64,000 bases of DNA. Source: Catellatospora sichuanensis. GTDB taxonomy: Bacteria; Actinomycetota; Actinomycetes; Mycobacteriales; Micromonosporaceae. The notes under the pieces are model-generated. The model made no database searches and was not told the DNA's origin. It worked only from the letters and a program-made list of their open reading frames with translations. Shown piece after piece: positions 1 to 64,000 of the stretch. Numbering within the stretch: the stretch's first letter is position 1; each line of letters starts with the position of its first letter. The position numbers and the translations under genes are program-made. The stretch lies in assembly GCF_007483665.1 (NCBI RefSeq), contig NZ_ML660185.1, forward strand, positions 162,178 to 226,177. The letters run 5' to 3'.

Positions 1-7
1 TGGACCC

Positions 8-45
8 GACGTGGCGCGGCACGGACGACCGTGCCGCGCCACGTC
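8..45. terminator. Perfect 17-bp hairpin, probable terminator
   Basis: The arms at 8-24 and 29-45 are perfectly complementary with a 4-base loop (ACGA). No gene in the window precedes it, so it probably ends a gene lying to the left. There is no U-tract, as is usual for high-GC actinobacterial hairpin terminators. Confidence 0.6.
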
Positions 46-142
46 CGTCATTCCGGGCTTGCCACCGCTCGAACGCGATCCGGCGCAGCGGAGTGTCGGC
101 GCAGGCAGCGCGAGAGGGCCCGCCGTCGGACGGCTCATGATC

Positions 143-154
143 TAGGCTGCGGTC
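143..154 (+). promoter_or_regulatory. Leaderless -10 element of the solute-binding gene
   Basis: TAGGCT at 143-148 matches the actinobacterial -10 pattern TAnnnT and lies 6 bases before the ATG at 155. No ribosome-binding site is present. Transcription would begin at or next to the start codon, giving a leaderless mRNA. Confidence 0.5.
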
Positions 155-874
155 ATGATCGCGAGTGCTGACGTCAGGCAGGACCTGGCTCCGACCGGTG
201 TGCTGCGGGCGTCCATCAACCTCGGCAACCCGGTGCTGGCGCAGGGCACGCCGGACGCGCCGAGCGGGGTGACGGTGGACATCGCACGGGAGGTCGGCGT
301 ACGCCTGGGCGTCGCCGTCGAGTTCGTCTGCTTCGACGCCGCCCGCAAGTCCCTGGAGGCGATGACGACCGGCCGGGCCGACCTCTGCTTCCTGGCGGTC
401 GAACCGGCCCGCGAGTCCGAGGTCGCGTTCACCGCCCCGTACGTCGTCATCGAGGCCGTGTACGCCGTCCCGGTGAACTCGTCCATCACCACACCTGACG
501 ACGTCGACCAGCCCGGTGTGCGCGTCGGTGTGAAGCGGGGATCCGCGTACGACCTGTTCCTGTCGCGCACCCTTCGGCACGCCGAGATCGTGCGCGGCGA
601 CGAGGGCGTCGAGGCGTTCCGTGTCCACGGCCTGGAGGTGGCGGCGGGCATCCGGCAGCCGATGAAGGAGTACGCCGCCGCGGATCCCGGCGTCCGGCTG
701 ATCGACGCGGCCTTCATGCAGATCCAGCAGGCCGTGGGCACGCGCCGGGACCGGCAGCCGCATACCGTCCGGTTCCTGCGCGACATCGTCGAGGAGCTGA
801 AGGCCGACGGATTCGTGGCCGAGGCGCTGCGGCGCTCGGGCCGGCTCGACGCGGCGGTCGCCCCGGCGGCCTGA
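155..874 (+). CDS. Family-3 solute-binding-like protein without signal peptide
   Basis: This 239-residue protein resembles periplasmic amino-acid-binding proteins (SBP_bac_3, PBPe fold). It has an N-terminal 'GVLRASINLGNP' lobe, 'GVTVDIAREVGVRLG', 'MTTGRADLCFLAVEPAR' and a late 'RVGVKRGSAYDLFL' hinge strand. Unlike transported members it begins directly with the mature fold: there is no hydrophobic signal, lipobox or Tat motif, and a leaderless -10 fixes the start at 155. It should therefore be cytoplasmic. No ABC permease or ATPase adjoins it. It may act as an internal small-molecule sensor or an enzyme of the cyclohexadienyl dehydratase type. The ligand cannot be inferred. It converges on the GH2 gene across a hairpin terminator. 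Confidence 0.8.
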   Translation: MIASADVRQDLAPTGVLRASINLGNPVLAQGTPDAPSGVTVDIAREVGVRLGVAVEFVCFDAARKSLEAMTTGRADLCFLAVEPARESEVAFTAPYVVIEAVYAVPVNSSITTPDDVDQPGVRVGVKRGSAYDLFLSRTLRHAEIVRGDEGVEAFRVHGLEVAAGIRQPMKEYAAADPGVRLIDAAFMQIQQAVGTRRDRQPHTVRFLRDIVEELKADGFVAEALRRSGRLDAAVAPAA

Positions 875-886
875 CCAGGCCGTAGA

Positions 887-921
887 CGGTGGTGACGGCG
901 CGCGCTGCGCCGTCACCACCG
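887..921. terminator. Bidirectional hairpin terminator
   Basis: Arms at 887-901 and 907-921 form a perfect 15-bp stem with a 5-base loop. It sits between the convergent ends of the solute-binding gene (874) and the GH2 gene (928), so it can serve both. Confidence 0.65.
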
Positions 922-927
922 GGTTCG

Positions 928-3585
928 CTACTGCTTCAGGAACTGCTGGGCGGGACTGCCGTTGCAGTCCCACAGCCGCAGGCGGGAGCCGTTGGCGGTG
1001 GAGCCGTTGGGCGAGTCGAGGCAGCGGTTGGACTGCGGGTTGCGCAGTGAGCCGTTTGCCTGCGGTATCCACTGCTGGGACCCGCCGGCGTTGCAGTCCC
1101 ACAGCTGGATGAGGGTGCCGTTGGCGGTGCCGTTGCCGGTGGCGTCCATGCAGCGGCCGAGGGTACGCAGGGTGGTGCCGTCCCAGGCCCACTTCTGGTC
1201 CACGGCCACGGACTGGCAGTCCCACAGCTGGACGGCCGCCCCGTTGCCGCCGGTGTCGTCGGCGGCGACGTCGACACACTTGCCGCCGGGGCCGATGATG
1301 TTGCTGGCCGCGGTGGACCCGCCGCCGACCCGGAACACCTGCGCCACGCTGCTGTTGCAGTCGTAGAGCTGGAGCCGCGCTCCGTTGGCCGTGGAGCCGC
1401 TCGGCGAGTCGAGGCAGCGGCCGGACTGCGGGTTGCGCAGCGAGCCGTTTGCCTGCTGCACCCACTGCTGAGCGCCGCCGCCGTTGCAGTCCCACAGCTG
1501 GATGAGGGTGCCGTTGGCGGTGCCGTTGCCGGTGGCGTCCATGCAGCGGCCCAGGGTCCGCAGCGCGCTGCCGTCCCAGGTCCAGCGCTGGTCGCCGGAG
1601 GTCGCCTGGCAGTCCCACAGCTGGACGGCCGAGCCGTTGCCGCCGGTGTCGTCGGCGGCGACGTCGACACACTTGCCGCCGGGGCCGATGATGCGCTGGC
1701 CGGGCGGCGGGCTGGTGTTGAGCGCCTTCGATGCGGCGATGATGCCCTGGTTGGCGGCGCGCACCCGGGCCGCGTCGAACTTGAGCACCTGCCGGTCGTA
1801 CGTCCAGAAGCCGTTGACCTCGCCCTCGACGTCGAACGGCTGCGTGTAGACCAGGCCGGACAGGCCACGGGTGTACATGAGGTTGGTGGACGAGTTGATC
1901 AGGCCCACGTAGCGGTCGGTGATGGACTGGGTGCTGGTGTGCATCTCGTACGCGCCGAAGCTTCCGTTCGGGCTGTACTCGTGGCCGGGGGTGCGCAGGC
2001 CCATGCCGCCGTACTCGCCGAGCACCGCGACGCGGGTGGCCGTCGGGGTCGGGGAGTCCGGGCCGACGTACATGTGCCAGTCCATGATGTCGCCGTTGCC
2101 GGGGTCGCCCTTGGACGCGCAGCAGTTGTATCCGCTGTGCGCGTTGACGAGCCGGGTCGGGTCCTGGTTCTTGACGTTCTGGGTGACCCGCGACGTGTCG
2201 GCGAGGTTCCACTCGCCCCAGCCCTCGTTGAACGGCACGTACACCACGACGGCGGGGGAGGAGCGGTGCTCGTCGACGAGTTCGCGCAGTTCGGTCTCCC
2301 ACTGGGCCTGCTGGGCCGCGTTGCCGGGGTCGCCCTTGCTCGGCATGTCCTGCCAGACCAGCAGGCCGAGGCGGTCGGCGTGGTAGAACCAGCGCTGCGG
2401 CTCGACCTTGATGTGCTTGCGGACCATGTTGAAGCCGAGGTCCTTGATCTTCTGCAGGTCGCCGGCCAGGGCCGCGTCGGTCGGCGCGGTGTACAGGCCG
2501 TCGGGCCAGAAGCCCTGGTCGAGGGTGCCGTTGTGCATGACGAACTGGCCGTTCAGGGTCGGCATCAGCTTGCCGTTGACCACGGCCTTGCCGACTTCGC
2601 GCATACCGAAGTAGTGCATGGTCTGGTCGACCGTCGCGCCTGAGCTGTTGCGCAGCGACAGGCGGAGGTTGTAGAGGAACGGGTCGTCGGGCGACCAGCG
2701 CCGTGCACTGGGCACCGGCACGGTGAACTCGGTGAAGCCGCCGGTGGCGGTGCCGACCACGGTGGTGCCGTTGAGTGCTTCGGCGTACACGGTGTGCCCG
2801 GTGACGGTGCCGCGGGTGAACACCCGGATCCGCAGGGTGTTGTTGCTCAGGTTGGGATAGAGGTCGGCGCTGTAGATCGACGCCGTGGGGGTCGGCTCCA
2901 TCCAGACCGTCTGCCAGATGCCCGACGTGGGGATGTAGAAGATGCCGCCGGGGTTGCGGACCTGTTTGCCGCGGGCCGGGTTGGAGCCCTCGGCGCCGGA
3001 GTCGGTCGGGTCGAACACCCGCACGATCAGCTCGTTGGTGCCCCCGTTGAGCTGCGGCGTGACGTCGAACTCGAACCGGTCGTAGCCGCCGGTGTGGGTG
3101 CCGACCTGTACGCCGTTGACCCAGACCGTGGTGCGCCAGTCCACCGCACCGAAGTGCAGCTGCACGCGGCGGCCGGCCCAGCCGGCCGGGACGGTGAAGG
3201 TGCGCCGGTAGGTCAGGTAGTAGCGGTTGTCGTTGGCGGGGCGTTTGATGCCCGACAGCGCCGACTCGACCGGGAACGGCACGTTGACGCGCTCGGGCAG
3301 ATTCTGGCCGAACACGGGCGCGCCGTTGGTGGTGGACTGGCTCAGCTGCCACTCGCCGTTGAGGTTCAGCCAGTCGGGTCGGGTCATCTGCGGACGGGGG
3401 TACTCCGGCAGCGGGGTGCCGTTGAGTGCCTGGCTGGTCCACGGGGTGGTCAGCGGTGAGGGCTGGGCAGGGGCGGCCGTGGCCGGAGCCGCGGCGGCGG
3501 CGAGGCCGCCGAGGACGGTGAGGATGCCGAGGGCGCCGTGGAGGACGGCGGTCAGCAGGCGCCGTCGATGACGTGCTGGGTGCAT
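928..3585 (-). CDS. Secreted glycoside hydrolase family 2 enzyme with two ricin-type CBM13 domains
   Basis: The protein has 885 residues. A Sec signal peptide (about 1-38, ending APATAAPA) is followed by a GH2 jelly-roll sugar-binding domain (about 70-230), an Ig-like domain (about 235-330) and a TIM barrel (about 335-620). The barrel carries 'FNEGWG' with the predicted acid/base E454 and 'VLGEYGG' with the predicted nucleophile E524. Two beta-trefoil CBM13 domains follow (about 632-757 and 763-885), each with QLWDC and CLD repeats. GH2 includes beta-galactosidases, beta-mannosidases and beta-glucuronidases; the substrate is not decidable here. The start has a GGGAGA ribosome-binding site. 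The two lectin domains are nearly identical at DNA level with a period of 393 bp. A 10-bp palindrome about 120 bp upstream is a possible LacI-family operator. Confidence 0.9.
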   Translation of the reverse strand: MHPARHRRRLLTAVLHGALGILTVLGGLAAAAAPATAAPAQPSPLTTPWTSQALNGTPLPEYPRPQMTRPDWLNLNGEWQLSQSTTNGAPVFGQNLPERVNVPFPVESALSGIKRPANDNRYYLTYRRTFTVPAGWAGRRVQLHFGAVDWRTTVWVNGVQVGTHTGGYDRFEFDVTPQLNGGTNELIVRVFDPTDSGAEGSNPARGKQVRNPGGIFYIPTSGIWQTVWMEPTPTASIYSADLYPNLSNNTLRIRVFTRGTVTGHTVYAEALNGTTVVGTATGGFTEFTVPVPSARRWSPDDPFLYNLRLSLRNSSGATVDQTMHYFGMREVGKAVVNGKLMPTLNGQFVMHNGTLDQGFWPDGLYTAPTDAALAGDLQKIKDLGFNMVRKHIKVEPQRWFYHADRLGLLVWQDMPSKGDPGNAAQQAQWETELRELVDEHRSSPAVVVYVPFNEGWGEWNLADTSRVTQNVKNQDPTRLVNAHSGYNCCASKGDPGNGDIMDWHMYVGPDSPTPTATRVAVLGEYGGMGLRTPGHEYSPNGSFGAYEMHTSTQSITDRYVGLINSSTNLMYTRGLSGLVYTQPFDVEGEVNGFWTYDRQVLKFDAARVRAANQGIIAASKALNTSPPPGQRIIGPGGKCVDVAADDTGGNGSAVQLWDCQATSGDQRWTWDGSALRTLGRCMDATGNGTANGTLIQLWDCNGGGAQQWVQQANGSLRNPQSGRCLDSPSGSTANGARLQLYDCNSSVAQVFRVGGGSTAASNIIGPGGKCVDVAADDTGGNGAAVQLWDCQSVAVDQKWAWDGTTLRTLGRCMDATGNGTANGTLIQLWDCNAGGSQQWIPQANGSLRNPQSNRCLDSPNGSTANGSRLRLWDCNGSPAQQFLKQ
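943..1700 (-). repeat. Tandem duplication of the CBM13 coding unit
   Basis: The two ricin-domain coding segments of the GH2 gene are near-identical with a period of 393 bp (131 codons). For example the block starting at 1091 recurs at 1484, and the block starting at 1253 recurs at 1646. The identity suggests recent duplication or gene conversion. Confidence 0.75.
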
Positions 3586-3705
3586 GGGGTCTCCCAGGGT
3601 CGTTACCGGGCCTGATGAGGCGTCGCCGAAAGCCTCATCGTGGTCAGGGAAGGCGGCGGCGACGTTCCGTAGCGGATCGTCGTCGTCCCAGAGCTCAACG
3701 GCTCT

Positions 3706-3715
3706 ATAACGTTAT
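3706..3715. promoter_or_regulatory. Candidate LacI-type operator upstream of the GH2 gene
   Basis: ATAACGTTAT is a perfect 10-bp palindrome centred on CG, the hallmark of LacI-family operators. It lies about 120 bp upstream of the GH2 start in an unusually AT-rich spot. The sequence differs from the arabinose-type operator further along, so another regulator is implied. Confidence 0.35.
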
Positions 3716-3803
3716 TTGCAGCTAATTGATACTCGTAGAGATACACGACTGTCAAGGTCTGGACACCGTCCGGAAACGAATCGCGGGCGGCTCGCGGCTG
3801 CGA

Positions 3804-4157
3804 TCAGGCGCGGCGCGAGGACAGCACGCAGAACTCGTTGCCCTCCGGGTCGGCGAGCACGACCCAGCTCTGCTCGCCCTGTCCGATGTAGACGCGCGTC
3901 GCACCGAGCGCGATCAGCTGGTCGACCTCGGCATCCCGGTCATCGGGGCGGAAGTCGAGGTGCAGCCGGTTCTTGCCGGTCTTCACATCGGAGACCGGCA
4001 CGAAGATGAGGCCGGGGAGCCGGTCGAGGGCGGGTCGGATCTCGTACCACCGCGGGTCGTCGTCGACGACCACCCAGCCGAGCGCCTCCCGCCACCAGCG
4101 GCCCAGTGCAGCCGGGTCATGCGCGTCGACGACGGTCTGTTCCCAGCTCAGGCTCAC
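3804..4157 (-). CDS. VOC (glyoxalase/bleomycin-resistance fold) family protein
   Basis: This 117-residue single-domain protein has the typical pattern of actinobacterial VOC proteins: 'DAHDPAALGRWWREALGW' at the N-terminus, 'NRLHLDF' in the middle and 'VVLADPEGNEFCVL' near the end. Metal-ligand positions are suggested by H65-type and E-type residues in the 'LHLDF' and 'GNEFCVL' strands, but the substrate is unknown. The start is GTG at 4157, supported by TAGGGT at 4164-4169, exactly 6 bases upstream; this suggests its own leaderless promoter. The gene lies 23 bp downstream of the DoxX gene on the same strand, next to an ECF41 sigma factor, whose neighbourhoods often hold small redox or detoxification genes. 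Confidence 0.85.
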   Translation of the reverse strand: MSLSWEQTVVDAHDPAALGRWWREALGWVVVDDDPRWYEIRPALDRLPGLIFVPVSDVKTGKNRLHLDFRPDDRDAEVDQLIALGATRVYIGQGEQSWVVLADPEGNEFCVLSSRRA

Positions 4158-4180
4158 CGGCCCACCCTAGCCGCGCCCGG

Positions 4181-4567
4181 TCAGCTGATGAACGTCTCGG
4201 AGCCGAAGCGGCCCCACGCCACGAAACCGGCCAGGACGAAATAGACCAGGTCTACGACCATGAGGGTGTACTCGCGACGCCGGATGCGGGTGATCGCCGC
4301 CCCGGTCATGATCATCATCAGGCCGACGGCGGCCAGCGGCACCAGAACCGGCGCGATGTCGAGCACGGCGGGCAGGATCAGGCCCACCGCGGCCAGGACC
4401 TCGAGCGCTCCGATGGTCTTCACGGCGCCGGCGCTGAAGTCCTCGACCCATTTCGCGCTGGGCCCGAATGCGGCGATCCGTTCCTTTGGCATGATCAGCT
4501 TGCCGGCCCCGCTGAACAGGTAGGCGGCGGCGAGCAATCCGGCGACGATCCACAGGGCGAGGTTCAT
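4181..4567 (-). CDS. DoxX family membrane protein
   Basis: The 128-residue product has four hydrophobic segments: 'LALWIVAGLLAAAYLFSGAGKLI', 'IGALEVLAAVGLILPAVL', 'VLVPLAAVGLMMIMTGAAI' and 'LMVVDLVYFVLAGFVAWG'. This is the DoxX-like four-helix inner-membrane architecture. I chose the ATG at 4567 over the longer reading frame because it has a GAGGAG ribosome-binding site and begins right at the first membrane helix. DoxX homologues are linked to redox or thiol-stress functions. The gene is divergent from the ECF41 sigma gene, a recurrent association, so it is a plausible target of that sigma factor. Confidence 0.85.
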   Translation of the reverse strand: MNLALWIVAGLLAAAYLFSGAGKLIMPKERIAAFGPSAKWVEDFSAGAVKTIGALEVLAAVGLILPAVLDIAPVLVPLAAVGLMMIMTGAAITRIRRREYTLMVVDLVYFVLAGFVAWGRFGSETFIS

Positions 4568-4689
4568 GAGGTTCTCCTCAGAGTCGGGCGACTCCGGCCT
4601 CACGGCGGGAGTGGCGACGGGTCCCGACCCTTCGGGCCGAGGCGTTCGGACATGGGATGCCGACGGCACGACGCGTGTGACAGCGCGGT

Positions 4690-4707
4690 CGCGTGACGCG
4701 CGTCACG
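4690..4707. promoter_or_regulatory. Palindrome in the DoxX/sigJ divergent promoter region
   Basis: CGTGACGCGCGTCACG is a perfect palindrome between the divergent DoxX and ECF41 sigma genes. It could be an operator or part of overlapping ECF41 promoters (the TGTCAC/CGTCAC-like elements occur on both strands). Confidence 0.35.
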
Positions 4708-4716
4708 GGCCGGGGC

Positions 4717-4743
4717 TGTCGCGGTTCGACCGTGGCCGGCGTC
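4717..4743 (+). promoter_or_regulatory. Candidate ECF41-type autoregulated promoter
   Basis: TGTCGCG (4717-4723), a 16-base spacer and CGTC (4740-4743) resemble the reported ECF41 promoter TGTCACA-N16-CGTC, matching 5 of 7 bases at -35 and all 4 at -10. It lies 34 bases before the sigma-gene ATG, so sigJ may activate itself. Confidence 0.4.
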
Positions 4744-4777
4744 TTGTGGTGCAGACCAGTGGGACAGGAGACCGCAC

Positions 4778-5674
4778 ATGAACGAGGACGGCGGGCCGGG
4801 CCCGGCCACCGAGGTGTTCGTCGCCCACCGCAACCTGCTCTTCACCGTCGCCTACGAGATGCTCGGCTCGGCGGCGGACGCGGAGGACGTCCTCCAGGAG
4901 ACGTGGCTGCGCTGGGCGGGCGTCGAGTTCGAGCAGGTGCGGGATCCGCGGGCATACCTGGTCAGGATCACCACCCGGCAGGCGCTGAGCAGGCTGCGTG
5001 TCCTCGGCCGGCGCAAGGAGTCCTACGTCGGCTCCTGGCTGCCCGAGCCACTGCTGACCACGCCCGACGTGGCCGAGGACGTCGAGCTCGCCGACAGCGT
5101 CTCGATGGCGATGCTGCTGGTGCTGGAGACGCTCGGGCCGACCGAGCGGGCGGTGTTCGTGCTGCGCGAGGTATTCGACCTCGGGTACGACGAGATCGCG
5201 GAGGCGGTGGGCAAGAGCCCGGCCACGGTCCGCCAGATCGCCCACCGGGCACGGGCACACGTCGCCGCACGCCGACCGCGTGACGTCGTATCCCCGGCCG
5301 AGAGCCGGGCTGTGCTCGAGGCCTTCCAGCGGGCGGTTCAGACGGGCGACATGCAGTCCCTGCTCGACATCCTCGCCCCGGACGTCGTCGTGCTGAGCGA
5401 TGGCGGCGGACTCAAGCAGGCCGTGCTGCGGCCCGTCGTGGGGGCCGACAAGGCGGCTCGCCTGCTGGCCGCCGGCTGGAAGAAGGTCGGCGCTCAGATC
5501 TCGTTCGAGCCGGTGCAGGTCAACGGCTGTCCGGGCCTGCTCATGCGGCTCGACGGGGAGCTCGACACGGTCGTGGCCGCGCGGGTGGAGGGCGGTGCCG
5601 TCCGCGGGCTCTACTTCGTGCGCAATCCCGAGAAACTGACGCGTGTGCAACGGGAGACGATCCTGAGCCGCTGA
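4778..5674 (+). CDS. sigJ: ECF41-family RNA polymerase sigma factor (SigJ type)
   Basis: The protein has 298 residues. Region sigma-2 (about 5-75, 'YEMLGSAADAEDVLQETWLRW') and sigma-4 (about 115-165, 'LGPTERAVFVLREVFDLGYDEIAEAVG' HTH) are followed by a SnoaL/NTF2-like C-terminal extension (about 175-298). Three signature motifs of ECF41 are present: 'WLPEP' in the linker, 'DGGG' in the extension and 'NPEKL' near the end (NPDKL in the family). In characterised ECF41 factors the extension controls activity in place of an anti-sigma factor, and no anti-sigma gene is seen here. The start has an AGGAG ribosome-binding site. The likely targets are the gene itself and the divergent DoxX gene. Confidence 0.92.
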   Translation: MNEDGGPGPATEVFVAHRNLLFTVAYEMLGSAADAEDVLQETWLRWAGVEFEQVRDPRAYLVRITTRQALSRLRVLGRRKESYVGSWLPEPLLTTPDVAEDVELADSVSMAMLLVLETLGPTERAVFVLREVFDLGYDEIAEAVGKSPATVRQIAHRARAHVAARRPRDVVSPAESRAVLEAFQRAVQTGDMQSLLDILAPDVVVLSDGGGLKQAVLRPVVGADKAARLLAAGWKKVGAQISFEPVQVNGCPGLLMRLDGELDTVVAARVEGGAVRGLYFVRNPEKLTRVQRETILSR

Positions 5675-5790
5675 GTGCCAAAGGGCTCGCCGACCTCCGG
5701 CCGGGCCGCCGGTTCGAGTGCGAGTGCGGACCGGCCCGCGGGTCTGCTCGCGGTCGGCGTGGTTTTCAGCGTCTGCCCAGCGCGGCTGGC

Positions 5791-5802
5791 TACCGTGGGC
5801 GC
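5791..5802 (+). promoter_or_regulatory. Leaderless -10 element of the 123-aa gene
   Basis: TACCGT at 5791-5796 lies 6 bases before the ATG at 5803, with no ribosome-binding site between. This fits a leaderless promoter and supports that start. Confidence 0.5.
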
Positions 5803-6174
5803 ATGGACGAGAACCGTGCTCGGCGAGTGGTGGACCGCCTGCGTGACCGCGGAGTCCCCGCGCACCTGTCCCTCGGGGGAGGGCACCGCAAGGTCGGTGT
5901 CCGGATCGCCCTACCCGACGGCCGCGAGGCGCTCTGGGACACCGACGGCACCGCGGGCCTGGAAGCGCAGGTGCTGCGTGACGGCATGCTGGTGGGGTTC
6001 GTGCCGCACATCCCCGGCTCCGAGGACTTCACCGAGGAACAGGTCATCGACGCCATCGCGCGCACCGACTACGACCAGCCGATCGCCCGCCAGCGCGCCG
6101 TGGCCCCGCCGCCCGCAGCCCCGCTGCCCATGGAGGGCGGCTTCTTCCGCCGCCTCCGCGACGGCTTCCGCTGA
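5803..6174 (+). CDS. Conserved-looking hypothetical protein, 123 aa
   Basis: I do not recognise a named family. The protein is soluble and compact, with 'RARRVVDRLRDRGVPAHLSLGGGHRKVGVRIALPDGREALWD' followed by acidic and proline-rich stretches and a basic end ('FFRRLRDGFR'). The N-terminal half looks like a small alpha/beta domain in which a helix precedes glycine-turn beta strands. Codon use is typical of the region and the leaderless -10 supports expression. It stands alone, 128 bp after the sigma gene, and ends at a strong hairpin shared with the convergent ABC permease gene. Confidence 0.7.
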   Translation: MDENRARRVVDRLRDRGVPAHLSLGGGHRKVGVRIALPDGREALWDTDGTAGLEAQVLRDGMLVGFVPHIPGSEDFTEEQVIDAIARTDYDQPIARQRAVAPPPAAPLPMEGGFFRRLRDGFR

Positions 6175-6187
6175 CCCCCACCTCCGG

Positions 6188-6246
6188 CAACTCTTAAAGA
6201 CTTGGGCCAAACCGGGTGTGCGGTAAGCCCAAGTCTCTAAGAGTTG
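6188..6246. terminator. Long bidirectional hairpin terminator
   Basis: Arms 6188-6207 and 6227-6246 pair over 20 bp with one mismatch around a 19-base loop. It separates the convergent 123-aa gene and the ABC permease gene. The stem base is CAACTCTTA/TAAGAGTTG, unusually AT-rich for this genome. Confidence 0.6.
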
Positions 6247-6277
6247 CGGCTCCGGGAGGCGGGCGCCGCCGCCCGGA

Positions 6278-8620
6278 CTACTCGGTGTGCAGGGCTTCAG
6301 CGGTGCTGATTCGGGCCGCTTGGCGGGCGGGGAGCAGCGCGCTGAGCACGGCGATGAGCACGCCGCTGAGCAGCAGGACCGCGAGCTGCGGCGCGGTGTA
6401 CACGTCGACGATGCCCTGCGGCAGCCGGGTCCCGGCGGCCTCGCCGATGAGCTGGATGATCTGCCGCTGTGCCGCGACGCCGCCGGGCAGCCCGAGCACG
6501 CCGCCGAGGATGCCCAGGGCCGCCATCGAGGTGACCACCATGACGGCCGCCTGGGCCGGCGTCATGCCGACGGACTTGACGATGGCGAGGTCGCGGCGGC
6601 GTTCGCGGGTGTTGAGCACGGCGGTGTGGGCGACGCCGAGTCCGGCCACGACGAGCAGGGCGGCGGTGAGCGCGCCGACGACGCTGAGCAGCACCGCCAT
6701 GTCGATCTCGTCGTCGTCGGGGGTGGTGGCGATGAGGCCGGCGTCGCCGCCGCCGGCGACCTGTTCGATGAACCGGTCGGCGGTCGTTCCGGGTGACAGG
6801 CCTACGAAGTAGACCGGCATCCGGGGCTCCATGAAGGACACCGAGGCCCAGTCGAGGTAGACCTCGCTGTGCACGCCGAAGATCTCACCGACGATGCGGA
6901 CGACGACGGTGCGTCCTTCGACGGTCAGCGTCAGGCTGTCGCCGATGGACTTGCCGGTCAGCCGCAGGACCTCGGCCCCGACGGCGGCCTCCCCGGCGCC
7001 GCTGATCCAGCGGCCTTCGAGGATTTCGTAGCCGAGCTGGGCCGAGTCGCCGCGGTAGGCGTTCAGGTCGACGTTCTCGGTGATCCCGGCGACGGCCGCG
7101 TCGCCGTAGAACAAGGTGGTGACGTACCGCGCGCCGGGTATGCCCCGCACGAACGCTTCCACCTCGGGGTCGGTCATCCGGGTGCCCTCCGGCTGGCGGC
7201 GGGCCTCGCCCTCCACCTCCGTGGGTCCGCCCGGCGGCGGGTTCATGACCTGCACCTGGACGTGGTCGGCGCGGACGAGCGCGTCGTTCCAGCGGCCCGC
7301 CGACTCGGTCAGGCCGATGGAGAACACCACGGTGGCGCTGCCGAGCACCACCGCGAGCAGGGTGAGCAGGGTCCGGGCAGGGCGTACGACGGGCAGGGCC
7401 AGGCCGAGGCTGACCGCGCGGGGCAGCCGGGAGCGGGACAGCAGCCGCTGCACGGCGCGGCCCCGGCCGGTGGGGGAGGCGACGGCGGACAGTGCGGCCG
7501 TCGCGGTAGTCCGGCCCGCGCGCAGGGCCGGGACCAGGGCCGTGACCGCCACGAGCACCGGGACGGCGACGAGCACGGCGACGGTCAGCACAGGGGACGG
7601 CGTCGTGTCGAGGCCGAGTACGTAGACGTTGTTCTGGAACTGTTCGAGCAGCCAGGAGGTGCCCAGGTTGCCCAGGACCGCGCCGACCGCGCAGCCGATC
7701 AACGCCGGGCCGGTCATCATCAGCAGGTACACGGCGGTGACCTGGCCCGGGGTGAAACCGATCGCCTTGAGCACCCCGATGCTCCGGTATCCGGCGATGA
7801 CGGCGCCACTGACCACGTTTCCGATGACCAGCACCGCGACGATCAGGGACAGCACGGCGAAGACGGTGAGGAACGAACTGAGCGTCTTGGCGCGCTGCCC
7901 CGCCCGTTCCCGGTTGGTCAGGTAGTCGCCGGTGCCGGCGACCGCGTCGGTGGGCACCCCGGCGGTGACGGCGGCCAGCCGCTGCTCAAGGTGCGCGGCC
8001 GTCGCCGCCGACTCCGGCGCGAACCGGTAGAGCATCTGGGTGCTGGTCGCGCCGATGCGGCGCACGTCGTCGGGCCGCATCCACGCGTCGGCGCTCTGGG
8101 TGACCGAGTAGGCGACGCCGACGACGGTCGCGGTGCCGAGGTTCGGCAGCGTGTAGGTGCGGCCGAGGATCCGCCCCGGGTCGGGTCCCCAACGCAGATG
8201 GGTGCCGACGACGATCTCGCCGGTGGCGGTCGCCCACCGCCCGTGGGTCAGCCGGAGCTGGTCCGCGCCGCCGCCGGGCTCGGCCCGTCCGGCGATGCGC
8301 ATCGGCCCGGCGCCCATCTGCATGCCGTTCTGCAGCTGCGCGCTCGCCATCGGGAAGGGCCCGGAGGCGGCCACGACGCCGTCGGCCTGCGCGGTGGCGC
8401 CGACGCGGTCGTCGGTGATCTTCGTGCTGTCGTACAGGACCGTTGCGTGCGCACCGTGGAGCTGTGCGAACGTGCGGTCGAACGGGCCGGTTACGGCCGC
8501 GAGCAGGGCGATGCCGATCAGCAGCGCGGCCGTGCACAGGGTGACGATGACGCCGATGAGCACGGTCTGCCCGCGGCGGCGACGGACGGCGGCGCGGGCG
8601 ATGCTCCAGGTCGCGCCCAT
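6278..8620 (-). CDS. FtsX/MacB-type ABC transporter permease
   Basis: The permease has 780 residues from the ATG at 8620; the reading frame continues open far upstream but that part is shadow. Architecture: an N-terminal helix ('TVLIGVIVTLCTAALLIGIALLAAV'), an extracytoplasmic MacB-like domain (about 50-250), three helices of a first FtsX domain (about 265-400), a linker with a second signal-like helix (about 430-455), a second extracytoplasmic domain, and a C-terminal FtsX domain (about 640-775). This two-FtsX layout is common in actinobacterial exporters of peptides, lipids or antibiotics. The start overlaps the ATPase stop by one base (TGATG), giving translational coupling. The substrate is unknown. 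Confidence 0.9.
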   Translation of the reverse strand: MGATWSIARAAVRRRRGQTVLIGVIVTLCTAALLIGIALLAAVTGPFDRTFAQLHGAHATVLYDSTKITDDRVGATAQADGVVAASGPFPMASAQLQNGMQMGAGPMRIAGRAEPGGGADQLRLTHGRWATATGEIVVGTHLRWGPDPGRILGRTYTLPNLGTATVVGVAYSVTQSADAWMRPDDVRRIGATSTQMLYRFAPESAATAAHLEQRLAAVTAGVPTDAVAGTGDYLTNRERAGQRAKTLSSFLTVFAVLSLIVAVLVIGNVVSGAVIAGYRSIGVLKAIGFTPGQVTAVYLLMMTGPALIGCAVGAVLGNLGTSWLLEQFQNNVYVLGLDTTPSPVLTVAVLVAVPVLVAVTALVPALRAGRTTATAALSAVASPTGRGRAVQRLLSRSRLPRAVSLGLALPVVRPARTLLTLLAVVLGSATVVFSIGLTESAGRWNDALVRADHVQVQVMNPPPGGPTEVEGEARRQPEGTRMTDPEVEAFVRGIPGARYVTTLFYGDAAVAGITENVDLNAYRGDSAQLGYEILEGRWISGAGEAAVGAEVLRLTGKSIGDSLTLTVEGRTVVVRIVGEIFGVHSEVYLDWASVSFMEPRMPVYFVGLSPGTTADRFIEQVAGGGDAGLIATTPDDDEIDMAVLLSVVGALTAALLVVAGLGVAHTAVLNTRERRRDLAIVKSVGMTPAQAAVMVVTSMAALGILGGVLGLPGGVAAQRQIIQLIGEAAGTRLPQGIVDVYTAPQLAVLLLSGVLIAVLSALLPARQAARISTAEALHTE

Positions 8621-9303
8621 CACACCGACTCCAGCTCGGAGACCTTGCCGTCTTCGAAGTTGATGACGCGGCTGGCGCAGCGCTCGGCCAGGCGCTGGTC
8701 GTGCGTGACGATCAGCAGCGTCTGGCCGATCTGGTTGAGGTCGAGCAGCAGGTCCATGACCTGCTCGCCGGTGCGGCTGTCGAGCGCGCCGGTCGGTTCG
8801 TCGGCCAGCAGCAGGGCCGGCCGGTTCATCAGTGCGCGGGCCACGCCGGCCCGCTGGCGCTCGCCGCCGGACAGCTGGGACGGGTAGGCGTCCTTGCGGG
8901 CGGCGATGCCGAGCTCCTCCAGCAGGCCGAGCGCGCGGGCACGGGCCTGCTTGTGCGGGGTGCCGACCAGGCGGGCCGACAGCATCACGTTGTCGAGCAC
9001 GGGCAGGTCGTCGAGCAGGTGGAAGAACTGGAAGACCATGCCGATGCGGCGGCGGCGGTAGCGGGCCAGTGCGCCCTCGCCCAGCGCGGACAGCTCCTCG
9101 CCGTGCACCGTGACGGTGCCGGAGGTGGGGCGGTCGAGCCCGGCGACCAGGTTGAGCAGCGTCGACTTGCCGCTGCCGGAGGGGCCCATCACGGCGACGG
9201 ACTCGCCCTGGCGCACGGTGAGGTCGACGCCGTCGAGCGCCACCGTCTCGCCGTACCGCTTGTACACCGCGCTGAGCTGCACCAATACTTCTGCTTCTGC
9301 CAT
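8620..9303 (-). CDS. ABC transporter ATP-binding protein, LolD/MacB type
   Basis: This 227-residue ATPase has Walker A 'GPSGSGKST' (about 41-49), a Q-loop in 'GMVFQFFHLLDDLPVLDNV', signature 'LSGGERQR', Walker B 'LLLADEPTGALD' and an H-loop 'LIVTHDQRLAERC'. Phrases such as 'FHLLDDLPVLDNV' and 'GALDSRTGEQVMDLL' place it with the ATPases that pair with FtsX-type permeases. It forms a two-gene operon with the downstream permease. The divergent two-component system across 140 bp probably controls it, a common arrangement for such exporters. Confidence 0.93.
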   Translation of the reverse strand: MAEAEVLVQLSAVYKRYGETVALDGVDLTVRQGESVAVMGPSGSGKSTLLNLVAGLDRPTSGTVTVHGEELSALGEGALARYRRRRIGMVFQFFHLLDDLPVLDNVMLSARLVGTPHKQARARALGLLEELGIAARKDAYPSQLSGGERQRAGVARALMNRPALLLADEPTGALDSRTGEQVMDLLLDLNQIGQTLLIVTHDQRLAERCASRVINFEDGKVSELESV

Positions 9304-9442
9304 GACGGCGACAGTATGCAGCGGGCACCCAGCGCCGCGTCAGGCTGGGGATGCAACCGGCGGCCCAGGTCATCCCACGGATGTATGCGCCCGGTTCGCC
9401 AGGTTGATGCGGCCCTCGCGGGGGCCTTGCCACAATGGTGCG

Positions 9443-10321
9443 GTGATCTTCGCCGGTGTGCTGCGCCCGTCCGTCGTCGCGGGCCTGCTGCCGGCTGCCG
9501 CGGCGACAGCTGCGTGGGTGTGCCGCGACCTGCGGGTGACGCTGCCCGGCTGGGTGGCGGCGCCGCTGCTGGTGCTGGTCCTCGCCGCGCTGGGGTACGC
9601 GTGGAGCACCCGCCGGCGCTACGAGCGCTCGCTGCGCGACCGGGTCCGCCTGCTGGACGAGGCCGGGGAGGCAGCCGTCGCGGCCGCGCTGGCCGCCGAG
9701 CGCGACCGCATCGCGCGGGAGCTGCACGACATCGTCAGCCACAACGTCAGCCTCATGATCATCCAGGCGGGCGCGGCGCGGCAGGTCGTCACCGGTGCGC
9801 CGCAGGACGCCACGGAGGCGCTGCTGGCGGTCGAGTCCAGCGGCCGGGAGGCGATGAGCGAGCTGCGCGCCCTGCTCGGAGTGCTGTCGGCGGGCGACGA
9901 CGGCGAGGACGACCTGACCCCGCAGCCCGGCATGGGGCGGCTGGAAGAGCTGGTGGACCGGGTCGCGTTCGCGGGGCTGCCGGTGGACCTGACCGTGGAG
10001 GGGCAGCCGCGGCCGCTGCCGCCGGGCATCGACCTGACCGCGTACCGGGTGATCCAGGAGGCGCTGACCAACGCGCTCAAGCACGCGTCCGGTGCCCGCG
10101 CCGAGGTGCACGTCCGCTACACCGACCGGCACCTGCGGTTGGAGGTCCTCAACACCGGGCCCAGCGTGCTCACCGGGCAGGCGGTCCCGCCGTCGGCGCC
10201 TGCCGAAACCGGTCGGGGTCTGCTCGGGCTGCGTGAACGCGTCGCCGCGTTCGGCGGCCACCTGGACGCGCGGCGGCGGCTGGGCGGCGGCTTCCGGGTG
10301 CGCGCGAGGATCCCGCTGTGA
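9443..10321 (+). CDS. Two-component sensor histidine kinase (HisKA_3, NarL-type)
   Basis: The kinase has 292 residues from GTG 9443; the open frame reaches much further upstream, but those codons lie antisense to the ATPase gene. Two predicted membrane segments (about 2-25 and 36-54) precede a dimerisation domain 'ERDRIARELHDIVSHNVSL' with phospho-acceptor H95. The HATPase domain follows, with N-box 'YRVIQEALTNALKHA' and G-box 'GRGLLGLRERV'. It has almost no sensory loop, so it may be an intramembrane-sensing kinase that detects membrane or antibiotic stress. CACAAT 6 bases before the GTG suggests leaderless transcription. Its stop overlaps the regulator start (GTGA). Confidence 0.88.
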   Translation: MIFAGVLRPSVVAGLLPAAAATAAWVCRDLRVTLPGWVAAPLLVLVLAALGYAWSTRRRYERSLRDRVRLLDEAGEAAVAAALAAERDRIARELHDIVSHNVSLMIIQAGAARQVVTGAPQDATEALLAVESSGREAMSELRALLGVLSAGDDGEDDLTPQPGMGRLEELVDRVAFAGLPVDLTVEGQPRPLPPGIDLTAYRVIQEALTNALKHASGARAEVHVRYTDRHLRLEVLNTGPSVLTGQAVPPSAPAETGRGLLGLRERVAAFGGHLDARRRLGGGFRVRARIPL

Positions 10322-10968
10322 CCCGGGTGCTGATCGCTGACGACCAGGCGCTGGTCCGTACCGGCTTCACGATGATCCTGAAGGCGGCCGGGATCGACGT
10401 GGTGGGCCAGGCCGCCGACGGGCTGGAGGCGGTGCAGCTGGCCCGGTCGCTGCGCCCCGACGTCGTGTTGATGGACATCCGGATGCCGCAGCTCGACGGG
10501 CTGGAGGCGACCCGGCGGGTGCTCGCCGACGTGCCGGAGACCCGCGTCATCATCCTGACCACCTTCGACCTGGACAGGTATGTGTACGCGGCGCTGGCCG
10601 CAGGGGCCAGCGGCTTCCTGCTCAAGGACGTGTCGCCCGAACATCTGGCCGCCGCGGTGACGCTGGTCGGCACCGGTGACGCCCTGCTGTCGCCGTCGAT
10701 CACCCGGCGGCTGGTGCAGCGATACGCCCGCCCCGAAGGCGAGACGCCCGTCCCGGCCGACCTGAGCGCGCTGACCCCGCGCGAGCTGGAGGTGTTCCGG
10801 CACGTCGGCCGGGGTCTGTCCAATGGGGAGATCGCCGACGGGCTGACCCTGAGCGAGGCGACGGTGAAGACGCACGTCGCCCGGATCTTCGCCAAACTCG
10901 AACTGCGCGACCGCGCCCAGGCGGTTGTCGTCGCCTATGAGACCGGCCTGATCCGCCCCGGCGACTGA
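10318..10968 (+). CDS. NarL/FixJ-type response regulator
   Basis: The 216-residue regulator has an N-terminal receiver with acidic pocket 'ADDQ', phospho-acceptor D53 in 'VVLMDIRMPQLDG' and conserved K in 'GFLLKDV'. Its C-terminal LuxR/GerE helix-turn-helix reads 'LTPRELEVFRHVGRGLSNGEIADGLTLSEATVKTHVARIFAKL'. It is co-translated with the kinase (4-base overlap). By arrangement it probably activates or represses the divergent ABC exporter operon. Confidence 0.93.
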   Translation: MTRVLIADDQALVRTGFTMILKAAGIDVVGQAADGLEAVQLARSLRPDVVLMDIRMPQLDGLEATRRVLADVPETRVIILTTFDLDRYVYAALAAGASGFLLKDVSPEHLAAAVTLVGTGDALLSPSITRRLVQRYARPEGETPVPADLSALTPRELEVFRHVGRGLSNGEIADGLTLSEATVKTHVARIFAKLELRDRAQAVVVAYETGLIRPGD

Positions 10969-10995
10969 GGACGCCCGGCTGTCGGGGGCGGTTCC

Positions 10996-11008
10996 TATGA
11001 TCGCCGCC
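10996..11008 (+). promoter_or_regulatory. Leaderless -10 element deciding the start at 11009
   Basis: TATGAT at 10996-11001 stands 7 bases before the ATG at 11009. It overlaps the alternative ATG at 10997, which argues for the later start. Confidence 0.5.
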
Positions 11009-11593
11009 ATGGCGAACGCATACACGGTCCTGTGGACCCACGACACCTGCCGCGAGTTGCGTAAGGCGGGCCGGACCGGGCAGCGCCCGCCGGTCGCGTT
11101 CAGCGGGGTCCATACTTCGCTTCCCCGGTGGAGCAGGCCCGACGTCGGCGACGACGTCTACGCGCTGCACGTGAACCGGCGGGTACTGCACGTGGTGAGC
11201 CGGTTGCGGGTACGCGACAAGCAGCGCGGCGAATGCTGCGGCGCGAAGCCACTGACCTGGCGTGATCCGGCGTTCCCCGGCCACGCCGAGTGGGCGGCGC
11301 TCGGCGCGGACGGCTGCGGCGCGTCGGCGGTGCACGTCGACGCCACGCCGGTGCGGTTCGACTTGGCCGTCCCCGGCGACCTGCTGGCGGAGCTGGCGTG
11401 GCGCAACGCCCGCGGGGTGACCCGCGGGCTCAAAGGCGTCGCCGACGGGATGCTCGAAAAGTCCAACAGCCTGCAGGGTGGCGTCTACTGGCTCACCAGC
11501 GAGTCGGCTGCCGCGCTCGCGGCGCTCGTCGCGGGTGCCGCGAGCCCGTCAGACCGCGCCGAACCGGCGGTCGCGGGCGGGCTCCGGACCTAG
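11009..11593 (+). CDS. Hypothetical protein, 194 aa
   Basis: I do not recognise the family. The soluble protein begins 'MANAYTVLWTHDTCRELRKAGRTGQRPPVAFSG' and has a basic, aromatic-rich first half ('DVYALHVNRRVLHVVSRLRVRDK'). A two-cysteine segment ('GECCGAK') and an Ala-rich end follow. The 'DDVYALHVNRRVLHVVSRL' strand resembles an EVE/PUA-like ligand pocket, but this is only an impression. The leaderless -10 supports the start, and codon use matches the neighbours. Confidence 0.65.
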   Translation: MANAYTVLWTHDTCRELRKAGRTGQRPPVAFSGVHTSLPRWSRPDVGDDVYALHVNRRVLHVVSRLRVRDKQRGECCGAKPLTWRDPAFPGHAEWAALGADGCGASAVHVDATPVRFDLAVPGDLLAELAWRNARGVTRGLKGVADGMLEKSNSLQGGVYWLTSESAAALAALVAGAASPSDRAEPAVAGGLRT

Positions 11594-11707
11594 CCACGAG
11601 TGTGAGGGAGCTTCACGGATCGCGGCGTACAGTGGGCGGGGATCGTCGTTGTCGGCTCCCTCCACCGATGGACCGGCGTACGCCCCTCGTACCCTGGTGA
11701 GGAACGC

Positions 11708-12982
11708 ATGCCCTCCTTCCCCCGCCCTGATCTCGGCCCGCTGACGCGCAGGTCCGCCCTCGCCGCCCTGGGTTTGACGGGTGCCGCGATCGGCCTGGCC
11801 GCCTGCACCGGCAGCAAGTCTCCGTCCGGGACCGGTTCGCCCGGCCAGAGCCCTGACGCGCCGCCGCCCAAGGCCAACGTCACGATCACCGAACCCGCCG
11901 CGGCGGCGACGGATGTCCCCGCCTCCGCCGAGATCGTGTTCGCCGCGACGGACGCGGTCTCCACGCAGGTCGTGCTCAAGGACGCGGCCGGCGCCGATGT
12001 GCCCGGCGAGATGCATCCCGACGGCAAGGGCTGGCTGCCCGCCAAGTCCCTGGCGTACGGAACGGCCTACACCGTCACGGTCACCGCGACCGGTGACGAC
12101 GGCAGGCCCGCGACCGCGACGTCGACCTTCACGACCATGGCCCAGCCCGGCAAGGTGGTCAGTGTCGTCAGCTTCCTTCCCGACGACGCTGTGGTGGGGG
12201 TCGGCATGCCGCTGATCTTCCGGCTGAGCCGCAAGATCCCCGAGGCGCAGCGGGCGGCGTTGCAACGGCGGCTGCTGGTGCAGACGACCCCGGCGCAGGA
12301 AGGCATCTGGACCTGGTACACCCCGGATGAGCTGCACTGGCGACCACGGGAGTTCTGGCAGGCCGGCACCAAGGTCTTCGTCGACGTGCGTGCGGGCGGG
12401 CTGCCCCTGGGCGACGGTTATTTCGGGAAGCGCAACTCGACGCTGACCTGCTCCGTCGGCCGGTCGCTGGTCATGACGATCGACGACAAGGCAAAGCCGA
12501 AGGTGATGAAGGTCGTGAAGGACGGCGTCACCGTGCGCACCATCCGGGTCAGCCTGGGCCGGGCGAGCATGCCGTCCTCGAGTGGCACCACCGTGATCAT
12601 CGAGCGCCTGGCCAAGACGGTGTTCGACACGACGAACGACCCGAACCCGTCGAACCGCTACCGGACGAACATCGTCTACGCCCAGCGCCTGACCTGGGGC
12701 GGGGAGTTCATCCACGCGGCGCCCTGGTCGGTGAAGGACCAGGGAGTCCGCAACGTCTCGCATGGCTGTGTGAACATGTCCACGGCGGACGCCAAGTGGC
12801 TGTACGAGCAGACGATGATCGGCGACCCGGTGATCACCAAGGGCACGCCGCGCAGGCTGCAGTACGGCAACGGCTGGACCGACTTCGACAAGCCCTGGGA
12901 CGAGTACGTCAAGGGCAGCGCGATCCCGTACACGCCGCAGACGGACACGACGCCTGAGCCGTCGGCGTCGCCGGTCACCTGA
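11708..12982 (+). CDS. Lipoprotein L,D-transpeptidase with Ig-like domains
   Basis: The 424-residue protein has a lipoprotein signal with lipobox L30-A-A-C33 after 'TRRSALAALGLTGAAIG', two Ig-like domains (about 55-145 and 150-245) and a YkuD catalytic domain (about 250-380). The active site 'HAAPW...SHGCVNMS' gives catalytic C354 with H336 and H352. Mycobacterial Ldt proteins of this layout make 3-3 cross-links in peptidoglycan by attacking tetrapeptide donors. It acts at the outer face of the membrane. The start has a GAGGAA site 6 bases upstream. It is a monocistronic unit ending at a hairpin at 13050. Confidence 0.93.
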   Translation: MPSFPRPDLGPLTRRSALAALGLTGAAIGLAACTGSKSPSGTGSPGQSPDAPPPKANVTITEPAAAATDVPASAEIVFAATDAVSTQVVLKDAAGADVPGEMHPDGKGWLPAKSLAYGTAYTVTVTATGDDGRPATATSTFTTMAQPGKVVSVVSFLPDDAVVGVGMPLIFRLSRKIPEAQRAALQRRLLVQTTPAQEGIWTWYTPDELHWRPREFWQAGTKVFVDVRAGGLPLGDGYFGKRNSTLTCSVGRSLVMTIDDKAKPKVMKVVKDGVTVRTIRVSLGRASMPSSSGTTVIIERLAKTVFDTTNDPNPSNRYRTNIVYAQRLTWGGEFIHAAPWSVKDQGVRNVSHGCVNMSTADAKWLYEQTMIGDPVITKGTPRRLQYGNGWTDFDKPWDEYVKGSAIPYTPQTDTTPEPSASPVT

Positions 12983-13049
12983 GCGGTCCTGGTCCTCCTC
13001 CTCCTCCCGCAGATCCGCCTGGCGGTCTGCCGGTGTGACCGTGCCCATG

Positions 13050-13076
13050 CCGGGATGTCCACATCGGACATCCCGG
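13050..13076. terminator. Hairpin terminator after the L,D-transpeptidase gene
   Basis: CCGGGATGTCC and GGACATCCCGG form a perfect 11-bp stem with a 5-base loop, 68 bp after the stop codon. The rest of the 12983-13413 interval holds the arabinose promoter region and no gene. Confidence 0.6.
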
Positions 13077-13212
13077 TTGGAGCGGGCGGGGGTGCCGCTC
13101 TCACCGCATGAAGTGCCACCCCCGCCCGCCGTCGAGCTGCCGACGCCGGCCGGGCGCACGGCATGTCCGCGGACTCGATCCGGTCGAACTCCGGACTCGG
13201 TTGCAGCGATAG

Positions 13213-13226
13213 TGTTAACGCACACA
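13213..13226 (+). promoter_or_regulatory. Upstream arabinose-type LacI operator
   Basis: TGTTAACGCACACA matches the site at 13368 (read in reverse) at 12 of 14 positions. It lies 155 bp upstream of that site, a spacing that could allow looping between two bound repressors. Confidence 0.55.
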
Positions 13227-13353
13227 TCGGTTCGCGTCAAGGGATGCCCGATGACCGGCTGTGCGCCTCGCGTGCCGCCTGCGTGAAGACTTGCGCAAAT
13301 TCTCGGGTCGTTCAGCACAAGCCGCCGTTACGCATCTGTTGCGATCGCGTGTC

Positions 13354-13382
13354 TTGACGCACCTTCATGTGAGCGCTAACAC
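13354..13382 (+). promoter_or_regulatory. araB promoter with overlapping LacI operator
   Basis: TTGACG (13354-13359), a 17-base spacer and TAACAC (13377-13382) make a good housekeeping-type promoter. The operator TGTGAGCGCTAACA (13368-13381) covers the spacer and the -10, so a bound LacI protein would block polymerase. The same TTGACG/operator layout recurs upstream of the GH127 gene. Confidence 0.65.
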
Positions 13383-13413
13383 TGTGTGCCAGCAACCGAG
13401 CGGAGGAAGACAC

Positions 13414-15081
13414 ATGAGCGACCGGTACGTCGTGGGCGTCGACTACGGCACGCTGTCCGGCCGGGCCCTGGTGGTCCGTGTCAGCGACGGCGCCGAGGTC
13501 GGCACGGCGGTGCACGAGTACCGCCACGGCGTCATGGACGGCGTGCTCGCCGCGTCCGGCGCTCCGCTGCCGCCGGACTGGGCGCTGCAGGACCCCGACG
13601 ACTATCGCGACGTGCTGCGCAACGCGGTCCCGGCGGCGCTGGCCGCGGCGGGCGTCGACCCGGCCGACGTGATCGGCATCGGCACGGACTTCACCGCGTG
13701 CACGGTGCTGCCGGCGCTGGCCGACGGCACGCCGCTGTGTGAGCTGCCGGAGCTGCGCCACCGCCCGCACGCGTGGGTGAAACTGTGGAAGCACCACGCC
13801 GCGCAGCCGCACGCCGACCGCATCAACGCCCTGGCCCACGAGCGCGGCGAGCCGTGGATCGGCCGCTACGGCGGCAAGATCTCCGCGGAATGGCAGTACG
13901 CCAAGGGACTGCAGCTGCTCGAGGAGGACCCGGAGGTCTACGACCGGGCCGAGCGCTGGATCGAGGCCGCGGACTGGATCATCTGGCAGCTCTGCGGGGT
14001 CGAGACCCGCAACGTCTGCACCGCCGGTTACAAGGGCATCTTCCAGGACGGCAGCTACCCGTCCAAGGACTACCTGGCGGCGCTGAATCCCGGTTTCGCC
14101 GGCTTCGTCGCCAAGCTCGACGGCCCGCTGCTGCCGCTGGGCGGCCGGGCGGGTTCGCTGACCGCCGAGGCCGCTGCGTGGACGGGGCTGCCGGCGGGCA
14201 TCGCGGTCGCGGTCGGCAACGTCGACGCGCACGTCACCGCCGCTGCCGCGCAGGCCCTCGACCCGGGCCGACTGGTCGCCATCATGGGCACCTCGACCTG
14301 CCACGTCGTCAACGGCACGGTTCCCGCCGAGGTGGCGGGCATGTGCGGCGTCGTCGACGGCGGCATCAGCCCGGGCGCCTGGGGATACGAGGCCGGGCAG
14401 AGCGGCGTGGGCGACATCTTCGGCTGGTATGTCGAGCATTCCGCCCCGGCGGGCTTCGACTCGCATGAGCGGCTGTCGGAGCTGGCCGCGGCGCAGCCGG
14501 TCGGCGGCCACGGACTGATCGCGCTGGACTGGTGGAACGGCAACCGCTCGCTGCTGGTCAACCACGACCTGTCCGGCCTGATCGTCGGGCTGACCCTGGC
14601 CACCCGGCCGCAGGACGTCTACCGGGCGCTGCTGGAGTCGACCGCGTACGGCACCCGAATGATCATGGAGGCGTTCGCGGCGGCGGGCGTGCCGGTCACC
14701 GAGCTGGTGGTGGCGGGCGGCCTGACCTCGAACCGGCTGCTGATGCAGATCTACGCCGACGTGACCGACCGGCCGCTGAGCATCATCGGCTCGGCGCAGG
14801 GCCCGGCCCTGGGCTCGGCGATCCACGCCGCGGTCGCCGCCGGGGCCTACACCGACGTGCACGAGGCGTCCGAGGCGATGGGCCGCGTCGAGCGGGGCGT
14901 CTACCAGCCCGACCCGGCACGTGCCCGCGCCTACGACGCGCTCTACGCGGAGTACCGGACTCTGCACGACCACTTCGGACGCGGTGCGAACGACGTCATG
15001 TCGCGCCTGCGCGCCATCCGCAACGCCGCTCACCTGCGCTCGGCCGACGAGCCCACGGTGGCGCTGGGGGCTGCGGCATGA
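13414..15081 (+). CDS. araB: Ribulokinase
   Basis: AraB phosphorylates L-ribulose to L-ribulose 5-phosphate with ATP. The 555-residue protein is a full-length FGGY kinase: 'VVGVDYGTLSGRALVV' (phosphate 1 motif) at the N-terminus, 'GIGTDFTACTVLPAL', the ribulokinase-specific 'WIEAADWIIWQLCG', 'IMGTSTCHVVN' and the adenosine motif 'VAGGLTSNRLLMQIYADVT'. The ATG at 13414 has a GGAGGAAGA ribosome-binding site; the frame is open further upstream but crosses the promoter. It is the first gene of the arabinose operon. Its stop overlaps a 24-codon mini reading frame that leads into araD. Confidence 0.96.
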   Translation: MSDRYVVGVDYGTLSGRALVVRVSDGAEVGTAVHEYRHGVMDGVLAASGAPLPPDWALQDPDDYRDVLRNAVPAALAAAGVDPADVIGIGTDFTACTVLPALADGTPLCELPELRHRPHAWVKLWKHHAAQPHADRINALAHERGEPWIGRYGGKISAEWQYAKGLQLLEEDPEVYDRAERWIEAADWIIWQLCGVETRNVCTAGYKGIFQDGSYPSKDYLAALNPGFAGFVAKLDGPLLPLGGRAGSLTAEAAAWTGLPAGIAVAVGNVDAHVTAAAAQALDPGRLVAIMGTSTCHVVNGTVPAEVAGMCGVVDGGISPGAWGYEAGQSGVGDIFGWYVEHSAPAGFDSHERLSELAAAQPVGGHGLIALDWWNGNRSLLVNHDLSGLIVGLTLATRPQDVYRALLESTAYGTRMIMEAFAAAGVPVTELVVAGGLTSNRLLMQIYADVTDRPLSIIGSAQGPALGSAIHAAVAAGAYTDVHEASEAMGRVERGVYQPDPARARAYDALYAEYRTLHDHFGRGANDVMSRLRAIRNAAHLRSADEPTVALGAAA

Positions 15082-15152
15082 GCGAGCTCCGCGAGCGAAT
15101 CATGGGGCAGGCGAGTCATGCCGGCGACGAGCGCAGCGAGGAGTGGGCATGA
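15078..15152 (+). CDS. 24-codon mini-ORF coupling araB to araD
   Basis: The gap between araB and araD is exactly spanned by a small frame. Its ATG overlaps the araB stop (ATGA at 15078-15081) and its TGA overlaps the araD ATG (ATGA at 15149-15152). The peptide begins MSELRERIMG and ends GDERSEEWA: hydrophilic, acidic, with no recognisable domain. No ribosome-binding site separates it from araB. It most likely keeps ribosomes translating into araD. The DNA resembles an intercistronic repeat I associate with this bacterial family, which I could not verify. A functional peptide is possible but unproven. Confidence 0.4.
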   Translation: MSELRERIMGQASHAGDERSEEWA

Positions 15153-15829
15153 GCGAGATCATTGCGGCACTGCGGCAGACCGTCTCGTCGCTGCACGGGG
15201 AGCTGACGCGATACGGCCTGGTGGCCTGGACCTCCGGCAACGTGTCGGCTCGGGTGCCGGGGCAGGAGCTGCTGGTCATCAAGCCGAGCGGGGTGTCCTA
15301 CGACGACCTCAGCCCGGCGAACATGATCGTCTGTGATCTGGACGGCGTGGTCGTCGAGGGCGACCTGTCGCCGTCGAGCGACACCGCCGCGCACGCCTAC
15401 GTCTACCGGGCCATGCCCGAGGTGGGCGGGGTGGTGCACACGCACAGCACGTACGCCACCGCATGGGCGGCGCGGGGTGAGGCGATCCCGTGCTTCCTCA
15501 CGGCGCAGGCCGACGAGTTCGGCGGGGAGATCCCGATCGGGCCCTTCGCGCTGATCGGCGGCGACGACATCGGCAAGGGCATCGTGGCCACGCTGTCCGG
15601 GCACCGCTCGCCGGCGGTGCTGATGCGCAACCACGGGGTCTTCACCATCGGCAAGGACGCCCGCGCCGCGGTCAAGGCCGCGGTGATGTGCGAGGACGTC
15701 GCCCGCACCGCGCACCTGGCCAGGGCGCTCGGGCAGCCGCTGCCGATGGCGCAGGCCGACGTGGACTCCCTCTACGACCGCTACCAGAACGTGTACGGGC
15801 AGGCCGCCACCGGCCCCAAGGATCGCTAG
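15149..15829 (+). CDS. araD: L-ribulose-5-phosphate 4-epimerase
   Basis: AraD epimerises L-ribulose 5-phosphate to D-xylulose 5-phosphate, which enters the pentose phosphate pathway. The 226-residue class II aldolase-fold protein has 'WTSGNVSAR' for phosphate binding, 'IKPSGVSYDDLSP', 'PSSDTAAHAYVYR' and zinc ligands in 'VVHTHS' (H97, H99) plus a later histidine in 'LMRNHGVF'. The ATG at 15149 is preceded by GAGGAG and overlaps the mini-ORF stop. The frame is open further upstream inside araB, which is shadow. A weak hairpin (15925-15954) follows before the transporter genes. Confidence 0.95.
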   Translation: MSEIIAALRQTVSSLHGELTRYGLVAWTSGNVSARVPGQELLVIKPSGVSYDDLSPANMIVCDLDGVVVEGDLSPSSDTAAHAYVYRAMPEVGGVVHTHSTYATAWAARGEAIPCFLTAQADEFGGEIPIGPFALIGGDDIGKGIVATLSGHRSPAVLMRNHGVFTIGKDARAAVKAAVMCEDVARTAHLARALGQPLPMAQADVDSLYDRYQNVYGQAATGPKDR

Positions 15830-15924
15830 ACCTCCGCACGTGGGCCGACTCGGTCCCGGGCGGAGCCGCACCACAACGACCCTCTCACCGCAGTTTCACC
15901 GCTCCACCAGCACCACAGCGCAGG

Positions 15925-15954
15925 CCGCGCGCCGACGTCCCACACGGCGCGCGG
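15925..15954 (+). terminator. Hairpin between araD and the solute-binding gene
   Basis: CCGCGCGCCG and CGGCGCGCGG form a 10-bp stem with a 10-base loop in the 157-bp gap. It could be a partial terminator or an mRNA processing/stability element separating enzyme and transporter expression. Confidence 0.4.
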
Positions 15955-15986
15955 GGGTAGGCCCATCCTCATTCCAAGGAGATCGC

Positions 15987-16988
15987 ATGCTCACCATGGG
16001 CAAGGCCATCACGCGACGCCGCGCCGTCGCGGTGTTGACCGCAACTCTGCTCGCGACCGGTTTGGCCGCGTGTGGCAACAGCGACACCGGCGAGACGCCG
16101 GCCGACGACGGCAAGCTGACGCTCGGCTTCTCGCAGGTCGGCGCCGAGAGCGGCTGGCGCACCGCGAACACCAACTCGATCAAGGAGTCCGCCGCGGCGG
16201 CCGGCATCGAGCTGAAGTTCGACGACGCGCAGGGCAAGCAGGAGAACCAGATCACGGCCATCCGCAACTACATCCAGCAGAAGGTCGACGTCATCGCCTT
16301 CTCGCCGGTGGTGGAGTCGGGTTGGGACACCGTGCTCAAGGAGGCCAAGGACGCCGGCATCCCGGTGATCCTGACCGACCGTGCGGTGGACTCGGCGGAC
16401 AAGTCGCTGTACAAGACGTTCATCGGCTCGGACTTCGTCAAGGAGGGCAAGCTCTCCGGTGAGTGGCTGGTCAACGAGACCAAGTCGGCCACCGGCACGG
16501 TGAACATCGTGGAGCTGCAGGGCACCACCGGTTCCGCGCCGGCCAACGACCGGAAGAAGGGTTTCGGCGAGGCCATCGCCGCGAACCCGAACCTGAAGAT
16601 CATCGCGTCGCAGACCGGTGAGTTCACCCGCGCCGGCGGCAAGGCCGTCATGGAGCAGTTCCTGAAGGCCAACCCGAAGATCGACGTGCTGTTCGCGCAC
16701 AACGACGACATGGGTCTGGGCGCGCTTGAGGCGATCACCGCCGCGGGCAAGGTGCCGGGCAAGGACATCAAGATCATCACGATCGACGCGGTCAAGGACG
16801 GCATGCAGGCCCTGGCCGACGGCAAGTTCAACTTCATCGCGGAGTGCAGCCCGCTGCTCGGGCCCCAGCTGATGGACCTGGCCAAGAAGGTAAAGGCCGG
16901 GGAGACGATCCCCCAGCGCATCCTGACCGAGGAGACCACCTTCACGCCGGAGCAGGCCAAGGCGGCTCTGCCGAACCGCAAGTACTGA
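15987..16988 (+). CDS. YtfQ-like sugar ABC transporter substrate-binding lipoprotein
   Basis: This 333-residue lipoprotein has signal 'RRRAVAVLTATLLATGLAAC' with the lipobox cysteine at about residue 29. The mature part is a periplasmic-binding-protein type 1 fold close to E. coli YtfQ: 'LGFSQVGAESGWRTANTNSIKE', 'ENQITAIRNYIQQKVDVIAFSPVVESGWD', 'VNIVELQGTTGSAPANDRKKGF' and 'FAHNDDMGLGALEAI'. YtfQ binds the furanose form of galactose, and related systems import L-arabinose, so L-arabinofuranose is the likely ligand in this ara operon (inference). The ATG at 15987 has an AAGGAG site. A GC-rich hairpin directly after the gene may raise its level relative to the permeases. Confidence 0.92.
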   Translation: MLTMGKAITRRRAVAVLTATLLATGLAACGNSDTGETPADDGKLTLGFSQVGAESGWRTANTNSIKESAAAAGIELKFDDAQGKQENQITAIRNYIQQKVDVIAFSPVVESGWDTVLKEAKDAGIPVILTDRAVDSADKSLYKTFIGSDFVKEGKLSGEWLVNETKSATGTVNIVELQGTTGSAPANDRKKGFGEAIAANPNLKIIASQTGEFTRAGGKAVMEQFLKANPKIDVLFAHNDDMGLGALEAITAAGKVPGKDIKIITIDAVKDGMQALADGKFNFIAECSPLLGPQLMDLAKKVKAGETIPQRILTEETTFTPEQAKAALPNRKY

Positions 16989-16996
16989 TTCCATCC

Positions 16997-17029
16997 CGGG
17001 GCCGCCGCACGCGCCGTGCGGCGGCCCCG
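16997..17029 (+). terminator. Attenuating hairpin after the solute-binding gene
   Basis: CGGGGCCGCCGCAC and GTGCGGCGGCCCCG form a perfect 14-bp stem, loop 5, starting 9 bases after the stop. Such hairpins are typical between a highly expressed binding protein and its ABC components. Read-through is expected because the same operon continues. Confidence 0.55.
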
Positions 17030-17168
17030 TCTCGAGTCCTCACCGCAGACGGAGCCGGACCGGCGGGCACATCCCGCATCCGGCCGACGTCCCCGCCGCC
17101 CCGCCGACCCTGGTCCGCTGCCGGCCGCGGCGGCCCATGCCCAATAACTCAGCGAAAGGTCGGATGGG

Positions 17169-18713
17169 ATGTCGGGTAGGCAACCGGTCCTGACGATGAC
17201 CGCAATCAGCAAGTCCTTCCCGGGGGTACGCGCGCTCGACGGCGTCGACTTCCGGCTGTTCCCCGGCGAGGTGCACGCCCTGATGGGCGAGAACGGCGCC
17301 GGCAAGTCCACCCTTATCAAGGTGCTGACCGGCGTGTACGGCAACGACGCGGGCGTCATCAGCCTGGCCGGGCAGCAGGTGTCGTTCAGCGGCCCCATGC
17401 AGGCCGCCGCCGCCGGGGTCAGCACCGTCTATCAGGAGGTCAACCTCTGCGCCAACCTGTCGGTCGCGGAGAACATCTTCATCGGGCGCGAGCCGCGCAC
17501 CCTCGGTGCGATCCGCTGGGGCGAGATGCGCCGCCGGGCCCGTGACCTGCTGGCCCGCCTCGACCTGCACATCGACGTGACGCAGCTGCTGGGCACGTAC
17601 TCCCTGGCCGTGCAGCAGATGGTCGCCATCGCCCGCGCCATCGACATCCAGGCCCGGGTCCTCATCCTCGACGAGCCCACCTCCAGCCTCGACGCCACCG
17701 AGGTGGAGCAGCTGTTCCGCATCATGCGCCACCTGCGCGACGAGGGCATCGCGATCATCTTCGTGACCCACTTCCTGGATCAGGTCTACGGCATCGCCGA
17801 CCGGATCACCGTGCTGCGCAACGGCCGTCTGGTGGGGGAGTACCCTACCGCGGAGCTGCCCCAGCTCGCCCTGGTCGAGAAGATGATCGGCAAAGAGCTC
17901 GACGTGCTGGAGAGCCTCGACGAGCACGCCAAGCGGGATGCTCGCGAGATCGAGGCCGGCACGCCGTTCCTGCAGGCCGAGGAGCTGGGCCGCAAGGGCT
18001 CGGTGACGCCGTTCAGCCTCACCATCCACGCCGGCGAGGTCGTCGGCCTCGCCGGGCTGCTCGGCTCCGGTCGCACCGAGGTGGCCCGCCTGCTGTTCGG
18101 CGCGGACCGCGCCGACCACGGCAAGGTCGCCGTCGACGGCAAGTCCGCACCGCTGCGCAACCCGATCGCCGCCATCGGCCACGACATCGCGTTCTGCTCC
18201 GAGAACCGGCGCACCGAAGGCCTGGTCGGCGAGCTGAGCGTGCGCGAGAACATCATCCTCGCCATGCAGGCCGCCCGCGGCTGGCTGCGCCCGATCCCGC
18301 GCCGCCGCCAGGACGAGCTGGTCGACAAGTACGTCAAGGCGCTGAGCATCCGCCCCGCCGACCCCGAGATCCCGGTGCGCAACCTGTCCGGCGGCAACCA
18401 GCAGAAGGTCCTGCTGGCCCGGTGGCTGATCACGGAACCGCGGTTGCTGATCCTCGACGAGCCCACCCGCGGCATCGACGTCGGCGCCAAGGCCGAGATC
18501 CAGAAGTTGGTGGTGCAGCTGTCCGACGGCGGCATGGCGGTGCTGTTCATCTCCGCCGAGCTGGAGGAGGTGCTGCGGCTCAGCCACAAGATCGCGGTCA
18601 TGCGGGACCGGCAGCTGGTCACCGAGCTGGTCAACGACCACACGGTGGACGCCGACCGCGTCATGCAGACCATCGCCAGCGGCACGCACCACGAAGGGCC
18701 CGAAGTAGCATGA
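17169..18713 (+). CDS. YtfR-like sugar ABC transporter ATP-binding protein
   Basis: The 514-residue protein has two fused ATPase domains (about 8-240 and 265-505), the layout of monosaccharide (RbsA/AraG/YtfR) importers. The N-terminal domain has Walker A 'GENGAGKSTLIK', a signature-like 'YSLAVQQMVAIARAI' and Walker B 'LILDEPTSSLD'. The C-terminal domain has a degenerate Walker A ('GLLGSGRTEVARLLFG'), signature 'NLSGGNQQKVLLARWL' and Walker B 'LILDEPTRGID'. Such a degenerate second Walker A is normal for this family. Its TGA overlaps the ATG of the first permease. It energises import of the sugar bound by the adjacent YtfQ-like protein. Confidence 0.93.
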   Translation: MSGRQPVLTMTAISKSFPGVRALDGVDFRLFPGEVHALMGENGAGKSTLIKVLTGVYGNDAGVISLAGQQVSFSGPMQAAAAGVSTVYQEVNLCANLSVAENIFIGREPRTLGAIRWGEMRRRARDLLARLDLHIDVTQLLGTYSLAVQQMVAIARAIDIQARVLILDEPTSSLDATEVEQLFRIMRHLRDEGIAIIFVTHFLDQVYGIADRITVLRNGRLVGEYPTAELPQLALVEKMIGKELDVLESLDEHAKRDAREIEAGTPFLQAEELGRKGSVTPFSLTIHAGEVVGLAGLLGSGRTEVARLLFGADRADHGKVAVDGKSAPLRNPIAAIGHDIAFCSENRRTEGLVGELSVRENIILAMQAARGWLRPIPRRRQDELVDKYVKALSIRPADPEIPVRNLSGGNQQKVLLARWLITEPRLLILDEPTRGIDVGAKAEIQKLVVQLSDGGMAVLFISAELEEVLRLSHKIAVMRDRQLVTELVNDHTVDADRVMQTIASGTHHEGPEVA

Positions 18714-19780
18714 GCACCTCGAAGGTACGGTGGGCCGCCGTCACCGGCCACTCGCTGTTCTGGCCCGTGGTCGCGCTGCTGGCGCTGCTGACAGCCAACA
18801 CCATCTACCGGCCGGGCTTCCTGTCGGTCGAGATGAAGGACGGCCACCTCTACGGCAGCCTCATCGACATCCTGCGGCTGGCCGCCCCGCTGATCCTGGT
18901 CGGGCTGGGCATGACGCTGGTCATCGCCACCGGCGGCATCGACCTGTCGGTCGGCTCGATGTGCGCGATCAGCGGTGCGATCGCCTGCCTGCACATCAGC
19001 CAGCAGCCCGACCAGAACGCCCTCGGCGGCGTGCTGGTGGCGCTGGCCCTGGGCGTCGGGCTCTCGCTCGTGCTCGGCGCGTGGAACGGTGCGCTCGTCT
19101 CCATCATCGGGATCCAGCCGATCATCGCCACGCTGATCCTGATGGTGGCCGGCCGGGGCCTCGCCCAGCTGATCACCGAGGGCCAGATCATCACCATCAA
19201 CTCCGAGCCTTACAAGGCCGTCGGCGTCGGATACCTGCTCACCCTGCCCATCTCGATCTTCATCGCGGTCGGGGTGGCGCTGGTGGTGGCCGCGGTCACC
19301 CGGCGCACCGCGCTCGGCATGATCATCGAGTCGGTGGGCGGCAACGCCGAGGCCAGCCGGCTGGCCGGCATCCGCTCCGCCCGGATCACCTTCCTGGTGT
19401 ACGTCATCAGCGCGGTGTGCGCCGGTATCGCCGGCTTCATGGTCACGGCGAACGTGTCCAGCGCCGACGGCAACGCGGCCGGACTGTGGATCGAGCTCGA
19501 CGCGATCCTCGCGGTCGTGATCGGAGGCACGTCGCTGGCCGGCGGGCGGTTCTCGCTCGGCGGCACGATCCTCGGCGCGCTGCTCATCCAGACCCTCACC
19601 ACCACCGTGTACGCCATGAACATCTCGCCGCAGACCGCGCTGCTGTTCAAGGCGGTCGTGGTGATCGCGGTCTGCCTCATCCAGGCCCCCGCGTTCCGGG
19701 CCAAGTTCGCCCGCCGCGGACCCGCCGCCCCCGCCGCCCCGCTCGCGGCCGACCAGCCGAAGGAGCAGGTGCCGGCATGA
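18710..19780 (+). CDS. YtfT-like sugar ABC transporter permease
   Basis: The 356-residue membrane protein is of the RbsC/YtfT family, with about 8-10 hydrophobic helices. Hallmarks are '[32 protein letters not shown]', 'IQPIIATLILMVAGRGLAQLITEG', 'GGNAEASRLAGI' and 'AILAVVIGGTSLAGGRFSLGGTILGALLIQTL'. The start overlaps the ATPase stop (ATGA), and the stop overlaps the next permease start. It is paired with a second, different permease, as in the E. coli ytfQRT-yjfF operon, suggesting a heterodimeric channel. Confidence 0.93.
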   Translation: MSTSKVRWAAVTGHSLFWPVVALLALLTANTIYRPGFLSVEMKDGHLYGSLIDILRLAAPLILVGLGMTLVIATGGIDLSVGSMCAISGAIACLHISQQPDQNALGGVLVALALGVGLSLVLGAWNGALVSIIGIQPIIATLILMVAGRGLAQLITEGQIITINSEPYKAVGVGYLLTLPISIFIAVGVALVVAAVTRRTALGMIIESVGGNAEASRLAGIRSARITFLVYVISAVCAGIAGFMVTANVSSADGNAAGLWIELDAILAVVIGGTSLAGGRFSLGGTILGALLIQTLTTTVYAMNISPQTALLFKAVVVIAVCLIQAPAFRAKFARRGPAAPAAPLAADQPKEQVPA

Positions 19781-20766
19781 CCACGACCTCACTCACCCCC
19801 ACCCGCGACTGGTGGCGCATCCCGCAGCGGTACGTGCCGGTGCTGGCCACGCTAACCCTGCTGCTGGTCATGTACGCCGTCGGCGTCTCGCAGTACCGTG
19901 CCTTCTCCAACGTCCAGGTCATCTTCAACGTCTTCATCGACAACGGCTTCCTGCTCGTCGTCGCGGTCGGCATGACCTTCGTGATCCTCACCGGCGGCAT
20001 CGACCTGTCCGTCGGCTCGGTCGTCGCGATGACCGCCATGATGTCGGCGTCACTGCTGCAGGGCGGCATGGATCCCGCGGCGGTGCTGGTGATCGCGCTG
20101 CTCGTCGGGCCGACGCTGGGCTTCCTGATGGGCTGCGTCATCCACTTCTTCGAGATCCAGCCGTTCATCGTGACCCTGGCCGGGATGTTCTTCGCCCGCG
20201 GCATGTGCACGTTCATCAGCAAGTCGTCGATCCCGATCACCGACCCGTTCTGGACCTCCATGGCCCAGGAGCGGATCGGTGACCCGCGCGGCAACTTCGT
20301 GTCGATCAGCGTGCTGATCGCCTTCGTGGTCGTCGTCGTCGGCGCGTTCGTGCTCGCGTACACCCGGCTGGGCCGCAACGTCTACGCCCTCGGCGGCAAC
20401 CAGCAGTCGGCGCTGCTCATGGGTCTGCCCGTCGGCCAGACGAAGATCGCGGTGTACGCCATCAGCGGCCTGTGCTCGGCCATCGGCGGCATCCTGCTCT
20501 CGTTCTACACGCTGTCCGGTGCCCCGCTGATCGCGGTCGGCATGGAACTCGACGTCATCGCTGCCGTCGTCATCGGCGGCACGGTGCTCACCGGCGGCTC
20601 CGGCTACGTCTTCGGCACCGTGCTGGGCGTGCTCGTCCTCGGCGTGATCCGGACCCTCATCACCTTCGACGGCAGCCTCAACTCGTGGTGGACCAAGATC
20701 GTGATCGGTGGGTTGCTGTTCGCGTTCATCCTGCTCCAACGCCTTATCGGCATCCGCAAGAAGTAA
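19777..20766 (+). CDS. YjfF-like sugar ABC transporter permease
   Basis: This second permease has 329 residues. It shows '[31 protein letters not shown]', '[25 protein letters not shown]', '[21 protein letters not shown]' and '[32 protein letters not shown]'. The family resemblance is to E. coli YjfF, the partner of YtfT. The ATG at 19777 overlaps the previous stop by 4 bases; the open frame begins earlier but is shadow there. The arabinose isomerase gene follows after 28 bp, so transport and catabolism belong to one transcript. Confidence 0.93.
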
Positions 20767-20794
20767 CCCCACCCGTTTCGCGGAAGGCACGAAC

Positions 20795-22297
20795 ATGACA
20801 ACGCATCCCCAGCCCGAGGTCTGGTTCCTCACCGGCAGCCAGGGCATGTACGGCGAAGAGACCCTGCGTCAGGTCGCCGGCCAGTCCCGGGAGATCGCCC
20901 GCATCCTCGACGAGTCGCCGGGCATCCCGGCGCGGGTGGTCTGGAAGCCCGTCCTCACCTCGAGCGGCGAGATCCTGCAGGTGTGCCGCGAGGCCGCCGC
21001 GCAGGGCGCCGTCGGGGTGATCGCATGGATGCACACCTTCTCCCCGGCGAAGATGTGGATCTCCGGGCTGGATGCGTTGACGACGCCGCTGCTGCACCTG
21101 CACACCCAGGCCAACGTGATGCTGCCCTGGGACGAGATCGACATGGACTTCATGAATCTCAACCAGGCTGCGCACGGCGACCGCGAGTTCGGGTACATCC
21201 AGACCCGGCTCGGCGTCGCCCGCAAGACCGTCGCCGGCCACGTGTCCGACCCGCGGGTGGTCGCCCGGGTCGGCGCGTGGACCCGGGCGTCGATCGGCTG
21301 GGCGGCGATGCGCTCGCTGCGGCTGGCGCGCTTCGGCGACAACATGCGCGACGTCGCGGTGACCGAGGGCGACAAGGTCGAGGCCGAGCTGCGCTTCGGC
21401 GTCTCGGTCAACACCTACGGCGTCAACGATCTGGTCGACGCGGTCGAGGCGGTGCCCGCCACGCAGATCGACGAGCTGGTCAAGGTGTACGAGGACAGCT
21501 ACCGCGTCACCGCCGAGCTGCGGGCCGGCGGCGAGCGCCACGAGTCGCTGCGCTACGCCGCCCGCATCGAGGCCGGCCTGCGCAACTTCCTCGAGGCCGG
21601 CGGCTTCCGCGCCTTCACCACCAACTTCGAGGACCTGGGCGGCCTGCGGCAGCTGCCCGGCATCGCGGTGCAGCGGCTGATGGCCGACGGCTACGGTTTC
21701 GGCGGCGAGGGCGACTGGAAGACGTCCGTGCTGGTGCGCACGCTGAAGGCGATGTCGGTCGGCACCACCGGCGGCACCTCGTTCATGGAGGACTACACCT
21801 ACGACCTCACGCCGGGTCAGGAGCTGGTGCTCGGCGCGCACATGCTGGAGGTCTGCCCGACCATCGCCGCGGACACACCCAACGTGGAGATCCACCCGCT
21901 GAGCATCGGCGGCCGGGAGGACCCGGTCCGGTTGGTGTTCGACGCCCAGCCCGGCCCTGCCGTGGTGATGGGCCTGGCGGACATGGGCGAGCGGTTCCGG
22001 CTGGTGGCCAACGAGATCGACGTCGTCGCCCCGCCGCAGCCGCTGCCGAAGCTGCCGGTCGCCCGCGCGGTCTGGCGTCCCCGGCCGTCCCTGGCCGGCT
22101 CGGCCGAGGCGTGGATCACCGCCGGGGCCCCGCACCACACGGTGATGTCCCAGGCCGTGGGTGTCGAGGAGCTGCACGACCTGGCCGAGATGGCGCGCAC
22201 CGAACTGGTCGTGATCGACGCCGACACCACCACGCGCCGGTTCGCCGACGAGATCCGCTGGAACCAGGCTTACTACCGGCTGGCCCGCGGATTCTGA
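20795..22297 (+). CDS. araA: L-arabinose isomerase
   Basis: AraA converts L-arabinose to L-ribulose and needs a divalent metal (Mn2+ in studied enzymes). The 500-residue length matches the family. Predicted catalytic and metal residues are E305 ('[10 protein letters not shown]'), E332 ('FMEDYTYD'), H349 ('[10 protein letters not shown]') and H448 ('GAPHHTVMS'), which align in order with E306, E333, H350 and H450 of E. coli AraA. The N-terminus '[17 protein letters not shown]' is typical. The ATG at 20795 has a GGAAGG site. It is the last gene of the seven-gene operon that starts at araB, and a hairpin follows at 22316. Confidence 0.97.
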
Positions 22298-22315
22298 TCC
22301 CTGCCACCCCCGATG

Positions 22316-22361
22316 CGACGGATGCGTGTGCCCGAGGGGGCTGGGGCGCGCGCATCCGTCG
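22316..22361 (+). terminator. Hairpin terminator after araA
   Basis: CGACGGATGCG (22316-22326) pairs perfectly with CGCATCCGTCG (22351-22361) across a 24-base, G-rich loop, starting 19 bases after the araA stop. It probably ends the arabinose operon before the regulator gene. Confidence 0.5.
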
Positions 22362-22401
22362 GCCTGTCGGCCGTCCGCGACGAAAGATGATCAACATGCG
22401 A

Positions 22402-22407
22402 TACGAT
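22402..22407 (+). promoter_or_regulatory. -10 element shared by the paired lacI genes (copy 1)
   Basis: TACGAT lies 26 bases before the regulator ATG. The surrounding leader (TACGATGYGCCGWCAGGGG and then GTCACCATGAG) is shared with the second lacI gene, where TACGAT occurs at 26826-26831. This shows the duplication included the promoter. Confidence 0.5.
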
Positions 22408-22427
22408 GTGCCGTCAGGGGAGTCACC

Positions 22428-23444
22428 ATGAGCCAGCAGCCGGCCGCCCGCGCGGCGGTGATGAACGACGTCGCCCGCCTTGCCGGGGTCTCGCACCAGA
22501 CCGTGTCCCGGGTGCTCAACAACCACCCCAGCGTGCGCGACGAGACCCGCGAGCGGGTACTCGTGGCCGTCAAGCAGCTCAACTACCGGCCCAACGCGCT
22601 GGCCCGCGGCCTGGCCGGGCGGCGCTCGCGCGTCATCGGCGTGGTCAGCTTCGACACCATCCTCTACGGTCCCGCCGCCACCCTGCTCGGCGTCGAGCGC
22701 GCCGCCCGGCACGCGGGCTACGGCATCAGCATCGTCGCCCTGGAGAAGCTCGACCGCGCGGGTGTCACCGAGGCGGTCAACCGGCTCACGGAGCAGTCCG
22801 TGGCGGGCGTCGTCATCATCGCGCCGCTGCTGACCGCCGCCGCGGCGGCACACAGCCTGCCGACCGGCGTCCCGGCCGTGGTGGTGGAGTCCGACATCGC
22901 CGGGGACCTGCCGACGATCTCCGTCGACCAGGTCGCGGGGGCCCGCCTCGCGGTCGAGCACCTGCTCGGCCTCGGGCACGAGACCGTGTGGCACCTGACG
23001 GGGCCGCGGGACTGGCTGGAGGCCCGCGACCGCGTCGACGGCTGGCGGCAGGCACTGGAGGCGGCTGGCCGCCGGGTGCCGGCGGCGATCGTGGGCGACT
23101 GGAGCCCGCGCTCGGGCTACGAGGCGGGCCACCGGATCGGCTCCGAGGTCACCGCCGTGTTCTGCGCCAACGACCAGCAGGCCCTGGGCATGCTGCGGGC
23201 GCTGCACGAGCGCGGCATCCGGGTGCCGGAGGACGTCAGCGTCGTCGGCTTCGACGACATTCCCGAGGCGGAATACCTGTCCCCGCCGCTGACCACCGTC
23301 CGCCAGGACTTCGACGAGGTCGGCCGTCGCTGTCTGGCCGCACTCCTGGACCTGCTCGACGCCCAGGACATGCCCGACGCCCCACCCCACCCCCGCGTCG
23401 CACCGACCCTCATGGTCCGCGCCAGCAGCGGCCCGCCTGCCTGA
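22428..23444 (+). CDS. LacI family transcriptional regulator (copy 1)
   Basis: The 338-residue repressor has an N-terminal helix-turn-helix 'MNDVARLAGVSHQTVSRVLNNHPSV' with hinge 'LNYRPNALARGLAGRRS', followed by a ligand-binding domain of PBP type 1 fold ending 'PEDVSVVGFDDIPEAEYLSPPLTTVRQDFDEVG'. The ATG at 22428 has an AGGGGAG site. It is about 89% identical over the first 230 residues to the second regulator at 26851, with nearly the same recognition helix. Position directly after araA suggests it represses the arabinose regulon, with arabinose or an arabino-oligosaccharide as inducer (inference). It differs from copy 2 by a two-residue gap around 'AGHRIGSEVT'. Confidence 0.93.
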   Translation: MSQQPAARAAVMNDVARLAGVSHQTVSRVLNNHPSVRDETRERVLVAVKQLNYRPNALARGLAGRRSRVIGVVSFDTILYGPAATLLGVERAARHAGYGISIVALEKLDRAGVTEAVNRLTEQSVAGVVIIAPLLTAAAAAHSLPTGVPAVVVESDIAGDLPTISVDQVAGARLAVEHLLGLGHETVWHLTGPRDWLEARDRVDGWRQALEAAGRRVPAAIVGDWSPRSGYEAGHRIGSEVTAVFCANDQQALGMLRALHERGIRVPEDVSVVGFDDIPEAEYLSPPLTTVRQDFDEVGRRCLAALLDLLDAQDMPDAPPHPRVAPTLMVRASSGPPA

Positions 23445-23634
23445 CACACGGCCGAGGCGGCCTGCCTGTCCGGCACGTGGCCGGTGCGGTCCGCCTGTCC
23501 GATTAGGCGATGGCCTGTTTGTGTGCCACGGCGATGCGGTCCGCCTGTCCGATAAGGCGATGCGGCGATGTGGCCCGCTTGTCTGACACGGCCGATGCGG
23601 CCCGGCCCCCGCGGGGCCCCCTCGGCCGTGTGTC
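23443..23634. repeat. Degenerate tandem repeats bounded by inverted repeats
   Basis: A 28-bp unit beginning TGCGGTCCGCCTGTCCGAT occurs at 23485-23512 and again at 23535-23562 with one mismatch, 50 bp apart; weaker copies flank these. The block is bounded by a perfect 14-bp inverted repeat, GACACACGGCCGAG (23443-23456) and CTCGGCCGTGTGTC (23621-23634). An internal GC-rich hairpin lies at about 23584-23634. No convincing coding region is present between 23445 and 23828. Confidence 0.6.
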
Positions 23635-23683
23635 ATGAAACCGTGCTCCGCCTTCGGTGCTCGGGCGGTGTAGTCCGCAGGCG

Positions 23684-23725
23684 CGTGCTCGTTTCGGGAC
23701 GCTCAAGCGTCCCGAAACGAGCACG
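23684..23725. terminator. Perfect 20-bp hairpin between convergent genes
   Basis: CGTGCTCGTTTCGGGACGCT (23684-23703) and its exact complement (23706-23725) are separated by only two bases. It lies between the convergent lacI copy 1 and GH127 genes and is probably a bidirectional terminator. The extreme perfection could also indicate a repeated mobile hairpin. Confidence 0.6.
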
Positions 23726-23828
23726 TCCTGGCGCACATGTGCCTCGCCGGGGCAGCATCACCGGTGTCGGCATGCGTGCGCGCCCGCCGTCGATGCCAGG
23801 GAGCCGGGCCCGCCCCGAAGGCGTGGAC

Positions 23829-26573
23829 TCAGAGGAAGCGCCAGAGGCGGTCGGCGGCGGTGCCGTCGTCGGCGGTGACGATCTGCGCGCCCTGGGCCGT
23901 CGATGCACCGCTGACCGCCAGGACCTTGCCGCCGCCGGCACACTGGATGCGGAAGCAGCCGTTCGCGCTGTGGCGCAGGCGCCAGCGGTGGTCGGTGGTG
24001 CCGTTGTCGGCCCACTGCATGACGCGCGCTCCGGTGGCGGTGGACATGTTCTCCACGCCGAGCACCTTGGCACTGTTGCCGTTGCGGAATCGCAGGTAGC
24101 CGCCGGTGTCGACGACGGCGGTCCAGAGGTGGTCGGCGGTGCCGGTGTCGCCCCACTGCAGCACCAGGCCGCCGTCGGCGGTCGACATGTTCTGTACACC
24201 CAGGACCAGGCCGGAGGCGAGGTTCTGGATGCGGCGCGCACCCTCGGGCACGAAGCGCCAGAGGTTGTCGGTGCTGCCGTTGTCGGGGTCCTGCACGGCC
24301 TGCGCGCCGTTGGCGGTGGAGCCGCTGAGGATCGCCAGCACCTTGCCGGTGTGCACGTTGCGGAGCTTGTGCGAGCCGTCGCCGTTGTCCACGATCGTCC
24401 AGCGGTGGTCGGCGGTGCCGTTGTCGGCCCACTGCATGACGCGGGCGTTGTCGGCGGTGGACATGTTCTCCACGCCGAGCACCTTGCCGCTGTGGGCGTT
24501 GCGCAGCCGCAGCGCCGAGCCGTCGACGATCAGCTCCCAGTTGTGGTCGGCGGTGCCGTTGTCGGTCCACTGCACGGCGAGCCCGCCGTCCGCCGTGGAC
24601 ATGTTCTGCACCCCGAGGACCAGCCCGCTGGCCGCGTTGGCCAGCCGGAACACCGCGCCCGCGGTGGTGCCGCCCTGCCCGGAGGCGTTCCAGTAGACCG
24701 TGTAGTTGTAGCCGTGTGCGTCGTAGAACGGGGCGAGATTGACCGTCGTGCCGTTGGCGGTGGCGGTGAACGCCAGCGAGGTGGTGTTACTGCGGGTCAC
24801 CGTGCTCGTGGTGAGGCTGGGCAGCGCGGACAGGGCCGTGTTGCCGTAGTTGCCGGCGAGCACGACCGGGCCGTAGGTGACCGCGGAGACGTTGGCGTTG
24901 TCGTTGGCCGCCTTCATGACGACCCGCATGGGCAGCCGGACGGTCACCGTGTCGCCCGACGTCCAGGACCGCGTCAGGGTGGCATAGCTGCCCGGCGTCG
25001 TGGTGATGCTCTGGGCGACGCCGTTGACGCTGACGGTGGCGCCGGTGGTCCAGCCGGGGATGCGCAGCCGCATCGACCAGGACCCGCTGACGCTGCCCGT
25101 CACCTGGAGGGTGGTGGTGTCACTGACCGGGTAGGTGGTCGTCTGGGTGACGGTGATTCCGCGGGAGGACCAGGTCAGCACCGAGGGCGTGTACAGGTTC
25201 ACGGTCAGCGTGGTGCCGTTGTAGAAGTAGATCGAGTCCATCAGCTTCGTATTGGTCTCGATGCCCGTGCCCTGGCAGCACCAGAAGGTGGTGTAGTCGG
25301 TGCTCCAGGTGCCCCCGCCCCACGCCGGGCCGACGCCGCGGCGGCCGCCGGGGTTCAGCGGGGTGAAGTAGGTGAAGTGCCCGTGGCTGTCGGCCGGGTT
25401 CTGCTGGCCGATCAGGTGGTTGAGCAGCGCGCGCTCGTAGAAGTCGAAGTACGCGGCCTGGTTCGGGTTGACCAGCCACAGCTCGCGGGCCAGCTTGAGC
25501 ATGTTGTACGTGTTGCACGCCTCGGCGGTGTCGGTGTTGAGGTAAGCGGCGATGGCGTTCGGGGCGCGGAAGTGCTCGGCCTGGCTGTTGCCGCCGATGG
25601 CGTACGTGTGGGCGTTGACCGTGATGTTCCAGGCGTTGGTCGCGATGTCGCGGTAACGGGTGGTTCCGGTGGCCTTGTATTCGCGGGCCGCGCCGATCCA
25701 CTTGGGCACCTGGGTGTTCGCGTGCAGGCCGTTGAGCTGATCCTGGTTGGCGGCGAGCGGGTTGAACACCGTGGCGTGGTCGAACCGCTGCGCGGCGGTC
25801 AGCCACCGGGCATCGCCGGTCTGCTGGTAGAGGTCGGCCAGCACGGCGTTCATGCCGCCGAACTCCGTGCCCAGCATGGCCTGCATCTGCGAGCTGCTGA
25901 GCCGCCCGGTGCGCCAGTCGACCCAGCCGGCCAGCGCCAGCAGCACGTCGCGGGCCTGGGTGCTGCCGAGGTATCGCCACACGTCGAGCAGGCCGGCCAG
26001 GGTCTTGTGGAGGGCGTAGTAAGGCACGTTGCCGTTGGACAGGGTTCGTGCCTCGAGGGCGGTGAAATCGGACTCGGGGAAACCCGACAGGTACCCGGCG
26101 GTGAACCCGGCCGCGGCGTTGTTGGCCTGGCAGGCGGCCAGGGCGGCGACCATCTGGTTGGCCTTGTCACGGCAGGTGGTGTCGCCGAGCACGGCCCAGG
26201 CCTGGGCCCATGCGGTGAGGAAGTGGCCCTGGCTGTGGCTGCGGAACGGGAAGGTGGGGGCCTCCCAGCCGCCGGTGGCCGCGGCGCCGTTGGTGGACAG
26301 GCGGTGGTTGGCGCGGAACACGTACATCAGCCGGTCGACGTTGACGTCGCGCAGGTAACTCAGGGTGCGGTTCTGGTTGTCCAGCCAGCGGCCGCTGGTG
26401 AGCCGCACCTGGCTGAGATCGAAGGCGTACGCCGAGACGCCGAGGTCGGCGCGGGCCGGGGGGATCGCCGCGGCGGCGGCCTCGGTGGCGGCGAGGGCGG
26501 GTACGGCGGTGGCCGCGGTGGCGACGCCGGTGGCCTGGAGCAGACGCCGGCGGCTGAGGGACGGTGACCACAT
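23829..26573 (-). CDS. Tat-exported GH127 beta-L-arabinofuranosidase with ricin-like domains
   Basis: The protein has 914 residues. A Tat-type signal ('SRRRLLQATGVATAATAVPALAA') is followed by a GH127 alpha/alpha barrel and beta-sandwich region (about 45-640), with 'FPFRSHSQGHFL', 'EFGGMNAVLADLY', 'EACNTYNMLKLAREL' and 'TTFWCCQGTGIE'. E351, C353, C432 and C433 line up with the Glu-Cys...Cys-Cys zinc site of the Bifidobacterium enzyme HypBA1, where the first Cys of the pair is the nucleophile. Two tandem ricin-like domains (about 650-785 and 788-914) are repeats of 'SGLVLGVQNMSTADGG'. GH127 releases beta-linked L-arabinofuranose, for example from plant hydroxyproline-rich glycoproteins. I chose the ATG at 26573 for its AGGAG site and Tat motif. 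Confidence 0.92.
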   Translation of the reverse strand: MWSPSLSRRRLLQATGVATAATAVPALAATEAAAAAIPPARADLGVSAYAFDLSQVRLTSGRWLDNQNRTLSYLRDVNVDRLMYVFRANHRLSTNGAAATGGWEAPTFPFRSHSQGHFLTAWAQAWAVLGDTTCRDKANQMVAALAACQANNAAAGFTAGYLSGFPESDFTALEARTLSNGNVPYYALHKTLAGLLDVWRYLGSTQARDVLLALAGWVDWRTGRLSSSQMQAMLGTEFGGMNAVLADLYQQTGDARWLTAAQRFDHATVFNPLAANQDQLNGLHANTQVPKWIGAAREYKATGTTRYRDIATNAWNITVNAHTYAIGGNSQAEHFRAPNAIAAYLNTDTAEACNTYNMLKLARELWLVNPNQAAYFDFYERALLNHLIGQQNPADSHGHFTYFTPLNPGGRRGVGPAWGGGTWSTDYTTFWCCQGTGIETNTKLMDSIYFYNGTTLTVNLYTPSVLTWSSRGITVTQTTTYPVSDTTTLQVTGSVSGSWSMRLRIPGWTTGATVSVNGVAQSITTTPGSYATLTRSWTSGDTVTVRLPMRVVMKAANDNANVSAVTYGPVVLAGNYGNTALSALPSLTTSTVTRSNTTSLAFTATANGTTVNLAPFYDAHGYNYTVYWNASGQGGTTAGAVFRLANAASGLVLGVQNMSTADGGLAVQWTDNGTADHNWELIVDGSALRLRNAHSGKVLGVENMSTADNARVMQWADNGTADHRWTIVDNGDGSHKLRNVHTGKVLAILSGSTANGAQAVQDPDNGSTDNLWRFVPEGARRIQNLASGLVLGVQNMSTADGGLVLQWGDTGTADHLWTAVVDTGGYLRFRNGNSAKVLGVENMSTATGARVMQWADNGTTDHRWRLRHSANGCFRIQCAGGGKVLAVSGASTAQGAQIVTADDGTAADRLWRFL

Positions 26574-26611
26574 AGGAGAGCTCCTTGACGGGGTTGGTGG
26601 TAACGGAAGCG

Positions 26612-26625
26612 AGTTACCGATCACA
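26612..26625 (+). promoter_or_regulatory. Arabinose-type LacI operator in the GH127 leader
   Basis: AGTTACCGATCACA fits the consensus TGTTANCGNTCACA deduced from the other three sites. It lies about 40 bp upstream of the GH127 start, downstream of the predicted promoter, where bound protein could act as a roadblock. Confidence 0.5.
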
Positions 26626-26720
26626 CGTTTGCCAGGGGATGTGTCGACAAAGCAACCGCGCTGCCTCATGCAGAGCAGGTAGAAGCGGCATGCATCGTGT
26701 GCCCTCGATCCCGCCCCATG

Positions 26721-26749
26721 AATGTGACCGATAACAATCCGGGCGTCAA
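26721..26749 (-). promoter_or_regulatory. GH127 promoter with overlapping LacI operator
   Basis: Read on the minus strand, TTGACG (26749-26744), a 17-base spacer and CACATT (26726-26721) form a promoter. The operator TGTGACCGATAACA (26723-26736, plus strand) covers the spacer and -10. The arrangement copies the araB promoter, including the TCTTGACGC context of the -35. The site is also within reach of the divergent second lacI gene. Confidence 0.6.
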
Positions 26750-26825
26750 GACGTTCCGAAAATGTTTCCGCTCGGTTGCTGGTCGGCGTTGGGTTCGACG
26801 GCGAAGGCGAAGATCGTAGGTGGGG

Positions 26826-26831
26826 TACGAT
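26826..26831 (+). promoter_or_regulatory. -10 element shared by the paired lacI genes (copy 2)
   Basis: TACGAT lies 25 bases before the ATG of the second lacI gene in a leader almost identical to that of copy 1 (22402). No clear -35 is visible. Confidence 0.45.
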
Positions 26832-26850
26832 GCGCCGACAGGGGGTCACC

Positions 26851-27879
26851 ATGAGTCAGCAGCCGGCCGCCCGAGCGGCGGTGATCAAGGACGTCGCGCG
26901 CCTGGCCGGCGTGTCGCACCAGACCGTGTCCCGGGTCCTGAACGACCACCCGAGCGTGCGCGACGAGACCCGCGAGCGGGTGCTGCGCGCGGTGCAGCAG
27001 CTCAACTACCGCCCGAACGCGCTGGCCCGAGGCTTGGCCGGGCGGCGATCGCGGGTCATCGGCGTGGTCAGCTTCGACACCATCCTGCACGGCCCCGCCG
27101 CCACCCTGCTCGGCATCGAGCGGGCCGCCCGGCGCGCCGGGTACGGCATCAGCATCGTGGCGCTGGAGCGGCTCGACCGCAGCGGGGTGGTCGAGGCGGT
27201 GAACCGGCTGACGGAGCAGTCCGTGGCCGGTGTCGTGATCATCGCGCCACTGCTGACGGCGGCCGCTGCGGCGAGCAGCCTGCCGACCGGCGTGCCGGCG
27301 GTCGTGGTCGAGTCGGACATGGCCGGTGACCTGCCGACCATCTCCGTCGATCAGGTCGCCGGCGCGCGGCTGGCAGTCGATCACCTGCTGGAGCTGGGAC
27401 ATGAGACGGTGTGGCACCTGTCCGGGCCCAAGGACTGGCTGGAGGCCCGGGACCGGATCGACGGCTGGCGGATGTCGCTGGAGGCAGCCGGCCGGCGCGT
27501 CCCGCCGGTGCTCGCCGGTGACTGGAGCCCGCGGTCGGGCTACGAGGCGGGCCGGGAGCTCGCAGAACGCGGCGACGTGACCGCCGTGTTCTGCGCCAAC
27601 GACCAGCAGGCACTGGGCATGCTGCGGGCGCTGCACGAGCGCGGCGTGCGGGTGCCGGAGGACGTGAGCGTCGTCGGCTTCGACGACATCCCCGAGGCCG
27701 CATACCTGTCGCCGCCGCTGACCACCGTGCGGCAGGACTTCGACGAGGTCGGCCGCCGCTGCCTGGCGGCACTGCTGGAACTGCTCGGCGTCGACCGCCC
27801 GCCGGGCGTGCCGCGCCACCCCCGGGTGCCGCCGTCACTGGTGGTGCGCGCCAGCAGCGGCCCGCCACCCGCGCCCTGA
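26851..27879 (+). CDS. LacI family transcriptional regulator (copy 2)
   Basis: This 342-residue paralogue of the regulator at 22428 has HTH 'IKDVARLAGVSHQTVSRVLNDHPSV', hinge 'LNYRPNALARGLAGRRS' and a PBP type 1 ligand domain. The recognition helix region differs from copy 1 only at N/D after VLN, so both probably read the same operator. It is divergent from the GH127 gene across 277 bp that hold two of the four arabinose-type operators. A likely role is repression of GH127 and of itself, with cross-control of the ara operon. Ligand-pocket differences (Y/H, K/R, H/S, I/M) may tune inducer choice. Confidence 0.93.
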   Translation: MSQQPAARAAVIKDVARLAGVSHQTVSRVLNDHPSVRDETRERVLRAVQQLNYRPNALARGLAGRRSRVIGVVSFDTILHGPAATLLGIERAARRAGYGISIVALERLDRSGVVEAVNRLTEQSVAGVVIIAPLLTAAAAASSLPTGVPAVVVESDMAGDLPTISVDQVAGARLAVDHLLELGHETVWHLSGPKDWLEARDRIDGWRMSLEAAGRRVPPVLAGDWSPRSGYEAGRELAERGDVTAVFCANDQQALGMLRALHERGVRVPEDVSVVGFDDIPEAAYLSPPLTTVRQDFDEVGRRCLAALLELLGVDRPPGVPRHPRVPPSLVVRASSGPPPAP

Positions 27880-28079
27880 CGGCGGATCCGAACTCCGCAC
27901 CGCTCAGCGTCGGTCGACCAGCCGTATCCACGAGCGGACCTTGATCCGGCCTATGGGGGCGGCATCCTCGACAGCGGCAGAACGGATCACCATCACAGGC
28001 TACTGATCACCCGGGGCGGCGTGGGAGTTGTCTTCGCCATATTCATGCACTGGGGGTGCAGATATCTTCGCGGATCCGT

Positions 28080-28091
28080 TACCGTGACGCC
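28080..28091 (+). promoter_or_regulatory. Leaderless -10 element of the DUF2855 gene
   Basis: TACCGT at 28080-28085 lies 6 bases before GTG 28092, supporting that start over the GTG at 28056. Confidence 0.5.
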
Positions 28092-29159
28092 GTGACGGAA
28101 TCGTGGACCCTCGCCATCGCACGTGACGACCTGTCCCGCACCGAGCTGGTGCGCCACCCGCTGCCCGACCTCGCCGACGGCGAAGCCCTGCTGCGGGTGG
28201 ACCGGGTCGGCATGACCGCGAACAACGTGACCTACGCCGTGCTCGGCGACGCCTACCGCTACTGGGACTTCTTCCCGGCCGCCACCGCGGGCCTCGACGA
28301 GCGGTGGGGACTGGGGCCGCTGTGGGGATTCAGCGAGGTAGTGGCCTCACACGCGGACGGGGTGCCGGTCGGGCAGCGCCTTTACGGCTACCTGCCGCCC
28401 GCCGGTCACCTGATCGTGCGGCCGGGCCGGGTCGACGAGCGCGGTTTCCGCGACGCCAGCCCGCACCGTGCGCCGCTGCCGTCGCCGTACAACGCGTACG
28501 CGGCTACCACCGGCGATCCTGCGTACGCCGCGGACCAGGAGGATCTGCTGATCCTGTTCCGGCCGCTGTTCGTGACCTCGGCGATGCTCGCCGACCGGTT
28601 GCAGGACAACGGCTTCCACGGAGCCGGCACGCTGGTGCTGTCCTCGGCGTCGAGCAAGACCGCGTACGCCGCCGCCTTCGAGCTGCAGGGCAAGGGCCCG
28701 CGCCTGATCGGCCTCACCTCGCCCGGCAACGTGGCCTTCACCCGTGAACTGGGCTGCTACGACGCCGTGCTGCCGTACGACGGGATCGGCGAACTCGACC
28801 CGACCGCCCCGACGGCGTACCTCGACCTGTCCGCGAACCCGGACACGCGCGCGGCGCTGCGCGCCCACCTCGGCGACCGCCTCGTGCACGACGTGGCCGT
28901 GGGCCTGACCCACCAGGAGCGGGCGACCGACGCGCCCGCGGTGTTCTTCGCCCCGGACCAGATCCGCAAGCGCACGCTCGACTGGGGCCGCCCGGAGCTG
29001 GACCGGCGGCTCGCCGAGTCCTGGCACCGCTTCGCCGCGGTGGCCGAGCGATGGGTCGACATCACGGTCAGCCACGGGCCGGACGGGCTGCGCGACGCCT
29101 GGCTCGGCATGCTCGCAGGCACGACCCCGCCGCGGGTCGGCCACATCATCTCCCTGTGA
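28092..29159 (+). CDS. DUF2855 family protein (MDR-like)
   Basis: The 355-residue protein matches the DUF2855 pattern: 'WTLAIARDDLSRTELVRHPLPDLADGEALLRVDRVGMTANNVTYAVLGDAYRYWDFFPA' near the N-terminus and 'FVTSAMLADRLQDN' with 'GAGTLVLSSASSKTAYAAAFEL' in the middle. The fold resembles medium-chain dehydrogenase/quinone reductases, with a GroES-like N-terminal part and a nucleotide-binding-like second part. The glycine-rich NAD(P) motif is poorly conserved ('SSASSKTA'). Function is unknown. It stands alone between the arabinose locus and a convergent YdeI gene. Confidence 0.85.
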   Translation: MTESWTLAIARDDLSRTELVRHPLPDLADGEALLRVDRVGMTANNVTYAVLGDAYRYWDFFPAATAGLDERWGLGPLWGFSEVVASHADGVPVGQRLYGYLPPAGHLIVRPGRVDERGFRDASPHRAPLPSPYNAYAATTGDPAYAADQEDLLILFRPLFVTSAMLADRLQDNGFHGAGTLVLSSASSKTAYAAAFELQGKGPRLIGLTSPGNVAFTRELGCYDAVLPYDGIGELDPTAPTAYLDLSANPDTRAALRAHLGDRLVHDVAVGLTHQERATDAPAVFFAPDQIRKRTLDWGRPELDRRLAESWHRFAAVAERWVDITVSHGPDGLRDAWLGMLAGTTPPRVGHIISL

Positions 29160-29202
29160 CAACCGGACGGGAAGTAGGCGGCCACCGTCGTCGTGACCCG
29201 GT

Positions 29203-29766
29203 TCAGGGGCGGGGGCGCTTGCCTGCGGCGAGGTCGGCGATCGCTTTGTTGAGGCGGGTGGCGCGGGTCCCGGGTGTCGTGGCCTTGAGCAGCGGGAGCA
29301 TCACCAGGTACTGATCGGTCTTGCCGAGCTGCGTGTAGAACGCCCCGGCAGCCTGGTCCGCTGCCAGCGCCGCGGCGAGGTCCGGGGGCACGGTTGCTTC
29401 GCTCTGCTTGACGTACGCGGCGTCCCAGCGCCCGTCGGCCTTGGCCGCCTCGACCTCGGCCAGGCCCGGCGCGCGCACCCGCCCCTGCGCCATGAGCGCC
29501 TCCATGCGCTCCACGTTCACGCGCGACCACGAGCCCTTGGGTCTGCGGCGCGAATACCGCTGCAGGAAGTGATCGGCGTCGAGGGATTTGCGGATGCTGT
29601 CGATCCAGCCGAAGCACAGGGCCACGTCGGCCGCCTCGGTCACGCAGATCGCGGGCTGCCGTGCGTTCTTCTTGCGGACCTTCAGCCACGCGCCGTCAGG
29701 GCTGCCGTGGTGCTCGGCCAGCCAGGCCTCCCACTGGTCGGGTTGCTCGAAGCTCAGGATCTCCAC
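29203..29766 (-). CDS. YdeI/OmdA family protein
   Basis: The 187-residue soluble protein contains the YdeI/OmpD-associated signature 'DGAWLKVRKKNARQPAICVTEAADVALCFGWIDSIRKSLDADHFLQRYSRRRPKGSWSRVNVERMEALMAQGRV'. The C-terminal half, 'VPPDLAAALAADQAAGAFYTQLGKTDQYLVMLPLLKATTPGTRATRLNKAIADLAAG', is the bacteriocin-protection (OmdA) domain. Family members affect resistance to cationic peptides, but the biochemical activity is unknown. The start is GTG 29766, supported by TAGAGT 7 bases upstream (leaderless). Confidence 0.88.
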   Translation of the reverse strand: MEILSFEQPDQWEAWLAEHHGSPDGAWLKVRKKNARQPAICVTEAADVALCFGWIDSIRKSLDADHFLQRYSRRRPKGSWSRVNVERMEALMAQGRVRAPGLAEVEAAKADGRWDAAYVKQSEATVPPDLAAALAADQAAGAFYTQLGKTDQYLVMLPLLKATTPGTRATRLNKAIADLAAGKRPRP

Positions 29767-29826
29767 ACCGGCGACTCTAGGCGCTGCGGCCGACAGATGA
29801 TCGAGACAGGTGCGGTCCCGGCGCGA

Positions 29827-29861
29827 CCGTCCGGCCGGTCCTGGTCGGACCGGCCGGACGG
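29827..29861. terminator. Perfect 15-bp hairpin terminator
   Basis: CCGTCCGGCCGGTCC (29827-29841) pairs exactly with 29847-29861 around a 5-base loop. It lies 6 bases after the stop of the minus-strand hydrolase gene (29867). Confidence 0.65.
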
Positions 29862-29866
29862 CGGGA

Positions 29867-31885
29867 TCAGCGGGTCGTGCAGAGGTTGCCGTTGAGCTTG
29901 AACAGCGGCGGGAGCACGTTCGGTCCCTGGTAGTTCCCGACGTAGCCGACGTTCACGGTGGCGCCCGGCGCGATTACCTTGTTGAAGTCGGCGTTGGACA
30001 CGGTGACCGCCGAACCGGTCTGCGTCCAGGTGCCGTTCCAGCCGCTGCCGAGCTGCTGCCAGGCCGTCGGCCAGCTGAACGCCAGAGTCCACGTGTCCAC
30101 CGGGTTGGTGCCGGTGTTCGTGATGTCGATGCTGCCGACGTACCCGTTGCCCCAGTTGCTGGCGTCGGTCAGGGTGACCGCGCACGGTGCGGCGGTGGGT
30201 GTGCCGGTCTGGAAGGTCACCGGCGGTGACGCCCAGGAGACCCGGCCGGAGCCGTCCCGCGCGACGATGTTGGCCGTGTACCGCGTGCCGGGCGCGAGGT
30301 TGTGCACGGTGAACGTGGTCCCCGTGGTCTCGCCCCATTGCTCGCTGATCGTGCCGAGCTGGCGGTGGATCTCGTACTTGAGCCCGGCGGCTGCGGCGGG
30401 CCAGGTGAGCGTGGCGGTGGTGGCTGCGACACCGGAGGCGGCCGGGCGGCCGGGTGTCGCCGGACGAGCCGTGGACCCCGCCGGACGCAGGACGAGCGTG
30501 GTGAGGGAGTTCGGCGCCAGCGTCACCGACGTGGCGCTGCCGGAGCCGGTCGTGATGGCGGTGTCGCCGTTGCCGAAGGTGTGCACCTGGGCGGTCGCGG
30601 CGGGGGAGTATCCGGCGTAGCTCAGGCTGACCTGCTTGCTCGCGGCCTCGTCGGTGTTGGCGAGCAGCACCGCGAGATCGCCGTTGGCGCGCCGGGCGGC
30701 GTGCGCCCGGATCGCCGGGTCGGACGTTCCCGCCCGGATGAGCTGGTCACCGGCCTTGACGAAACGCGACGTCATGGCCAGCCCGAAGTACGGCGCGAAC
30801 GGGGTGTTCAGCGGGGGTTCGCAGACGGTGCCGTCGGCGTTGCAGGAGGCGCTGGAGAGCAGGCCGAAGTCGCCGTAGTCGGTGTGTCCGGCCACCGTGG
30901 ACACCGTGCCGATGCCGTTGTGCACGTTCCACCAGTCGATGTTGAACACGCCCGCGGCGAGCAGGCTCGCGTAGGCGTCGGCGGCGAACAGCGCGCCGGG
31001 CTGGGTGTTCTGGCCGTACCCGGTGTTGATCTCGGTGAGCGCGATGCCGAGGTTCTTGCCCGCGTAGCGGTTGATCTGCTGGCGGGCCAGCCAGACCGCG
31101 TCGGTCACCTGTGCCGTCTTGGACAGCGCCTCGGCGGAGGAGGAGCCGCCCGGATACCAGTGCAGGATCGCGAAGTCGACGGACGGGCCCGCGATGGACA
31201 GCACGACCTGGTTCCAGGTTCCGGCGTCGCCACCGGCCACGATGCCGTCGGGCCAGTTGCCCGGCGTGGTGAGCACGATGCCGATCTTGATGGTGGGGTC
31301 GACGGCCTTCATCGCCTCGGCGTACTGCTTGGCGACGGTGGCGTAGCCGGCCGGGCTCTTGTCGGCGTGGTCGTCGGCCTCCCAGTTCGCGCCGTAGTGG
31401 CCGTTGCCGTAGAGCTCGTTGCCGATCTCCCAGTACTTCACGCCGTAGTTCTTCTCGACGTTGGCGTAGCGCACCCAGTCGGCCGCCTCCTGCGGCGTGC
31501 CGGTGCCGTAGTTGGCGATCACCATGGCCTGCGCGCCGGCGCGCTGCACACCGGCCATGAAGTGGTCGAAGTCGGTGTCCGGAGCGACGTAGCCGCCGGG
31601 CGCGGTGTTGTCCTTCCAGTGGTAGATGTCCGAGTAGGACCCGCCGGGGTAGCGCATGGTCTGCACGCCCGCGTCCTTCATCAGGTCCGCGACCGCGTTG
31701 GTGCCGAGTTGCGAGTCCCAGACGGCATGGTTGACGCCGATCGCGGCGTCGCCGACCGTCTCCAGCCCGGCTCGGGCGTTGACGGTCACGGTCACGGCGG
31801 GCTCGGCGGCCGCCGTCTGGGTCGGGACGGCGAGGGTTGCCGCTGCCAGCGTGAACGCCAGCAGGGCGGTGCGGCTCTTTCTCAT
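29867..31885 (-). CDS. Secreted clan GH-A glycoside hydrolase with FN3 and CBM2
   Basis: The 672-residue protein has a signal peptide (about 1-28, 'ALLAFTLAAATLAVPTQTAAA') and a TIM-barrel catalytic domain (about 35-460). 'YWEIGNELYG' (predicted acid/base E157) and 'IALTEINTGYG' (predicted nucleophile E285) match the clan-A Asn-Glu/Glu pattern, and 'MRYPGGSYSDIYHW' recalls alpha-L-arabinofuranosidase-like enzymes. A fibronectin type III domain (about 480-565) and a cellulose-binding CBM2 (about 570-672, with bracketing cysteines) follow. The exact family number and substrate are uncertain; arabinoxylan is plausible. A strong AAAGGAGG site marks the start. A CebR-like operator and a TTGACA -35 lie just upstream. 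Confidence 0.82.
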   Translation of the reverse strand: MRKSRTALLAFTLAAATLAVPTQTAAAEPAVTVTVNARAGLETVGDAAIGVNHAVWDSQLGTNAVADLMKDAGVQTMRYPGGSYSDIYHWKDNTAPGGYVAPDTDFDHFMAGVQRAGAQAMVIANYGTGTPQEAADWVRYANVEKNYGVKYWEIGNELYGNGHYGANWEADDHADKSPAGYATVAKQYAEAMKAVDPTIKIGIVLTTPGNWPDGIVAGGDAGTWNQVVLSIAGPSVDFAILHWYPGGSSSAEALSKTAQVTDAVWLARQQINRYAGKNLGIALTEINTGYGQNTQPGALFAADAYASLLAAGVFNIDWWNVHNGIGTVSTVAGHTDYGDFGLLSSASCNADGTVCEPPLNTPFAPYFGLAMTSRFVKAGDQLIRAGTSDPAIRAHAARRANGDLAVLLANTDEAASKQVSLSYAGYSPAATAQVHTFGNGDTAITTGSGSATSVTLAPNSLTTLVLRPAGSTARPATPGRPAASGVAATTATLTWPAAAAGLKYEIHRQLGTISEQWGETTGTTFTVHNLAPGTRYTANIVARDGSGRVSWASPPVTFQTGTPTAAPCAVTLTDASNWGNGYVGSIDITNTGTNPVDTWTLAFSWPTAWQQLGSGWNGTWTQTGSAVTVSNADFNKVIAPGATVNVGYVGNYQGPNVLPPLFKLNGNLCTTR

Positions 31886-31913
31886 CGTCGGACCTCCTTT
31901 CGGGAGCAGTGAT

Positions 31914-31927
31914 TGGAAGCGCTCCCA
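31914..31927. promoter_or_regulatory. CebR-like operator upstream of the FN3-CBM2 hydrolase
   Basis: TGGAAGCGCTCCCA matches 13 of 14 bases of TGGGAGCGCTCCCA, the operator recognised by the LacI-family cellobiose repressor CebR in Streptomyces. It sits just downstream of a TTGACA -35 (31951-31956, minus strand), where binding would block initiation. No cebR homologue is present in the window. Confidence 0.65.
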
Positions 31928-32064
31928 AGAGTCGTACGCCCATCGATCCATGTCAACTGTGCGAAGCGGACAGATCTGCTGGCAGATCAACGTCGCTAAA
32001 TCGAAAGAGGGCGATGCCTGCCCTAGATTGACGGCACCCTGTCCCACCTCGTCGGAGGTACTCC

Positions 32065-33144
32065 ATGAAACTCCGTCGCGCCCTCGTGGCGCTGCTGACC
32101 GCGGTCGGCGCCGCAGCCGTCGTGTCGGCTCCGGCCGCGCACGCCGCCACGCCCGACCGCTGGGCGTTCGCGTTCATGAACAACCCCGTCCCGCCGGCCG
32201 GCTTCCTGATGGACCCGACCCGGCAGTGGAAGAGCGACAACATCCCGAACAGCACGGTCAGCCCGCTCGTGGTCGGCCGCTACCGGGTGAGGTTCCCGAG
32301 CATCGCCTCGGCCAACGGCGTCGCCCACGTCACCGCCGTCGCGGGCGACCCGCGCTGGTGCCAGGTCTGGAACCACTACGCCTCCGGCGCCGACCAGATC
32401 GTCGAGGTGCAGTGCTACAAGTACGCCGGCGCGGTGATCACGCCAGACTGGTCGGCGTTCACGGTCATGTATTCGACCAGCTCCGGGCTGCTCGCCGGGC
32501 CTGGCACGTACGCCTACGTGCAGGGCAAGTCGACCGGCGGCACCAACACGTCGTACAACCCGGTCGGGGGCGTCAACACGGTCGCCCACGGCGGCATCGG
32601 CACGGGTGTCTACAAGGTCTGGCTGCCCGGCGTCAGCACCGGGTTGCAGGACGGCAACCTGCAGTTGACCGCGCAGCACCCGAACAGCCCGCGCCGCTGC
32701 AAGATCGACAACTGGATCCCCGGCGGGGCCGGGCTGGACATCGTCGTGCGCTGCTACGACCACACCGGAGCGCCCGCCGACAGCTGGTTCGACCTGACCT
32801 ACCACCGCGCGCGCTCCGTGTACGGAGCTTTCAACCCGCCGAAGTACTTCGCCTACCTGTGGACCCCCGGGTTCCCCGGACCATCCGATTACAACTCGGT
32901 CGGCTCGATCAACACACTGTCCGGTGCGGGGCCGGGACTGCAGTACGTCGAGTTCCACAAGGTCGGATTCCGCGAGGGTCACGTGCAGGTCAGCGGATAC
33001 CGCAGCGGCGCGAGCTACTGCAACCTGCAGAACGTCTGGATGCTCTCCGGCAGCGTCGTGATCGTCCGAAACGTCATCTGCTGGACCGCCGCCGGTGCTC
33101 CGGTGAGCCCGGAGTTCTTCATCAGCTACAGCTCCCGGGTCTGA
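32065..33144 (+). CDS. Secreted protein with three roughly 100-residue repeats
   Basis: I do not recognise a named family. A Sec signal peptide (1-28, '...VVSAPAAHAA') precedes three tandem repeats (about 32-140, 146-250 and 258-358). Each runs from an aromatic 'AYV/AYL' strand through 'VNTV/INTL', then a 'GVYKVWLPGV'-like strand, and ends in a cysteine pair: C99/C117, C212/C230 and C319/C339. The pairs presumably form one disulphide per repeat. The spacing 'C-x(17-19)-C' and all-beta character suggest small beta-sandwich or trefoil-like binding domains. It is divergent from the CBM2 hydrolase and may share its upstream region, so a role on polysaccharide or cell surface is possible but unproven. 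Confidence 0.8.
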   Translation: MKLRRALVALLTAVGAAAVVSAPAAHAATPDRWAFAFMNNPVPPAGFLMDPTRQWKSDNIPNSTVSPLVVGRYRVRFPSIASANGVAHVTAVAGDPRWCQVWNHYASGADQIVEVQCYKYAGAVITPDWSAFTVMYSTSSGLLAGPGTYAYVQGKSTGGTNTSYNPVGGVNTVAHGGIGTGVYKVWLPGVSTGLQDGNLQLTAQHPNSPRRCKIDNWIPGGAGLDIVVRCYDHTGAPADSWFDLTYHRARSVYGAFNPPKYFAYLWTPGFPGPSDYNSVGSINTLSGAGPGLQYVEFHKVGFREGHVQVSGYRSGASYCNLQNVWMLSGSVVIVRNVICWTAAGAPVSPEFFISYSSRV

Positions 33145-33150
33145 TCCGGG

Positions 33151-33192
33151 GGTCGTCCGGTGGCCGGCCGCCCGGCAGGCCACCGGACGACC
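33151..33192. terminator. Hairpin terminator
   Basis: GGTCGTCCGGTGGCC (33151-33165) and GGCCACCGGACGACC (33178-33192) form a perfect 15-bp stem, loop 12, immediately after the three-repeat protein gene. Confidence 0.65.
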
Positions 33193-33258
33193 GGGTCGCA
33201 TGACGACTGTTGATCGCCCGATCGCATATGGCCGCCGGACGTGCAGCCCTGCGCTGGT

Positions 33259-33612
33259 TCAGGTCCTGGACGGGGAAGGTGTCGGCACGGCCGGTGGCGC
33301 GGGCGTCACCGGCGGTGGCTTGGGCGGCACCACGGGCGGCACCGGGGCCGGTGGCGGCGGGAACTGCCGGTCGCGGTCGTACCACTCGGGGCGCTCGTGC
33401 CATCGGTCGCGGTCATCGTGCCAACCATGCTCCATGCGCTCGTGGCGTACGGCGTGGGCCGCCGCGACCAGGGCCGCGCCGACGCATCCAGTCAGGCAGG
33501 AGCCGGCCAGGAACGCTCCGACCAGTGCGAGAGCGAACCTTCCGGACGAGTCGCGCCTGGCCGGGCGTTCCGCGACAGGCTCGTCGGCGGTCGTGCCGGG
33601 CTCATCGGTCAT
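33259..33612 (-). CDS. Small membrane protein with proline-rich tail
   Basis: The 117-residue protein has a charged N-terminus (1-24), one hydrophobic helix ('FALALVGAFLAGSCLTGCVGAALVAAAHAV', about 26-55), a segment rich in Trp, His, Asp and Arg ('HGWHDDRDRWHERPEWYDRDRQF') and a long proline-rich tail. This layout is common for actinobacterial envelope proteins of unknown function. The start has a GGAGGT ribosome-binding site. No enzymatic motif is seen. Confidence 0.65.
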   Translation of the reverse strand: MTDEPGTTADEPVAERPARRDSSGRFALALVGAFLAGSCLTGCVGAALVAAAHAVRHERMEHGWHDDRDRWHERPEWYDRDRQFPPPPAPVPPVVPPKPPPVTPAPPAVPTPSPSRT

Positions 33613-33739
33613 ACCTCCATCGTGGGGCAGATCGGTCGCCAGGTCAGGCGGCGTCGCGAGATGGCCTGGGATTCAGTGCCTGGTGTGGCGTGATGCGACC
33701 AGCGTGACGGCGACTGCTTCCCGCCGCCGCGCCGTCCGC

Positions 33740-34062
33740 GGGCGTGTTCCTCATCGCGTGTGTGCCGGGGAGCAGGAATGCGGCGAGGAACGTGACGGCC
33801 GGCAGCGCCGGCGGGCGGCTGCCGAGATTGCGGGTCAGGCCCGCGCCGCCGGCTGGCCAGGATCGGGCCGCCGACCGCGGACAGGCCCATGACCGGCCCG
33901 AACGCGCCGCAGGCCGCGCCCGCCTCCTTGGGCGGGAACATCCCCCTGATCATGCCGGACCCTGCGGAAGCAGCACGGCTCTGAGCAGGCCCGGCAGCAC
34001 GCGGGCGCCGATGAGCAGCTCGCCCGCTACCTGCCCGCGCGGGCTGAGCCGCTCGGCCGCCC
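33740..34062 (-). pseudogene. Remnant of an EmrB/QacA-type MFS drug exporter
   Basis: Three consecutive minus-strand frames each carry a recognisable piece of a 14-helix MFS exporter. These are 'GELLIGARVLPGLLRAVLLPQG' (about 34031-33953), then 'GMIRGMFPPKEAGAACGAFGPVMGLSAVGGPILA' (about 33947-33850), then 'VTFLAAFLLPGTHA' (about 33800-33757). The order and spacing match the family, whose members read 'ARxxQGxGxAxLxPQ...FPPKExGxAFGxFGPVMGLxAVGGPxLG'. The first piece runs into a stop, the second is frame-shifted, and the gene lacks both ends. It is an inactivated, truncated copy. Confidence 0.7.
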
Positions 34063-34431
34063 GGCGAGCCATCGAACACATCGGACACGCTACGGATTCC
34101 GCCGGTCGGCGCAGGGCTGTCGGACCGGGCCGTGCGGGCCGTCTAGCGGCGGCGATGAAGCCGCATGCCAACTTCGCCCTCGTTCCGGTGCCTGCTCACG
34201 GCCGTCTAACGCCATGCCGGTAAAAGGGCGTATGGTGTGAACGTCGCCCGGGTCCCCGGTGGCCGCCTTCCGCCGCCGCCGATGCACGACCCGCTGTCCG
34301 GCCGGAATCCGCCCCGCACGCCGCATCTGCGGCGGTCCCCGGCACGACGGTCGTCGCCACCGCAGGTCCTCCCTTGTGCGCGTACGCCGCGGGAGCGTGA
34401 TTCACCGTCAAAGTTAAGGAACGTGAGTGCG
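34063..34431. other. Gene-poor interval upstream of the DoxX gene
   Basis: No credible coding region, RNA gene or repeat was found here. The last 40 bases contain the AAGGAA-type ribosome-binding site of the following gene, and the rest may include its promoter. Part of the sequence may be further decayed MFS gene. Confidence 0.5.
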
Positions 34432-35085
34432 ATGGACGACATCGCCGACAATCACGACCGCACCAACGGCACCACGATGCCGAGCATGGGTCCGCTCGCG
34501 ACGGTGCCGGACACCGCCGCCCGCAGGGCCGCCGACAGCAGGTACCCGGCCCCGGCCGCCAAGCATGCACTGCCGACCGTCCCGCCTGCACCCCTGGAAC
34601 CCTCCGCCGCTGCACGTTACCTGCTCGCCGGCATCCGGATCGCCCTCGGCTGGATCTTCCTCTGGGCCTTCCTGGACAAGCTGTTCGGCTGGGGATCCGC
34701 CACCCCGCCGGCGAAGTCCGTGCTCAACGGCGGCAGCCCCACCGAGGGCTTCCTCTCCTCCGCGAAGGGCCCGTTCAGCGGATTCTTCCAGTCGATCGCC
34801 GGCGGCCTCGTGACCGACCTGCTGTTCATGGCCGCGCTGCTCGCCATCGGCGGTGCCCTGATCCTGGGCATCGGCATGCGACTCGCCGCGGCCGCAGGCG
34901 CCGTCCTGACCGTCCTGATGTGGGCCGCGGTCCTCCCCCCGACCAACAACCCGTTCCTGGACGAACACCTCGTCTACGCGGCGATCCTGATCGTCCTGGC
35001 CCTGCTCGGCGCAGGTGACACCCTCGGCCTCGGCAAGGGCTGGGCCGCTACATCGCTGGTGCGGCGAGCCGGCTGGCTCCGGTAG
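34432..35085 (+). CDS. DoxX family membrane protein with long N-terminal tail
   Basis: The 217-residue protein has a soluble, Ala/Pro-rich N-terminal tail (1-60) and four membrane helices: 'YLLAGIRIALGWIFLWAFLDKLFGWG', 'LVTDLLFMAALLAIGGALILGIGMRLAAAAGAVLTVLMWAAVL' (two helices) and 'LVYAAILIVLALLGAGDTLGLG'. A hydrophilic loop ('PPAKSVLNGGSPTEGFLSSAKGPFSGFFQSIA') follows the first helix. This arrangement is the DoxX/thiosulphate:quinone oxidoreductase-subunit-like family. A GTG at 34423 is an alternative start. It precedes the SigB-type sigma gene by 127 bp on the same strand, so stress control is plausible. Confidence 0.82.
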   Translation: MDDIADNHDRTNGTTMPSMGPLATVPDTAARRAADSRYPAPAAKHALPTVPPAPLEPSAAARYLLAGIRIALGWIFLWAFLDKLFGWGSATPPAKSVLNGGSPTEGFLSSAKGPFSGFFQSIAGGLVTDLLFMAALLAIGGALILGIGMRLAAAAGAVLTVLMWAAVLPPTNNPFLDEHLVYAAILIVLALLGAGDTLGLGKGWAATSLVRRAGWLR

Positions 35086-35212
35086 GCGCGCCGGCGCGGC
35101 CGCCGTTCACCACACCGCATTCCTGACTCGCCGAGCGCGTCGGGCGTCGCCACGCCGGCGGCGCCCGGCCCGCGCTGCGCTGCCACCTGAACGATGGGTC
35201 GAAAGGTCGAAG

Positions 35213-36076
35213 ATGGTCGCCACCGTGCACGTCACCGCCGAACCGTTCCGACCGCCGGAGAAGACCGATCGCTGGCAGCCGCTGCCACGGCTTCGCAGCG
35301 CCACCATGGCAGCACCCCTGGCCGGGCCGGGCGAAACCGATCCTCTGCTGGTGTCCCTGCACGCCATGCCTGTCGGAGACCCGGCCCGGGCCGTTGCGCG
35401 CGACAGGGCCATCGAGTGGTATCTGCCCATGGCCGGCCACCTGGCACGCCGGTTCCGGAACCACAGCGAACCCCTCGACGACATCACCCAGGCCGCGGTC
35501 ATCGGGCTGATCAAAGCGATCGACAGGTACGACCCCGGCCGCGGTGTGCCCTTCGTCAGCTTCGCGTTCCCCACCGTCCTCGGCGAGATCCGGCGGCACT
35601 TCCGGGACGCCACCTGGGACATCCGGGTGCCGCGCCGCATCCAGGAGCTGTATCGAGAGCTCGCCAAGGTGACCGATCAGCTGACCCGCGAGCTGCAGCG
35701 CTCGCCGAGCACGGTGCTGGTGGCCCAGCGGCTCGGGGTCAGCGAGCGGGAAGTGGGCGTGGTCCGCCTGGCCGCCCACTCCTACCGGCTGCTGTCGCTG
35801 GACCAGCCGCGAAGCGACGGCGACTGGGACGGCGACGGGGACGGGCAGCTGGCCGACCTGCTCGGCGTGGCGGATCCCGCCCTGACGGCGGTCGAGAACA
35901 GGATGCTGTTGCGGCACCGTCTGTCCCGCCTGTCCGAGCGCGACCGGCGCATCATTCTGATGCGTTTCGACGCGGAGTTGACGCAGGCGCAGATCGCGGC
36001 AGAGCTGGGCGTGTCGCAGATGCACATCTCGAGGCTGCTGTCCCGCACGCTGTCCCGGCTGCGACTGATGAGATGA
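35213..36076 (+). CDS. SigB/SigF/SigG family RNA polymerase sigma factor
   Basis: This 287-residue group 3 sigma factor has sigma-2 'YLPMAGHLARRFRNHSEPLDDITQAAVIGLIKAIDRYDPGRGVPFVSFAFPTVLGEIRRHFRD', sigma-3 'VPRRIQELYRELAKVTDQLTRELQRSPSTVLVAQRLGVSEREV' and sigma-4 'LSERDRRIILMRFDAELTQAQIAAELGVSQMHISRLLSRTLSRLR'. Such factors direct general stress or development genes and are held by RsbW-type anti-sigma kinases. An RsbW-like gene and a stressosome operon lie 7-13 kb away. An acidic 'DGDWDGDGDGQ' insert between sigma-3 and sigma-4 is unusual. The ATG at 35213 has a GAAAGG site; upstream in-frame codons look non-coding. Confidence 0.93.
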   Translation: MVATVHVTAEPFRPPEKTDRWQPLPRLRSATMAAPLAGPGETDPLLVSLHAMPVGDPARAVARDRAIEWYLPMAGHLARRFRNHSEPLDDITQAAVIGLIKAIDRYDPGRGVPFVSFAFPTVLGEIRRHFRDATWDIRVPRRIQELYRELAKVTDQLTRELQRSPSTVLVAQRLGVSEREVGVVRLAAHSYRLLSLDQPRSDGDWDGDGDGQLADLLGVADPALTAVENRMLLRHRLSRLSERDRRIILMRFDAELTQAQIAAELGVSQMHISRLLSRTLSRLRLMR

Positions 36077-36093
36077 CGCCGGCCGCCCTCGGG

Positions 36094-36618
36094 CTACACC
36101 GCGGTTCGTCTGCGCTTCGGCGGTCGGCTGCGGGGCACCCGTCCCTCGGCGGGCAGCCCCAGCGCCTCGCGCTCCGCCGCGGTCAACATACGTTTGCCGG
36201 GTGACGAGACCGGAGGTGCCGGCGGTGCCGCTGCCGGCTCCTCCGTCTCCGCCACGGGAGCGCCCTTCGACTTCTTCGGCCGGGCGGCCGTGGACGGCTT
36301 GGCCGTGGTCGCCACCCGCACACGCTCGGTCTCCCCGGCGAGGCTGATCAGCTTGCGCACCCGCGGCACCGTCGCGAGGTTCGTCTTGGCGGCCGCCTCG
36401 GCCACCGGCATGCCGGAGATCACGAGGTCGGCCACGGCGCGGCCGCGCTCGCGCTGGATCGCCGCGACGATGCCGTCGAACAGGACCTGCTGGTGCGTGA
36501 GGTCGGCGTAGCGCTGCAGCGGGTCGGGCTCGCTCAACGCGTACGCGCAGAGATTGCGCACCATCCCCTCGATCTCGGCGGCGGTGGCGGTGTATCCCTC
36601 GGTCGTCGGGTCGGGCAT
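36094..36618 (-). CDS. Hypothetical protein with HTH-like core and basic tail
   Basis: I do not recognise a family. The 174-residue protein has a helical N-terminal half ('ATAAEIEGMVRNLCAYALSEPDPLQRYADLTHQQVLFDGIVAAIQRERGRAVADLVISGMPVAEAAAKTNLATVPRVRKLISLAG') in which 'VADLVISGMPVAEAAAKTNLATVPRVRKLI' reads like a helix-turn-helix. A low-complexity linker and a strongly basic C-terminus ('RVPRSRPPKRRRTAV') follow. DNA binding is plausible. The start has an AAGGAG site. It converges on the sigma gene, 17 bp away. Confidence 0.7.
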   Translation of the reverse strand: MPDPTTEGYTATAAEIEGMVRNLCAYALSEPDPLQRYADLTHQQVLFDGIVAAIQRERGRAVADLVISGMPVAEAAAKTNLATVPRVRKLISLAGETERVRVATTAKPSTAARPKKSKGAPVAETEEPAAAPPAPPVSSPGKRMLTAAEREALGLPAEGRVPRSRPPKRRRTAV

Positions 36619-36764
36619 CGTCGGCTCCTTTCACCGCGCGACGGCGAGTCCTCGTCCGGCGGCGAAGGGACTGTATCGGCAACCGCCGACCTTGAGCGAG
36701 TGCCTGCCGGCGACGGCGATAGCCCCGTCGCCGGGCGTACCCGCCGAGCCGGGGGAGCATCCGG

Positions 36765-37541
36765 TCAGCGCGCGATCATTCCCGCCGAGAGGTCGACGTC
36801 GGCGCCGGTCATGCCGGGCATGCGCAGGATGGCGACCACGGCCGCGCCCACCTCCTCCTCGGTGACCATGCGCTGCAGGGCGGCCCGGGAGACGAACGCG
36901 TGCTCGGCCTCGGCTTCGGTGACGCCGGTGCGCTGCGCCTCCAGCCGGAAGTTGCGCGCCATGCGCGGGCCTGCGACCGGCCCGGGGGACAGGCTGTTCA
37001 CGGCCACGCCCAGCGTGCCGACCTCGTGCGCCAGGGTGACGGTCAGCCCCAGCACCGCCATCTTGGACGCCGTGTACGGGGTGCGCCGCGCCAGCGGCCG
37101 TTTGCCGCTCACCGAAGCGATGTTGATCACGTCGCCTCGCCCGGCGGTGGTCATGGCGGGCAGGAACGCCCGGCACATCAGGTACACGCCCCGCACGTTG
37201 ACGGCGAACACCTCGTCCCAGTCGTCGGGCTCGATGTCGACCAGCGCGTCGACCGGCCCGGCGATCCCCGCGTTGTTGACCAGAATGGACACCTGCTCGT
37301 CGGCCAGCTCGTCGCGCAGCGCCGCGACGGAGTCCGGACGGGACGTGTCGCACACCGCGACCCGCACCCCTGCCGGGGCCAGCTCGGCCGCGACGGCGTC
37401 GAGCGTCGCGCGGGTGCGCCCGGTCAGCACGACCCGCGCCCCGGCGGCCGACAGCGCGTGCGCGATGGCTCGGCCGAGCCCGTTGCCCGCGCCGGTCACC
37501 AGCGCGGTGCGCCCGGCGACGTGATCGGCCGCCGCGCTCAT
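36765..37541 (-). CDS. SDR family NAD(P)-dependent oxidoreductase
   Basis: The 258-residue classical short-chain dehydrogenase has cofactor motif 'TGAGNGLGRA' (about 15-24), 'NNAGIAG' and catalytic 'YTASK' with an upstream Ser in 'NIASVSG'. 'SLSPGPVAGPRM' matches the PG motif. An Ala/Arg pattern after beta-2 ('LTGRTRA') suggests NADP preference. Its ATG overlaps the stop of the HisD-like gene by 4 bases, so the two are translationally coupled. A two-dehydrogenase pair of this type could oxidise a polyol or diol stepwise; the substrate is unknown. Confidence 0.9.
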   Translation of the reverse strand: MSAAADHVAGRTALVTGAGNGLGRAIAHALSAAGARVVLTGRTRATLDAVAAELAPAGVRVAVCDTSRPDSVAALRDELADEQVSILVNNAGIAGPVDALVDIEPDDWDEVFAVNVRGVYLMCRAFLPAMTTAGRGDVINIASVSGKRPLARRTPYTASKMAVLGLTVTLAHEVGTLGVAVNSLSPGPVAGPRMARNFRLEAQRTGVTEAEAEHAFVSRAALQRMVTEEEVGAAVVAILRMPGMTGADVDLSAGMIAR

Positions 37542-38848
37542 GCCGCCGCCTGCGCGGGCGCCCACGGCAGCGGGTCGCCGGCGTACTTCGCCGCGCGTAC
37601 GTCGCCGGAGCGCGCGTGGCCCTCGAACAGCTCCACCCGGCTGGCCCGGCCGCACAGCCGGCCGAGCTCGGCGCTCGCGGCGGGATCGACGACCTCCTGG
37701 TAGGTGACCGTCTTGAGATACCGGCCGACCCACAGCCCACCCGTGTGCCGCGCGCCGTGGCGGGTCGGCAGCGTGTGGTTGGTGCCGATGACCTTGTCGC
37801 CGTACGAGACGCAGGTGCCCTCGCCGAGGAACAGCGCGCCGTAGTTGCGCATCCGGTCCAGCGCCTCCCGGGGCCGTCGGGTGAGGACTTGCACGTGCTC
37901 GCTGGCGAAGTCGTCGGCCAGCGCGTACGCCTCGGCGAGGTCCTCGACGACGATCACCTGGCCGTGGTCGCGCCAGGCCGGGCCCGCGAAGTCGCGCGTC
38001 GGCATGTCCGCCAGGATCCGCTCGACGTGCCCGACGACCTCCCGGGCCAGCGCGTCCGACGTGGTGATGAGCACTGCGGGCGAGTCGGGGCCGTGTTCGG
38101 CCTGGCTGAGCAGGTCCACCGCGACGACGAACGGGTCGGCCGCGCCGTCCGCGACGATCAGGATCTCGGTCGGCCCGGCCAGCAGGTCGATGCCGACCTC
38201 GCCGAACAGCTGCCGCTTGGCCTCGGCGACGTACGCGTTGCCGGGGCCGGTCAGCATGTCGACGGCGTCGATCGCCGCGGTGCCCAGCGCCATCGCGGCC
38301 ACCGCCTGCACGCCGCCGAGCAGGTAGATCTCGTCCGCGCCGGCCAGGTGCATCGCGGCCACGGTCGCCGCGGGCACCTGCCCGCGGATCGGCGGCGTGC
38401 ACGCGGCGACTCGGCCGACCCCGGCCACCTTCGCCGTCACGATCGTCATGTGCGCGGAGGCGACCAGCGGATAGCGGCCGCCGGGGATGTACGCCCCGGC
38501 CGCCTCCACCGGGATGCTCCGCTGGCCGAGAAGCACTCCGGGCGACGTCTCGACCTCGAAGTCGTGCAGCGACGCGCGCTGGTGCCGGGCGAACGCGCGC
38601 ACGTTGCCCTGCACGGTGAGGATGTCGTCGACGACCTGGTCGGGCACCGTCGCCACGATCGCGGCGACCTCCGCCGGGTCGAGCCGGAAGTGCTCGGGTT
38701 CCCAGCCGTCGAAACGGCGGGAGTATTCGCGCACCGCCTCGTCGCCGCGGGCGCGGACGTCGGCGATGACGGCGGCGACGGTCGCTCCGACCTCGGGATC
38801 GACCGTGCGGTTCGACGCCTTCACGGCGCGTTTGACGTGGACCGGCAT
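37538..38848 (-). CDS. Histidinol dehydrogenase-like enzyme (HisD family paralogue)
   Basis: The 436-residue protein carries the HisD fold and motifs: 'GQRSIPVEAAGAYIPGGRYPLVASAHMTIVTAKVAGVGRVAACTPP', 'VDMLTGPGNAYVAEAKRQLFG.VGIDLLAGPTEILIVAD', 'LLSQAEHGPDSPAVL' and 'SYGDKVIGTNHTLPTRHGARHTGGL'. No other his genes adjoin it; instead it is coupled to an SDR gene. This context resembles HisD-type dehydrogenases acting on other primary alcohols, such as sulphopropanediol dehydrogenase HpsN, rather than histidine synthesis (inference). The ATG at 38848 has an AGGAGC site. A 19-bp palindrome about 110 bp upstream is a likely operator. Confidence 0.88.
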   Translation of the reverse strand: MPVHVKRAVKASNRTVDPEVGATVAAVIADVRARGDEAVREYSRRFDGWEPEHFRLDPAEVAAIVATVPDQVVDDILTVQGNVRAFARHQRASLHDFEVETSPGVLLGQRSIPVEAAGAYIPGGRYPLVASAHMTIVTAKVAGVGRVAACTPPIRGQVPAATVAAMHLAGADEIYLLGGVQAVAAMALGTAAIDAVDMLTGPGNAYVAEAKRQLFGEVGIDLLAGPTEILIVADGAADPFVVAVDLLSQAEHGPDSPAVLITTSDALAREVVGHVERILADMPTRDFAGPAWRDHGQVIVVEDLAEAYALADDFASEHVQVLTRRPREALDRMRNYGALFLGEGTCVSYGDKVIGTNHTLPTRHGARHTGGLWVGRYLKTVTYQEVVDPAASAELGRLCGRASRVELFEGHARSGDVRAAKYAGDPLPWAPAQAAA

Positions 38849-38957
38849 GAGCGCTCCTGCACGGGCGGGCGGCGTGGGCAAAGTGAGTCTGTTGCGGCAC
38901 TGCGGGATGGTCAATCAGCCGATGTCCCGCTTGTCCCGCCGACCTGTTTGCCGCATT

Positions 38958-38976
38958 ATGGAAACACTGTTTCCAT
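38958..38976. promoter_or_regulatory. 19-bp palindromic operator upstream of the HisD/SDR pair
   Basis: ATGGAAACACTGTTTCCAT has 9-bp perfect arms around one central base. The TGGAAA/TTTCCA half-sites resemble IclR-family operators. No regulator gene is adjacent, so the regulator is encoded elsewhere. Confidence 0.55.
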
Positions 38977-39033
38977 CCTCGTCCGGGTGAGGGTGCCGCT
39001 CCGGTATCGCGCCCGACCGCGGTGCCGCGGGTG

Positions 39034-39067
39034 CCGCCCTCCCGGTTTCGGCAGTCCGGGAGGGCGG
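39034..39067. terminator. Hairpin terminator after the GH12 gene
   Basis: CCGCCCTCCCGG (39034-39045) and CCGGGAGGGCGG (39056-39067) form a perfect 12-bp stem with a 10-base loop, 23 bp beyond the minus-strand GH12 stop. Confidence 0.6.
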
Positions 39068-39089
39068 GGTCACGGGCGTCGGGCGGAGG

Positions 39090-40286
39090 TCAGCCCAGGC
39101 GCCACTGCTGGTTGCCGCCCAGCGGATTGCCGCAGTCCCAGATCTGCAGCCGGGTCCCGTTGGCGGTGCCGAACTCGATCGCGTCCAGGCACTTGCCGGA
39201 GTTCGGGTTGACGATCGAGCCGTTGCCGTTGACCACCCACTGCTGGGCGCCGTTGTTCAGGCAGGTCCACAACTGCACGGCCGCGCCGTTGTTGGTGCGC
39301 CCGCCGGAAACGTCCAGGCACTTGCCCGAGTCTAGGCTGACGAAGGTGTTGCCGACCCGGCGCCAGCGCTGGTTGTTGTTGTTCGGGAAGCAGTCGTAGA
39401 GCTGCACCGGGGTGCCGTCGGTCTTGCCCCAGCCCGCCACGTCGACGCACCGGTTGGACGCCGCGCCGCGGATCACCGAGACGTCGCCGCCCCCGCCCCC
39501 GCCGCCGCCCGAGGCATTGCCGTCGACGTTGAAGTCGAACAGGTTCACGGCCAGGCCCGCGCCGCCGATCCAGGGTTCGAAGCCGGCCTGCACGCTGGTC
39601 ATGTACCAGGCTGTATCGATCTTCCCGCGGCTGACCGAGTCGTTGATGAACGCCTTCAGGCTGAAGTTGGCGAACGTGTTGCCGGGCGCGGTCCGCACGT
39701 ACGAGATGACGTTCCAGCCGATGTTGCCGAACCAGACGTCCCAGGTGCCGCCCTCGAGATTGACGGTGGCGATGCGGCTGCCGATGGGCTGCGGCCGGCC
39801 GCGGTGGTTGGTCCAGATCATCAGCTCGGCGCCGTAGTTCTGCCCGGCCGGGTTCGGGTTGGCGTCGAACCACAGGTCGAACGCCGTGTCCCACTCGCCG
39901 GAGTTCGGCGTGCTGATGTTGAAGGTCGCCCGCGGGTTGTTCAGCGAGCTGACCCGGGCGGGCAGGCCGCTGTTCGCGGTGCAGGCGCCGTAGTGGCAGC
40001 CCGCGTAGATGGACGGGTACGACGCCGGGGGGCCGTTGGTGGCGTTGTTGTGGTCGGCCCGGGTGACGGTGAACCCGGCGCTGGACACGTCGATGCACTG
40101 GGCCGTGCTCGCGCCCCAGCGGTTGTTCTGCACGATGTACCTGCCGCCCTGGACGGGGGCGGTGCCGTACTGGTCGCAGATGACCGGGGCGGCGGCGGCC
40201 GGCGCGGCCCCGGCGGACAGCAGCGCGGCTGCCACGGCGGTGCCGAGTGCGGCGGTGACGGCGATCGGGCGGAGTCGCCACTTCAT
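39090..40286 (-). CDS. Secreted GH12 endoglucanase-type enzyme with CBM13
   Basis: The 398-residue protein has a signal peptide (about 1-33), a GH12 beta-jelly-roll catalytic domain (about 36-256), a Gly-rich linker ('NASGGGGGGGGD') and a ricin-type CBM13 (about 268-398 with three QLYDC/QLWTC/QIWDC-like repeats). 'GAELMIWTNHRG' supplies the predicted nucleophile E154 and 'SVQAGFEPW' the acid/base E237. GH12 enzymes cleave beta-1,4-glucan or xyloglucan with retention. The start has an AAGGAG site. A near-perfect CebR-type operator lies 28 bp upstream, consistent with induction by cello-oligosaccharides. Confidence 0.92.
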   Translation of the reverse strand: MKWRLRPIAVTAALGTAVAAALLSAGAAPAAAAPVICDQYGTAPVQGGRYIVQNNRWGASTAQCIDVSSAGFTVTRADHNNATNGPPASYPSIYAGCHYGACTANSGLPARVSSLNNPRATFNISTPNSGEWDTAFDLWFDANPNPAGQNYGAELMIWTNHRGRPQPIGSRIATVNLEGGTWDVWFGNIGWNVISYVRTAPGNTFANFSLKAFINDSVSRGKIDTAWYMTSVQAGFEPWIGGAGLAVNLFDFNVDGNASGGGGGGGGDVSVIRGAASNRCVDVAGWGKTDGTPVQLYDCFPNNNNQRWRRVGNTFVSLDSGKCLDVSGGRTNNGAAVQLWTCLNNGAQQWVVNGNGSIVNPNSGKCLDAIEFGTANGTRLQIWDCGNPLGGNQQWRLG

Positions 40287-40310
40287 ACGGGTTCTCCTTG
40301 GCGCGGATCG

Positions 40311-40330
40311 CCGTGGGAGGGCTCCCACGG
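40311..40330. promoter_or_regulatory. CebR-like operator upstream of GH12
   Basis: CCGTGGGAGGGCTCCCACGG has 9-bp arms around a central GG. Its core TGGGAGGGCTCCCA (40314-40327) matches 13 of 14 bases of the CebR operator TGGGAGCGCTCCCA. A second, unrelated palindrome GTTTCGAAAC lies upstream at 40373-40382. Confidence 0.7.
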
Positions 40331-40393
40331 ACTGCGGTCAGCCTCCATCCGCGACCCGCGATACATCAATCAGTTTCGAAACCTCGGCGCGTC

Positions 40394-40918
40394 TCACGGC
40401 CTGTCGTGGGCGAGCAGCTGGAACAGGATGTGGTCCTGCCAGACGCCGGCGATCTGCAGGTACTTCTCCGCCAGGCCGAAGCGCACGAAACCGTGGCGGG
40501 CCAGCACCTTCTGCGACGCGACGTTGTGCCGCAGCGTGCCCGCCTGGATGCGGTGCAGGCCCTGCTCCTCGAACGCGACCCGGATCATGCGCGTCACGGC
40601 CGCGGAGGCGACACCGCGGCCGTTGACGTCCTGGCTCACCCAGTAGCCGAGGTGGCTGTTCAGGAACGGGCCGCGCACGATGTCGTTGAGGTTGATCCGG
40701 CCGACGATGCGGTCGTCGAGCAGGATCACGTGCGGCACGCACTCGCCGCGCGCGTGCCGCTCCAGCGCGGTCCCGATCACCTCGCGCTGGCCCTCGGGCC
40801 CGAACCAGCCCTCGGGCCGCACCGGTTCGAACGGGCGCAGGAACTCAAGGTTCTCCTGGTAGAGGGCGCTGACGGCGGGCACGTCGTCGAGGGTCACGAG
40901 CCTGGTGCTGACGGTCAT
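40394..40918 (-). CDS. GNAT N-acetyltransferase, RimJ/RimL type
   Basis: The 174-residue GNAT protein has 'STRLVTLDDVPAVSALYQENLEFLRPFEP' at the N-terminus, 'NSHLGYWVSQDVNGRGVASAAVTRMIRVAFEEQGLHRIQAGTLRHNVASQKVLARHGF' covering the acetyl-CoA loop (Q/R-x-x-G-x-G/A as 'NGRGVA'), and 'ILFQLLAHDRP' at the end. This is the ribosomal-protein/aminoglycoside-like RimJ/RimL branch; substrate unknown. GATCAT lies 6 bases before the ATG, consistent with a leaderless start. It is divergent from the HEAT-like gene. Confidence 0.9.
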   Translation of the reverse strand: MTVSTRLVTLDDVPAVSALYQENLEFLRPFEPVRPEGWFGPEGQREVIGTALERHARGECVPHVILLDDRIVGRINLNDIVRGPFLNSHLGYWVSQDVNGRGVASAAVTRMIRVAFEEQGLHRIQAGTLRHNVASQKVLARHGFVRFGLAEKYLQIAGVWQDHILFQLLAHDRP

Positions 40919-41056
40919 CCGCCCATGATCGCAAATCGGCCGGTGCCGCGCGCGCCGTGGCCGCGCGGTCCCGGTGGGATGATCGCCGCTGACCTCGGTG
41001 CCTTCGGTCGCACAAACTGGCCGATTGATGTCCGGAATGGTGGGCATCATCGAAAC

Positions 41057-42220
41057 ATGCTGGAAAAGCTCGACACCGTCGGCTGGGGCGGGCTGACGCA
41101 CGCCTTCGGCACGGCCGAGGAGATCCCCGCCTTCATCGCCGCGCTGCGCGGCGACGACCCGCAGGTGCGCGGCGACGCCCGCGACGAACTCTGGACCAGC
41201 CTGCTGCACGAGGGCAGACGCTACGAGGCGGACGTCTACACGGTGCCGTTCCTCGTCGACCTGGCCGTCGATCCGGCCACGTTCGAGCGGGCCGCGATCG
41301 TCGACCTGCTGACCGCGCAGGCGATCGGCTCGGACCACCCCTACCTCGTGACGGGTTTCCCGATCGAGCGACTGCGGCCCTCGCCGGACGCGGTCGACGA
41401 GTCCTGGCACCTGCTCTACAGCGAGTGGAGCGGCCGCCCGGCCGGCGAATCGCCGGCACCGGGCGAGGCCGACGAACTCCGGGTGTACGACGCGGTGCGG
41501 GCCGAGCTGCCGCGGATCGTGACTCTGCTCGACGACACCGACGGCGACCTCATCGAGGCGGCGGCATACCTGCTCGCCTGGTTCCCGGAGGCGGCGCGCG
41601 ACACCGTCGTGCCGCTGCTGGCCGTGGCCGGGCACCACGATTGGCGGCGTGACGTGCGGGTGACCGCACTGCTCGCGGCCGGACTGGCCGCTCGCGGGCC
41701 GGTGCCCGAGTCGGCGGTGATCGCGGGCCTGGTGCACGACCCCGACGAGGAGGTCCGCTGGGCCGCCGCGGTGGCGTGGGCGCTCACCGCGGGCGCGACC
41801 GTGCCCGAGGAGCCGCGTGCCGTCCTGCGCGCGCGGGCGGGCGGCGGCATCGGCGCGGACGAGCCCGTGCTCGCGCCATGGGGGCTGACCCGGGCCGAGT
41901 GGTCGGTGCGGCTGCTGGAGCACCTCGGCGATCCGGGAGCCGCGGACGCGCGGGCGGCGCTGGTCCGCAGAGAGGTGATGAAACGGCACTACGGCCCCTG
42001 GGCCGAGCGCCTCGGCGAGGCCTTCTACCTGGCGTTCGGGGACGACGCGCGGACCGGCCCGCTGGGATACGCCGATCTCACTCCCGCCCAGCGCTGGCTC
42101 GTCGACCACCTGGTCCGCCACCCGGACGCGCTGATCGCCGAGCCCGACGAGGTGACCGAGCTGCTGCGCTGGTACGGGCTTCCCGACAGCCACCCGGCGC
42201 TGAGCGCGTACGCGGCTTGA
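41057..42220 (+). CDS. HEAT-like repeat protein
   Basis: The 387-residue, all-helical soluble protein has repeated helix pairs with 'FIAALRGDDPQVRGDARDELWTSL', 'LIEAAAYLLAWFPEAARDTVVPLLAVA', 'RRDVRVTALLAAGLAARG' and 'DPDEEVRWAAAVAWALTAGA', typical of HEAT/PBS lyase-like scaffolds. The N-terminus 'MLEKLDTVGWGGLTHAFGTAEEIPAFIAAL' is common in Streptomyces/Micromonospora HEAT proteins next to immunity-like genes; a protein-protein role is likely. The ATG at 41057 is preceded 6 bases upstream by CATCAT, so it may be leaderless; the longer open frame is antisense to the acetyltransferase. Confidence 0.82.
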   Translation: MLEKLDTVGWGGLTHAFGTAEEIPAFIAALRGDDPQVRGDARDELWTSLLHEGRRYEADVYTVPFLVDLAVDPATFERAAIVDLLTAQAIGSDHPYLVTGFPIERLRPSPDAVDESWHLLYSEWSGRPAGESPAPGEADELRVYDAVRAELPRIVTLLDDTDGDLIEAAAYLLAWFPEAARDTVVPLLAVAGHHDWRRDVRVTALLAAGLAARGPVPESAVIAGLVHDPDEEVRWAAAVAWALTAGATVPEEPRAVLRARAGGGIGADEPVLAPWGLTRAEWSVRLLEHLGDPGAADARAALVRREVMKRHYGPWAERLGEAFYLAFGDDARTGPLGYADLTPAQRWLVDHLVRHPDALIAEPDEVTELLRWYGLPDSHPALSAYAA

Positions 42221-42235
42221 AGTGATTCTTCCGCG

Positions 42236-42571
42236 CTAGACACCGGTGGTCAGGTAGTCGTACACGGCGACGATCTCGAGCACTTCCCGGACCGTGCCGG
42301 ACGCCCTGGTGAGCCGGAAGGATCCACCGTGCTGCGCCGCCACGGCGTGCGCCTGGAGCAGCACCCGGATGCCGCTGGAGTCGATGAAGCCGACGTCCTG
42401 CATGTCGACCTCCACGGCCCGCCCTGGACCGGCCTGGATCGCGTTGACGAGCCAGCTCGTCAGAGCCTGCTCGTTCGCCAGATCGAACTCGCCGGCCAGG
42501 GTGATCCGGACACGGTCCGCCAGGACCTCCACTTCATGTGTGGCCTGCGGCGGATTGCTAGCTCGATTCAT
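42236..42571 (-). CDS. STAS-domain anti-sigma factor antagonist (RsbV/SpoIIAA type)
   Basis: The 111-residue single STAS domain contains 'VRITLAGEFDLANEQALTSWLVNA' and the phosphorylation loop 'VDMQDVGFIDSSGIRVLLQAHAVA' with the acceptor Ser in DSSG. In its dephosphorylated form such a protein binds an RsbW-like kinase and frees sigma. It is the last gene of the stressosome operon, right after the receiver-PP2C phosphatase that probably dephosphorylates it. The ATG at 42571 is preferred; a TTG at 42583 is possible. Confidence 0.9.
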   Translation of the reverse strand: MNRASNPPQATHEVEVLADRVRITLAGEFDLANEQALTSWLVNAIQAGPGRAVEVDMQDVGFIDSSGIRVLLQAHAVAAQHGGSFRLTRASGTVREVLEIVAVYDYLTTGV

Positions 42572-42583
42572 GGAGGAAGCCAA

Positions 42584-44131
42584 TCACAGACGTCGGACGG
42601 CGACAACGGCGACGTCGTCAGCGTGGGGCGGGTTCGTCAACTGCTGGAGCAGCCGGTCGCAGTAGAGGCCGAGGTCGGCGTCCACGGTCCCGGCGACTCG
42701 GCTGAGGTCGGCTATGCCGTCACGGATCGTGATGTCGCGGCGTTCGATGAGGCCGTCGGTGTAGAGCAGCAGCGTGCCGCCGTCAGGAATGACGAACTCC
42801 AGGTCTTCCGTCCGCGGGTGGTTGATCCCCAGCAGTGGCGCGCGGTGCCAGATCTCGCTGACCTGGTCGTCGACGATGAGCAGCGGCGGCAGATGGCCGG
42901 CGTTGGCCAGGCGGGCCCGGCCGGTCCGGGGATCGAGCAGCAGCAGGCAGAGCGTCGCCATCTCCCCGGGCAGCAGCCGGACCATCAGCTCGTCGATGAG
43001 GGTGACGATGCGGCCGGGGGAGTGCCCCTCGATGGCGTACGCGCGCAGCGCATGGCGGATCTCGGCCATCACGGTCGCGGCGTGCAGGGAGTGCCCGACG
43101 ACGTCGCCGATGGCGATGAGCAGCTGGTCGTCGAGCATCGACAGCTCGTAGAAGTCGCCGCCGATCTCGGCTTGCGGGCTGGCCGGCTCGTAGCGCACGG
43201 CGAGATCGATCCCGGGCACGGTGGGCAGGTGCCGCGGCAGCAGACTGCGCTGGAGCGTGACCGCGATCCGGTGGTCCTGGTCCTGTGCCCGCTGGGCCTC
43301 GGCCGCCGCGCCGAGCGCCTGGGTCAGCTGCGTGAGCAGCCGGGCCTGGTCCTCGTCGGCGGGGGCGGACGTGAACAGGTAGAGCGGCGGCCGGTCGGCG
43401 CGCAGCCGGGCGGTGGTGACGGTGATGTCGCCGGATTCGGGCCAGCCCGCGGGCAGCCGCCAGCGCGCGGCCTGATCGTTGATCATGCGGGATCCGATCG
43501 GCACGTCGTCGTCGGGCGGCTCCCAGCCGATGACCGTGACATCGTCGGGGACGCTCGCCAGGGCCACGGACCAGCCCGTGTCGAGGGTCTCGGTGGCGAC
43601 GGCGGCGGCTGCGCCGAAGAGGCGGGCAGCGCCGGCGGCGGCTTGGCCGAGCAGTTCGGTGAAGTCGCGTGCCATGGTGACCGCGAGCGTCGTCTCGGCG
43701 AGCCGAGCCAGGCCGTCGGCGAGCTGTTCGGCCTTGCGGCGCGCCTGGTAGTAGCGCAGTACGGCCTGCACCGTGGCGACCAGCTCGTGCGGGTCGATCG
43801 GTTCGACGAGGTAGGCGTCGGCGCCGCCGACCAGCCCGAGGGTCCGGTCGGCGGCGTCCACCGCGTGCGCCGAGACGTGGATGACGGGTGTGCTGGCGGT
43901 GCCGGGGTCGGCCTTGATCCGCCGGCACACGTCCAGCCCGCTCATGTCGGGCAGTTTGACGTCGAGCACGACCATGTCGAAGGGGCGCTGCTGGATCTTC
44001 TCGAGGGCCTCGTGGCCGTCCTCGGCTTCGGTGACCACGAATCCGGCGCGGGTGAGCCAGTTCTTGAGCAGGTAGCGCTTGGGGGCGCGGTCGTCGACCA
44101 CCAGGATGGTCGTTTCGGTGGGGGCGGTCAT
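42584..44131 (-). CDS. Receiver-PP2C (SpoIIE-type) phosphatase with atypical receiver
   Basis: The 515-residue protein has an N-terminal receiver (about 6-125), a middle GAF-like region (about 140-280) and a SpoIIE/PP2C phosphatase (about 290-510; 'GGDFYELSMLDDQLLIAIGDVVGHS', 'LLYTDGLIERRD', 'HADDVAVVAV'). D57 in 'MVVLDVKLPDMSG' is the predicted phospho-acceptor. The normally invariant switch lysine is replaced by E110 in 'AYLVEPIDP', so signalling through the receiver may be altered. It probably dephosphorylates the downstream STAS antagonist. The ATG overlaps the kinase stop by 4 bases. Confidence 0.92.
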   Translation of the reverse strand: MTAPTETTILVVDDRAPKRYLLKNWLTRAGFVVTEAEDGHEALEKIQQRPFDMVVLDVKLPDMSGLDVCRRIKADPGTASTPVIHVSAHAVDAADRTLGLVGGADAYLVEPIDPHELVATVQAVLRYYQARRKAEQLADGLARLAETTLAVTMARDFTELLGQAAAGAARLFGAAAAVATETLDTGWSVALASVPDDVTVIGWEPPDDDVPIGSRMINDQAARWRLPAGWPESGDITVTTARLRADRPPLYLFTSAPADEDQARLLTQLTQALGAAAEAQRAQDQDHRIAVTLQRSLLPRHLPTVPGIDLAVRYEPASPQAEIGGDFYELSMLDDQLLIAIGDVVGHSLHAATVMAEIRHALRAYAIEGHSPGRIVTLIDELMVRLLPGEMATLCLLLLDPRTGRARLANAGHLPPLLIVDDQVSEIWHRAPLLGINHPRTEDLEFVIPDGGTLLLYTDGLIERRDITIRDGIADLSRVAGTVDADLGLYCDRLLQQLTNPPHADDVAVVAVRRL

Positions 44132-45456
44132 GAAACTCTCGCGACCGGCAGGGTGACGGTGAACGTACTCCCCTTGCCCGGTTCGCTGACCATGGTCATG
44201 TCGCCGCCCAGGATGCCGACGAGGCGGCGGGCGTACGGCAGCCCGAGCCCCGTGCCGTGGACCTTCTGGCGGCCGGGGAGCTGGACGAACTCCTCGAAGA
44301 TGCGCTCGTGCTGGGCGGCGGGGATGCCGACGCCGGTGTCGGCGACGGTGATCGTCCAGCGGCGGCCGTCACAGCCGGCATGCATGGTCACCTGACCATG
44401 GTCGGTGAACTTGACCGCGTTGTGCAGCAGGTTGCGCAGCACCTGGGTCAGCAGCGCCTCGTCCGACTCGATCCATGCGCCGTCGTCGGGGGTGTCCACG
44501 ATCAGTTCGACGTCGGGGTTGGTCAGCACGGCCTTGAGGGTGCCGCGCAACTGCTTGAACAACTGGCTGAGGTCGACCAGCGACCACCCGGGCTCGAGGT
44601 GGCCCGACTCCGCCTTGGCCAGGTCGAGTAGATCGTTGACCAGTGCCAGCAGGTCGGAAGCCGAGCCGCGCATCAGTGCGATCTGCTCGGCCTGGGCGGC
44701 GGTGAGCGGGTCGGAGGCCGGATCGGACAGCAGCCTGATCAGCCCGATGACCGCGGTCACGGGAGCGCGCAACTCGTGGCTGACGTTGGCCAGGAAACGT
44801 GTCTTGGCTTCGCTGGCGTTGCGCAGCTGCCCGGACTTCTCGTCCAGTTCCGCGTACAGGGCCACCACGCCGCGGTTCGTCTCCTCGAGTTCGGAGCTGA
44901 GCTGAAGGTAGAGGGCCATCACGCCGCGGTTGGTCTCCTCCAGCTCGTCGTTGAGCGCCTTGAGCCGGTCCCGTTGTTGGCGGGCTTCCTCCAGTGCCGA
45001 CAGCAGGTGCTCGTTCTGGGAGGCGAGCTCGTCGAGCGGGCTGGCCACCGTGGACGCGGCGAGCGTGCGTCGAGCACGCTCGACCTGGTCTGCGGTGAGC
45101 AGGTCCGGGGCGGGAAGACGGCGTGACAGCATGACCACTGTCTCATGCCCGTCGTCGGCGACTTCCAAAACATCCACGAGGCGGCCCGCCGGTCGCAGCG
45201 CCTGCTGGTCCACCGGACCGGGCACGGCGAGGTCGATGCGCAGATTCTCCGGCTGCCCGTGGATCCGGAAGGTGACCTCCACACCGGCCGCCTTGGCCAG
45301 CAGCTGGCGGCCGACGTCGCTGAGCGCGGTGGCGAGCCGGATCTGGTCCTGGTGTTCCAGGCCCAGCGCCGCGGCGGCCTCGCGGCCGCGCTGCCTGACG
45401 GCGAAGACGTCCTGCTCGCGGCGTAGCACCAGGTGCAGCAGGATGGTGTCGGTCAT
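44128..45456 (-). CDS. Hybrid-module sensor histidine kinase with coiled-coil
   Basis: The 442-residue soluble kinase starts with an RsbT-like HATPase remnant (about 1-135; 'REAAAALGLEHQDQIRLATALSDVGRQLL'). A coiled coil follows with a duplicated 'ELEETNRGV(M/V)ALY' unit, then HisKA ('RFLANVSHELRAPVTAVIGLIRLL') and HATPase with 'LLHNAVKFTDHG', 'DTGVGIP' and 'GTGLGLPYARRL'. No membrane segment or PAS domain is seen, so it probably reads an internal state, perhaps the stressosome. Likely target is the adjoining receiver-PP2C protein, with which it overlaps by 4 bases. Confidence 0.9.
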   Translation of the reverse strand: MTDTILLHLVLRREQDVFAVRQRGREAAAALGLEHQDQIRLATALSDVGRQLLAKAAGVEVTFRIHGQPENLRIDLAVPGPVDQQALRPAGRLVDVLEVADDGHETVVMLSRRLPAPDLLTADQVERARRTLAASTVASPLDELASQNEHLLSALEEARQQRDRLKALNDELEETNRGVMALYLQLSSELEETNRGVVALYAELDEKSGQLRNASEAKTRFLANVSHELRAPVTAVIGLIRLLSDPASDPLTAAQAEQIALMRGSASDLLALVNDLLDLAKAESGHLEPGWSLVDLSQLFKQLRGTLKAVLTNPDVELIVDTPDDGAWIESDEALLTQVLRNLLHNAVKFTDHGQVTMHAGCDGRRWTITVADTGVGIPAAQHERIFEEFVQLPGRQKVHGTGLGLPYARRLVGILGGDMTMVSEPGKGSTFTVTLPVARVS

Positions 45457-46466
45457 GGCCGGATCCTGGCCGCCAGCACGCAGGCGTCATCACGGCGCAC
45501 GCCCGCGTCACGCAGCACCGTGGCGGCGATGAGCAGCGGTGACCGCGTGCTCAGGCCCGGACTGTGGTTCAGGCTCCACTTGTCGCTGACCCCGTCGGAG
45601 TGCATGACCAGCAGCGACTCCGCGCCGAACGGGTACTCGAACTCCTTGATGACGGCCCGTCCGTGCCCGGCGATGCCGGGCATCGACACCGTGCTGCGCC
45701 GCTCGTCGCCGGTGATGACGGTCGCCGCGACGTTGCCCATCCCGCACGTGCGTACGACGGCGGCGTCGGGGTCGATCTCCGCGACGGTCAGCGCGGCGCC
45801 ACGGGTGTGGGACATGCCCCGGTGCAGGCGCTCGACGAGCATCGCGGGCGGTTCGTCGGGTGCGGTGCGGAAGATGTTGAAGGCGGTCTGGGAGGCGGCC
45901 GCGGCGAGCGGGCCGTGGCCGAGCCCGTCGCAGACCATGACCTGCCGCCTGCCACCGGCGGTGCGCACGGCGTAGCAGTCGCCGCTGACGGTCTCGCCGG
46001 TCAGCGGCCGGGTCAGCCCTTCGGCCCAGGCCGGCGGCGGCTGCGGCTCGCGCCACAGTTGGGCGGTGAGGACCGAGCCCCGTCCGGGCGTGGAGAACCC
46101 TTCCGACCGGTCTGCGAGCCTGGCCACGGCGCCCAGCCCGATGCCGAGGGTGCCGGTCGTGGAGCGGCCGTCCTCGGACATGGCGGCCAGGTCGGCCATG
46201 CCGGGCGCGGAATCGATGCTGACGATCTCGACGCCGACGTTGTCGTCGTGCCGGACCGGACGCACCAGCAGCGTTCCGTCCTCAGCGTGCTTGACCAGGT
46301 TCGACGCGAGCTCGGTGGCGATGATGGCGATGTCGGCGGCCTTGCGCTCCCCGAGGTCGACCGCGTTGGCCAGCTCGACGGCGAACCGCCGGACGGCGCC
46401 GACGGCGCTCTCGTCGTCCAGCCGGAACCATGATGCGGTCGGGGTCAGCGAGCTCAGCGCGCCCAC
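45453..46466 (-). CDS. Fusion of RsbT-like kinase and RsbX-like PP2C phosphatase
   Basis: The 337-residue protein joins an N-terminal HATPase/anti-sigma-type domain (about 15-140; 'IIATELASNLVKHAEDG', 'DSAPGM') to a C-terminal SpoIIE/PP2C domain (about 150-335; 'GETVSGDCYAVRTAGGRRQVMVCDGLGHGPLA', 'VMHSDGVSDKW', 'RDDACVLAARI'). In Bacillus the RsbT kinase and RsbX phosphatase that reset the stressosome are separate. One chain could carry both opposing activities, or the kinase half may be regulatory. The start lies 13 bases inside the preceding rsbT-like gene. Confidence 0.9.
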   Translation of the reverse strand: MGALSSLTPTASWFRLDDESAVGAVRRFAVELANAVDLGERKAADIAIIATELASNLVKHAEDGTLLVRPVRHDDNVGVEIVSIDSAPGMADLAAMSEDGRSTTGTLGIGLGAVARLADRSEGFSTPGRGSVLTAQLWREPQPPPAWAEGLTRPLTGETVSGDCYAVRTAGGRRQVMVCDGLGHGPLAAAASQTAFNIFRTAPDEPPAMLVERLHRGMSHTRGAALTVAEIDPDAAVVRTCGMGNVAATVITGDERRSTVSMPGIAGHGRAVIKEFEYPFGAESLLVMHSDGVSDKWSLNHSPGLSTRSPLLIAATVLRDAGVRRDDACVLAARIRP

Positions 46467-46870
46467 TTGACCACCGCCACGGTGGTCCCGGCGCCGACCA
46501 CGGTGTCCAGTTCGAACTCGTCCACGAGTCGCCGGGCTCCGCTGAGGCCGAGGCCGAGGCCGCCGCCGCTGGTGTAGCCGTCGGTCAGCGCCAGGTCGAT
46601 GTCGGCGATGCCGGGGCCGGAGTCGCTGAAAACGACTCGCACCCCGCGCCGCACACCGTTGTCCACGGTGGAGACGGCAGCCTCGCCGCCCCCGCCGTAG
46701 ACGAGAGTGTTGCGGGCCAGCTCGCTGGCCGCGGTGACCACCTTCGTCTGATCGACCAGCGACAGCTTGGCCGCGACCGCGGCGGTGCGGACCAGCTGGC
46801 GAACCCGGACGACGTCCTCGTCATTGCCGATGGCCTGCACCTGGTGACCAGGGCCTTCGCTTCCCGTCAC
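46454..46870 (-). CDS. RsbT-like serine/threonine kinase
   Basis: The 138-residue GHKL ATPase has 'VRQLVRTAAVAAKLSLVDQTKVVTAASELARNTLVYGGGG' with N-box Asn and 'VVFSDSGPGIADIDLALTDGYTSGGGLGLGLSGARRLVDEFEL' with G-boxes. It closely follows the RsbT pattern, in which the kinase phosphorylates RsbS and RsbR to disassemble the stressosome and free itself. Its ATG overlaps the rsbS stop by 4 bases. Confidence 0.92.
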   Translation of the reverse strand: MTGSEGPGHQVQAIGNDEDVVRVRQLVRTAAVAAKLSLVDQTKVVTAASELARNTLVYGGGGEAAVSTVDNGVRRGVRVVFSDSGPGIADIDLALTDGYTSGGGLGLGLSGARRLVDEFELDTVVGAGTTVAVVKWAR

Positions 46871-47277
46871 GGCGAGGTCGTCTCAGGATCGCCGAGTAGG
46901 TCCAGATCGTCGAAGGTGTCCGGTTCGGCGTTTCTGGCCAGCAGTTCCAGGCCGCGTTCGACGTTGAGCGCGGTGCGGATCCCGTCGAGGGACAGGCCCA
47001 GCTCCACCAGGGTGATGGCAACGGCGGGCCGCATGCCGACGACGATCGTCTCGGCGTCCAGTACCCGCGAGATCGAAGCGATCGTCGACAGGGTGCGCCC
47101 GACGAAGGAATCGACGATGTCCAGGCCGGTGATGTCGATGATGACACCCCTGCAGCCGGTGTCGACGATGCGCTGGCCGAGATCCTCCTGCAGCTGCAGC
47201 GCCATCTGGTCCTGCATGTCGACCTGGATGGAGACCAGCAGCACCGAGCCGATTTTGAGGATCGGCACCCGTTCCAT
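46867..47277 (-). CDS. RsbS-like STAS stressosome scaffold
   Basis: The 136-residue STAS protein is close to Bacillus RsbS: 'MERVPILKIGSVLLVSIQVDMQDQMALQLQEDLGQRIVDTGCRGVIIDITGLDIVDSFVGRTLSTIASIS'. S57 in 'IVDSF' corresponds to the phosphorylated S59 of RsbS ('MIDSF'). A C-terminal tail 'NVERGLELLARNAEPDTFDDLDLLGD' extends beyond the domain. The start overlaps the rsbR stop by one base (TGATG). Confidence 0.93.
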   Translation of the reverse strand: MERVPILKIGSVLLVSIQVDMQDQMALQLQEDLGQRIVDTGCRGVIIDITGLDIVDSFVGRTLSTIASISRVLDAETIVVGMRPAVAITLVELGLSLDGIRTALNVERGLELLARNAEPDTFDDLDLLGDPETTSP

Positions 47278-48122
47278 CACGCCTCCCGCTTGCCGGCGTT
47301 GCCGCGCCGGATCGCGTGCCGCAGTGCGTCGGCCAGGGTGGCTTTCGTGGCGATGTCGCCGAACTCGATGCCCAGCGCCACGATGGTCTGCGCGATCTGC
47401 GGGCGGATGCCGGAGATGATGCACTCCGCGCCCATCAGCCGCGCCGCCATGACCGTCTTGAGGACATGCTGTGCGACCTGGGTGTCGACCGCCGGCACGC
47501 CGGTGATGTCGATGATCGCGTACGGGGAGCCGGTGTCGACCAGCGCCTGCAGGAGCCGCTCCATCACGACCTGCGCCCGTGCGGAGTCCAGGGTGCCCAC
47601 CAGCGGGACGGCGACCACGCCCTCCCAGAGCTTCACGACCGGCGTGGACAACTCCAGCAGCTGCTCGCTCTGCTCGGTGATGATGTGCTCGCGGGCGCGG
47701 GAGAAGGCTTCGAAGGAGAACAGGCCCAGCTCGTCGATGAACGCCGACCAGGCCACGTAGTCGCGCAGCGCCTTCTCGTCGCCCTTCTCCACCTCGCCGA
47801 TCTCGTACAGCGCGGTCTTGAGGGCGAAGATGCTCGTGGCGGTCTCGGTGGCGGTGAAGCCCTGACGCGCGCGGCCGCGCGACAGCTCGGTGAGCACCGC
47901 ACGCAATTCCGCGGTCTGCGGTCCGTCGAGATTGGTGGCGCCGTCGTTGAGCGACTTCTGCAGTTGCACCTGCAACTCGGTCGTCTGGCGGCCCGATTCC
48001 GCGACGGTCAGTCGGCCTTTCAACGGCGCAGCCGCGACCTCCGCCCAGCGCTTGGAGATCTTCTCCGAGCGGTCCGACAACAGCTTGCCGAGTCGCTCGC
48101 TTTGCTCTGCTTTCAGCGCCAT
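47277..48122 (-). CDS. RsbR-like stressosome sensor
   Basis: The protein has 281 residues, with an N-terminal all-helical sensor domain (about 1-160, RsbRD-like: 'LYEIGEVEKGDEKALRDYVAWSAFIDELGLFSFEAFSRAREHIITEQSEQLLELSTPVVKLWEGVVAVPLVG') and a C-terminal STAS domain. The STAS part reads 'AIIDITGVPAVDTQVAQHVLKTVMAARLMGAECIISGIRPQIAQTIVALGI', carrying the two threonine-type sites expected in RsbR. Two ATG codons are possible. 48122 has an AGAGG site at proper spacing, whereas 48128 abuts it, so I chose 48122. It is the first gene of the seven-gene operon. Confidence 0.92.
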   Translation of the reverse strand: MALKAEQSERLGKLLSDRSEKISKRWAEVAAAPLKGRLTVAESGRQTTELQVQLQKSLNDGATNLDGPQTAELRAVLTELSRGRARQGFTATETATSIFALKTALYEIGEVEKGDEKALRDYVAWSAFIDELGLFSFEAFSRAREHIITEQSEQLLELSTPVVKLWEGVVAVPLVGTLDSARAQVVMERLLQALVDTGSPYAIIDITGVPAVDTQVAQHVLKTVMAARLMGAECIISGIRPQIAQTIVALGIEFGDIATKATLADALRHAIRRGNAGKREA

Positions 48123-48128
48123 TGTCAT

Positions 48129-48180
48129 CCTCTACCACTTATATGTTTGGTCGGCCCGACCGGCTGCGAACTGTACCACC
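48129..48180 (-). promoter_or_regulatory. Promoter region of the stressosome operon
   Basis: Upstream of rsbR on the minus strand is a TATAAG -10-like hexamer (within CATATAAG, about 48137-48145), followed by the AGAGG site. No clear SigB-type GTTT/GGGTAT pair was found, which would suggest constitutive expression. Confidence 0.35.
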
Positions 48181-48423
48181 GCTGTTCGGGCAGGCCGGGT
48201 GCTGCGAAGGGAGGGTGGGAAGTGCTCGAATGCGGTCTCCGCAGGGTGGCTGTGTACCCGGATCGGGCCGGCGAATTCATGCACGTTCAGCAATCGGTTC
48301 CGGGGCGATCGGCTCTCCACCGGGCAGTCGTGAGCCGATAGCGGCGCCACGGTTTCGGCCAAGGTCCGGCGGGGCAGTCAGTGGCAGGTGGTCGGTGGGG
48401 CCGCCGTGGAGAAGGGAAGACCG

Positions 48424-48600
48424 ATGGGCGACATCTCGAACAAGGCCGAAGAGCTCAAGGGCAAGGCCAAGGAGGTCGTGGGCGACCTGACCGGCAATGA
48501 GAGCCTGGCGGCGAAGGGCTTGGCCGAGCAGGCCGCGGCCAAGGCCAAGCAGGCGGCCGAGGACGTCAAGGACGCGGCGGAGGACGCCACCAACCGGTGA
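48424..48600 (+). CDS. CsbD family general stress protein
   Basis: The 58-residue, charged helical protein with 'GDISNKAEELKGKAKEVVGDLTGNESLAAKGLAEQAAAKAKQAAEDVKDAAED' fits CsbD, a small stress protein of the sigma-B regulon in Bacillus. The ATG at 48424 has an AAGGGAAG site. It lies divergent from the stressosome operon and is a likely output gene. A possible SigB-type GTTT-N16-GGGCAG is present 55-80 bases upstream but is weak. Confidence 0.88.
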   Translation: MGDISNKAEELKGKAKEVVGDLTGNESLAAKGLAEQAAAKAKQAAEDVKDAAEDATNR

Positions 48601-48638
48601 CGGGGCCCACGCGGGCGTAATCGTCGTCAGGGCCCGTA

Positions 48639-48697
48639 GACACTGATGCAGAGAGTGCCACGCCGGCCCAGGCTGTGGCACTCTCTGCGTCAGTGTC
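48639..48697. terminator. 23-bp hairpin after csbD
   Basis: Arms 48639-48661 and 48675-48697 pair over 23 bp with one mismatch around a 13-base loop. It ends csbD and precedes the RsbW-like gene. Confidence 0.6.
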
Positions 48698-48771
48698 CCA
48701 GGCAGCGATCGAGGCGCCACCGAGGTCAGTCAGCTCACATCGAACATCAACCTCGGGCCTGCGGAGGAGTC

Positions 48772-49182
48772 TTGCGTCAGGTAGTCAGACCGTTCGCACA
48801 GCCGCCGTCGGGCGCGGCGACGATCTCGTTCACGACCGCCGACGACCTCGCGGCGGTCCGGGAGTTCGTCGGCGCGCACGCCCAGGCATCCGGGCTCACC
48901 GCGGGCCGGGTCCCTGCACTCAAGCTGGCTGTGAGCGAACTCGTCACCAATACACTCCGGCATACCGCCGGCGGCGGCGTCGTGCGGGTGTGGGCCGAGG
49001 GCGACGCGATCATCAGCGAACTGACCGACAGCGGCACGTTCCGGAGGACGACCGCGGAGCCCGCCGCGCGGCCCGTAGCCTCGGGCGGGTGGGGGCTGTA
49101 CATCACCGGTGAGGTCTGCGACGAGTTCCTCTACCACAGCCGACCCGGCCGCACCGTGTGGCGGCTGGTGTTCAAGCGCTGA
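48772..49182 (+). CDS. RsbW-like anti-sigma factor ATP-binding protein
   Basis: The 136-residue GHKL-type protein has 'FTTADDLAAVREFVGAHAQASGLTAGRVPALKLAVSELVTNTLRHTAGGGVVRVWAE' (N-box Asn in VTNTL), 'SELTDSGTFRR' and a G-box-like 'SGGWGLYITGEVCDEFLYHSRPGRTVWRLVFK'. This is the pattern of actinobacterial HATPase anti-sigma kinases that bind SigB-type sigma factors and phosphorylate STAS antagonists. The start is uncertain: TTG 48772 follows GGAGGAG, and upstream codons cross a terminator hairpin. It may be the partner of the STAS protein at 42236 and of the sigma factor at 35213 (inference). Confidence 0.8.
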   Translation: MRQVVRPFAQPPSGAATISFTTADDLAAVREFVGAHAQASGLTAGRVPALKLAVSELVTNTLRHTAGGGVVRVWAEGDAIISELTDSGTFRRTTAEPAARPVASGGWGLYITGEVCDEFLYHSRPGRTVWRLVFKR

Positions 49183-49194
49183 CCCGTCCGGCAT

Positions 49195-49254
49195 CAAAGG
49201 CCCTTGGTCCGGGACTGCGGCTGTCCAAGCCGAGTCCCGGAGCAAGGGCCTTTG
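49195..49254. terminator. Extended bidirectional hairpin
   Basis: An extended hairpin pairs CAAAGGCCCTTG with CAAGGGCCTTTG at its base, then TCCGGGACT with AGTCCCGGA and CGGCT with AGCCG (about 26 bp with small bulges). It lies between the convergent RsbW-like and YkvA genes. Confidence 0.65.
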
Positions 49255-49268
49255 CCGCTCGCCCCGCG

Positions 49269-49601
49269 CTATCGGGGGTCATCCTGTTTGGTCGAAGGCT
49301 TGGTGCGGGGGCCGGGCAGGAGTTTGCCGCCGTGCCGCTTGCGGAGCAGGTTGGTGAGGTACATGAGGGCGAGGGCGAGCACGCCCATGTCGTCGAGATA
49401 GATCGGGTCGGGCAGCAGGTCCACCGGGAAGATGGTGTAGATCAGGGCGCCCCAGAAGGCGACCTTGCCTCCCGTGCCCAGCTCACCGAGCATCCGTTTG
49501 GTGACGAACAGGCGCCTGCCCAGTTTGATCGCGCCGATCAGCGTGATGATGCCGACGATCGCGACGGCAATGCCGATGATGATCCAGGTATCCCGATCCA
49601 C
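49269..49601 (-). CDS. YkvA/DUF1232 family membrane protein
   Basis: The 110-residue protein has an N-terminal membrane helix ('WIIIGIAVAIVGIITLIGAIKLG') and the DUF1232 signature 'ALIYTIFPVDLLPDPIYLDDMGVLALALMYLTNLL', followed by a basic tail. The function is unknown. The start is GTG 49601. Confidence 0.85.
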   Translation of the reverse strand: MDRDTWIIIGIAVAIVGIITLIGAIKLGRRLFVTKRMLGELGTGGKVAFWGALIYTIFPVDLLPDPIYLDDMGVLALALMYLTNLLRKRHGGKLLPGPRTKPSTKQDDPR

Positions 49602-49643
49602 GCACGAGTTCTACCCTGTCGCGCGGTGGTTAATCCAGTGTGT

Positions 49644-50834
49644 TCACGCGGCGGCGCGCAGAGCGAGGGTGAGGAACTCGTCGCGGCCACCGCGGAACAG
49701 GAAGTCCGAGGTCTGCGTGAAGGCCAGTGCGGTGACGTCGCGGTACGGGTCGTTGCACCACACGGTGCCGTAGCCGCCGTCCCAGCCGTACCGGCCGGGG
49801 ATCGGCGAGATGTCGTCGGGCTTGGTCGCGACCGCCATGCCGTATCCCCAGCCCTGCGGCTCCAGCAGCATGCCCGCGGTGCCCTGCTGGTAGGCGGTGA
49901 GCTGGTTGGTCGTCATCGCGGTGACCGCCTCCGGTGACAGCAGTGCCCGGCCCTCGTGGACACCTCGGGCGGCCAGCATCCGAGCGAAACGCAGCATGTC
50001 GTCCACCGTGGACAGCAGCCCGCCCGCACCGGACGGGAACACCGGCGGCCGCGACCAGTCCTCGATCGGCGTCGCAGTCTGCCGGACCGGCTCGCCGGTG
50101 GCGAAGTCGGTCAGGTAGTGCGGGGGGATGCGCGCGACGTCGGCGGTGTGGAAGCCGGTGTCGGCCATGCCGAGCGGCGCGAACAGCCTGGTGTGCAGCA
50201 CGTCGGCCAGCGGCGCGCCCGCGGCCCGGGACACCAGCACGCCGAGCACGAGCGCCCCGGCGTTGTACTGCCAGCGCTCGCCGGGCTGGTACATCAGCGG
50301 CAGGGTGCCGAACACCTTGATCCACTCGTCGGGGGAATACGGCGTGCGCGGGTCGGGTTCGGCCAGCACCAGGCGCAGCTGCTGAGCCGCCGCGACGATC
50401 GGGTATGGCGGGTCGTAGTGCGGTTCGGTCAGGATGCCGAAGCCCATCCGGAACGTCAGCAGGTTCTCGACGGTGATCGGCCGACGTGCGGGCACGGTGT
50501 CGTCGAGCGGGCCGTCGATCCTGGCCAGCACCCTGCGGTCGGCCAGTTCCGGCAGCAGGCGGTCGACCGGCTCGGCGAGGTCGAGCAGACCTTCCTCGAC
50601 CAGCGCCATCGTGGCCGCGGCCAGCATCGGCTTGGTGATCGAGCCGATGCGGAACAGGGTGTCGCGCCGCATCGGCGTCGCGCCGTCGAAGCCGAAGGAC
50701 CCGATGGTCTCGACGTGCACCTGATCACCGCGGGTGACGGCCATGACCAGGCCCGGCAGTTCGGCCGCGGCGACGCGCGCCGTCATGGCGTCGTGCAGTC
50801 GCCGCAGGCCGGAGGCCGACAGTGCATCGCTCAT
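49644..50834 (-). CDS. Serine hydrolase, beta-lactamase class C/CubicO family
   Basis: The 396-residue protein has 'FRIGSITKPMLAAATM' with catalytic S65 and K68 (SxxK), 'GERWQYNAGALVLGVLVSRAAG' with the conserved Tyr, and 'YGWDGGYGT' as the third motif near the C-terminus. No signal peptide is seen, so it is probably a cytoplasmic esterase or D-aminopeptidase-like enzyme rather than a resistance beta-lactamase. I chose the ATG at 50834; the frame is open far upstream because of codon bias only. Confidence 0.9.
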   Translation of the reverse strand: MSDALSASGLRRLHDAMTARVAAAELPGLVMAVTRGDQVHVETIGSFGFDGATPMRRDTLFRIGSITKPMLAAATMALVEEGLLDLAEPVDRLLPELADRRVLARIDGPLDDTVPARRPITVENLLTFRMGFGILTEPHYDPPYPIVAAAQQLRLVLAEPDPRTPYSPDEWIKVFGTLPLMYQPGERWQYNAGALVLGVLVSRAAGAPLADVLHTRLFAPLGMADTGFHTADVARIPPHYLTDFATGEPVRQTATPIEDWSRPPVFPSGAGGLLSTVDDMLRFARMLAARGVHEGRALLSPEAVTAMTTNQLTAYQQGTAGMLLEPQGWGYGMAVATKPDDISPIPGRYGWDGGYGTVWCNDPYRDVTALAFTQTSDFLFRGGRDEFLTLALRAAA

Positions 50835-51065
50835 CACCACAGCGTGCCGCAAACCGGTCGCGGCCGCACGCCGGCCGGTGAAGAGGCCGGTGCGGCGGCC
50901 GCTCCCCAAGGGATGCTGCCGATCCCATCTGCGTATGTCGATCGAGGTGGCCCGGATCACCCGATCGGACCATGCCTGCCCGGATCGCGGTTTCATGCGT
51001 GGTCGGCGGGGAATGGTCCAGCTGTCACCGAAACCCCCTCGTTTCCGCTGGAAAGGAAGAAGCCC

Positions 51066-51980
51066 ATGGACCTCGGAGAGGTGTTGACCGACGCGCTGCG
51101 CTCGGTCGCGCTGTTCCTGCCCAAGGCGCTGGCCTTCGTGGCGATCCTGCTCGCCGGCTGGCTCGTCGCGCGAGGCATCCGCATGCTCGCCGACAAGGGC
51201 CTCGAACGGGTCCGGTTCGACCAGCTCGCCGCCCGCGGCGGGGTGACCGCTGCCCTGGCCCGCGGCGGTGTCGACCCGTCCGACCTGGTCGCGCGGCTGG
51301 CCTACTACGCGGTGCTGCTGTTCACGCTGCAGCTCGCGTTCGGGATCTGGGGGCCGAACCCGGTCTCCGACCTGATCAACGCGGTGGTGTCGTGGCTGCC
51401 CAAGGCGTTCGTCGCGATCGTCATCGTGGTGGTGGCCGCGGCCATCGCCTCCTGGGTCAAGGACCTGGTGACGGGCGCGCTGGGCGGCCTGTCGTACGGC
51501 CGGTTCCTGGCCACGACCGCGTCGGTGTTCATCATCGGCCTCGGCGTGATCGCGGCGCTCAACCAGATCGGCGTCGCCACCACGGTGACCATGCCGATCC
51601 TGATCGCGGTGCTGGCGACCGTCGCCGGCATCCTGATCGTGGGCGTCGGCGGCGGCCTGGTCCGCCCCATGCAGTCGCGCTGGGACACCTGGCTCGACCG
51701 GGCCGGCGAGGAGTCGACGCGGGTCGCCGAGCACGCCCGCGCCTACGCCGCAGGGCAGGCCGACGCGACCCAGGTGCTCGCGGACCGGTCCGCCGGCACG
51801 GTGTACCCGGCGCAGCGCACCGCCCCGGAGGACGCCGGGCTGTACGTGTCGCAGCAGGCCGCCCCGGCCGAGCCCGACGCCTACCCGCAGGAGCGGGAGC
51901 CGCTGGTGCCCGGATTCGACAGCGACCAGACGCAGCCGCTGCCGAACGACGTGCCGCGTCCGGCCCCACGGCGGCGGTGA
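51066..51980 (+). CDS. TM-helix/MscS-like mechanosensitive channel family protein
   Basis: The 304-residue membrane protein has about five helices: 'SVALFLPKALAFVAILLAGWLVARGIRML', 'ARLAYYAVLLFTLQLAFGIWG', 'LPKAFVAIVIVVVAAAIASWVKDLV', 'FLATTASVFIIGLGVIAALNQIGVA' and 'MPILIAVLATVAGILIVGVGGGLV'. These contain two TM_helix repeats ('FLPKALAFVAILLAGWLVAR' and 'WLPKAFVAIVIVVVAAAIASWVKD'). The C-terminal 90 residues are cytoplasmic and polar. Such proteins resemble small-conductance channels but lack the MscS beta domain, so gating is uncertain. The ATG has a GGAAGG site. Confidence 0.85.
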   Translation: MDLGEVLTDALRSVALFLPKALAFVAILLAGWLVARGIRMLADKGLERVRFDQLAARGGVTAALARGGVDPSDLVARLAYYAVLLFTLQLAFGIWGPNPVSDLINAVVSWLPKAFVAIVIVVVAAAIASWVKDLVTGALGGLSYGRFLATTASVFIIGLGVIAALNQIGVATTVTMPILIAVLATVAGILIVGVGGGLVRPMQSRWDTWLDRAGEESTRVAEHARAYAAGQADATQVLADRSAGTVYPAQRTAPEDAGLYVSQQAAPAEPDAYPQEREPLVPGFDSDQTQPLPNDVPRPAPRRR

Positions 51981-51995
51981 CCGCCGGCCGGCCGG

Positions 51996-52022
51996 TGGGC
52001 GCGACCTGTCCGGTCGCGCCCA
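51996..52022. terminator. Hairpin terminator after the channel-like gene
   Basis: TGGGCGCGACC (51996-52006) and GGTCGCGCCCA (52012-52022) form a perfect 11-bp stem with a 5-base loop, 16 bases after the stop. Confidence 0.6.
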
Positions 52023-52133
52023 TCGGCGGGTGTCGACCGGCCGTCCCTCCGGCGGGTGGAGCCGGTCGGCCAGCGTTGTCCTCTGTTCGGTCATAACGGA
52101 CGCCAGGCCGCATTCAGGGCCCCGATGCTGGCC

Positions 52134-52145
52134 TAATCTCGCGGC
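52134..52145 (+). promoter_or_regulatory. Leaderless -10 element of the 116-aa gene
   Basis: TAATCT at 52134-52139 lies 6 bases before the ATG at 52146, with no ribosome-binding site. Confidence 0.5.
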
Positions 52146-52496
52146 ATGGACCGTGGCCCCACCAGCCCAGACCAAGCCCGCCAGGTGCTCGCGCGCTACG
52201 CCCGCGTCGTCGGCGACGCCGGCCGTGCCGCCGCGGCGGCCGACCCGGGCGTGCTCGCCATCCTCGACCAGGCGACGGCGAGCGTCGGCGACGCGCTCGA
52301 CCCCGAGCGGCGGCCGCCCCTGCTGGAGCTCGCGAGCTACGCCGACGGCCTCACCGACAAGGCGACCGCGCTGGGCTGGAACCTGCCCGACGTCACCACG
52401 CTGGACTGGCGCCGGGCCGACCAGATCACCTGGCGGCTGGTCGCGGTGTGCGACATCGCCGCGGCGGTGCTCGGCAGGGACGTCACCGCAGGCTGA
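52146..52496 (+). CDS. Conserved hypothetical helical protein, 116 aa
   Basis: The small helical protein contains 'DQARQVLARYARVVGDAGRAAAAADPGVLAILDQATASVGDALDPE' and 'LLELASYADGLTDKATALGWNLPDVTTLDWRRADQITWRLVAVCDIAAAVLG'. The 'YADGLTDKATALGWNLPD...LDWR' phrase recurs in uncharacterised actinobacterial proteins I have seen, but I cannot name the family. It is soluble, and the start is set by a leaderless -10. Function unknown. Confidence 0.75.
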   Translation: MDRGPTSPDQARQVLARYARVVGDAGRAAAAADPGVLAILDQATASVGDALDPERRPPLLELASYADGLTDKATALGWNLPDVTTLDWRRADQITWRLVAVCDIAAAVLGRDVTAG

Positions 52497-52634
52497 GCAG
52501 GGGGTATGCGGGACGCGTAGGCAATGTTTGCCTGCTGTTCGCCCGAACGTGGTGTGGTGCGCGCGGCCCGTTCCCGGACGAGGACTTGCATGTCGAGGGT
52601 CAAGATGTGAAAGCCCCTCGAAAGGCAGCCCACC

Positions 52635-54047
52635 GTGCATACCCCTCTCTCCCGCCGCAACCTGCTGCGCGCCGGCACCCTCGGCGGCCTCGGCATCGCG
52701 TTCGCCGGCAGCATCCAGGCGGTCGCCGGTCCCGCCTACGCCCACCCGTCCGTGCCCGGCTACGGCCCGCTCCTGCCGGACCCGGCGGGCATCCTGTCCC
52801 TGCCGGAGGGCTTCTCCTACCGGATCGTCGCCGAGGCCGGCAAGACCCTGCTGACGACCGGTGAGCCCACCCCGGGCGACCCCGACGGCACCGCATGCTT
52901 CGGCACCCGCCGCGGCTTCACCCTGGTCAACAACCACGAGATCGGCGGCTCCGAGCCGTTCCGGGTCCCGGCCCGCCCCGGTTTCACCTTCGACCCCGGC
53001 GCGGGCGGCGGCACCACCAACATCGAGGTCGACCACCACGGCAACCGGGTCCGGCAGTACGTCAGCCTGGCCGGCACGCACAACAACTGCGCCGGCGGCA
53101 TCACCCCCTGGGGCACCTGGCTGACCTGCGAGGAGACCGAGCAGCGCAAGGGCGGCGTGTTCCAGCAGGACCACGGCTGGGTGTTCGAGGTCGACCCGTT
53201 CGATCAGGAGGCCAACCTCGACCCGGTGCCGCTGAAGTTCCTCGGCCGGTACGCGCACGAGGCCGTCGCCGTCGACCCGAAGACCGACGAGATCTACCTG
53301 ACCGAGGACGCCGGTGGCCCGAACGGGCTCTACTTCCGCTGGGTCCCGCCGAAGGGCTTCAAGGGCCGCGACGGCGCGCTGCGCAAGCTCGCGCTCAGCG
53401 AGGGCGGCGACACCGCGGGACGCCTCCAGGCGCTCAAGGCGACGCTGGACGGCCTGCACATCACGGACCTGTCCGCCGCCACCGAGCCGGGCACCAGGTA
53501 CAAGGTGAGCTGGGTGGACGTGCCGGACCGGCTGGCCGCCACGGTCTCGGTGCGCAAGCAGTTCACCAACGACCAGGTCACCCGTGCCCGCAAGCTCGAA
53601 GGCCAGTGGTACGGCGACGGCGGCGTGTACTTCGTCTCCAGCTACGCCCGTACCGGTGACGGCAGTGTGCACGAGCACGACGGCCAGGTCTGGTTCTACG
53701 ACCCGAAGCGCGAGACGATCGAGCTCAAGACCATCTTCGGGGTGAACCCGGACCCGTCGGTCGAGGGCAACTTCGACGGCCCCGACAACATCACCGTGTC
53801 GCCGTACGGCGGCGTCATCCTCGCCGAGGACGGCGAGGGCCTGTCGCACCTGGTCGGCGTCAGCGACAAGGGCGTGACCTACCCGCTGGCCCGCAACGAG
53901 ATCAGTGACAGCGAGTTCGCCGGCCCGACGTTCAGCCAGGACGGCCGGATCCTGTTCACCGGCATCCAGGCCGACGGCCTGGTCGTCGCGATCACCGGCC
54001 CGTGGGGCCGCCGGGGCCACGACCACGGTCACGGTCACGGTCACTGA
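52635..54047 (+). CDS. Tat-exported PhoX family alkaline phosphatase
   Basis: The 470-residue protein has a Tat signal ('SRRNLLRAGTLGGLGIAFAGSIQAVAGPAYA') and the DUF839/PhoX region: 'GFTLVNNHEIGG', 'CAGGITPWGTWLTCEETE', 'HGWVFEVDPFDQEANLDPVPLKFLGRYAHEAVAVDP', 'YLTEDAGGPNGLYFRWVPP' and 'EGNFDGPDNITVSPYGGVILAEDGEG'. PhoX enzymes hydrolyse phosphate esters with Ca and Fe cofactors outside the membrane. The C-terminus ends in a His-rich 'GHDHGHGHGH', perhaps for metal loading. No convincing Pho-box direct repeats were found upstream. Confidence 0.92.
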   Translation: MHTPLSRRNLLRAGTLGGLGIAFAGSIQAVAGPAYAHPSVPGYGPLLPDPAGILSLPEGFSYRIVAEAGKTLLTTGEPTPGDPDGTACFGTRRGFTLVNNHEIGGSEPFRVPARPGFTFDPGAGGGTTNIEVDHHGNRVRQYVSLAGTHNNCAGGITPWGTWLTCEETEQRKGGVFQQDHGWVFEVDPFDQEANLDPVPLKFLGRYAHEAVAVDPKTDEIYLTEDAGGPNGLYFRWVPPKGFKGRDGALRKLALSEGGDTAGRLQALKATLDGLHITDLSAATEPGTRYKVSWVDVPDRLAATVSVRKQFTNDQVTRARKLEGQWYGDGGVYFVSSYARTGDGSVHEHDGQVWFYDPKRETIELKTIFGVNPDPSVEGNFDGPDNITVSPYGGVILAEDGEGLSHLVGVSDKGVTYPLARNEISDSEFAGPTFSQDGRILFTGIQADGLVVAITGPWGRRGHDHGHGHGH

Positions 54048-54065
54048 CCTTCCGTGCCCAGTGCC

Positions 54066-54099
54066 GCGCCCGCTCCGGATGTGCCACCGGAGCGGGCGC
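54066..54099. terminator. Hairpin terminator after phoX
   Basis: GCGCCCGCTCCGG (54066-54078) and CCGGAGCGGGCGC (54087-54099) form a perfect 13-bp stem with an 8-base loop. Confidence 0.65.
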
Positions 54100-54174
54100 T
54101 CGCCTGTCCGGCCCGGTACCGGCGGGCGTGCCGTCGGATACGTTGTCAGCGGATCTTCGGGAGAGGTGTGGACG

Positions 54175-55020
54175 ATGGCACTGGTGGCAGTGACGGGCGG
54201 TAGCGGCAAGCTGGGCCGGGCGGTGGTGCGCGACCTGCTCGACAACGGATACGACGTGGTGAACCTGGACGTGGCGCCGCCGCGGGAGCAGCTGTGCCCG
54301 TACACGCGGATCGACTTCACCGACTACGGCCAGGCGGTGGAGGCGTTCAGCGCGATCGACAGCCGGTACGCCAAGGTGGACGCGGTGGTGCACCTCGCGG
54401 CGATCCCCGGGCCGGGGGTGACCGGCAACGCGGCGACGTTCGCCAACAACATCACGGTCAGCTACCACGTGTTCGCCGCGGCGCGGGCGGCAGGCGTGCG
54501 CAACGTGGTGTGGGCGTCCAGCGAGACGGTGCTCGGGCTGCCGTTCGACACCCCGCCGCCGTACCTGCCGGTGGACGAGGAGTACGCGGGCCGGCCGGAG
54601 ACGGCGTACTCCCTCGCGAAGCACCTCGACGAGCAGATGGCGGCGCAGTTCTGCCGCTGGGACCCGCAGCTGAAGATGATCGGGCTGCGCTTCTCGAACG
54701 TGATGGAGCCCGGCGACTACGCGAACTTCGCGTCGTGGCAGGACGATCCGCGGGCGCGGATGTGGAACCTGTGGTCGTACATCGACTGCCGCGACGGCGC
54801 GCAGGCGGTGCGGCGGGCACTGGAGTACACCCAGCCCGGCCTGGAGGTGTTCATCATCGCCAACGCCGATACGGTCATGCACCGCGAGACCGTGGAGCTG
54901 GCCGCCGAGGTCTTCCCGGATCTGCCCTGGCAGCGCCCGGTCTCCGGCAACGAGACCCTGCTCTCCATCGACAAGGCACGCCGCCTGCTCGGCTACGCCC
55001 CGGCCCACGGCTGGCGCTGA
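54175..55020 (+). CDS. NAD-dependent epimerase/dehydratase family protein
   Basis: The 281-residue extended SDR has cofactor motif 'TGGSGKLGRAVVRDLLDNGYDVVNLD' (GxxGxxG), 'VVHLAAIPGPG', a Ser in 'WASSETVLG' and catalytic 'YSLAK'. The general shape ('LGLPFDTPPPYLPVDEEY', 'LRFSNVMEPGDY') resembles uronate dehydrogenases and sugar epimerases; substrate unknown. The start at 54175 has a GAGAGG site. It ends at a hairpin shared with the convergent chitinase gene. Confidence 0.9.
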   Translation: MALVAVTGGSGKLGRAVVRDLLDNGYDVVNLDVAPPREQLCPYTRIDFTDYGQAVEAFSAIDSRYAKVDAVVHLAAIPGPGVTGNAATFANNITVSYHVFAAARAAGVRNVVWASSETVLGLPFDTPPPYLPVDEEYAGRPETAYSLAKHLDEQMAAQFCRWDPQLKMIGLRFSNVMEPGDYANFASWQDDPRARMWNLWSYIDCRDGAQAVRRALEYTQPGLEVFIIANADTVMHRETVELAAEVFPDLPWQRPVSGNETLLSIDKARRLLGYAPAHGWR

Positions 55021-55033
55021 CCCGCCCGCACGA

Positions 55034-55062
55034 CGGGCCCGCACCTGTCCGATGCGGGCCCG
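55034..55062. terminator. Small hairpin after the epimerase gene
   Basis: CGGGCCCGC (55034-55042) and GCGGGCCCG (55054-55062) pair over 9 bp with an 11-base loop, 14 bases after the stop. Confidence 0.5.
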
Positions 55063-55075
55063 CTGCGTATTCAGT

Positions 55076-55138
55076 GGTCGATCATGAAGTTATGGCGGGG
55101 ACACGCCGGTGAACCGTGCCATAAGTTCATGATCGACC
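55076..55138. terminator. 21-bp hairpin between convergent genes
   Basis: Arms 55076-55096 and 55118-55138 pair over 21 bp with one mismatch around a 21-base loop; the base reads GGTCGATCATGAA/TTCATGATCGACC. It ends 3 bases before the chitinase stop. Its AT-rich, palindromic form looks like a repeated intergenic element, which could not be checked here. Confidence 0.6.
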
Positions 55139-55140
55139 GG

Positions 55141-56541
55141 CTAGGGGAGGGTCCAGATCTGGTTGCCGGAGGCGGCGCAGGTCCAGATCTGGAGGCGGGT
55201 GCCGTCGGCGGTGCCCAGGTCCTTGGCGTCGAGGCACTTGGCGGACGCCGGGTTGCGGAGGTTGCCGTTGGACTGGGGTTGCCAGACCTGGGCGCCGGAG
55301 CCGTTGCAGTCCCAGAGCTGGATCAGGGCGCCGTTGGCGGTGGAGGCGCTGGTGACATCCATGCACTTGCCCAGGGCGCGGACGGTGCCGTCGGTGCCGA
55401 TGGTCCAGGTCTGCGCGTTGGTGCCGTTGCAGGTGTAGAGCTGGATGGCGGCGCCGTTGGCGGTGCTGGCGGCGGCGACGTCGACGCACTTGCCCGACGC
55501 CTGGCCGACGATGCGGCCGGTGCGGCCGCCCGGGGGCGGCGACGACGGCGGCGTGGTGCCGCCGATGGCGACCTCGTAGATCGCGCTGACCAGCGAGGTC
55601 GAGCCGGTGGTGTCCTGGGACAGCTCCCAGTTCATGATGCCGCCGGCGTTGGCCTTGGCCCACGCGGTCTTGCTGCGGATGGTGGGCAGGCCGTTGTAGC
55701 ACTGCTGGACGCCGCTGACCGTGGTGCAGTCGCGGTTGGCGTTGGCCGGGTCCATCGCGACGAGCTGGCTGTACGTGTAGTACGTCGGGCGGCTGTAGAA
55801 CGGCACGCCCAGCACGGCCTTGCTCGCGGGCAGGCCGCGGCTCTTCCACGAGTTGACCGCGTTGATCGACCAGTTGTAGTTGGCGTGCGGGCTGCCGCCG
55901 TCGTACGCCATGATGTTCAGCCAGTCGACGGCGCTGAAGACCGCCGGCTGCACGAAGTTCGCGGTGCCGCCCTCGGACACCACGGCGGCGGTGAGCAGCT
56001 TGCCGCGGGTGTGCATGGCGGTGCTGAGCTGGTTCATCAACGCCGTGAAGTTGTTGCTCTCGGCAGTGGTGTCCGGGTATTCCCAGTCGATGTCGACGCC
56101 GTCGAGGCCGTACTGGTTGACGAGGTTCACCAGGTTGTTGACGAACGCCGTGCGGGCGGTGGCGTTGGCGGCCAGGTCCTCGAAGGCCTGGTCGTTGCCG
56201 TCGTTCCAGCCGCCGACGGCGATGGAGACCTTGGTGTTGGCGGCGTGGGCCAGCGACACCAGCGAGGACAGCTTGGACGGATTGTCCAGGCCCTGCAGGC
56301 TGCCGTTGGAGTTCGGCAGGATGAACGCGTAGTTGATGTGCGTCAGCTTGCCGTACTGCACGGTGTTGACGTTGCCGGCCCACGAGGGCATGTAGCCCAC
56401 GCTCTTGAAGCCGTTGGGCAGCACGACCGCCTGGGCCGTCGTGGCCGGGGCCAGCGCGACGGCGGCGCCGACGGCCGCGGAGGCCAGGGCGAGCCCGGCG
56501 GCGGCCCAGCGGCCGCGGCGGGCCTTGGGGGTGTCGGACAT
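55141..56541 (-). CDS. Secreted GH18 chitinase with CBM13
   Basis: The 466-residue protein has a signal peptide (about 1-38), a GH18 barrel (about 42-325) and a ricin-type CBM13 (about 340-466 with QLYTC/QLWDC/QIWTC repeats). The barrel holds the DxxDxDxE motif in 'LDGVDIDWEYP' (D147, D150, D152, acid/base E154), 'KVSIAVGGW' and 'LNIMAYD'. It hydrolyses chitin or chitin-like polymers outside the cell. I chose the ATG at 56541 with an AAGGGA site. A 13-bp palindrome about 180 bp upstream may be the operator; no DasR-type site was seen. Confidence 0.93.
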   Translation of the reverse strand: MSDTPKARRGRWAAAGLALASAAVGAAVALAPATTAQAVVLPNGFKSVGYMPSWAGNVNTVQYGKLTHINYAFILPNSNGSLQGLDNPSKLSSLVSLAHAANTKVSIAVGGWNDGNDQAFEDLAANATARTAFVNNLVNLVNQYGLDGVDIDWEYPDTTAESNNFTALMNQLSTAMHTRGKLLTAAVVSEGGTANFVQPAVFSAVDWLNIMAYDGGSPHANYNWSINAVNSWKSRGLPASKAVLGVPFYSRPTYYTYSQLVAMDPANANRDCTTVSGVQQCYNGLPTIRSKTAWAKANAGGIMNWELSQDTTGSTSLVSAIYEVAIGGTTPPSSPPPGGRTGRIVGQASGKCVDVAAASTANGAAIQLYTCNGTNAQTWTIGTDGTVRALGKCMDVTSASTANGALIQLWDCNGSGAQVWQPQSNGNLRNPASAKCLDAKDLGTADGTRLQIWTCAASGNQIWTLP

Positions 56542-56722
56542 GGGGATCCCTTCGGTGTCCGGTGCCGGGGCGTCGTTTCGCCACGGCACATCGACTGACC
56601 GGGCAGGCGGGTGCGCCCCTCCCCGGCGCGGCCTGGGGGCAGGCGGCGGCCGGGGGCACGTGACGGTCCGGTCGGGTGCGGTTTCGGACGAGGAAGCGGC
56701 TCGCTCCGAGTGGTGCGGATGG

Positions 56723-56735
56723 AGTTTAGTAAACT
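56723..56735. promoter_or_regulatory. AT-rich palindrome upstream of GH18
   Basis: AGTTTAGTAAACT is a perfect palindrome with a central G in a strikingly AT-rich stretch (56721-56755). It could be an operator of the ROK or MarR kind for the chitinase or for the divergent STM4015-like gene. Confidence 0.4.
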
Positions 56736-56841
56736 TAACTATCTAATGCAATGAATGGCTGCCCCGCACCTGGCGGGAGCGTCGGCGGCGGGTGTTACTG
56801 TCCCTCGTCCCAGACCCGATGCGGCCCGGCGGAGGCAGCGC

Positions 56842-57765
56842 ATGACGATCGGCTCCCACATCACGACGTTCGCCGGCCGACCCGTTGCGGAATATCCCGC
56901 CGACCTGGGCAAAGCCTCCCGCGCAGGCACCGCCTGGCGTTTGGAGGACCCGGACTACGACGACACCGGCGAGTTCCTGGTGCGACTGGAGGCACTGGCC
57001 GCGGAGGACTGGGCCGACCAGGTCGGCGCGCTGGTCATCGGCAACTGGGGCGGCGCCTATGACAGCGCCCCGCCGATCGGGCGGATCGTCGCCGCACTGC
57101 CGCGGTTCCCCCGCCTGCGCGCGCTGTTCCTGGGCGAGATCACGTACGAGGAGTGTGAGATCTCCTGGATCCAGCACACCGACATCACCCCGCTGCTGGA
57201 GGCGCTGCCGCAGCTGGAGGTGCTGACCGTGCGCGGGGCCACGGATCTGAGCCTCAAGCCGGTGCGGCACATGTCGCTGCGCGAGCTGACCATCGAATCC
57301 GGTGGCCTGCCCGCCGACGTGGTGCGCGCCGTCGGCGAGTGCGACCTGCCCGCGCTGACCCATCTGGAGCTGTGGCTCGGCACCGACAACTACGGTGGCG
57401 ACGCCGACGTGGCAGACCTGGCGCCGATCCTGTCCGGCGCCCGGCTGCCCGCGCTCACCTCGCTCGCCCTGCGCGACGCCGAGATCGCCGACCTGGTCGC
57501 CGTGGCGCTGGCCGGTGCGCCGGTGGTCGCCCGGCTGCAGGCGCTTGACCTGTCGCTCGGCATGCTCGGTGACGACGGCGCGGCCGCGCTGCTGGCCGGC
57601 CAGCCGCTCACCCACCTGCGCAAACTGGACCTGCACCACCACTTCATCGGCCCGGCGGTGATCGAGCGGCTGACCGCCGAACTCGGCGCCGCGGGCGTGG
57701 AGCTGGACGTCTCCGGGGCCGACGCCCGCCACCGGAACGACCGCTACATCGCGGTCTCCGAGTAG
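56842..57765 (+). CDS. STM4015 family leucine-rich protein
   Basis: The 307-residue protein has a short N-terminal part ('HITTFAGRPVAEYPADLGKASRAGTAWRLEDPDYD') and leucine-rich repeats from about 75 ('LPRFPRLRALFLGEITYEECEISWIQHTDITPLLEALPQLEVLTVRG', 'LPALTHLELWLG', 'LPALTSLALRDAEIADLVAVAL', 'LQALDLSLGMLGDDGAAALL', 'LTHLRKLDLHHHFIGP'). This matches the STM4015 family, the fixed companion of STM4011-4014 genes. LRR proteins typically bind other proteins, so it may recruit a substrate. The ATG at 56842 has a GGAGG site. The next gene begins at the base after its stop. Confidence 0.88.
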   Translation: MTIGSHITTFAGRPVAEYPADLGKASRAGTAWRLEDPDYDDTGEFLVRLEALAAEDWADQVGALVIGNWGGAYDSAPPIGRIVAALPRFPRLRALFLGEITYEECEISWIQHTDITPLLEALPQLEVLTVRGATDLSLKPVRHMSLRELTIESGGLPADVVRAVGECDLPALTHLELWLGTDNYGGDADVADLAPILSGARLPALTSLALRDAEIADLVAVALAGAPVVARLQALDLSLGMLGDDGAAALLAGQPLTHLRKLDLHHHFIGPAVIERLTAELGAAGVELDVSGADARHRNDRYIAVSE

Positions 57766-58842
57766 ATGCACCTCACCGTCGTCGGCAACCCCGGCCACCG
57801 CCGGGTCACCCTGTTCACCGCCGCCGCGGTGCGCGCCGGGCTGGCCGAACCCGAAGTGGTGTCCTGGCAGGACGTGCTCACCGGCGTCCCGCTGCGGCTG
57901 CGTCCCGGCACCGTCGTGCGCGTCGAGTCCCCGGGCGAGGACGCCGAGGTGGACCGGCTGCTGCGCGGCGCCGGCCGGACGGCCGAGCCGGGCGAGATCG
58001 TCGGCGGCCGGGCCTGGTACACCGGCTTCGCCGCCGCCCTGGACCGGGTCGCCGACGCCGCCCGCGACCAGGGCGCGCATCTGCTCGCCGATCCGGCCGA
58101 GATCCTGGTGATGTTCGACAAGGCGGCCTGCCACGCCCGGCTGCTCGCGGCCGGCATCCCCGTGCCCGCGGCGCTGCCCCGATCCCCGGCGAGCTGGGCG
58201 CAGCTGCGGTCGTGGCTGGACGAGACGGGCTGGCGGCGGGTGTTCGTCAAGCCGTGCCACGGCTCGTCCGCGTCCGGGGTGATCGCGCTGCAGCTCGGCA
58301 GCGGCGGCCGGATCCTGGCCACCACTTCCGTGGAACTGTCCGGCGGGCGGCTGTACAACTCGCTGCGGGTGCGGCACTACCGCGACGAGCGCGACGTCGC
58401 GGCGATCGTGGACCGGCTGGCCCCCGACGGGCTGCAGGTGCAGCGCTGGCTGCCCAAGGCCGGGCTGGACGGTCGCGTCGTGGACCTGCGCGTGGTGACG
58501 GTGGCGGGCGAGCCGTCGCACGTGGTGGTGCGCGGCAGCCGCTCGCCGATGACGAACCTGCATCTGGGCGGCGTACGCGAGGATCTGTGCGCGCTGCGCG
58601 CCGCGGCCGGTCGGCACTACGCCGAAGGCCTGGCGACCTGCCGCGCCGTCGCCGCATGCTTTCCCGGCAGCCTGCACACCGGCGTCGACCTGATGTTCGC
58701 GGCGGGCTGGCGCTCGCACGCGGTCGCCGAGGTCAACGCGTTCGGCGACCTGCTGCCGGGCCTGCACGTCGACGGCCGCGACACGTACGACGCCGAGGTG
58801 GCGGCCCTCCTCACCCGCGAACGCGCCGGCGCACCAGCATGA
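57766..58842 (+). CDS. STM4014 family ATP-grasp-like protein
   Basis: The 358-residue protein has an N-terminal alpha/beta domain ('LTVVGNPGHRRVTLFTAAAVRAGLAEPEVVSWQDVL') and an ATP-grasp-like core with 'MFDKAACHARLLAAGIPVPAALPRSPASWAQLRSWLDETGWRRVFVKPCHGSSASGVIALQL' (Lys and Gly-rich loop), 'VQRWLPKAGLDGRVVDLRVVTVAGEPSHVVVRGSRSPMTNLHLGG' and 'GVDLMFAAGWRSHAVAEVNAFGDLLPGL' (metal-binding E-x-N). ATP-grasp enzymes ligate carboxylates to amines or thiols through acyl phosphates. Its stop overlaps the start of a 48-codon frame (ATGA). Confidence 0.88.
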   Translation: MHLTVVGNPGHRRVTLFTAAAVRAGLAEPEVVSWQDVLTGVPLRLRPGTVVRVESPGEDAEVDRLLRGAGRTAEPGEIVGGRAWYTGFAAALDRVADAARDQGAHLLADPAEILVMFDKAACHARLLAAGIPVPAALPRSPASWAQLRSWLDETGWRRVFVKPCHGSSASGVIALQLGSGGRILATTSVELSGGRLYNSLRVRHYRDERDVAAIVDRLAPDGLQVQRWLPKAGLDGRVVDLRVVTVAGEPSHVVVRGSRSPMTNLHLGGVREDLCALRAAAGRHYAEGLATCRAVAACFPGSLHTGVDLMFAAGWRSHAVAEVNAFGDLLPGLHVDGRDTYDAEVAALLTRERAGAPA

Positions 58843-58985
58843 CCGACCCCACCCGACCCGCTTGCGAGCCGGGCGTTCACCCGAAGGCGACTTTGCAGTT
58901 GCGGGGAAACTGCATGAATCAGGGCGGCGGTTCGTGCAGTTTCCCTGAAACTGCAGAGCCCGACCGCGGGGAGGGCACGGCGTGA
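58839..58985 (+). CDS. 48-codon bridging ORF, possible small peptide
   Basis: This frame exactly fills the gap between the STM4014-like and STM4013-like genes. Its ATG overlaps the upstream stop (ATGA, 58839-58842) and its TGA overlaps the next start (GTGA, 58982-58985). The peptide begins MTDPTRPACEPG, contains GNCMNQGGGSCSFPETAE and has three cysteines (9, 25, 33). A large inverted repeat lies inside it. It may be a peptide acted on by the radical SAM/ATP-grasp enzymes, or only an in-frame intercistronic palindrome that keeps translation coupled. The antisense strand reads a similar GNC...SCSFP peptide because of the palindrome, which favours the repeat explanation. Confidence 0.35.
   Translation: MTDPTRPACEPGVHPKATLQLRGNCMNQGGGSCSFPETAEPDRGEGTA
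58895..58954. repeat. Large inverted repeat inside the STM401x operon
   Basis: Arms 58895-58914 and 58935-58954 match at 18 of 20 positions. The form (GGGAAACTGCA/TGCAGTTTCCC) and position within an operon suggest an attenuator, an mRNA processing site or a dispersed palindromic repeat. Confidence 0.6.
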
Positions 58986-59797
58986 GCGTGGACATGGCGT
59001 CGTTGGTGGGGACGCACGACATTGCGCTGGTCACGGTCGACACCTTGCGGTACGACGTCGCGGCGGAGGAAGCGGCGGCCGGGCGCACGCCGAACGTGGC
59101 CCAGGTGCTGCCCGGTGGGCGGTGGGAGCCTCGGCATACGCCCGCGAGCTTCACCTATGCCGCGCACCACGCGTTCTTCGCGGGGTTCCTGCCGACGCCG
59201 GTGACCCCGGGGCGGCACGAGCGGCTGTTCGCGGCCCGGTTTCCCGGCAGCGAGACCACCGCCGACGGCACCTGGGTGTTCGACGCGCCGGACCTGGTCA
59301 CCGGGCTGGCCCGGGTCGGCTACCACACGCTGTGCCTGGGCGGCGTCGGCTTCTTCAACCGGCTCTCGCCGCTGGGCAGCGTGCTGCCGGACATGTTCGC
59401 CGAGGACCACTGGCGGCCCGAGTTCGGCGTGACCGAACCGGACTCCCTGCGCCACCAGCTCGACCAACTCGAAGTGAGCGTGGTCGCCGCGCCCGCGGCC
59501 CGGCCCTTGTTCACGTTCCTCAACATCTCGGCCCTGCACCAGCCCAACCGGCACTACCTGCCCGGCGCGGCCGAGGACGGCCCGGACAGCCACGCGGCCG
59601 CGCTGCGTTACGTCGACACCCTGCTGCCGCGCCTGTTCGAGCTGCTCACCTGGCGTCGGCGGCCGTGTTTCACGGTGCTGTGCGCGGACCACGGCACCGC
59701 GTACGGCGAGGACGGCCACCAGGGGCACCGGGTCGGCCACGATGTGGTGTGGACGGTGCCGTACGCCGAGTTCACGCTGTCGCCGGGGGAATGGTGA
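58982..59797 (+). CDS. STM4013/SEN3800 family alkaline-phosphatase-fold hydrolase
   Basis: The 271-residue protein of the sulphatase/alkaline-phosphatase superfamily has metal ligands in 'LVTVDTLRYD' (D20, D25) and 'CADHGTAYGEDGHQGHR' (D236, H237, H246/H249). The sulphatase C/S-x-P-x-R formylglycine motif is absent; instead 'HTPASFTYAAHHAFFAG' offers S56/T58 as nucleophile, as in phosphatases and phosphotransferases. No signal peptide is seen. It would hydrolyse or transfer a phospho- or sulpho-group on the product of the neighbouring enzymes. GTG 58982 is coupled to the preceding small frame; ATG 58994 is an alternative. Confidence 0.86.
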   Translation: MSVDMASLVGTHDIALVTVDTLRYDVAAEEAAAGRTPNVAQVLPGGRWEPRHTPASFTYAAHHAFFAGFLPTPVTPGRHERLFAARFPGSETTADGTWVFDAPDLVTGLARVGYHTLCLGGVGFFNRLSPLGSVLPDMFAEDHWRPEFGVTEPDSLRHQLDQLEVSVVAAPAARPLFTFLNISALHQPNRHYLPGAAEDGPDSHAAALRYVDTLLPRLFELLTWRRRPCFTVLCADHGTAYGEDGHQGHRVGHDVVWTVPYAEFTLSPGEW

Positions 59798-61149
59798 CGG
59801 TGCTCGACGGCTCGCCCTACCAGGGTTACCTGTACGCGTACCCGCACAAGACGGCGTACCGGCCGCTGCGGCCGCGCCCGGCGCTGCGCGACGTGTGGGC
59901 CGGGCAGCCCCGCGACGCCCTGTTCCTGTACCTGCACATCCCGTTCTGCGAGATGCGGTGCGGCTTCTGCAACCTGTTCACCCGCGCCCAGCCGCCCGCC
60001 GAGCAGGTCAGCGCGTACCTGCGCCGGCTGCGGATCCAGGCCGAGCAGGTCACGGCGGCGATCGGCCCGGCCCGATACGTCCGGGCCGCGATCGGCGGCG
60101 GCACCCCCACCCACCTGACCGCCGACGAGCTGACCGAGCTGTTCGCCATCACTGACGGCGTGCTCGGCCTGAACCCGGCCACGGCACAGCTGTCCGTGGA
60201 GACCTCGCCCGCGACGGCGACGCCGGACCGGCTGGCGGTGCTCGCCGCGTACGGCACCCACCGGGTCAGCATGGGTGTGCAGAGTTTCCTCGACACCGAG
60301 GCGCACGCCGCCGGGCGGCCGCAGCGCCGCACCGAGGTCGACCAAGCCCTGACCGCGCTGCGTGAAGCGGCGTTTCCGCTGCTCAACGTCGACCTGATCT
60401 ACGGCATCCCCGGCCAGACCCGCGACACCTGGACCTACTCGCTGCGCGAGGCGCTGGCCTGGTCGCCCGAGGAGATCTACCTCTACCCGCTGTACGTGCG
60501 CCCGCTGACCGGCCTGGGGCGCCGCGGCGACGTGCTGGACCCACCGCGCCGGACCGCCGTCGGACCGGGCCGCGACGCGCAGTGGGACCGCCAGCGCCTC
60601 GATCTGTACCGGCACGGCCGTGACCTGCTGCGCGAGGCCGGCTACCGGCAGCTGTCGATGCGCCAGTTCCGGCGTGCCGACGTGCCCGACCCCGACGGCG
60701 CCGACTACTGCTGCCAGGACGACGGCATGGTCGGCGTCGGCTGCGGGGCCCGGTCCTACACCGCCGACCTGCACTACTCGTTCGACTACGCGGTGAGCGT
60801 GCGCGAGGTGCGGGCCATCATCGACGACTACCTGTCCCGGCCCGCGGAGGACTTCGCCTACGCCGAGTTCGGTTTCTCGCTCGATGGGGGCGAGCAGCGG
60901 CTGCGCTGGCTGGTGAAGTCGCTGCTGCGGGCCGAGGGCGTCGACCTGCCCGGTTACACCGCCCGTTTCGGGTCCACCGTGGACGAAGACTTCCCGCATC
61001 TGGCCGAGCTGGCCGCGCGCGGCTGGGCCGCCGGTGACGGCGACCGGCTGGCGCTGACCGACGAAGGGCTGGCGCACGGCGACGCGATCGGGCCGTGGCT
61101 GGTGTCGGGGCAGGTGCGGGCGGCGATGGCGCGGGCGGTGCTGCGGTGA
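59791..61149 (+). CDS. STM4012 family radical SAM protein
   Basis: The 452-residue radical SAM enzyme is related to HemW/HemN. The cluster motif C53-x3-C57-x2-C60 is in 'HIPFCEMRCGFCNLF'. HemN-like features follow: 'YVRAAIGGGTPTHLTADELTEL', 'SVETSPATATPDRLAVLAAYGTHRVSMGVQSF', 'NVDLIYGIPGQTRDTW', and a C-terminal HemN-type domain ('YGCCQ'-like 'DGADYCCQDDGMVGVGCGARSYT'). Its ATG overlaps the STM4013-like stop by 7 bases. The substrate is unknown; HemW-like proteins can carry haem, but this branch is distinct by context. Confidence 0.9.
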   Translation: MVTVLDGSPYQGYLYAYPHKTAYRPLRPRPALRDVWAGQPRDALFLYLHIPFCEMRCGFCNLFTRAQPPAEQVSAYLRRLRIQAEQVTAAIGPARYVRAAIGGGTPTHLTADELTELFAITDGVLGLNPATAQLSVETSPATATPDRLAVLAAYGTHRVSMGVQSFLDTEAHAAGRPQRRTEVDQALTALREAAFPLLNVDLIYGIPGQTRDTWTYSLREALAWSPEEIYLYPLYVRPLTGLGRRGDVLDPPRRTAVGPGRDAQWDRQRLDLYRHGRDLLREAGYRQLSMRQFRRADVPDPDGADYCCQDDGMVGVGCGARSYTADLHYSFDYAVSVREVRAIIDDYLSRPAEDFAYAEFGFSLDGGEQRLRWLVKSLLRAEGVDLPGYTARFGSTVDEDFPHLAELAARGWAAGDGDRLALTDEGLAHGDAIGPWLVSGQVRAAMARAVLR

Positions 61150-62060
61150 ACCTGCTGCTGCTCTACCGCGGTCCGCTCGCGAGCTGCAACTTCGACTGCC
61201 CGTACTGCCCGTTCGCGAAACGCCGCGACAGCCGGGCGCAGCTGGCCGCCGACCGGGCCGCGCTGGCCCGGTTCGCCGACTGGATCGCCGCCAACCCCGC
61301 CGGAGACACACTGTCGGTGCTGTTCACGCCGTGGGGCGAAGGGCTGACCCGGTCCTGGTATCGCGATGCGCTGGTGCGGCTGTCGCACCTGCCGCACGTG
61401 GCGAAGGTCGCCATCCAGACCAACCTGGCCGGGCGGCTGGCCTGGGTCGCCGACGCCGACCCGGCCCGGCTCGCGCTGTGGGCCACCTACCATCCAGGCC
61501 AGGTCAGCCGCGAGCGCTTCCTGGCCGCCTGCGCCACGCTGCGCGGGCACGGCGTCCGGCACTCCGTCGGCATGGTGGGCCTGCCGGAGCACCATGCCGA
61601 GGCGGTAGCGATGCGGGCCGAGCTGCCGGAGTCGACGTACCTGTGGGTCAACGCCGCCGACGGGCACACCTACGATGCGGCGGCCGAGGCGGCGTGGACG
61701 GCGATCGACCCGCTGTTCGGCTACAGCGTGCGCCCGCACGCCTCAGCCGGGCACGAGTGCGGCGCCGGTGAGACGTCGCTGTCGGTGCTCGGCGACGGCA
61801 CGGTGCGGCGCTGCCACTTCCTGCCCGAGGCGCTGGGCAACCTCTACGACGGCAGCTACCGGGCCGCGCTGCGGCCCCGCCCGTGCGGCAAGGCCACCTG
61901 CGACTGCCACATCGGATACGTGCACCTCAAACGCCTCAACCTGCACCAGGTCTTCGCCGGCGGCGTGCCCGAGCGCATCCCCGCCGGACCGCCGCCGACC
62001 TGGGGCGTGCCGCACGCGATGCTCACGTCTGCTGCTGCGGCAGGTACTCCTCCGGGGTGA
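61146..62060 (+). CDS. STM4011 family radical SAM protein
   Basis: The 304-residue radical SAM protein has cluster motif C14-x3-C18-x2-C21 in 'YRGPLASCNFDCPYCPFAKRRDS'. It continues with 'VLFTPWGEGLTRSWY', 'KVAIQTNLAGRL' and 'HSVGMVGLPEHHAEA'. A C-terminal cysteine-rich region ('HECGAGETSLSVLGDGTVRRCHFLPEALGNLYDGSY...PCGKATCDCHIGYVHL') looks like a second, SPASM-like iron-sulphur site, typical of peptide-modifying enzymes. The start is GTG 61146, overlapping the STM4012-like stop. Its 3' end overlaps the convergent DUF6745 gene by 38 bp. Confidence 0.9.
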   Translation: MNLLLLYRGPLASCNFDCPYCPFAKRRDSRAQLAADRAALARFADWIAANPAGDTLSVLFTPWGEGLTRSWYRDALVRLSHLPHVAKVAIQTNLAGRLAWVADADPARLALWATYHPGQVSRERFLAACATLRGHGVRHSVGMVGLPEHHAEAVAMRAELPESTYLWVNAADGHTYDAAAEAAWTAIDPLFGYSVRPHASAGHECGAGETSLSVLGDGTVRRCHFLPEALGNLYDGSYRAALRPRPCGKATCDCHIGYVHLKRLNLHQVFAGGVPERIPAGPPPTWGVPHAMLTSAAAAGTPPG

Positions 62061-63183
62061 GGCCGAACGTCCACGCCACGCCCTCCCGCGCGGTGCGCAC
62101 GGTCGGCGGCACCCGCAGGAAGTACGTGCGGAAGCTGCCGTCGGGCTCGGGGCTGGAGTTCAGCACCTCCACCATCACCAGTGGCTCGTCGCCGGGCAGC
62201 TCGACCCGCCACAGCGTGCCGCACACGTCGGACTGCGTCTTGGACGCCCCGGACTCGCGCAGGTAGCGGTCGAACCCGAAGTGCTCCAGCATCACCCGGC
62301 GCATCTCGGCGTTGGACTCGCGCCGGATGCGCGCCACCGTCAGTGTCGGCAGTTCGGCGGCGATCTCCGCGGGCATCGGCATGCCGCTCCACGCGTGCAG
62401 GCCGAATCCGTCCGGGTAGGACAGCGCCGGGCCGTCGCCGTGGTGCAGCCGGCCCAGGTTGTCGCGGTGCACCGCCCGTGGGCGCTCGGTGAGGATCGCG
62501 ACCTGTTCGAACGCCCACCACCAGCCCGCACTGCAGGCCACCCGGGCCAGGCCGTCGACGTCGGGGTGGCTGTCGAACGCGCCCAGCCAGGCCGCGTCGT
62601 GCTGGCCGTGGATCACGTCGAGCAGCGCGTCCTGCTGCGCCTGGCCGAGCTCGCCGCCCCGCGTGCCGAACTGCTCCGTCAGCCGGGTGCGCAGCGGCGT
62701 GGCCAGCTGGTCGACGAGCTGCTGCCAGGGCCGGCGGGCGGTGGCGGCCCAGTGCCGGGCGAAGCCGACCCCACCGAGCCGGGTGGTGAGCGCGGCGCGA
62801 GCCTGCGCCCAGGGGCGGGTGCGCACCTGCGGGCGTACGCTGCGGCCGAGCTGGAGATCGCCCGGCCGGACGCCCTGCGCGGCCAGCGCCTCGCGCACCT
62901 TCGGATCGCCCGCCGACCCGGTGCGCAGCATCGCCACCGCCGTCGCGCCCGCGGCGGGCGAGCCCAGCCACAGCATCCGCCGTGGCGCGGGCAGCCCCGC
63001 CAGGGAGTACGCGATTCCTACCCCCGCCTCGGCGCCCGCCCGGTCGGCCGGGTCGGTGCTCAGCCCGGTCGCCAGCCAGCGCTCGGCCCGCTCGGCCAGC
63101 GCCATGTCGGCGTTCTTCCGCGCCTCGCGCCGGTTCAGCGGCTGCTCGCCGCTCGTGCTGTGTGCCTGTCGAGTCGTCGTCAT
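62023..63183 (-). CDS. DUF6745 domain-containing protein
   Basis: The 386-residue soluble protein has a helical N-terminal region (about 15-100) and the conserved C-terminal DUF6745 part: 'LGRLHHGDGPALSYPDGFGLHAWSGMPMPAEIAAEL', 'NAEMRRVMLEHFGFDRYL', 'LWRVELPGDEPLVMVEVLNSSPEPDGSFRTYFLRVPPTVRTAREGVAWTFGLTPEEYLPQ'. Function unknown. Homologues often sit next to LRR/WGR proteins or small partners such as the gene at 63203. I chose the ATG at 63183 with a GGGAG site. Confidence 0.82.
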   Translation of the reverse strand: MTTTRQAHSTSGEQPLNRREARKNADMALAERAERWLATGLSTDPADRAGAEAGVGIAYSLAGLPAPRRMLWLGSPAAGATAVAMLRTGSAGDPKVREALAAQGVRPGDLQLGRSVRPQVRTRPWAQARAALTTRLGGVGFARHWAATARRPWQQLVDQLATPLRTRLTEQFGTRGGELGQAQQDALLDVIHGQHDAAWLGAFDSHPDVDGLARVACSAGWWWAFEQVAILTERPRAVHRDNLGRLHHGDGPALSYPDGFGLHAWSGMPMPAEIAAELPTLTVARIRRESNAEMRRVMLEHFGFDRYLRESGASKTQSDVCGTLWRVELPGDEPLVMVEVLNSSPEPDGSFRTYFLRVPPTVRTAREGVAWTFGLTPEEYLPQQQT

Positions 63184-63202
63184 CTCCCAGCTCCCGCCGT
63201 GC

Positions 63203-63523
63203 TCAGTCCGCGACCGGGCGGATCGCGCCGGGGAAGTACTCACGCTGGCGGACCACCCGGTATGCCCCCGCGGCCAGCGCGATCGGGCCGTGCTCCTCGT
63301 GCACGAGCCGGCCGTAGCCCTCGATCAGCAGGAACAGCCGGCCCGGGTCGTCGGGCGGGCACAGCATCGCCACGCGCTCGCCGGTCACCACGTGCGCGTG
63401 GCCGGTCGCCTCGCCCAGCGCCAGCACCATCCGGTTGCGCCGGTCCCGCGGCGCGGGCATCAGATCGGGCGGCAGCTCCTCCCGCGCGATCGGGACCACC
63501 AGCACATCACCCTGCCGAAACAT
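63203..63523 (-). CDS. Small partner protein of the DUF6745 gene, 106 aa
   Basis: This beta-rich protein has 'MFRQGDVLVVPIAREELPPDLMPAPRDRRNRMVLALGEATGHAHVVTGERVAML' and 'RLFLLIEGYGRLVHEEHGPIALAAGAYRVVRQREYFPG'. The same 'QGDVLLVPV...GHAH...LxHEEHxPIxLPxGxYxVxRQREY' pattern is familiar next to DUF6745 genes in actinobacteria. It lies 19 bp upstream of the DUF6745 gene, so they form a pair. Function unknown; a small binding or chaperone-like role is a guess. Confidence 0.8.
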   Translation of the reverse strand: MFRQGDVLVVPIAREELPPDLMPAPRDRRNRMVLALGEATGHAHVVTGERVAMLCPPDDPGRLFLLIEGYGRLVHEEHGPIALAAGAYRVVRQREYFPGAIRPVAD

Positions 63524-63561
63524 GATCAGCTCCACAACCGACGGACGAGTCGCGGGCGACG

Positions 63562-64000
63562 CTAGTGGGTGGGTACGACACCGCCTGTGGGGAACAGCTC
63601 CTCCAGCACCGCGGCCACGCCGTCGTCGTCGTTGCTCGCGGTGACGCGGTCGGCCCCGGCCAGGGCCTGCGGATGGGCGTTGGCGACGGCGACCCCGGTG
63701 CCCGCCCAGCGCAGCACGGGGACATCGTTGGGCATGTCCCCGAACGCGATCACCTGGTCGGCCGCGACGCCCCAGCCCGCACACAGGCGGGCGAGAGTGT
63801 CCGCCTTGGACACCGTCGCGGCGCTGATCTCCAGCATGCCACTGCCGCCGGAGTAGGTGACCATGACGTCCGGCACGAGCGCCTGCAGCCGCGCCATCAG
63901 CTCCTCGGTGACCGGGGCGGGAGACCAGGCCAGCAGCTTCACGCAGCTCTCCGCCCCGGTCCACAGCTCGGCGAGCGAGGCCGTGGGCACGCGTATCACG
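63562..64000 (-). CDS. Cof-type HAD hydrolase, 3' part (truncated by window)
   Basis: The visible 145 codons cover the C-terminal half of a Cof/YidA-type HAD phosphatase: cap-domain end 'ALVPDVMVTYSGGSGMLEISAATVSKADTLARLCAGWGV' and motif IV 'VIAFGDMPNDVPVLRWAGTGVAVANAHPQALAGADRVTASNDDDGVAAVLEELF'. Such enzymes dephosphorylate sugar phosphates or nucleotides. The N-terminal motif I lies beyond position 64000. Confidence 0.85.
   Translation of the reverse strand, partial: VIRVPTASLAELWTGAESCVKLLAWSPAPVTEELMARLQALVPDVMVTYSGGSGMLEISAATVSKADTLARLCAGWGVAADQVIAFGDMPNDVPVLRWAGTGVAVANAHPQALAGADRVTASNDDDGVAAVLEELFPTGGVVPTH

What the first reader, a model, noticed from the sequence alone, without database searches (positions are those of the whole stretch)
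56842..62060. Complete STM4015-4014-4013-4012-4011-type cassette with two radical SAM enzymes
Five coupled genes encode an LRR protein, an ATP-grasp-like protein, a phosphatase-fold hydrolase without formylglycine motif, a HemW-like radical SAM enzyme and a second radical SAM enzyme with an extra C-terminal cysteine cluster. The set is conserved from Salmonella to actinobacteria but has no described function that I know of. The enzyme combination (radical chemistry, ATP-driven ligation, phospho/sulpho transfer, LRR recognition) looks like a peptide or small-molecule modification system.
Basis: partly seen in the sequence, partly recalled or inferred. Interest (0 to 1): 0.85.

Follow-up and report, generated by a model that had tools for sequence, protein, structure and literature searches.

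The report
LRR carrier with invariant glutamate tail
A widespread bacterial five-gene set of unknown function appears to use a leucine-rich-repeat protein, whose chain ends in the same glutamate tail in every intact copy seen, as the substrate or handle for an amino-acid-joining enzyme and perhaps for two radical enzymes, which makes its chemistry directly testable.

Summary
The cassette is real and complete: all five genes exceed the NCBIfam cut-offs for STM4015, 4014, 4013, 4012 and 4011. The five families are over cut-off in exactly the same 19 of 197 sampled Actinomycetes genomes. No function was found in the library searched.

New finding: the LRR protein STM4015 ends in a conserved heptapeptide, about R-[YF]-x-A-V-[S/A/G/T]-E-COOH, after a variable acidic linker. 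The last residue is Glu in 176 of 181 distinct C-termini; the five others are frame-disrupted or wrong-frame ORFs. This holds for tandem copies, for four copies outside the cassette, and for Deinococcus, Paenibacillus, Methylobacterium, Salmonella, E. coli and Bacteroides relatives. The ATP-grasp protein STM4014 models at pLDDT 94; its nine best PDB entries are all LysX, ArgX or RimK, ligases that act on a protein's C-terminal Glu.

Best reading: STM4014 ligates an amine, probably an amino acid, onto the LRR protein's C-terminal Glu, as LysX does with LysW; the radical SAM enzymes, the NPP-like STM4013 and often a HAD phosphatase then act on that tail. The ligation is inferred but well supported; the later steps are speculative.

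The parts
56842..57765 (+). STM4015-family LRR protein, 307 aa; LRR body, acidic linker, C-terminal tail RYIAVSE
   Evidence: NF038076 357.6 bits; profile of the family matches solved structure 2RA8, E 1.2e-83
57742..57762 (+). codons of the conserved tail R-Y-I-A-V-S-E; the final Glu is the proposed attachment site
   Evidence: C-terminal Glu in 176 of 181 distinct STM4015 C-termini; per-position entropies
57766..58842 (+). STM4014 ATP-grasp protein, LysX/ArgX/RimK-like
58839..58985 (.). gap region holding two 21-bp palindromes of a dispersed repeat; a 48-aa ORF runs through it, not a conserved peptide
58982..59797 (+). STM4013: alkaline-phosphatase-superfamily metallohydrolase with a Thr at the NPP nucleophile position
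   Evidence: NF038075 407 bits; NPP 7n1s/2gsn E 6e-8 and 6.8e-8, and alignment
59794..61149 (+). STM4012: HemN/HutW/HemW-type radical SAM enzyme with HemN_C domain
   Evidence: NF006067 607.9 bits; PF04055, PF06969
61146..62060 (+). STM4011: radical SAM enzyme with SPASM/twitch-like C-terminal Cys cluster
   Evidence: NF038073 388.7 bits; SkfB match E 0.0012; motif counts
62023..63183 (-). DUF6745 protein, recurrent neighbour
   Evidence: PF20530 E 3.2e-95; the 9 strong hits (E < 1e-90) in 197 genomes all lie beside the cassette
63203..63523 (-). 106-aa 'MFRQGDVL' protein with conserved His/Glu residues, recurrent partner of DUF6745
   Evidence: alignment A7; gene orders; phrog_27831 E 2.2e-15
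63562..63999 (-). Cof-type HAD phosphatase, cut by the window end; HAD genes recur after STM4011 elsewhere and are fused to it in L141
   Evidence: PF08282

Best explanation
STM4015 is a carrier or substrate protein. Its LRR body is the docking platform, and its C-terminal heptapeptide ending in an invariant Glu is the working end on a variable linker (tail and linker shown by conservation; docking inferred from conservation of the concave face). STM4014 uses ATP to activate that C-terminal Glu and forms an amide bond with an amine, most likely an amino acid, as LysX/ArgX do with LysW and RimK does with ribosomal protein S6 (inferred from fold, intact motifs and partner anatomy). The tethered group and/or adjacent tail residues are then remodelled by two radical SAM enzymes, STM4012 (HemN-like) and STM4011 (SPASM/twitch-like), with STM4013 and often a HAD phosphatase handling a phosphate or phosphodiester at some step (speculative). 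One enzyme set serves several LRR clients in trans (inferred from copy number and from copies outside the cassette). Whether the product is released (LysW- or pearlin-like) or stays on the LRR protein (RimK-like) is undecided.
For: Tail: entropy is 0 bits at the last position and at most 1.9 bits over the last seven, against about 3 bits upstream, in 135 distinct proteins; 176 of 181 C-termini end in Glu. Control: STM4014, 4013 and 4011 C-termini are variable, about 3 bits. STM4014: the nine best VIA-align entries are LysX/ArgX/RimK, rank 1 being ArgX with LysW; sequence profiles also rank LysX first; ExN motif in 81 of 82. Copy number: STM4015 in 1-5 copies, the enzymes mostly single; paralogues form clades shared across species, yet keep one tail. 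Four copies outside the cassette keep the tail. Where STM4014 has left the cassette (five loci) it is still in the genome, beside another STM4015. The concave LRR face, by a register set by hand, is more conserved than positions outside the strands. STM4015 was not found without the enzymes.
Against: No substrate, product or modification has been observed. The fold match shows an enzyme class, not a reaction; glutathione synthetase is only 2 Z units below rank 1 and 0.2 below rank 9. STM4014 scores far below the RimK family cut-off. LysX's own tail-recognition motif (GSWGR for EDWGE, PMC10433800 passages) was not sought in STM4014. No peptidase for release is in the cassette. DUF6745 and the 106-aa protein also have conserved C-termini (T in 47 of 51, D in 50 of 50), so a conserved end is not unique to STM4015. 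Most tails are actinobacterial; other phyla give eleven in the fetched loci plus 2RA8. No model of STM4015 or of a complex was obtained. The order of the radical SAM steps is guesswork.
Confidence: 0.6

Rival explanations
1. The tail residues themselves are the product precursor, as in PQQ or mycofactocin: the LRR body is a giant leader, the radical SAM enzymes crosslink or oxidise residues of R-Y-x-A-V-S-E, and the ATP-grasp enzyme forms an internal bond.
For: STM4011 has a SPASM/twitch-like Cys pattern, common in peptide-modifying enzymes (meaning recalled); an aromatic residue stands at -6 in 132 of 135 tails and Glu at -1 in all 135.
Against: No conserved partner for an internal bond: position -2 is S, A, G, T or D; Salmonella and L141 lack an aromatic residue at -6. 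The nearest STM4014 structures are ligases acting between a protein C-terminus and an amino acid.
Confidence: 0.17
2. The tail is only a docking or sorting motif. The LRR protein is an adaptor that gathers the enzymes, and these act on a free small molecule.
For: The concave face is conserved; the tail has recognition-like positions beside Glu.
Against: A docking motif rarely demands one exact C-terminal residue in every copy (general knowledge); STM4014 belongs structurally with ligases that use such a residue as substrate; several diverged LRR copies share one enzyme set.
Confidence: 0.15
3. The conserved C-terminal residues are a by-product of DNA signals for the next gene (ribosome-binding site, start-stop overlap).
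For: In many loci STM4015 and the next gene touch or overlap.
Against: 55 of 134 copies are 30 nt or more, and 28 are 100 nt or more, from the next cassette gene and keep the final Glu; codons vary synonymously; four copies outside the cassette keep the tail.
Confidence: 0.01
4. The 48-aa ORF at 58839-58985 is a RiPP precursor modified by the cassette.
For: A Cys- and Gly-rich short ORF between two enzyme genes.
Against: It is built from a palindromic element with 117 matches per strand in the genome against 1 in the reversed control; a motif search over the 42 loci then held found it only in the window's own genome; the palindrome is absent from the 17.4-kb locus of the nearest relative, L043, and no small-ORF family reached more than 7 of 91 loci.
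Confidence: 0.01

Closest known systems
LysW / LysX-ArgX amino-group carrier pathway (lysine, arginine)
   Same: RimK-type ATP-grasp ligase together with a carrier protein whose C-terminal residue is a conserved Glu; in LysW the amino acid is joined to the gamma-carboxyl of that Glu (PMC10433800, passages)
   Different: LysW is small (C-terminal residue Glu54) and Zn-binding with tail EDWGE; here the carrier is a ~300-aa LRR protein with tail R-Y-x-A-V-S-E; the cassette has no LysZ/Y/J/K-type gene, instead two radical SAM enzymes and an NPP-like hydrolase
RimK / ribosomal protein S6 glutamylation
   Same: ATP-grasp ligase extending a protein's C-terminal Glu (recalled); RimK structures are among the nine best matches
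   Different: S6 is not an LRR protein; RimK works without radical SAM partners (recalled)
Pearlins (PEARL-made 3-thiaglutamate, ammosamide)
   Same: Small molecules built on the C-terminus of a ribosomally made scaffold (starts of abstracts in a search listing: PMC9303977, PMC9016710, PMC11117183)
   Different: PEARLs use aminoacyl-tRNA, not an ATP-grasp enzyme; the TglA scaffold is 50 residues
PQQ and mycofactocin maturation
   Same: SPASM-type radical SAM enzyme acting on part of a ribosomal product (recalled)
   Different: no PqqA- or MftA-like peptide seen; PqqD-like domains were not specifically searched for beyond the Pfam and NCBIfam scans of the cassette genes
NCBIfam STM4011, STM4012, STM4013, STM4014, STM4015 families
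   Same: all five over cut-off
   Different: named only after Salmonella loci, no function given

Membership tests
STM4015-4011 cassette families (NCBIfam) | each protein over its curated cut-off | tested here: met
   five of five
RimK/LysX/ArgX ATP-grasp ligases | overall fold | tested here: met
RimK/LysX/ArgX ATP-grasp ligases | intact nucleotide and Mg residues (K, ExN) | tested here: met
   by patterns I wrote: ExN-type 81 of 82, K..GS-type 79 of 82
RimK/LysX/ArgX ATP-grasp ligases | sequence-level membership (TIGR00768 cut-off) | tested here: not met
   rimK_fam 21 bits against cut-off 143.4; so a relative, not a member
LysX/ArgX subfamily | C-terminal GSWGR motif that reads the EDWGE tail | not tested
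   known from PMC10433800 passages; not searched for in STM4014
LysW amino-group carrier protein | C-terminal Glu on a conserved tail | tested here: met
   176 of 181
LysW amino-group carrier protein | small Zn-binding protein with EDWGE motif | tested here: not met
   LRR protein with tail R-Y-x-A-V-S-E; works like, is not, LysW
RiPP gene cluster | short precursor peptide gene | tested here: not met
   723 ORFs of 20-110 aa within the cassettes or 800 nt around them: no family in more than 7 of 91 loci; the window's own small ORF is a repeat. A precursor elsewhere in the genome is not excluded
SPASM/twitch radical SAM | CX3CX2C plus C-X9-15-G-X4-C (motif recalled) | tested here: met
   89 of 90 and 90 of 90 by my patterns
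SPASM/twitch radical SAM | full SPASM second half CX2CX5CX3C (recalled); Pfam SPASM cut-off | tested here: not met
   CX4CXC instead (alignment); PF13186 18.1 bits against 21.5 in L141, not listed for the window copy at E <= 0.001
HemN-type radical SAM | radical SAM plus HemN_C domains | tested here: met
   PF04055 63 bits against 29.5, PF06969 28.8 against 24
Formylglycine sulfatase | C/S-x-P-x-R motif | tested here: not met
   0 of 90
NPP-type alkaline phosphatase superfamily | Thr nucleophile and metal ligands at aligned positions | tested here: met
   my patterns: Thr 90 of 90, D[ST]LRxD 90 of 90, [DN]HG 90 of 90; alignment to 7n1s/2gsn; role of the Thr in NPP recalled

The most novel reading that the evidence does not exclude
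A carrier-protein biosynthesis of a new type: a leucine-rich-repeat protein serves as a large amino-group carrier, charged on its C-terminal Glu by an ATP-grasp ligase, and two radical SAM enzymes build an unknown metabolite or protein-bound cofactor on it. One enzyme set charges several diverged LRR proteins in the same cell, some encoded outside the cassette, so the LRR body may decide where the product goes.
Probability: 0.35. Interest if true: 0.88.

Novelty: new variant of a known kind. Interest (0 to 1): 0.75.

Why it matters
These five families are found from Salmonella and E. coli (154 of 5426 E. coli genomes match the Salmonella 4015-4013 query) to Deinococcus and many actinomycetes, yet carry only locus names. 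The C-terminal Glu gives a precise, cheap test: look at the mass of one tail peptide. If right, it reveals a carrier-based pathway using an LRR protein, opens a new source of radical-SAM chemistry, and warns that the solved STM4015 relative (2RA8), whose chain has eight residues beyond the conserved Glu in the construct, would have had the working end blocked.

Tried and rejected
RiPP precursor in or near the cassette: rejected; the largest small-ORF families (7 and 6 loci) lie opposite the HAD gene in Nocardiopsidaceae and Glycomyces. Translational coupling as cause of the tail: rejected. STM4011 as formylglycine maturase of STM4013: rejected, Thr at the nucleophile position and 0 of 90 with the motif. 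Anti-phage defence: PADLOC gave only two weak hits for STM4012 and a WGR hit for the STM4015 of L141. MFS transporter genes in 12 loci: 8 of them Streptosporangiaceae, no firm link. Distant STM4012-like genes in Rhizobium and Cupriavidus plasmids: beside a methyltransferase in the two records opened, without the cassette. DUF6745 and the 106-aa protein: recurrent but absent from many of the loci, no solved relative of the latter by sequence; not assigned a role. One apparent loss of STM4014 (L102) was a merged frame. The STM4015 structure job had not finished.
Full report
What is there. The window holds five co-directional genes, 56842-62060, each over the NCBIfam cut-off of its family: STM4015, STM4014, STM4013, STM4012 and STM4011. 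Pfam adds Radical_SAM and HemN_C over cut-off for STM4012, and only sub-threshold LRR, ATP-grasp, sulfatase and radical SAM hits for the others. Directly downstream on the other strand lie a DUF6745 gene, a 106-aa gene without Pfam match and a Cof-type HAD gene cut by the window end. The nearest relative found is Catellatospora methionotrophica, 88% identical in STM4012.

The families belong together. In 197 Actinomycetes genomes drawn by the tool, each of the five families is over its cut-off in the same 19 genomes, from 4 families and 10 genera; two further genomes have STM4012 relatives below the cut-off. Relatedness makes these 19 not independent, but at the cut-offs no genome has a partial set. 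In 17 genomes chosen for lacking the cassette nothing matched STM4015 at E <= 1. Plasmid records added Deinococcus, Methylobacterium, Paenibacillus, Salmonella, Nonomuraea, Embleya and Streptomyces, and 154 of 5426 E. coli genomes match the Salmonella 4015-4013 stretch. A contig of the viral collection, L141, from a probable Bacteroidales host (my inference) carries the set too.

The key observation. STM4015 proteins end in an invariant Glu. In a first set of 12 all ended in Glu; in the larger set 137 of 141 ORFs did, and over all loci then held 176 of 181 distinct C-termini. The five exceptions are not intact genes in the right frame: for L047 the neighbouring frame ends GRYTVAAE, L065 and L058 have a second fragment ending YRYTMVSE and DRYVAVAE, and two L090 ORFs are the frame of STM4014 and a piece out of frame. 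Per position in 135 distinct proteins, chosen as ending in Glu (3 of 138 rows set aside): Ser, Ala, Gly, Thr or Asp at -2; Val 125 at -3; Ala 105 at -4; Tyr 116 and Phe 15 at -6; Arg 100 at -7; from -8 inwards entropy is about 3 bits. Outside actinobacteria the ends are RYVALGE and RFVALGE (Deinococcus), RYPSLTE (Paenibacillus), RSIAVSE (Methylobacterium), MNAMYTE (Salmonella), MNPMFTE (E. coli) and YSPMITE (L141). The solved structure 2RA8 from Bacteroides fragilis is an STM4015 relative (E 1.2e-83); its residue 354 is the conserved Glu and eight residues follow, presumably a tag. No paper in the library names 2RA8.

Controls on the tail. The C-termini of STM4014, 4013 and 4011 are variable, about 3 bits; that of STM4012 is partly conserved (R or K); DUF6745 (T in 47 of 51) and the 106-aa protein (D in 50 of 50) also have conserved ends. 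What sets STM4015 apart is a linker of variable sequence between the LRR and the tail; I did not measure linker variation in the other two. Coupling to the next gene does not explain the tail: 55 of 134 copies are at least 30 nt and 28 at least 100 nt away from it, and codons vary. Four copies outside the cassette, with no cassette gene in the fetched flanks of 1.1-1.5 kb, still end YYTAAAE, RYVAAGE, RFPSATE and RFPSATE (L171, L172, L174, L176). One of these lies about 100 kb from its cassette on the same contig (G161), two on other contigs at least 10 kb from the contig end shown (G363, G385), and one on a contig of a fragmented assembly (G334), where distance is unknown.

Copy number. STM4015 occurs in up to five copies (L071; five matches in G349) while the enzymes are mostly single (STM4013 has a second copy in G161 and a weak one in G458). 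In the tree of 131 copies, first and second copies of several Streptomyces, and those of Deinococcus, form clades shared across species (quick method, SH-aLRT support only), so old duplicates were kept with the same tail. In five loci (L053, L054, L056, L058, L066) STM4014 is missing from the cassette; in all five genomes it is elsewhere (8 of 8 genomes searched have it), beside another STM4015 copy, in one of them (G296) on a split contig. The LRR concave face, by my hand-set register, is more conserved (1.08 bits, 21 positions) than positions outside the strands (1.71, 142 positions); buried Leu-type positions 0.52, linker (residues 280-299) 2.08, tail 1.01.

The other enzymes. STM4012 belongs with HutW, HemW and HemN by score. 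STM4011 has CX3CX2C in 89 of 90, then C-X11-13-G-X4-C and CX4CXC in 90 of 90, like the first half of SPASM/twitch domains (motif recalled), with a weak SkfB match (E 0.0012). STM4013 aligns with Xanthomonas-type NPP, its invariant Thr lying in the aligned SLTFPNH/SFTYAAH stretch (role of that Thr in NPP recalled), and has no formylglycine motif (0 of 90). A HAD gene follows STM4011 in nine Nocardiopsidaceae or Glycomyces loci and in Salmonella and E. coli and is fused to STM4011 in L141. This suggests a phosphorylated intermediate, but that is inference.

How it most likely works, shown and inferred. Shown: co-occurrence, the tail, its independence of gene position, the ligase fold, intact motifs. 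Inferred: that STM4014 charges the Glu. Speculative: that the radical SAM enzymes and hydrolases work on what is tethered there. The resemblance is to LysW/LysX and to pearlins (PMC9303977, PMC9016710, PMC11117183; starts of abstracts in a search listing) in logic, not in membership. No precursor peptide was found: 723 ORFs of 20-110 aa outside the cassette genes, in 89 of 91 loci, gave no family in more than 7 loci.

Literature. Searches for STM4011-4015, SEN3799-3801 and DUF6745 gave two papers with passing mentions: STM4013.S in a sigma54 table (PMC3844500, passage) and STM4015 as hypothetical protein (PMC2784778, passage). Combined-term searches with LRR, radical SAM and ATP-grasp gave nothing. 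Only openly licensed PMC papers were searched.

Noticed in passing
58891-58958, and 117 matches per strand in the own genome: Paired palindromes GCAGTTTC-NNN-GAAACTGC, often 41 bp apart, repeated through the genome (117 against 1 in the reversed control, up to one mismatch): a REP-like dispersed element, here inside the cassette and absent from the L043 locus of the nearest relative.
   Followed up: partly
L141:1324-2397 and 5611-7161: In the L141 contig STM4015 carries an N-terminal WGR domain (PF05406 65.7 bits), and its STM4011 is fused to a HAD phosphatase.
   Followed up: partly
62023-63523 (-), and many loci: DUF6745 plus a ~106-aa protein with conserved GHxH and HEEH-type residues recur next to the cassette in Actinomycetota, Deinococcus and Methylobacterium; both have conserved C-termini; related phrogs exist.
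   Followed up: partly
L038 (Streptomyces albidoflavus plasmid): An STM4013-like hydrolase stands in a different cluster with a radical SAM gene, a gene annotated thymidylate kinase, NUDIX and lasso-peptide B2 genes.
   Followed up: no
L142 and L143 (Rhizobium tropici, Cupriavidus taiwanensis plasmids): STM4012-like gene paired with a class I methyltransferase; in R. tropici beside cytochrome cbb3 oxidase genes and pseudoazurin.
   Followed up: no
L144: In one E. coli strain (dog isolate) STM4015 is annotated as frameshifted while the other cassette genes are annotated as ordinary CDS.
   Followed up: no
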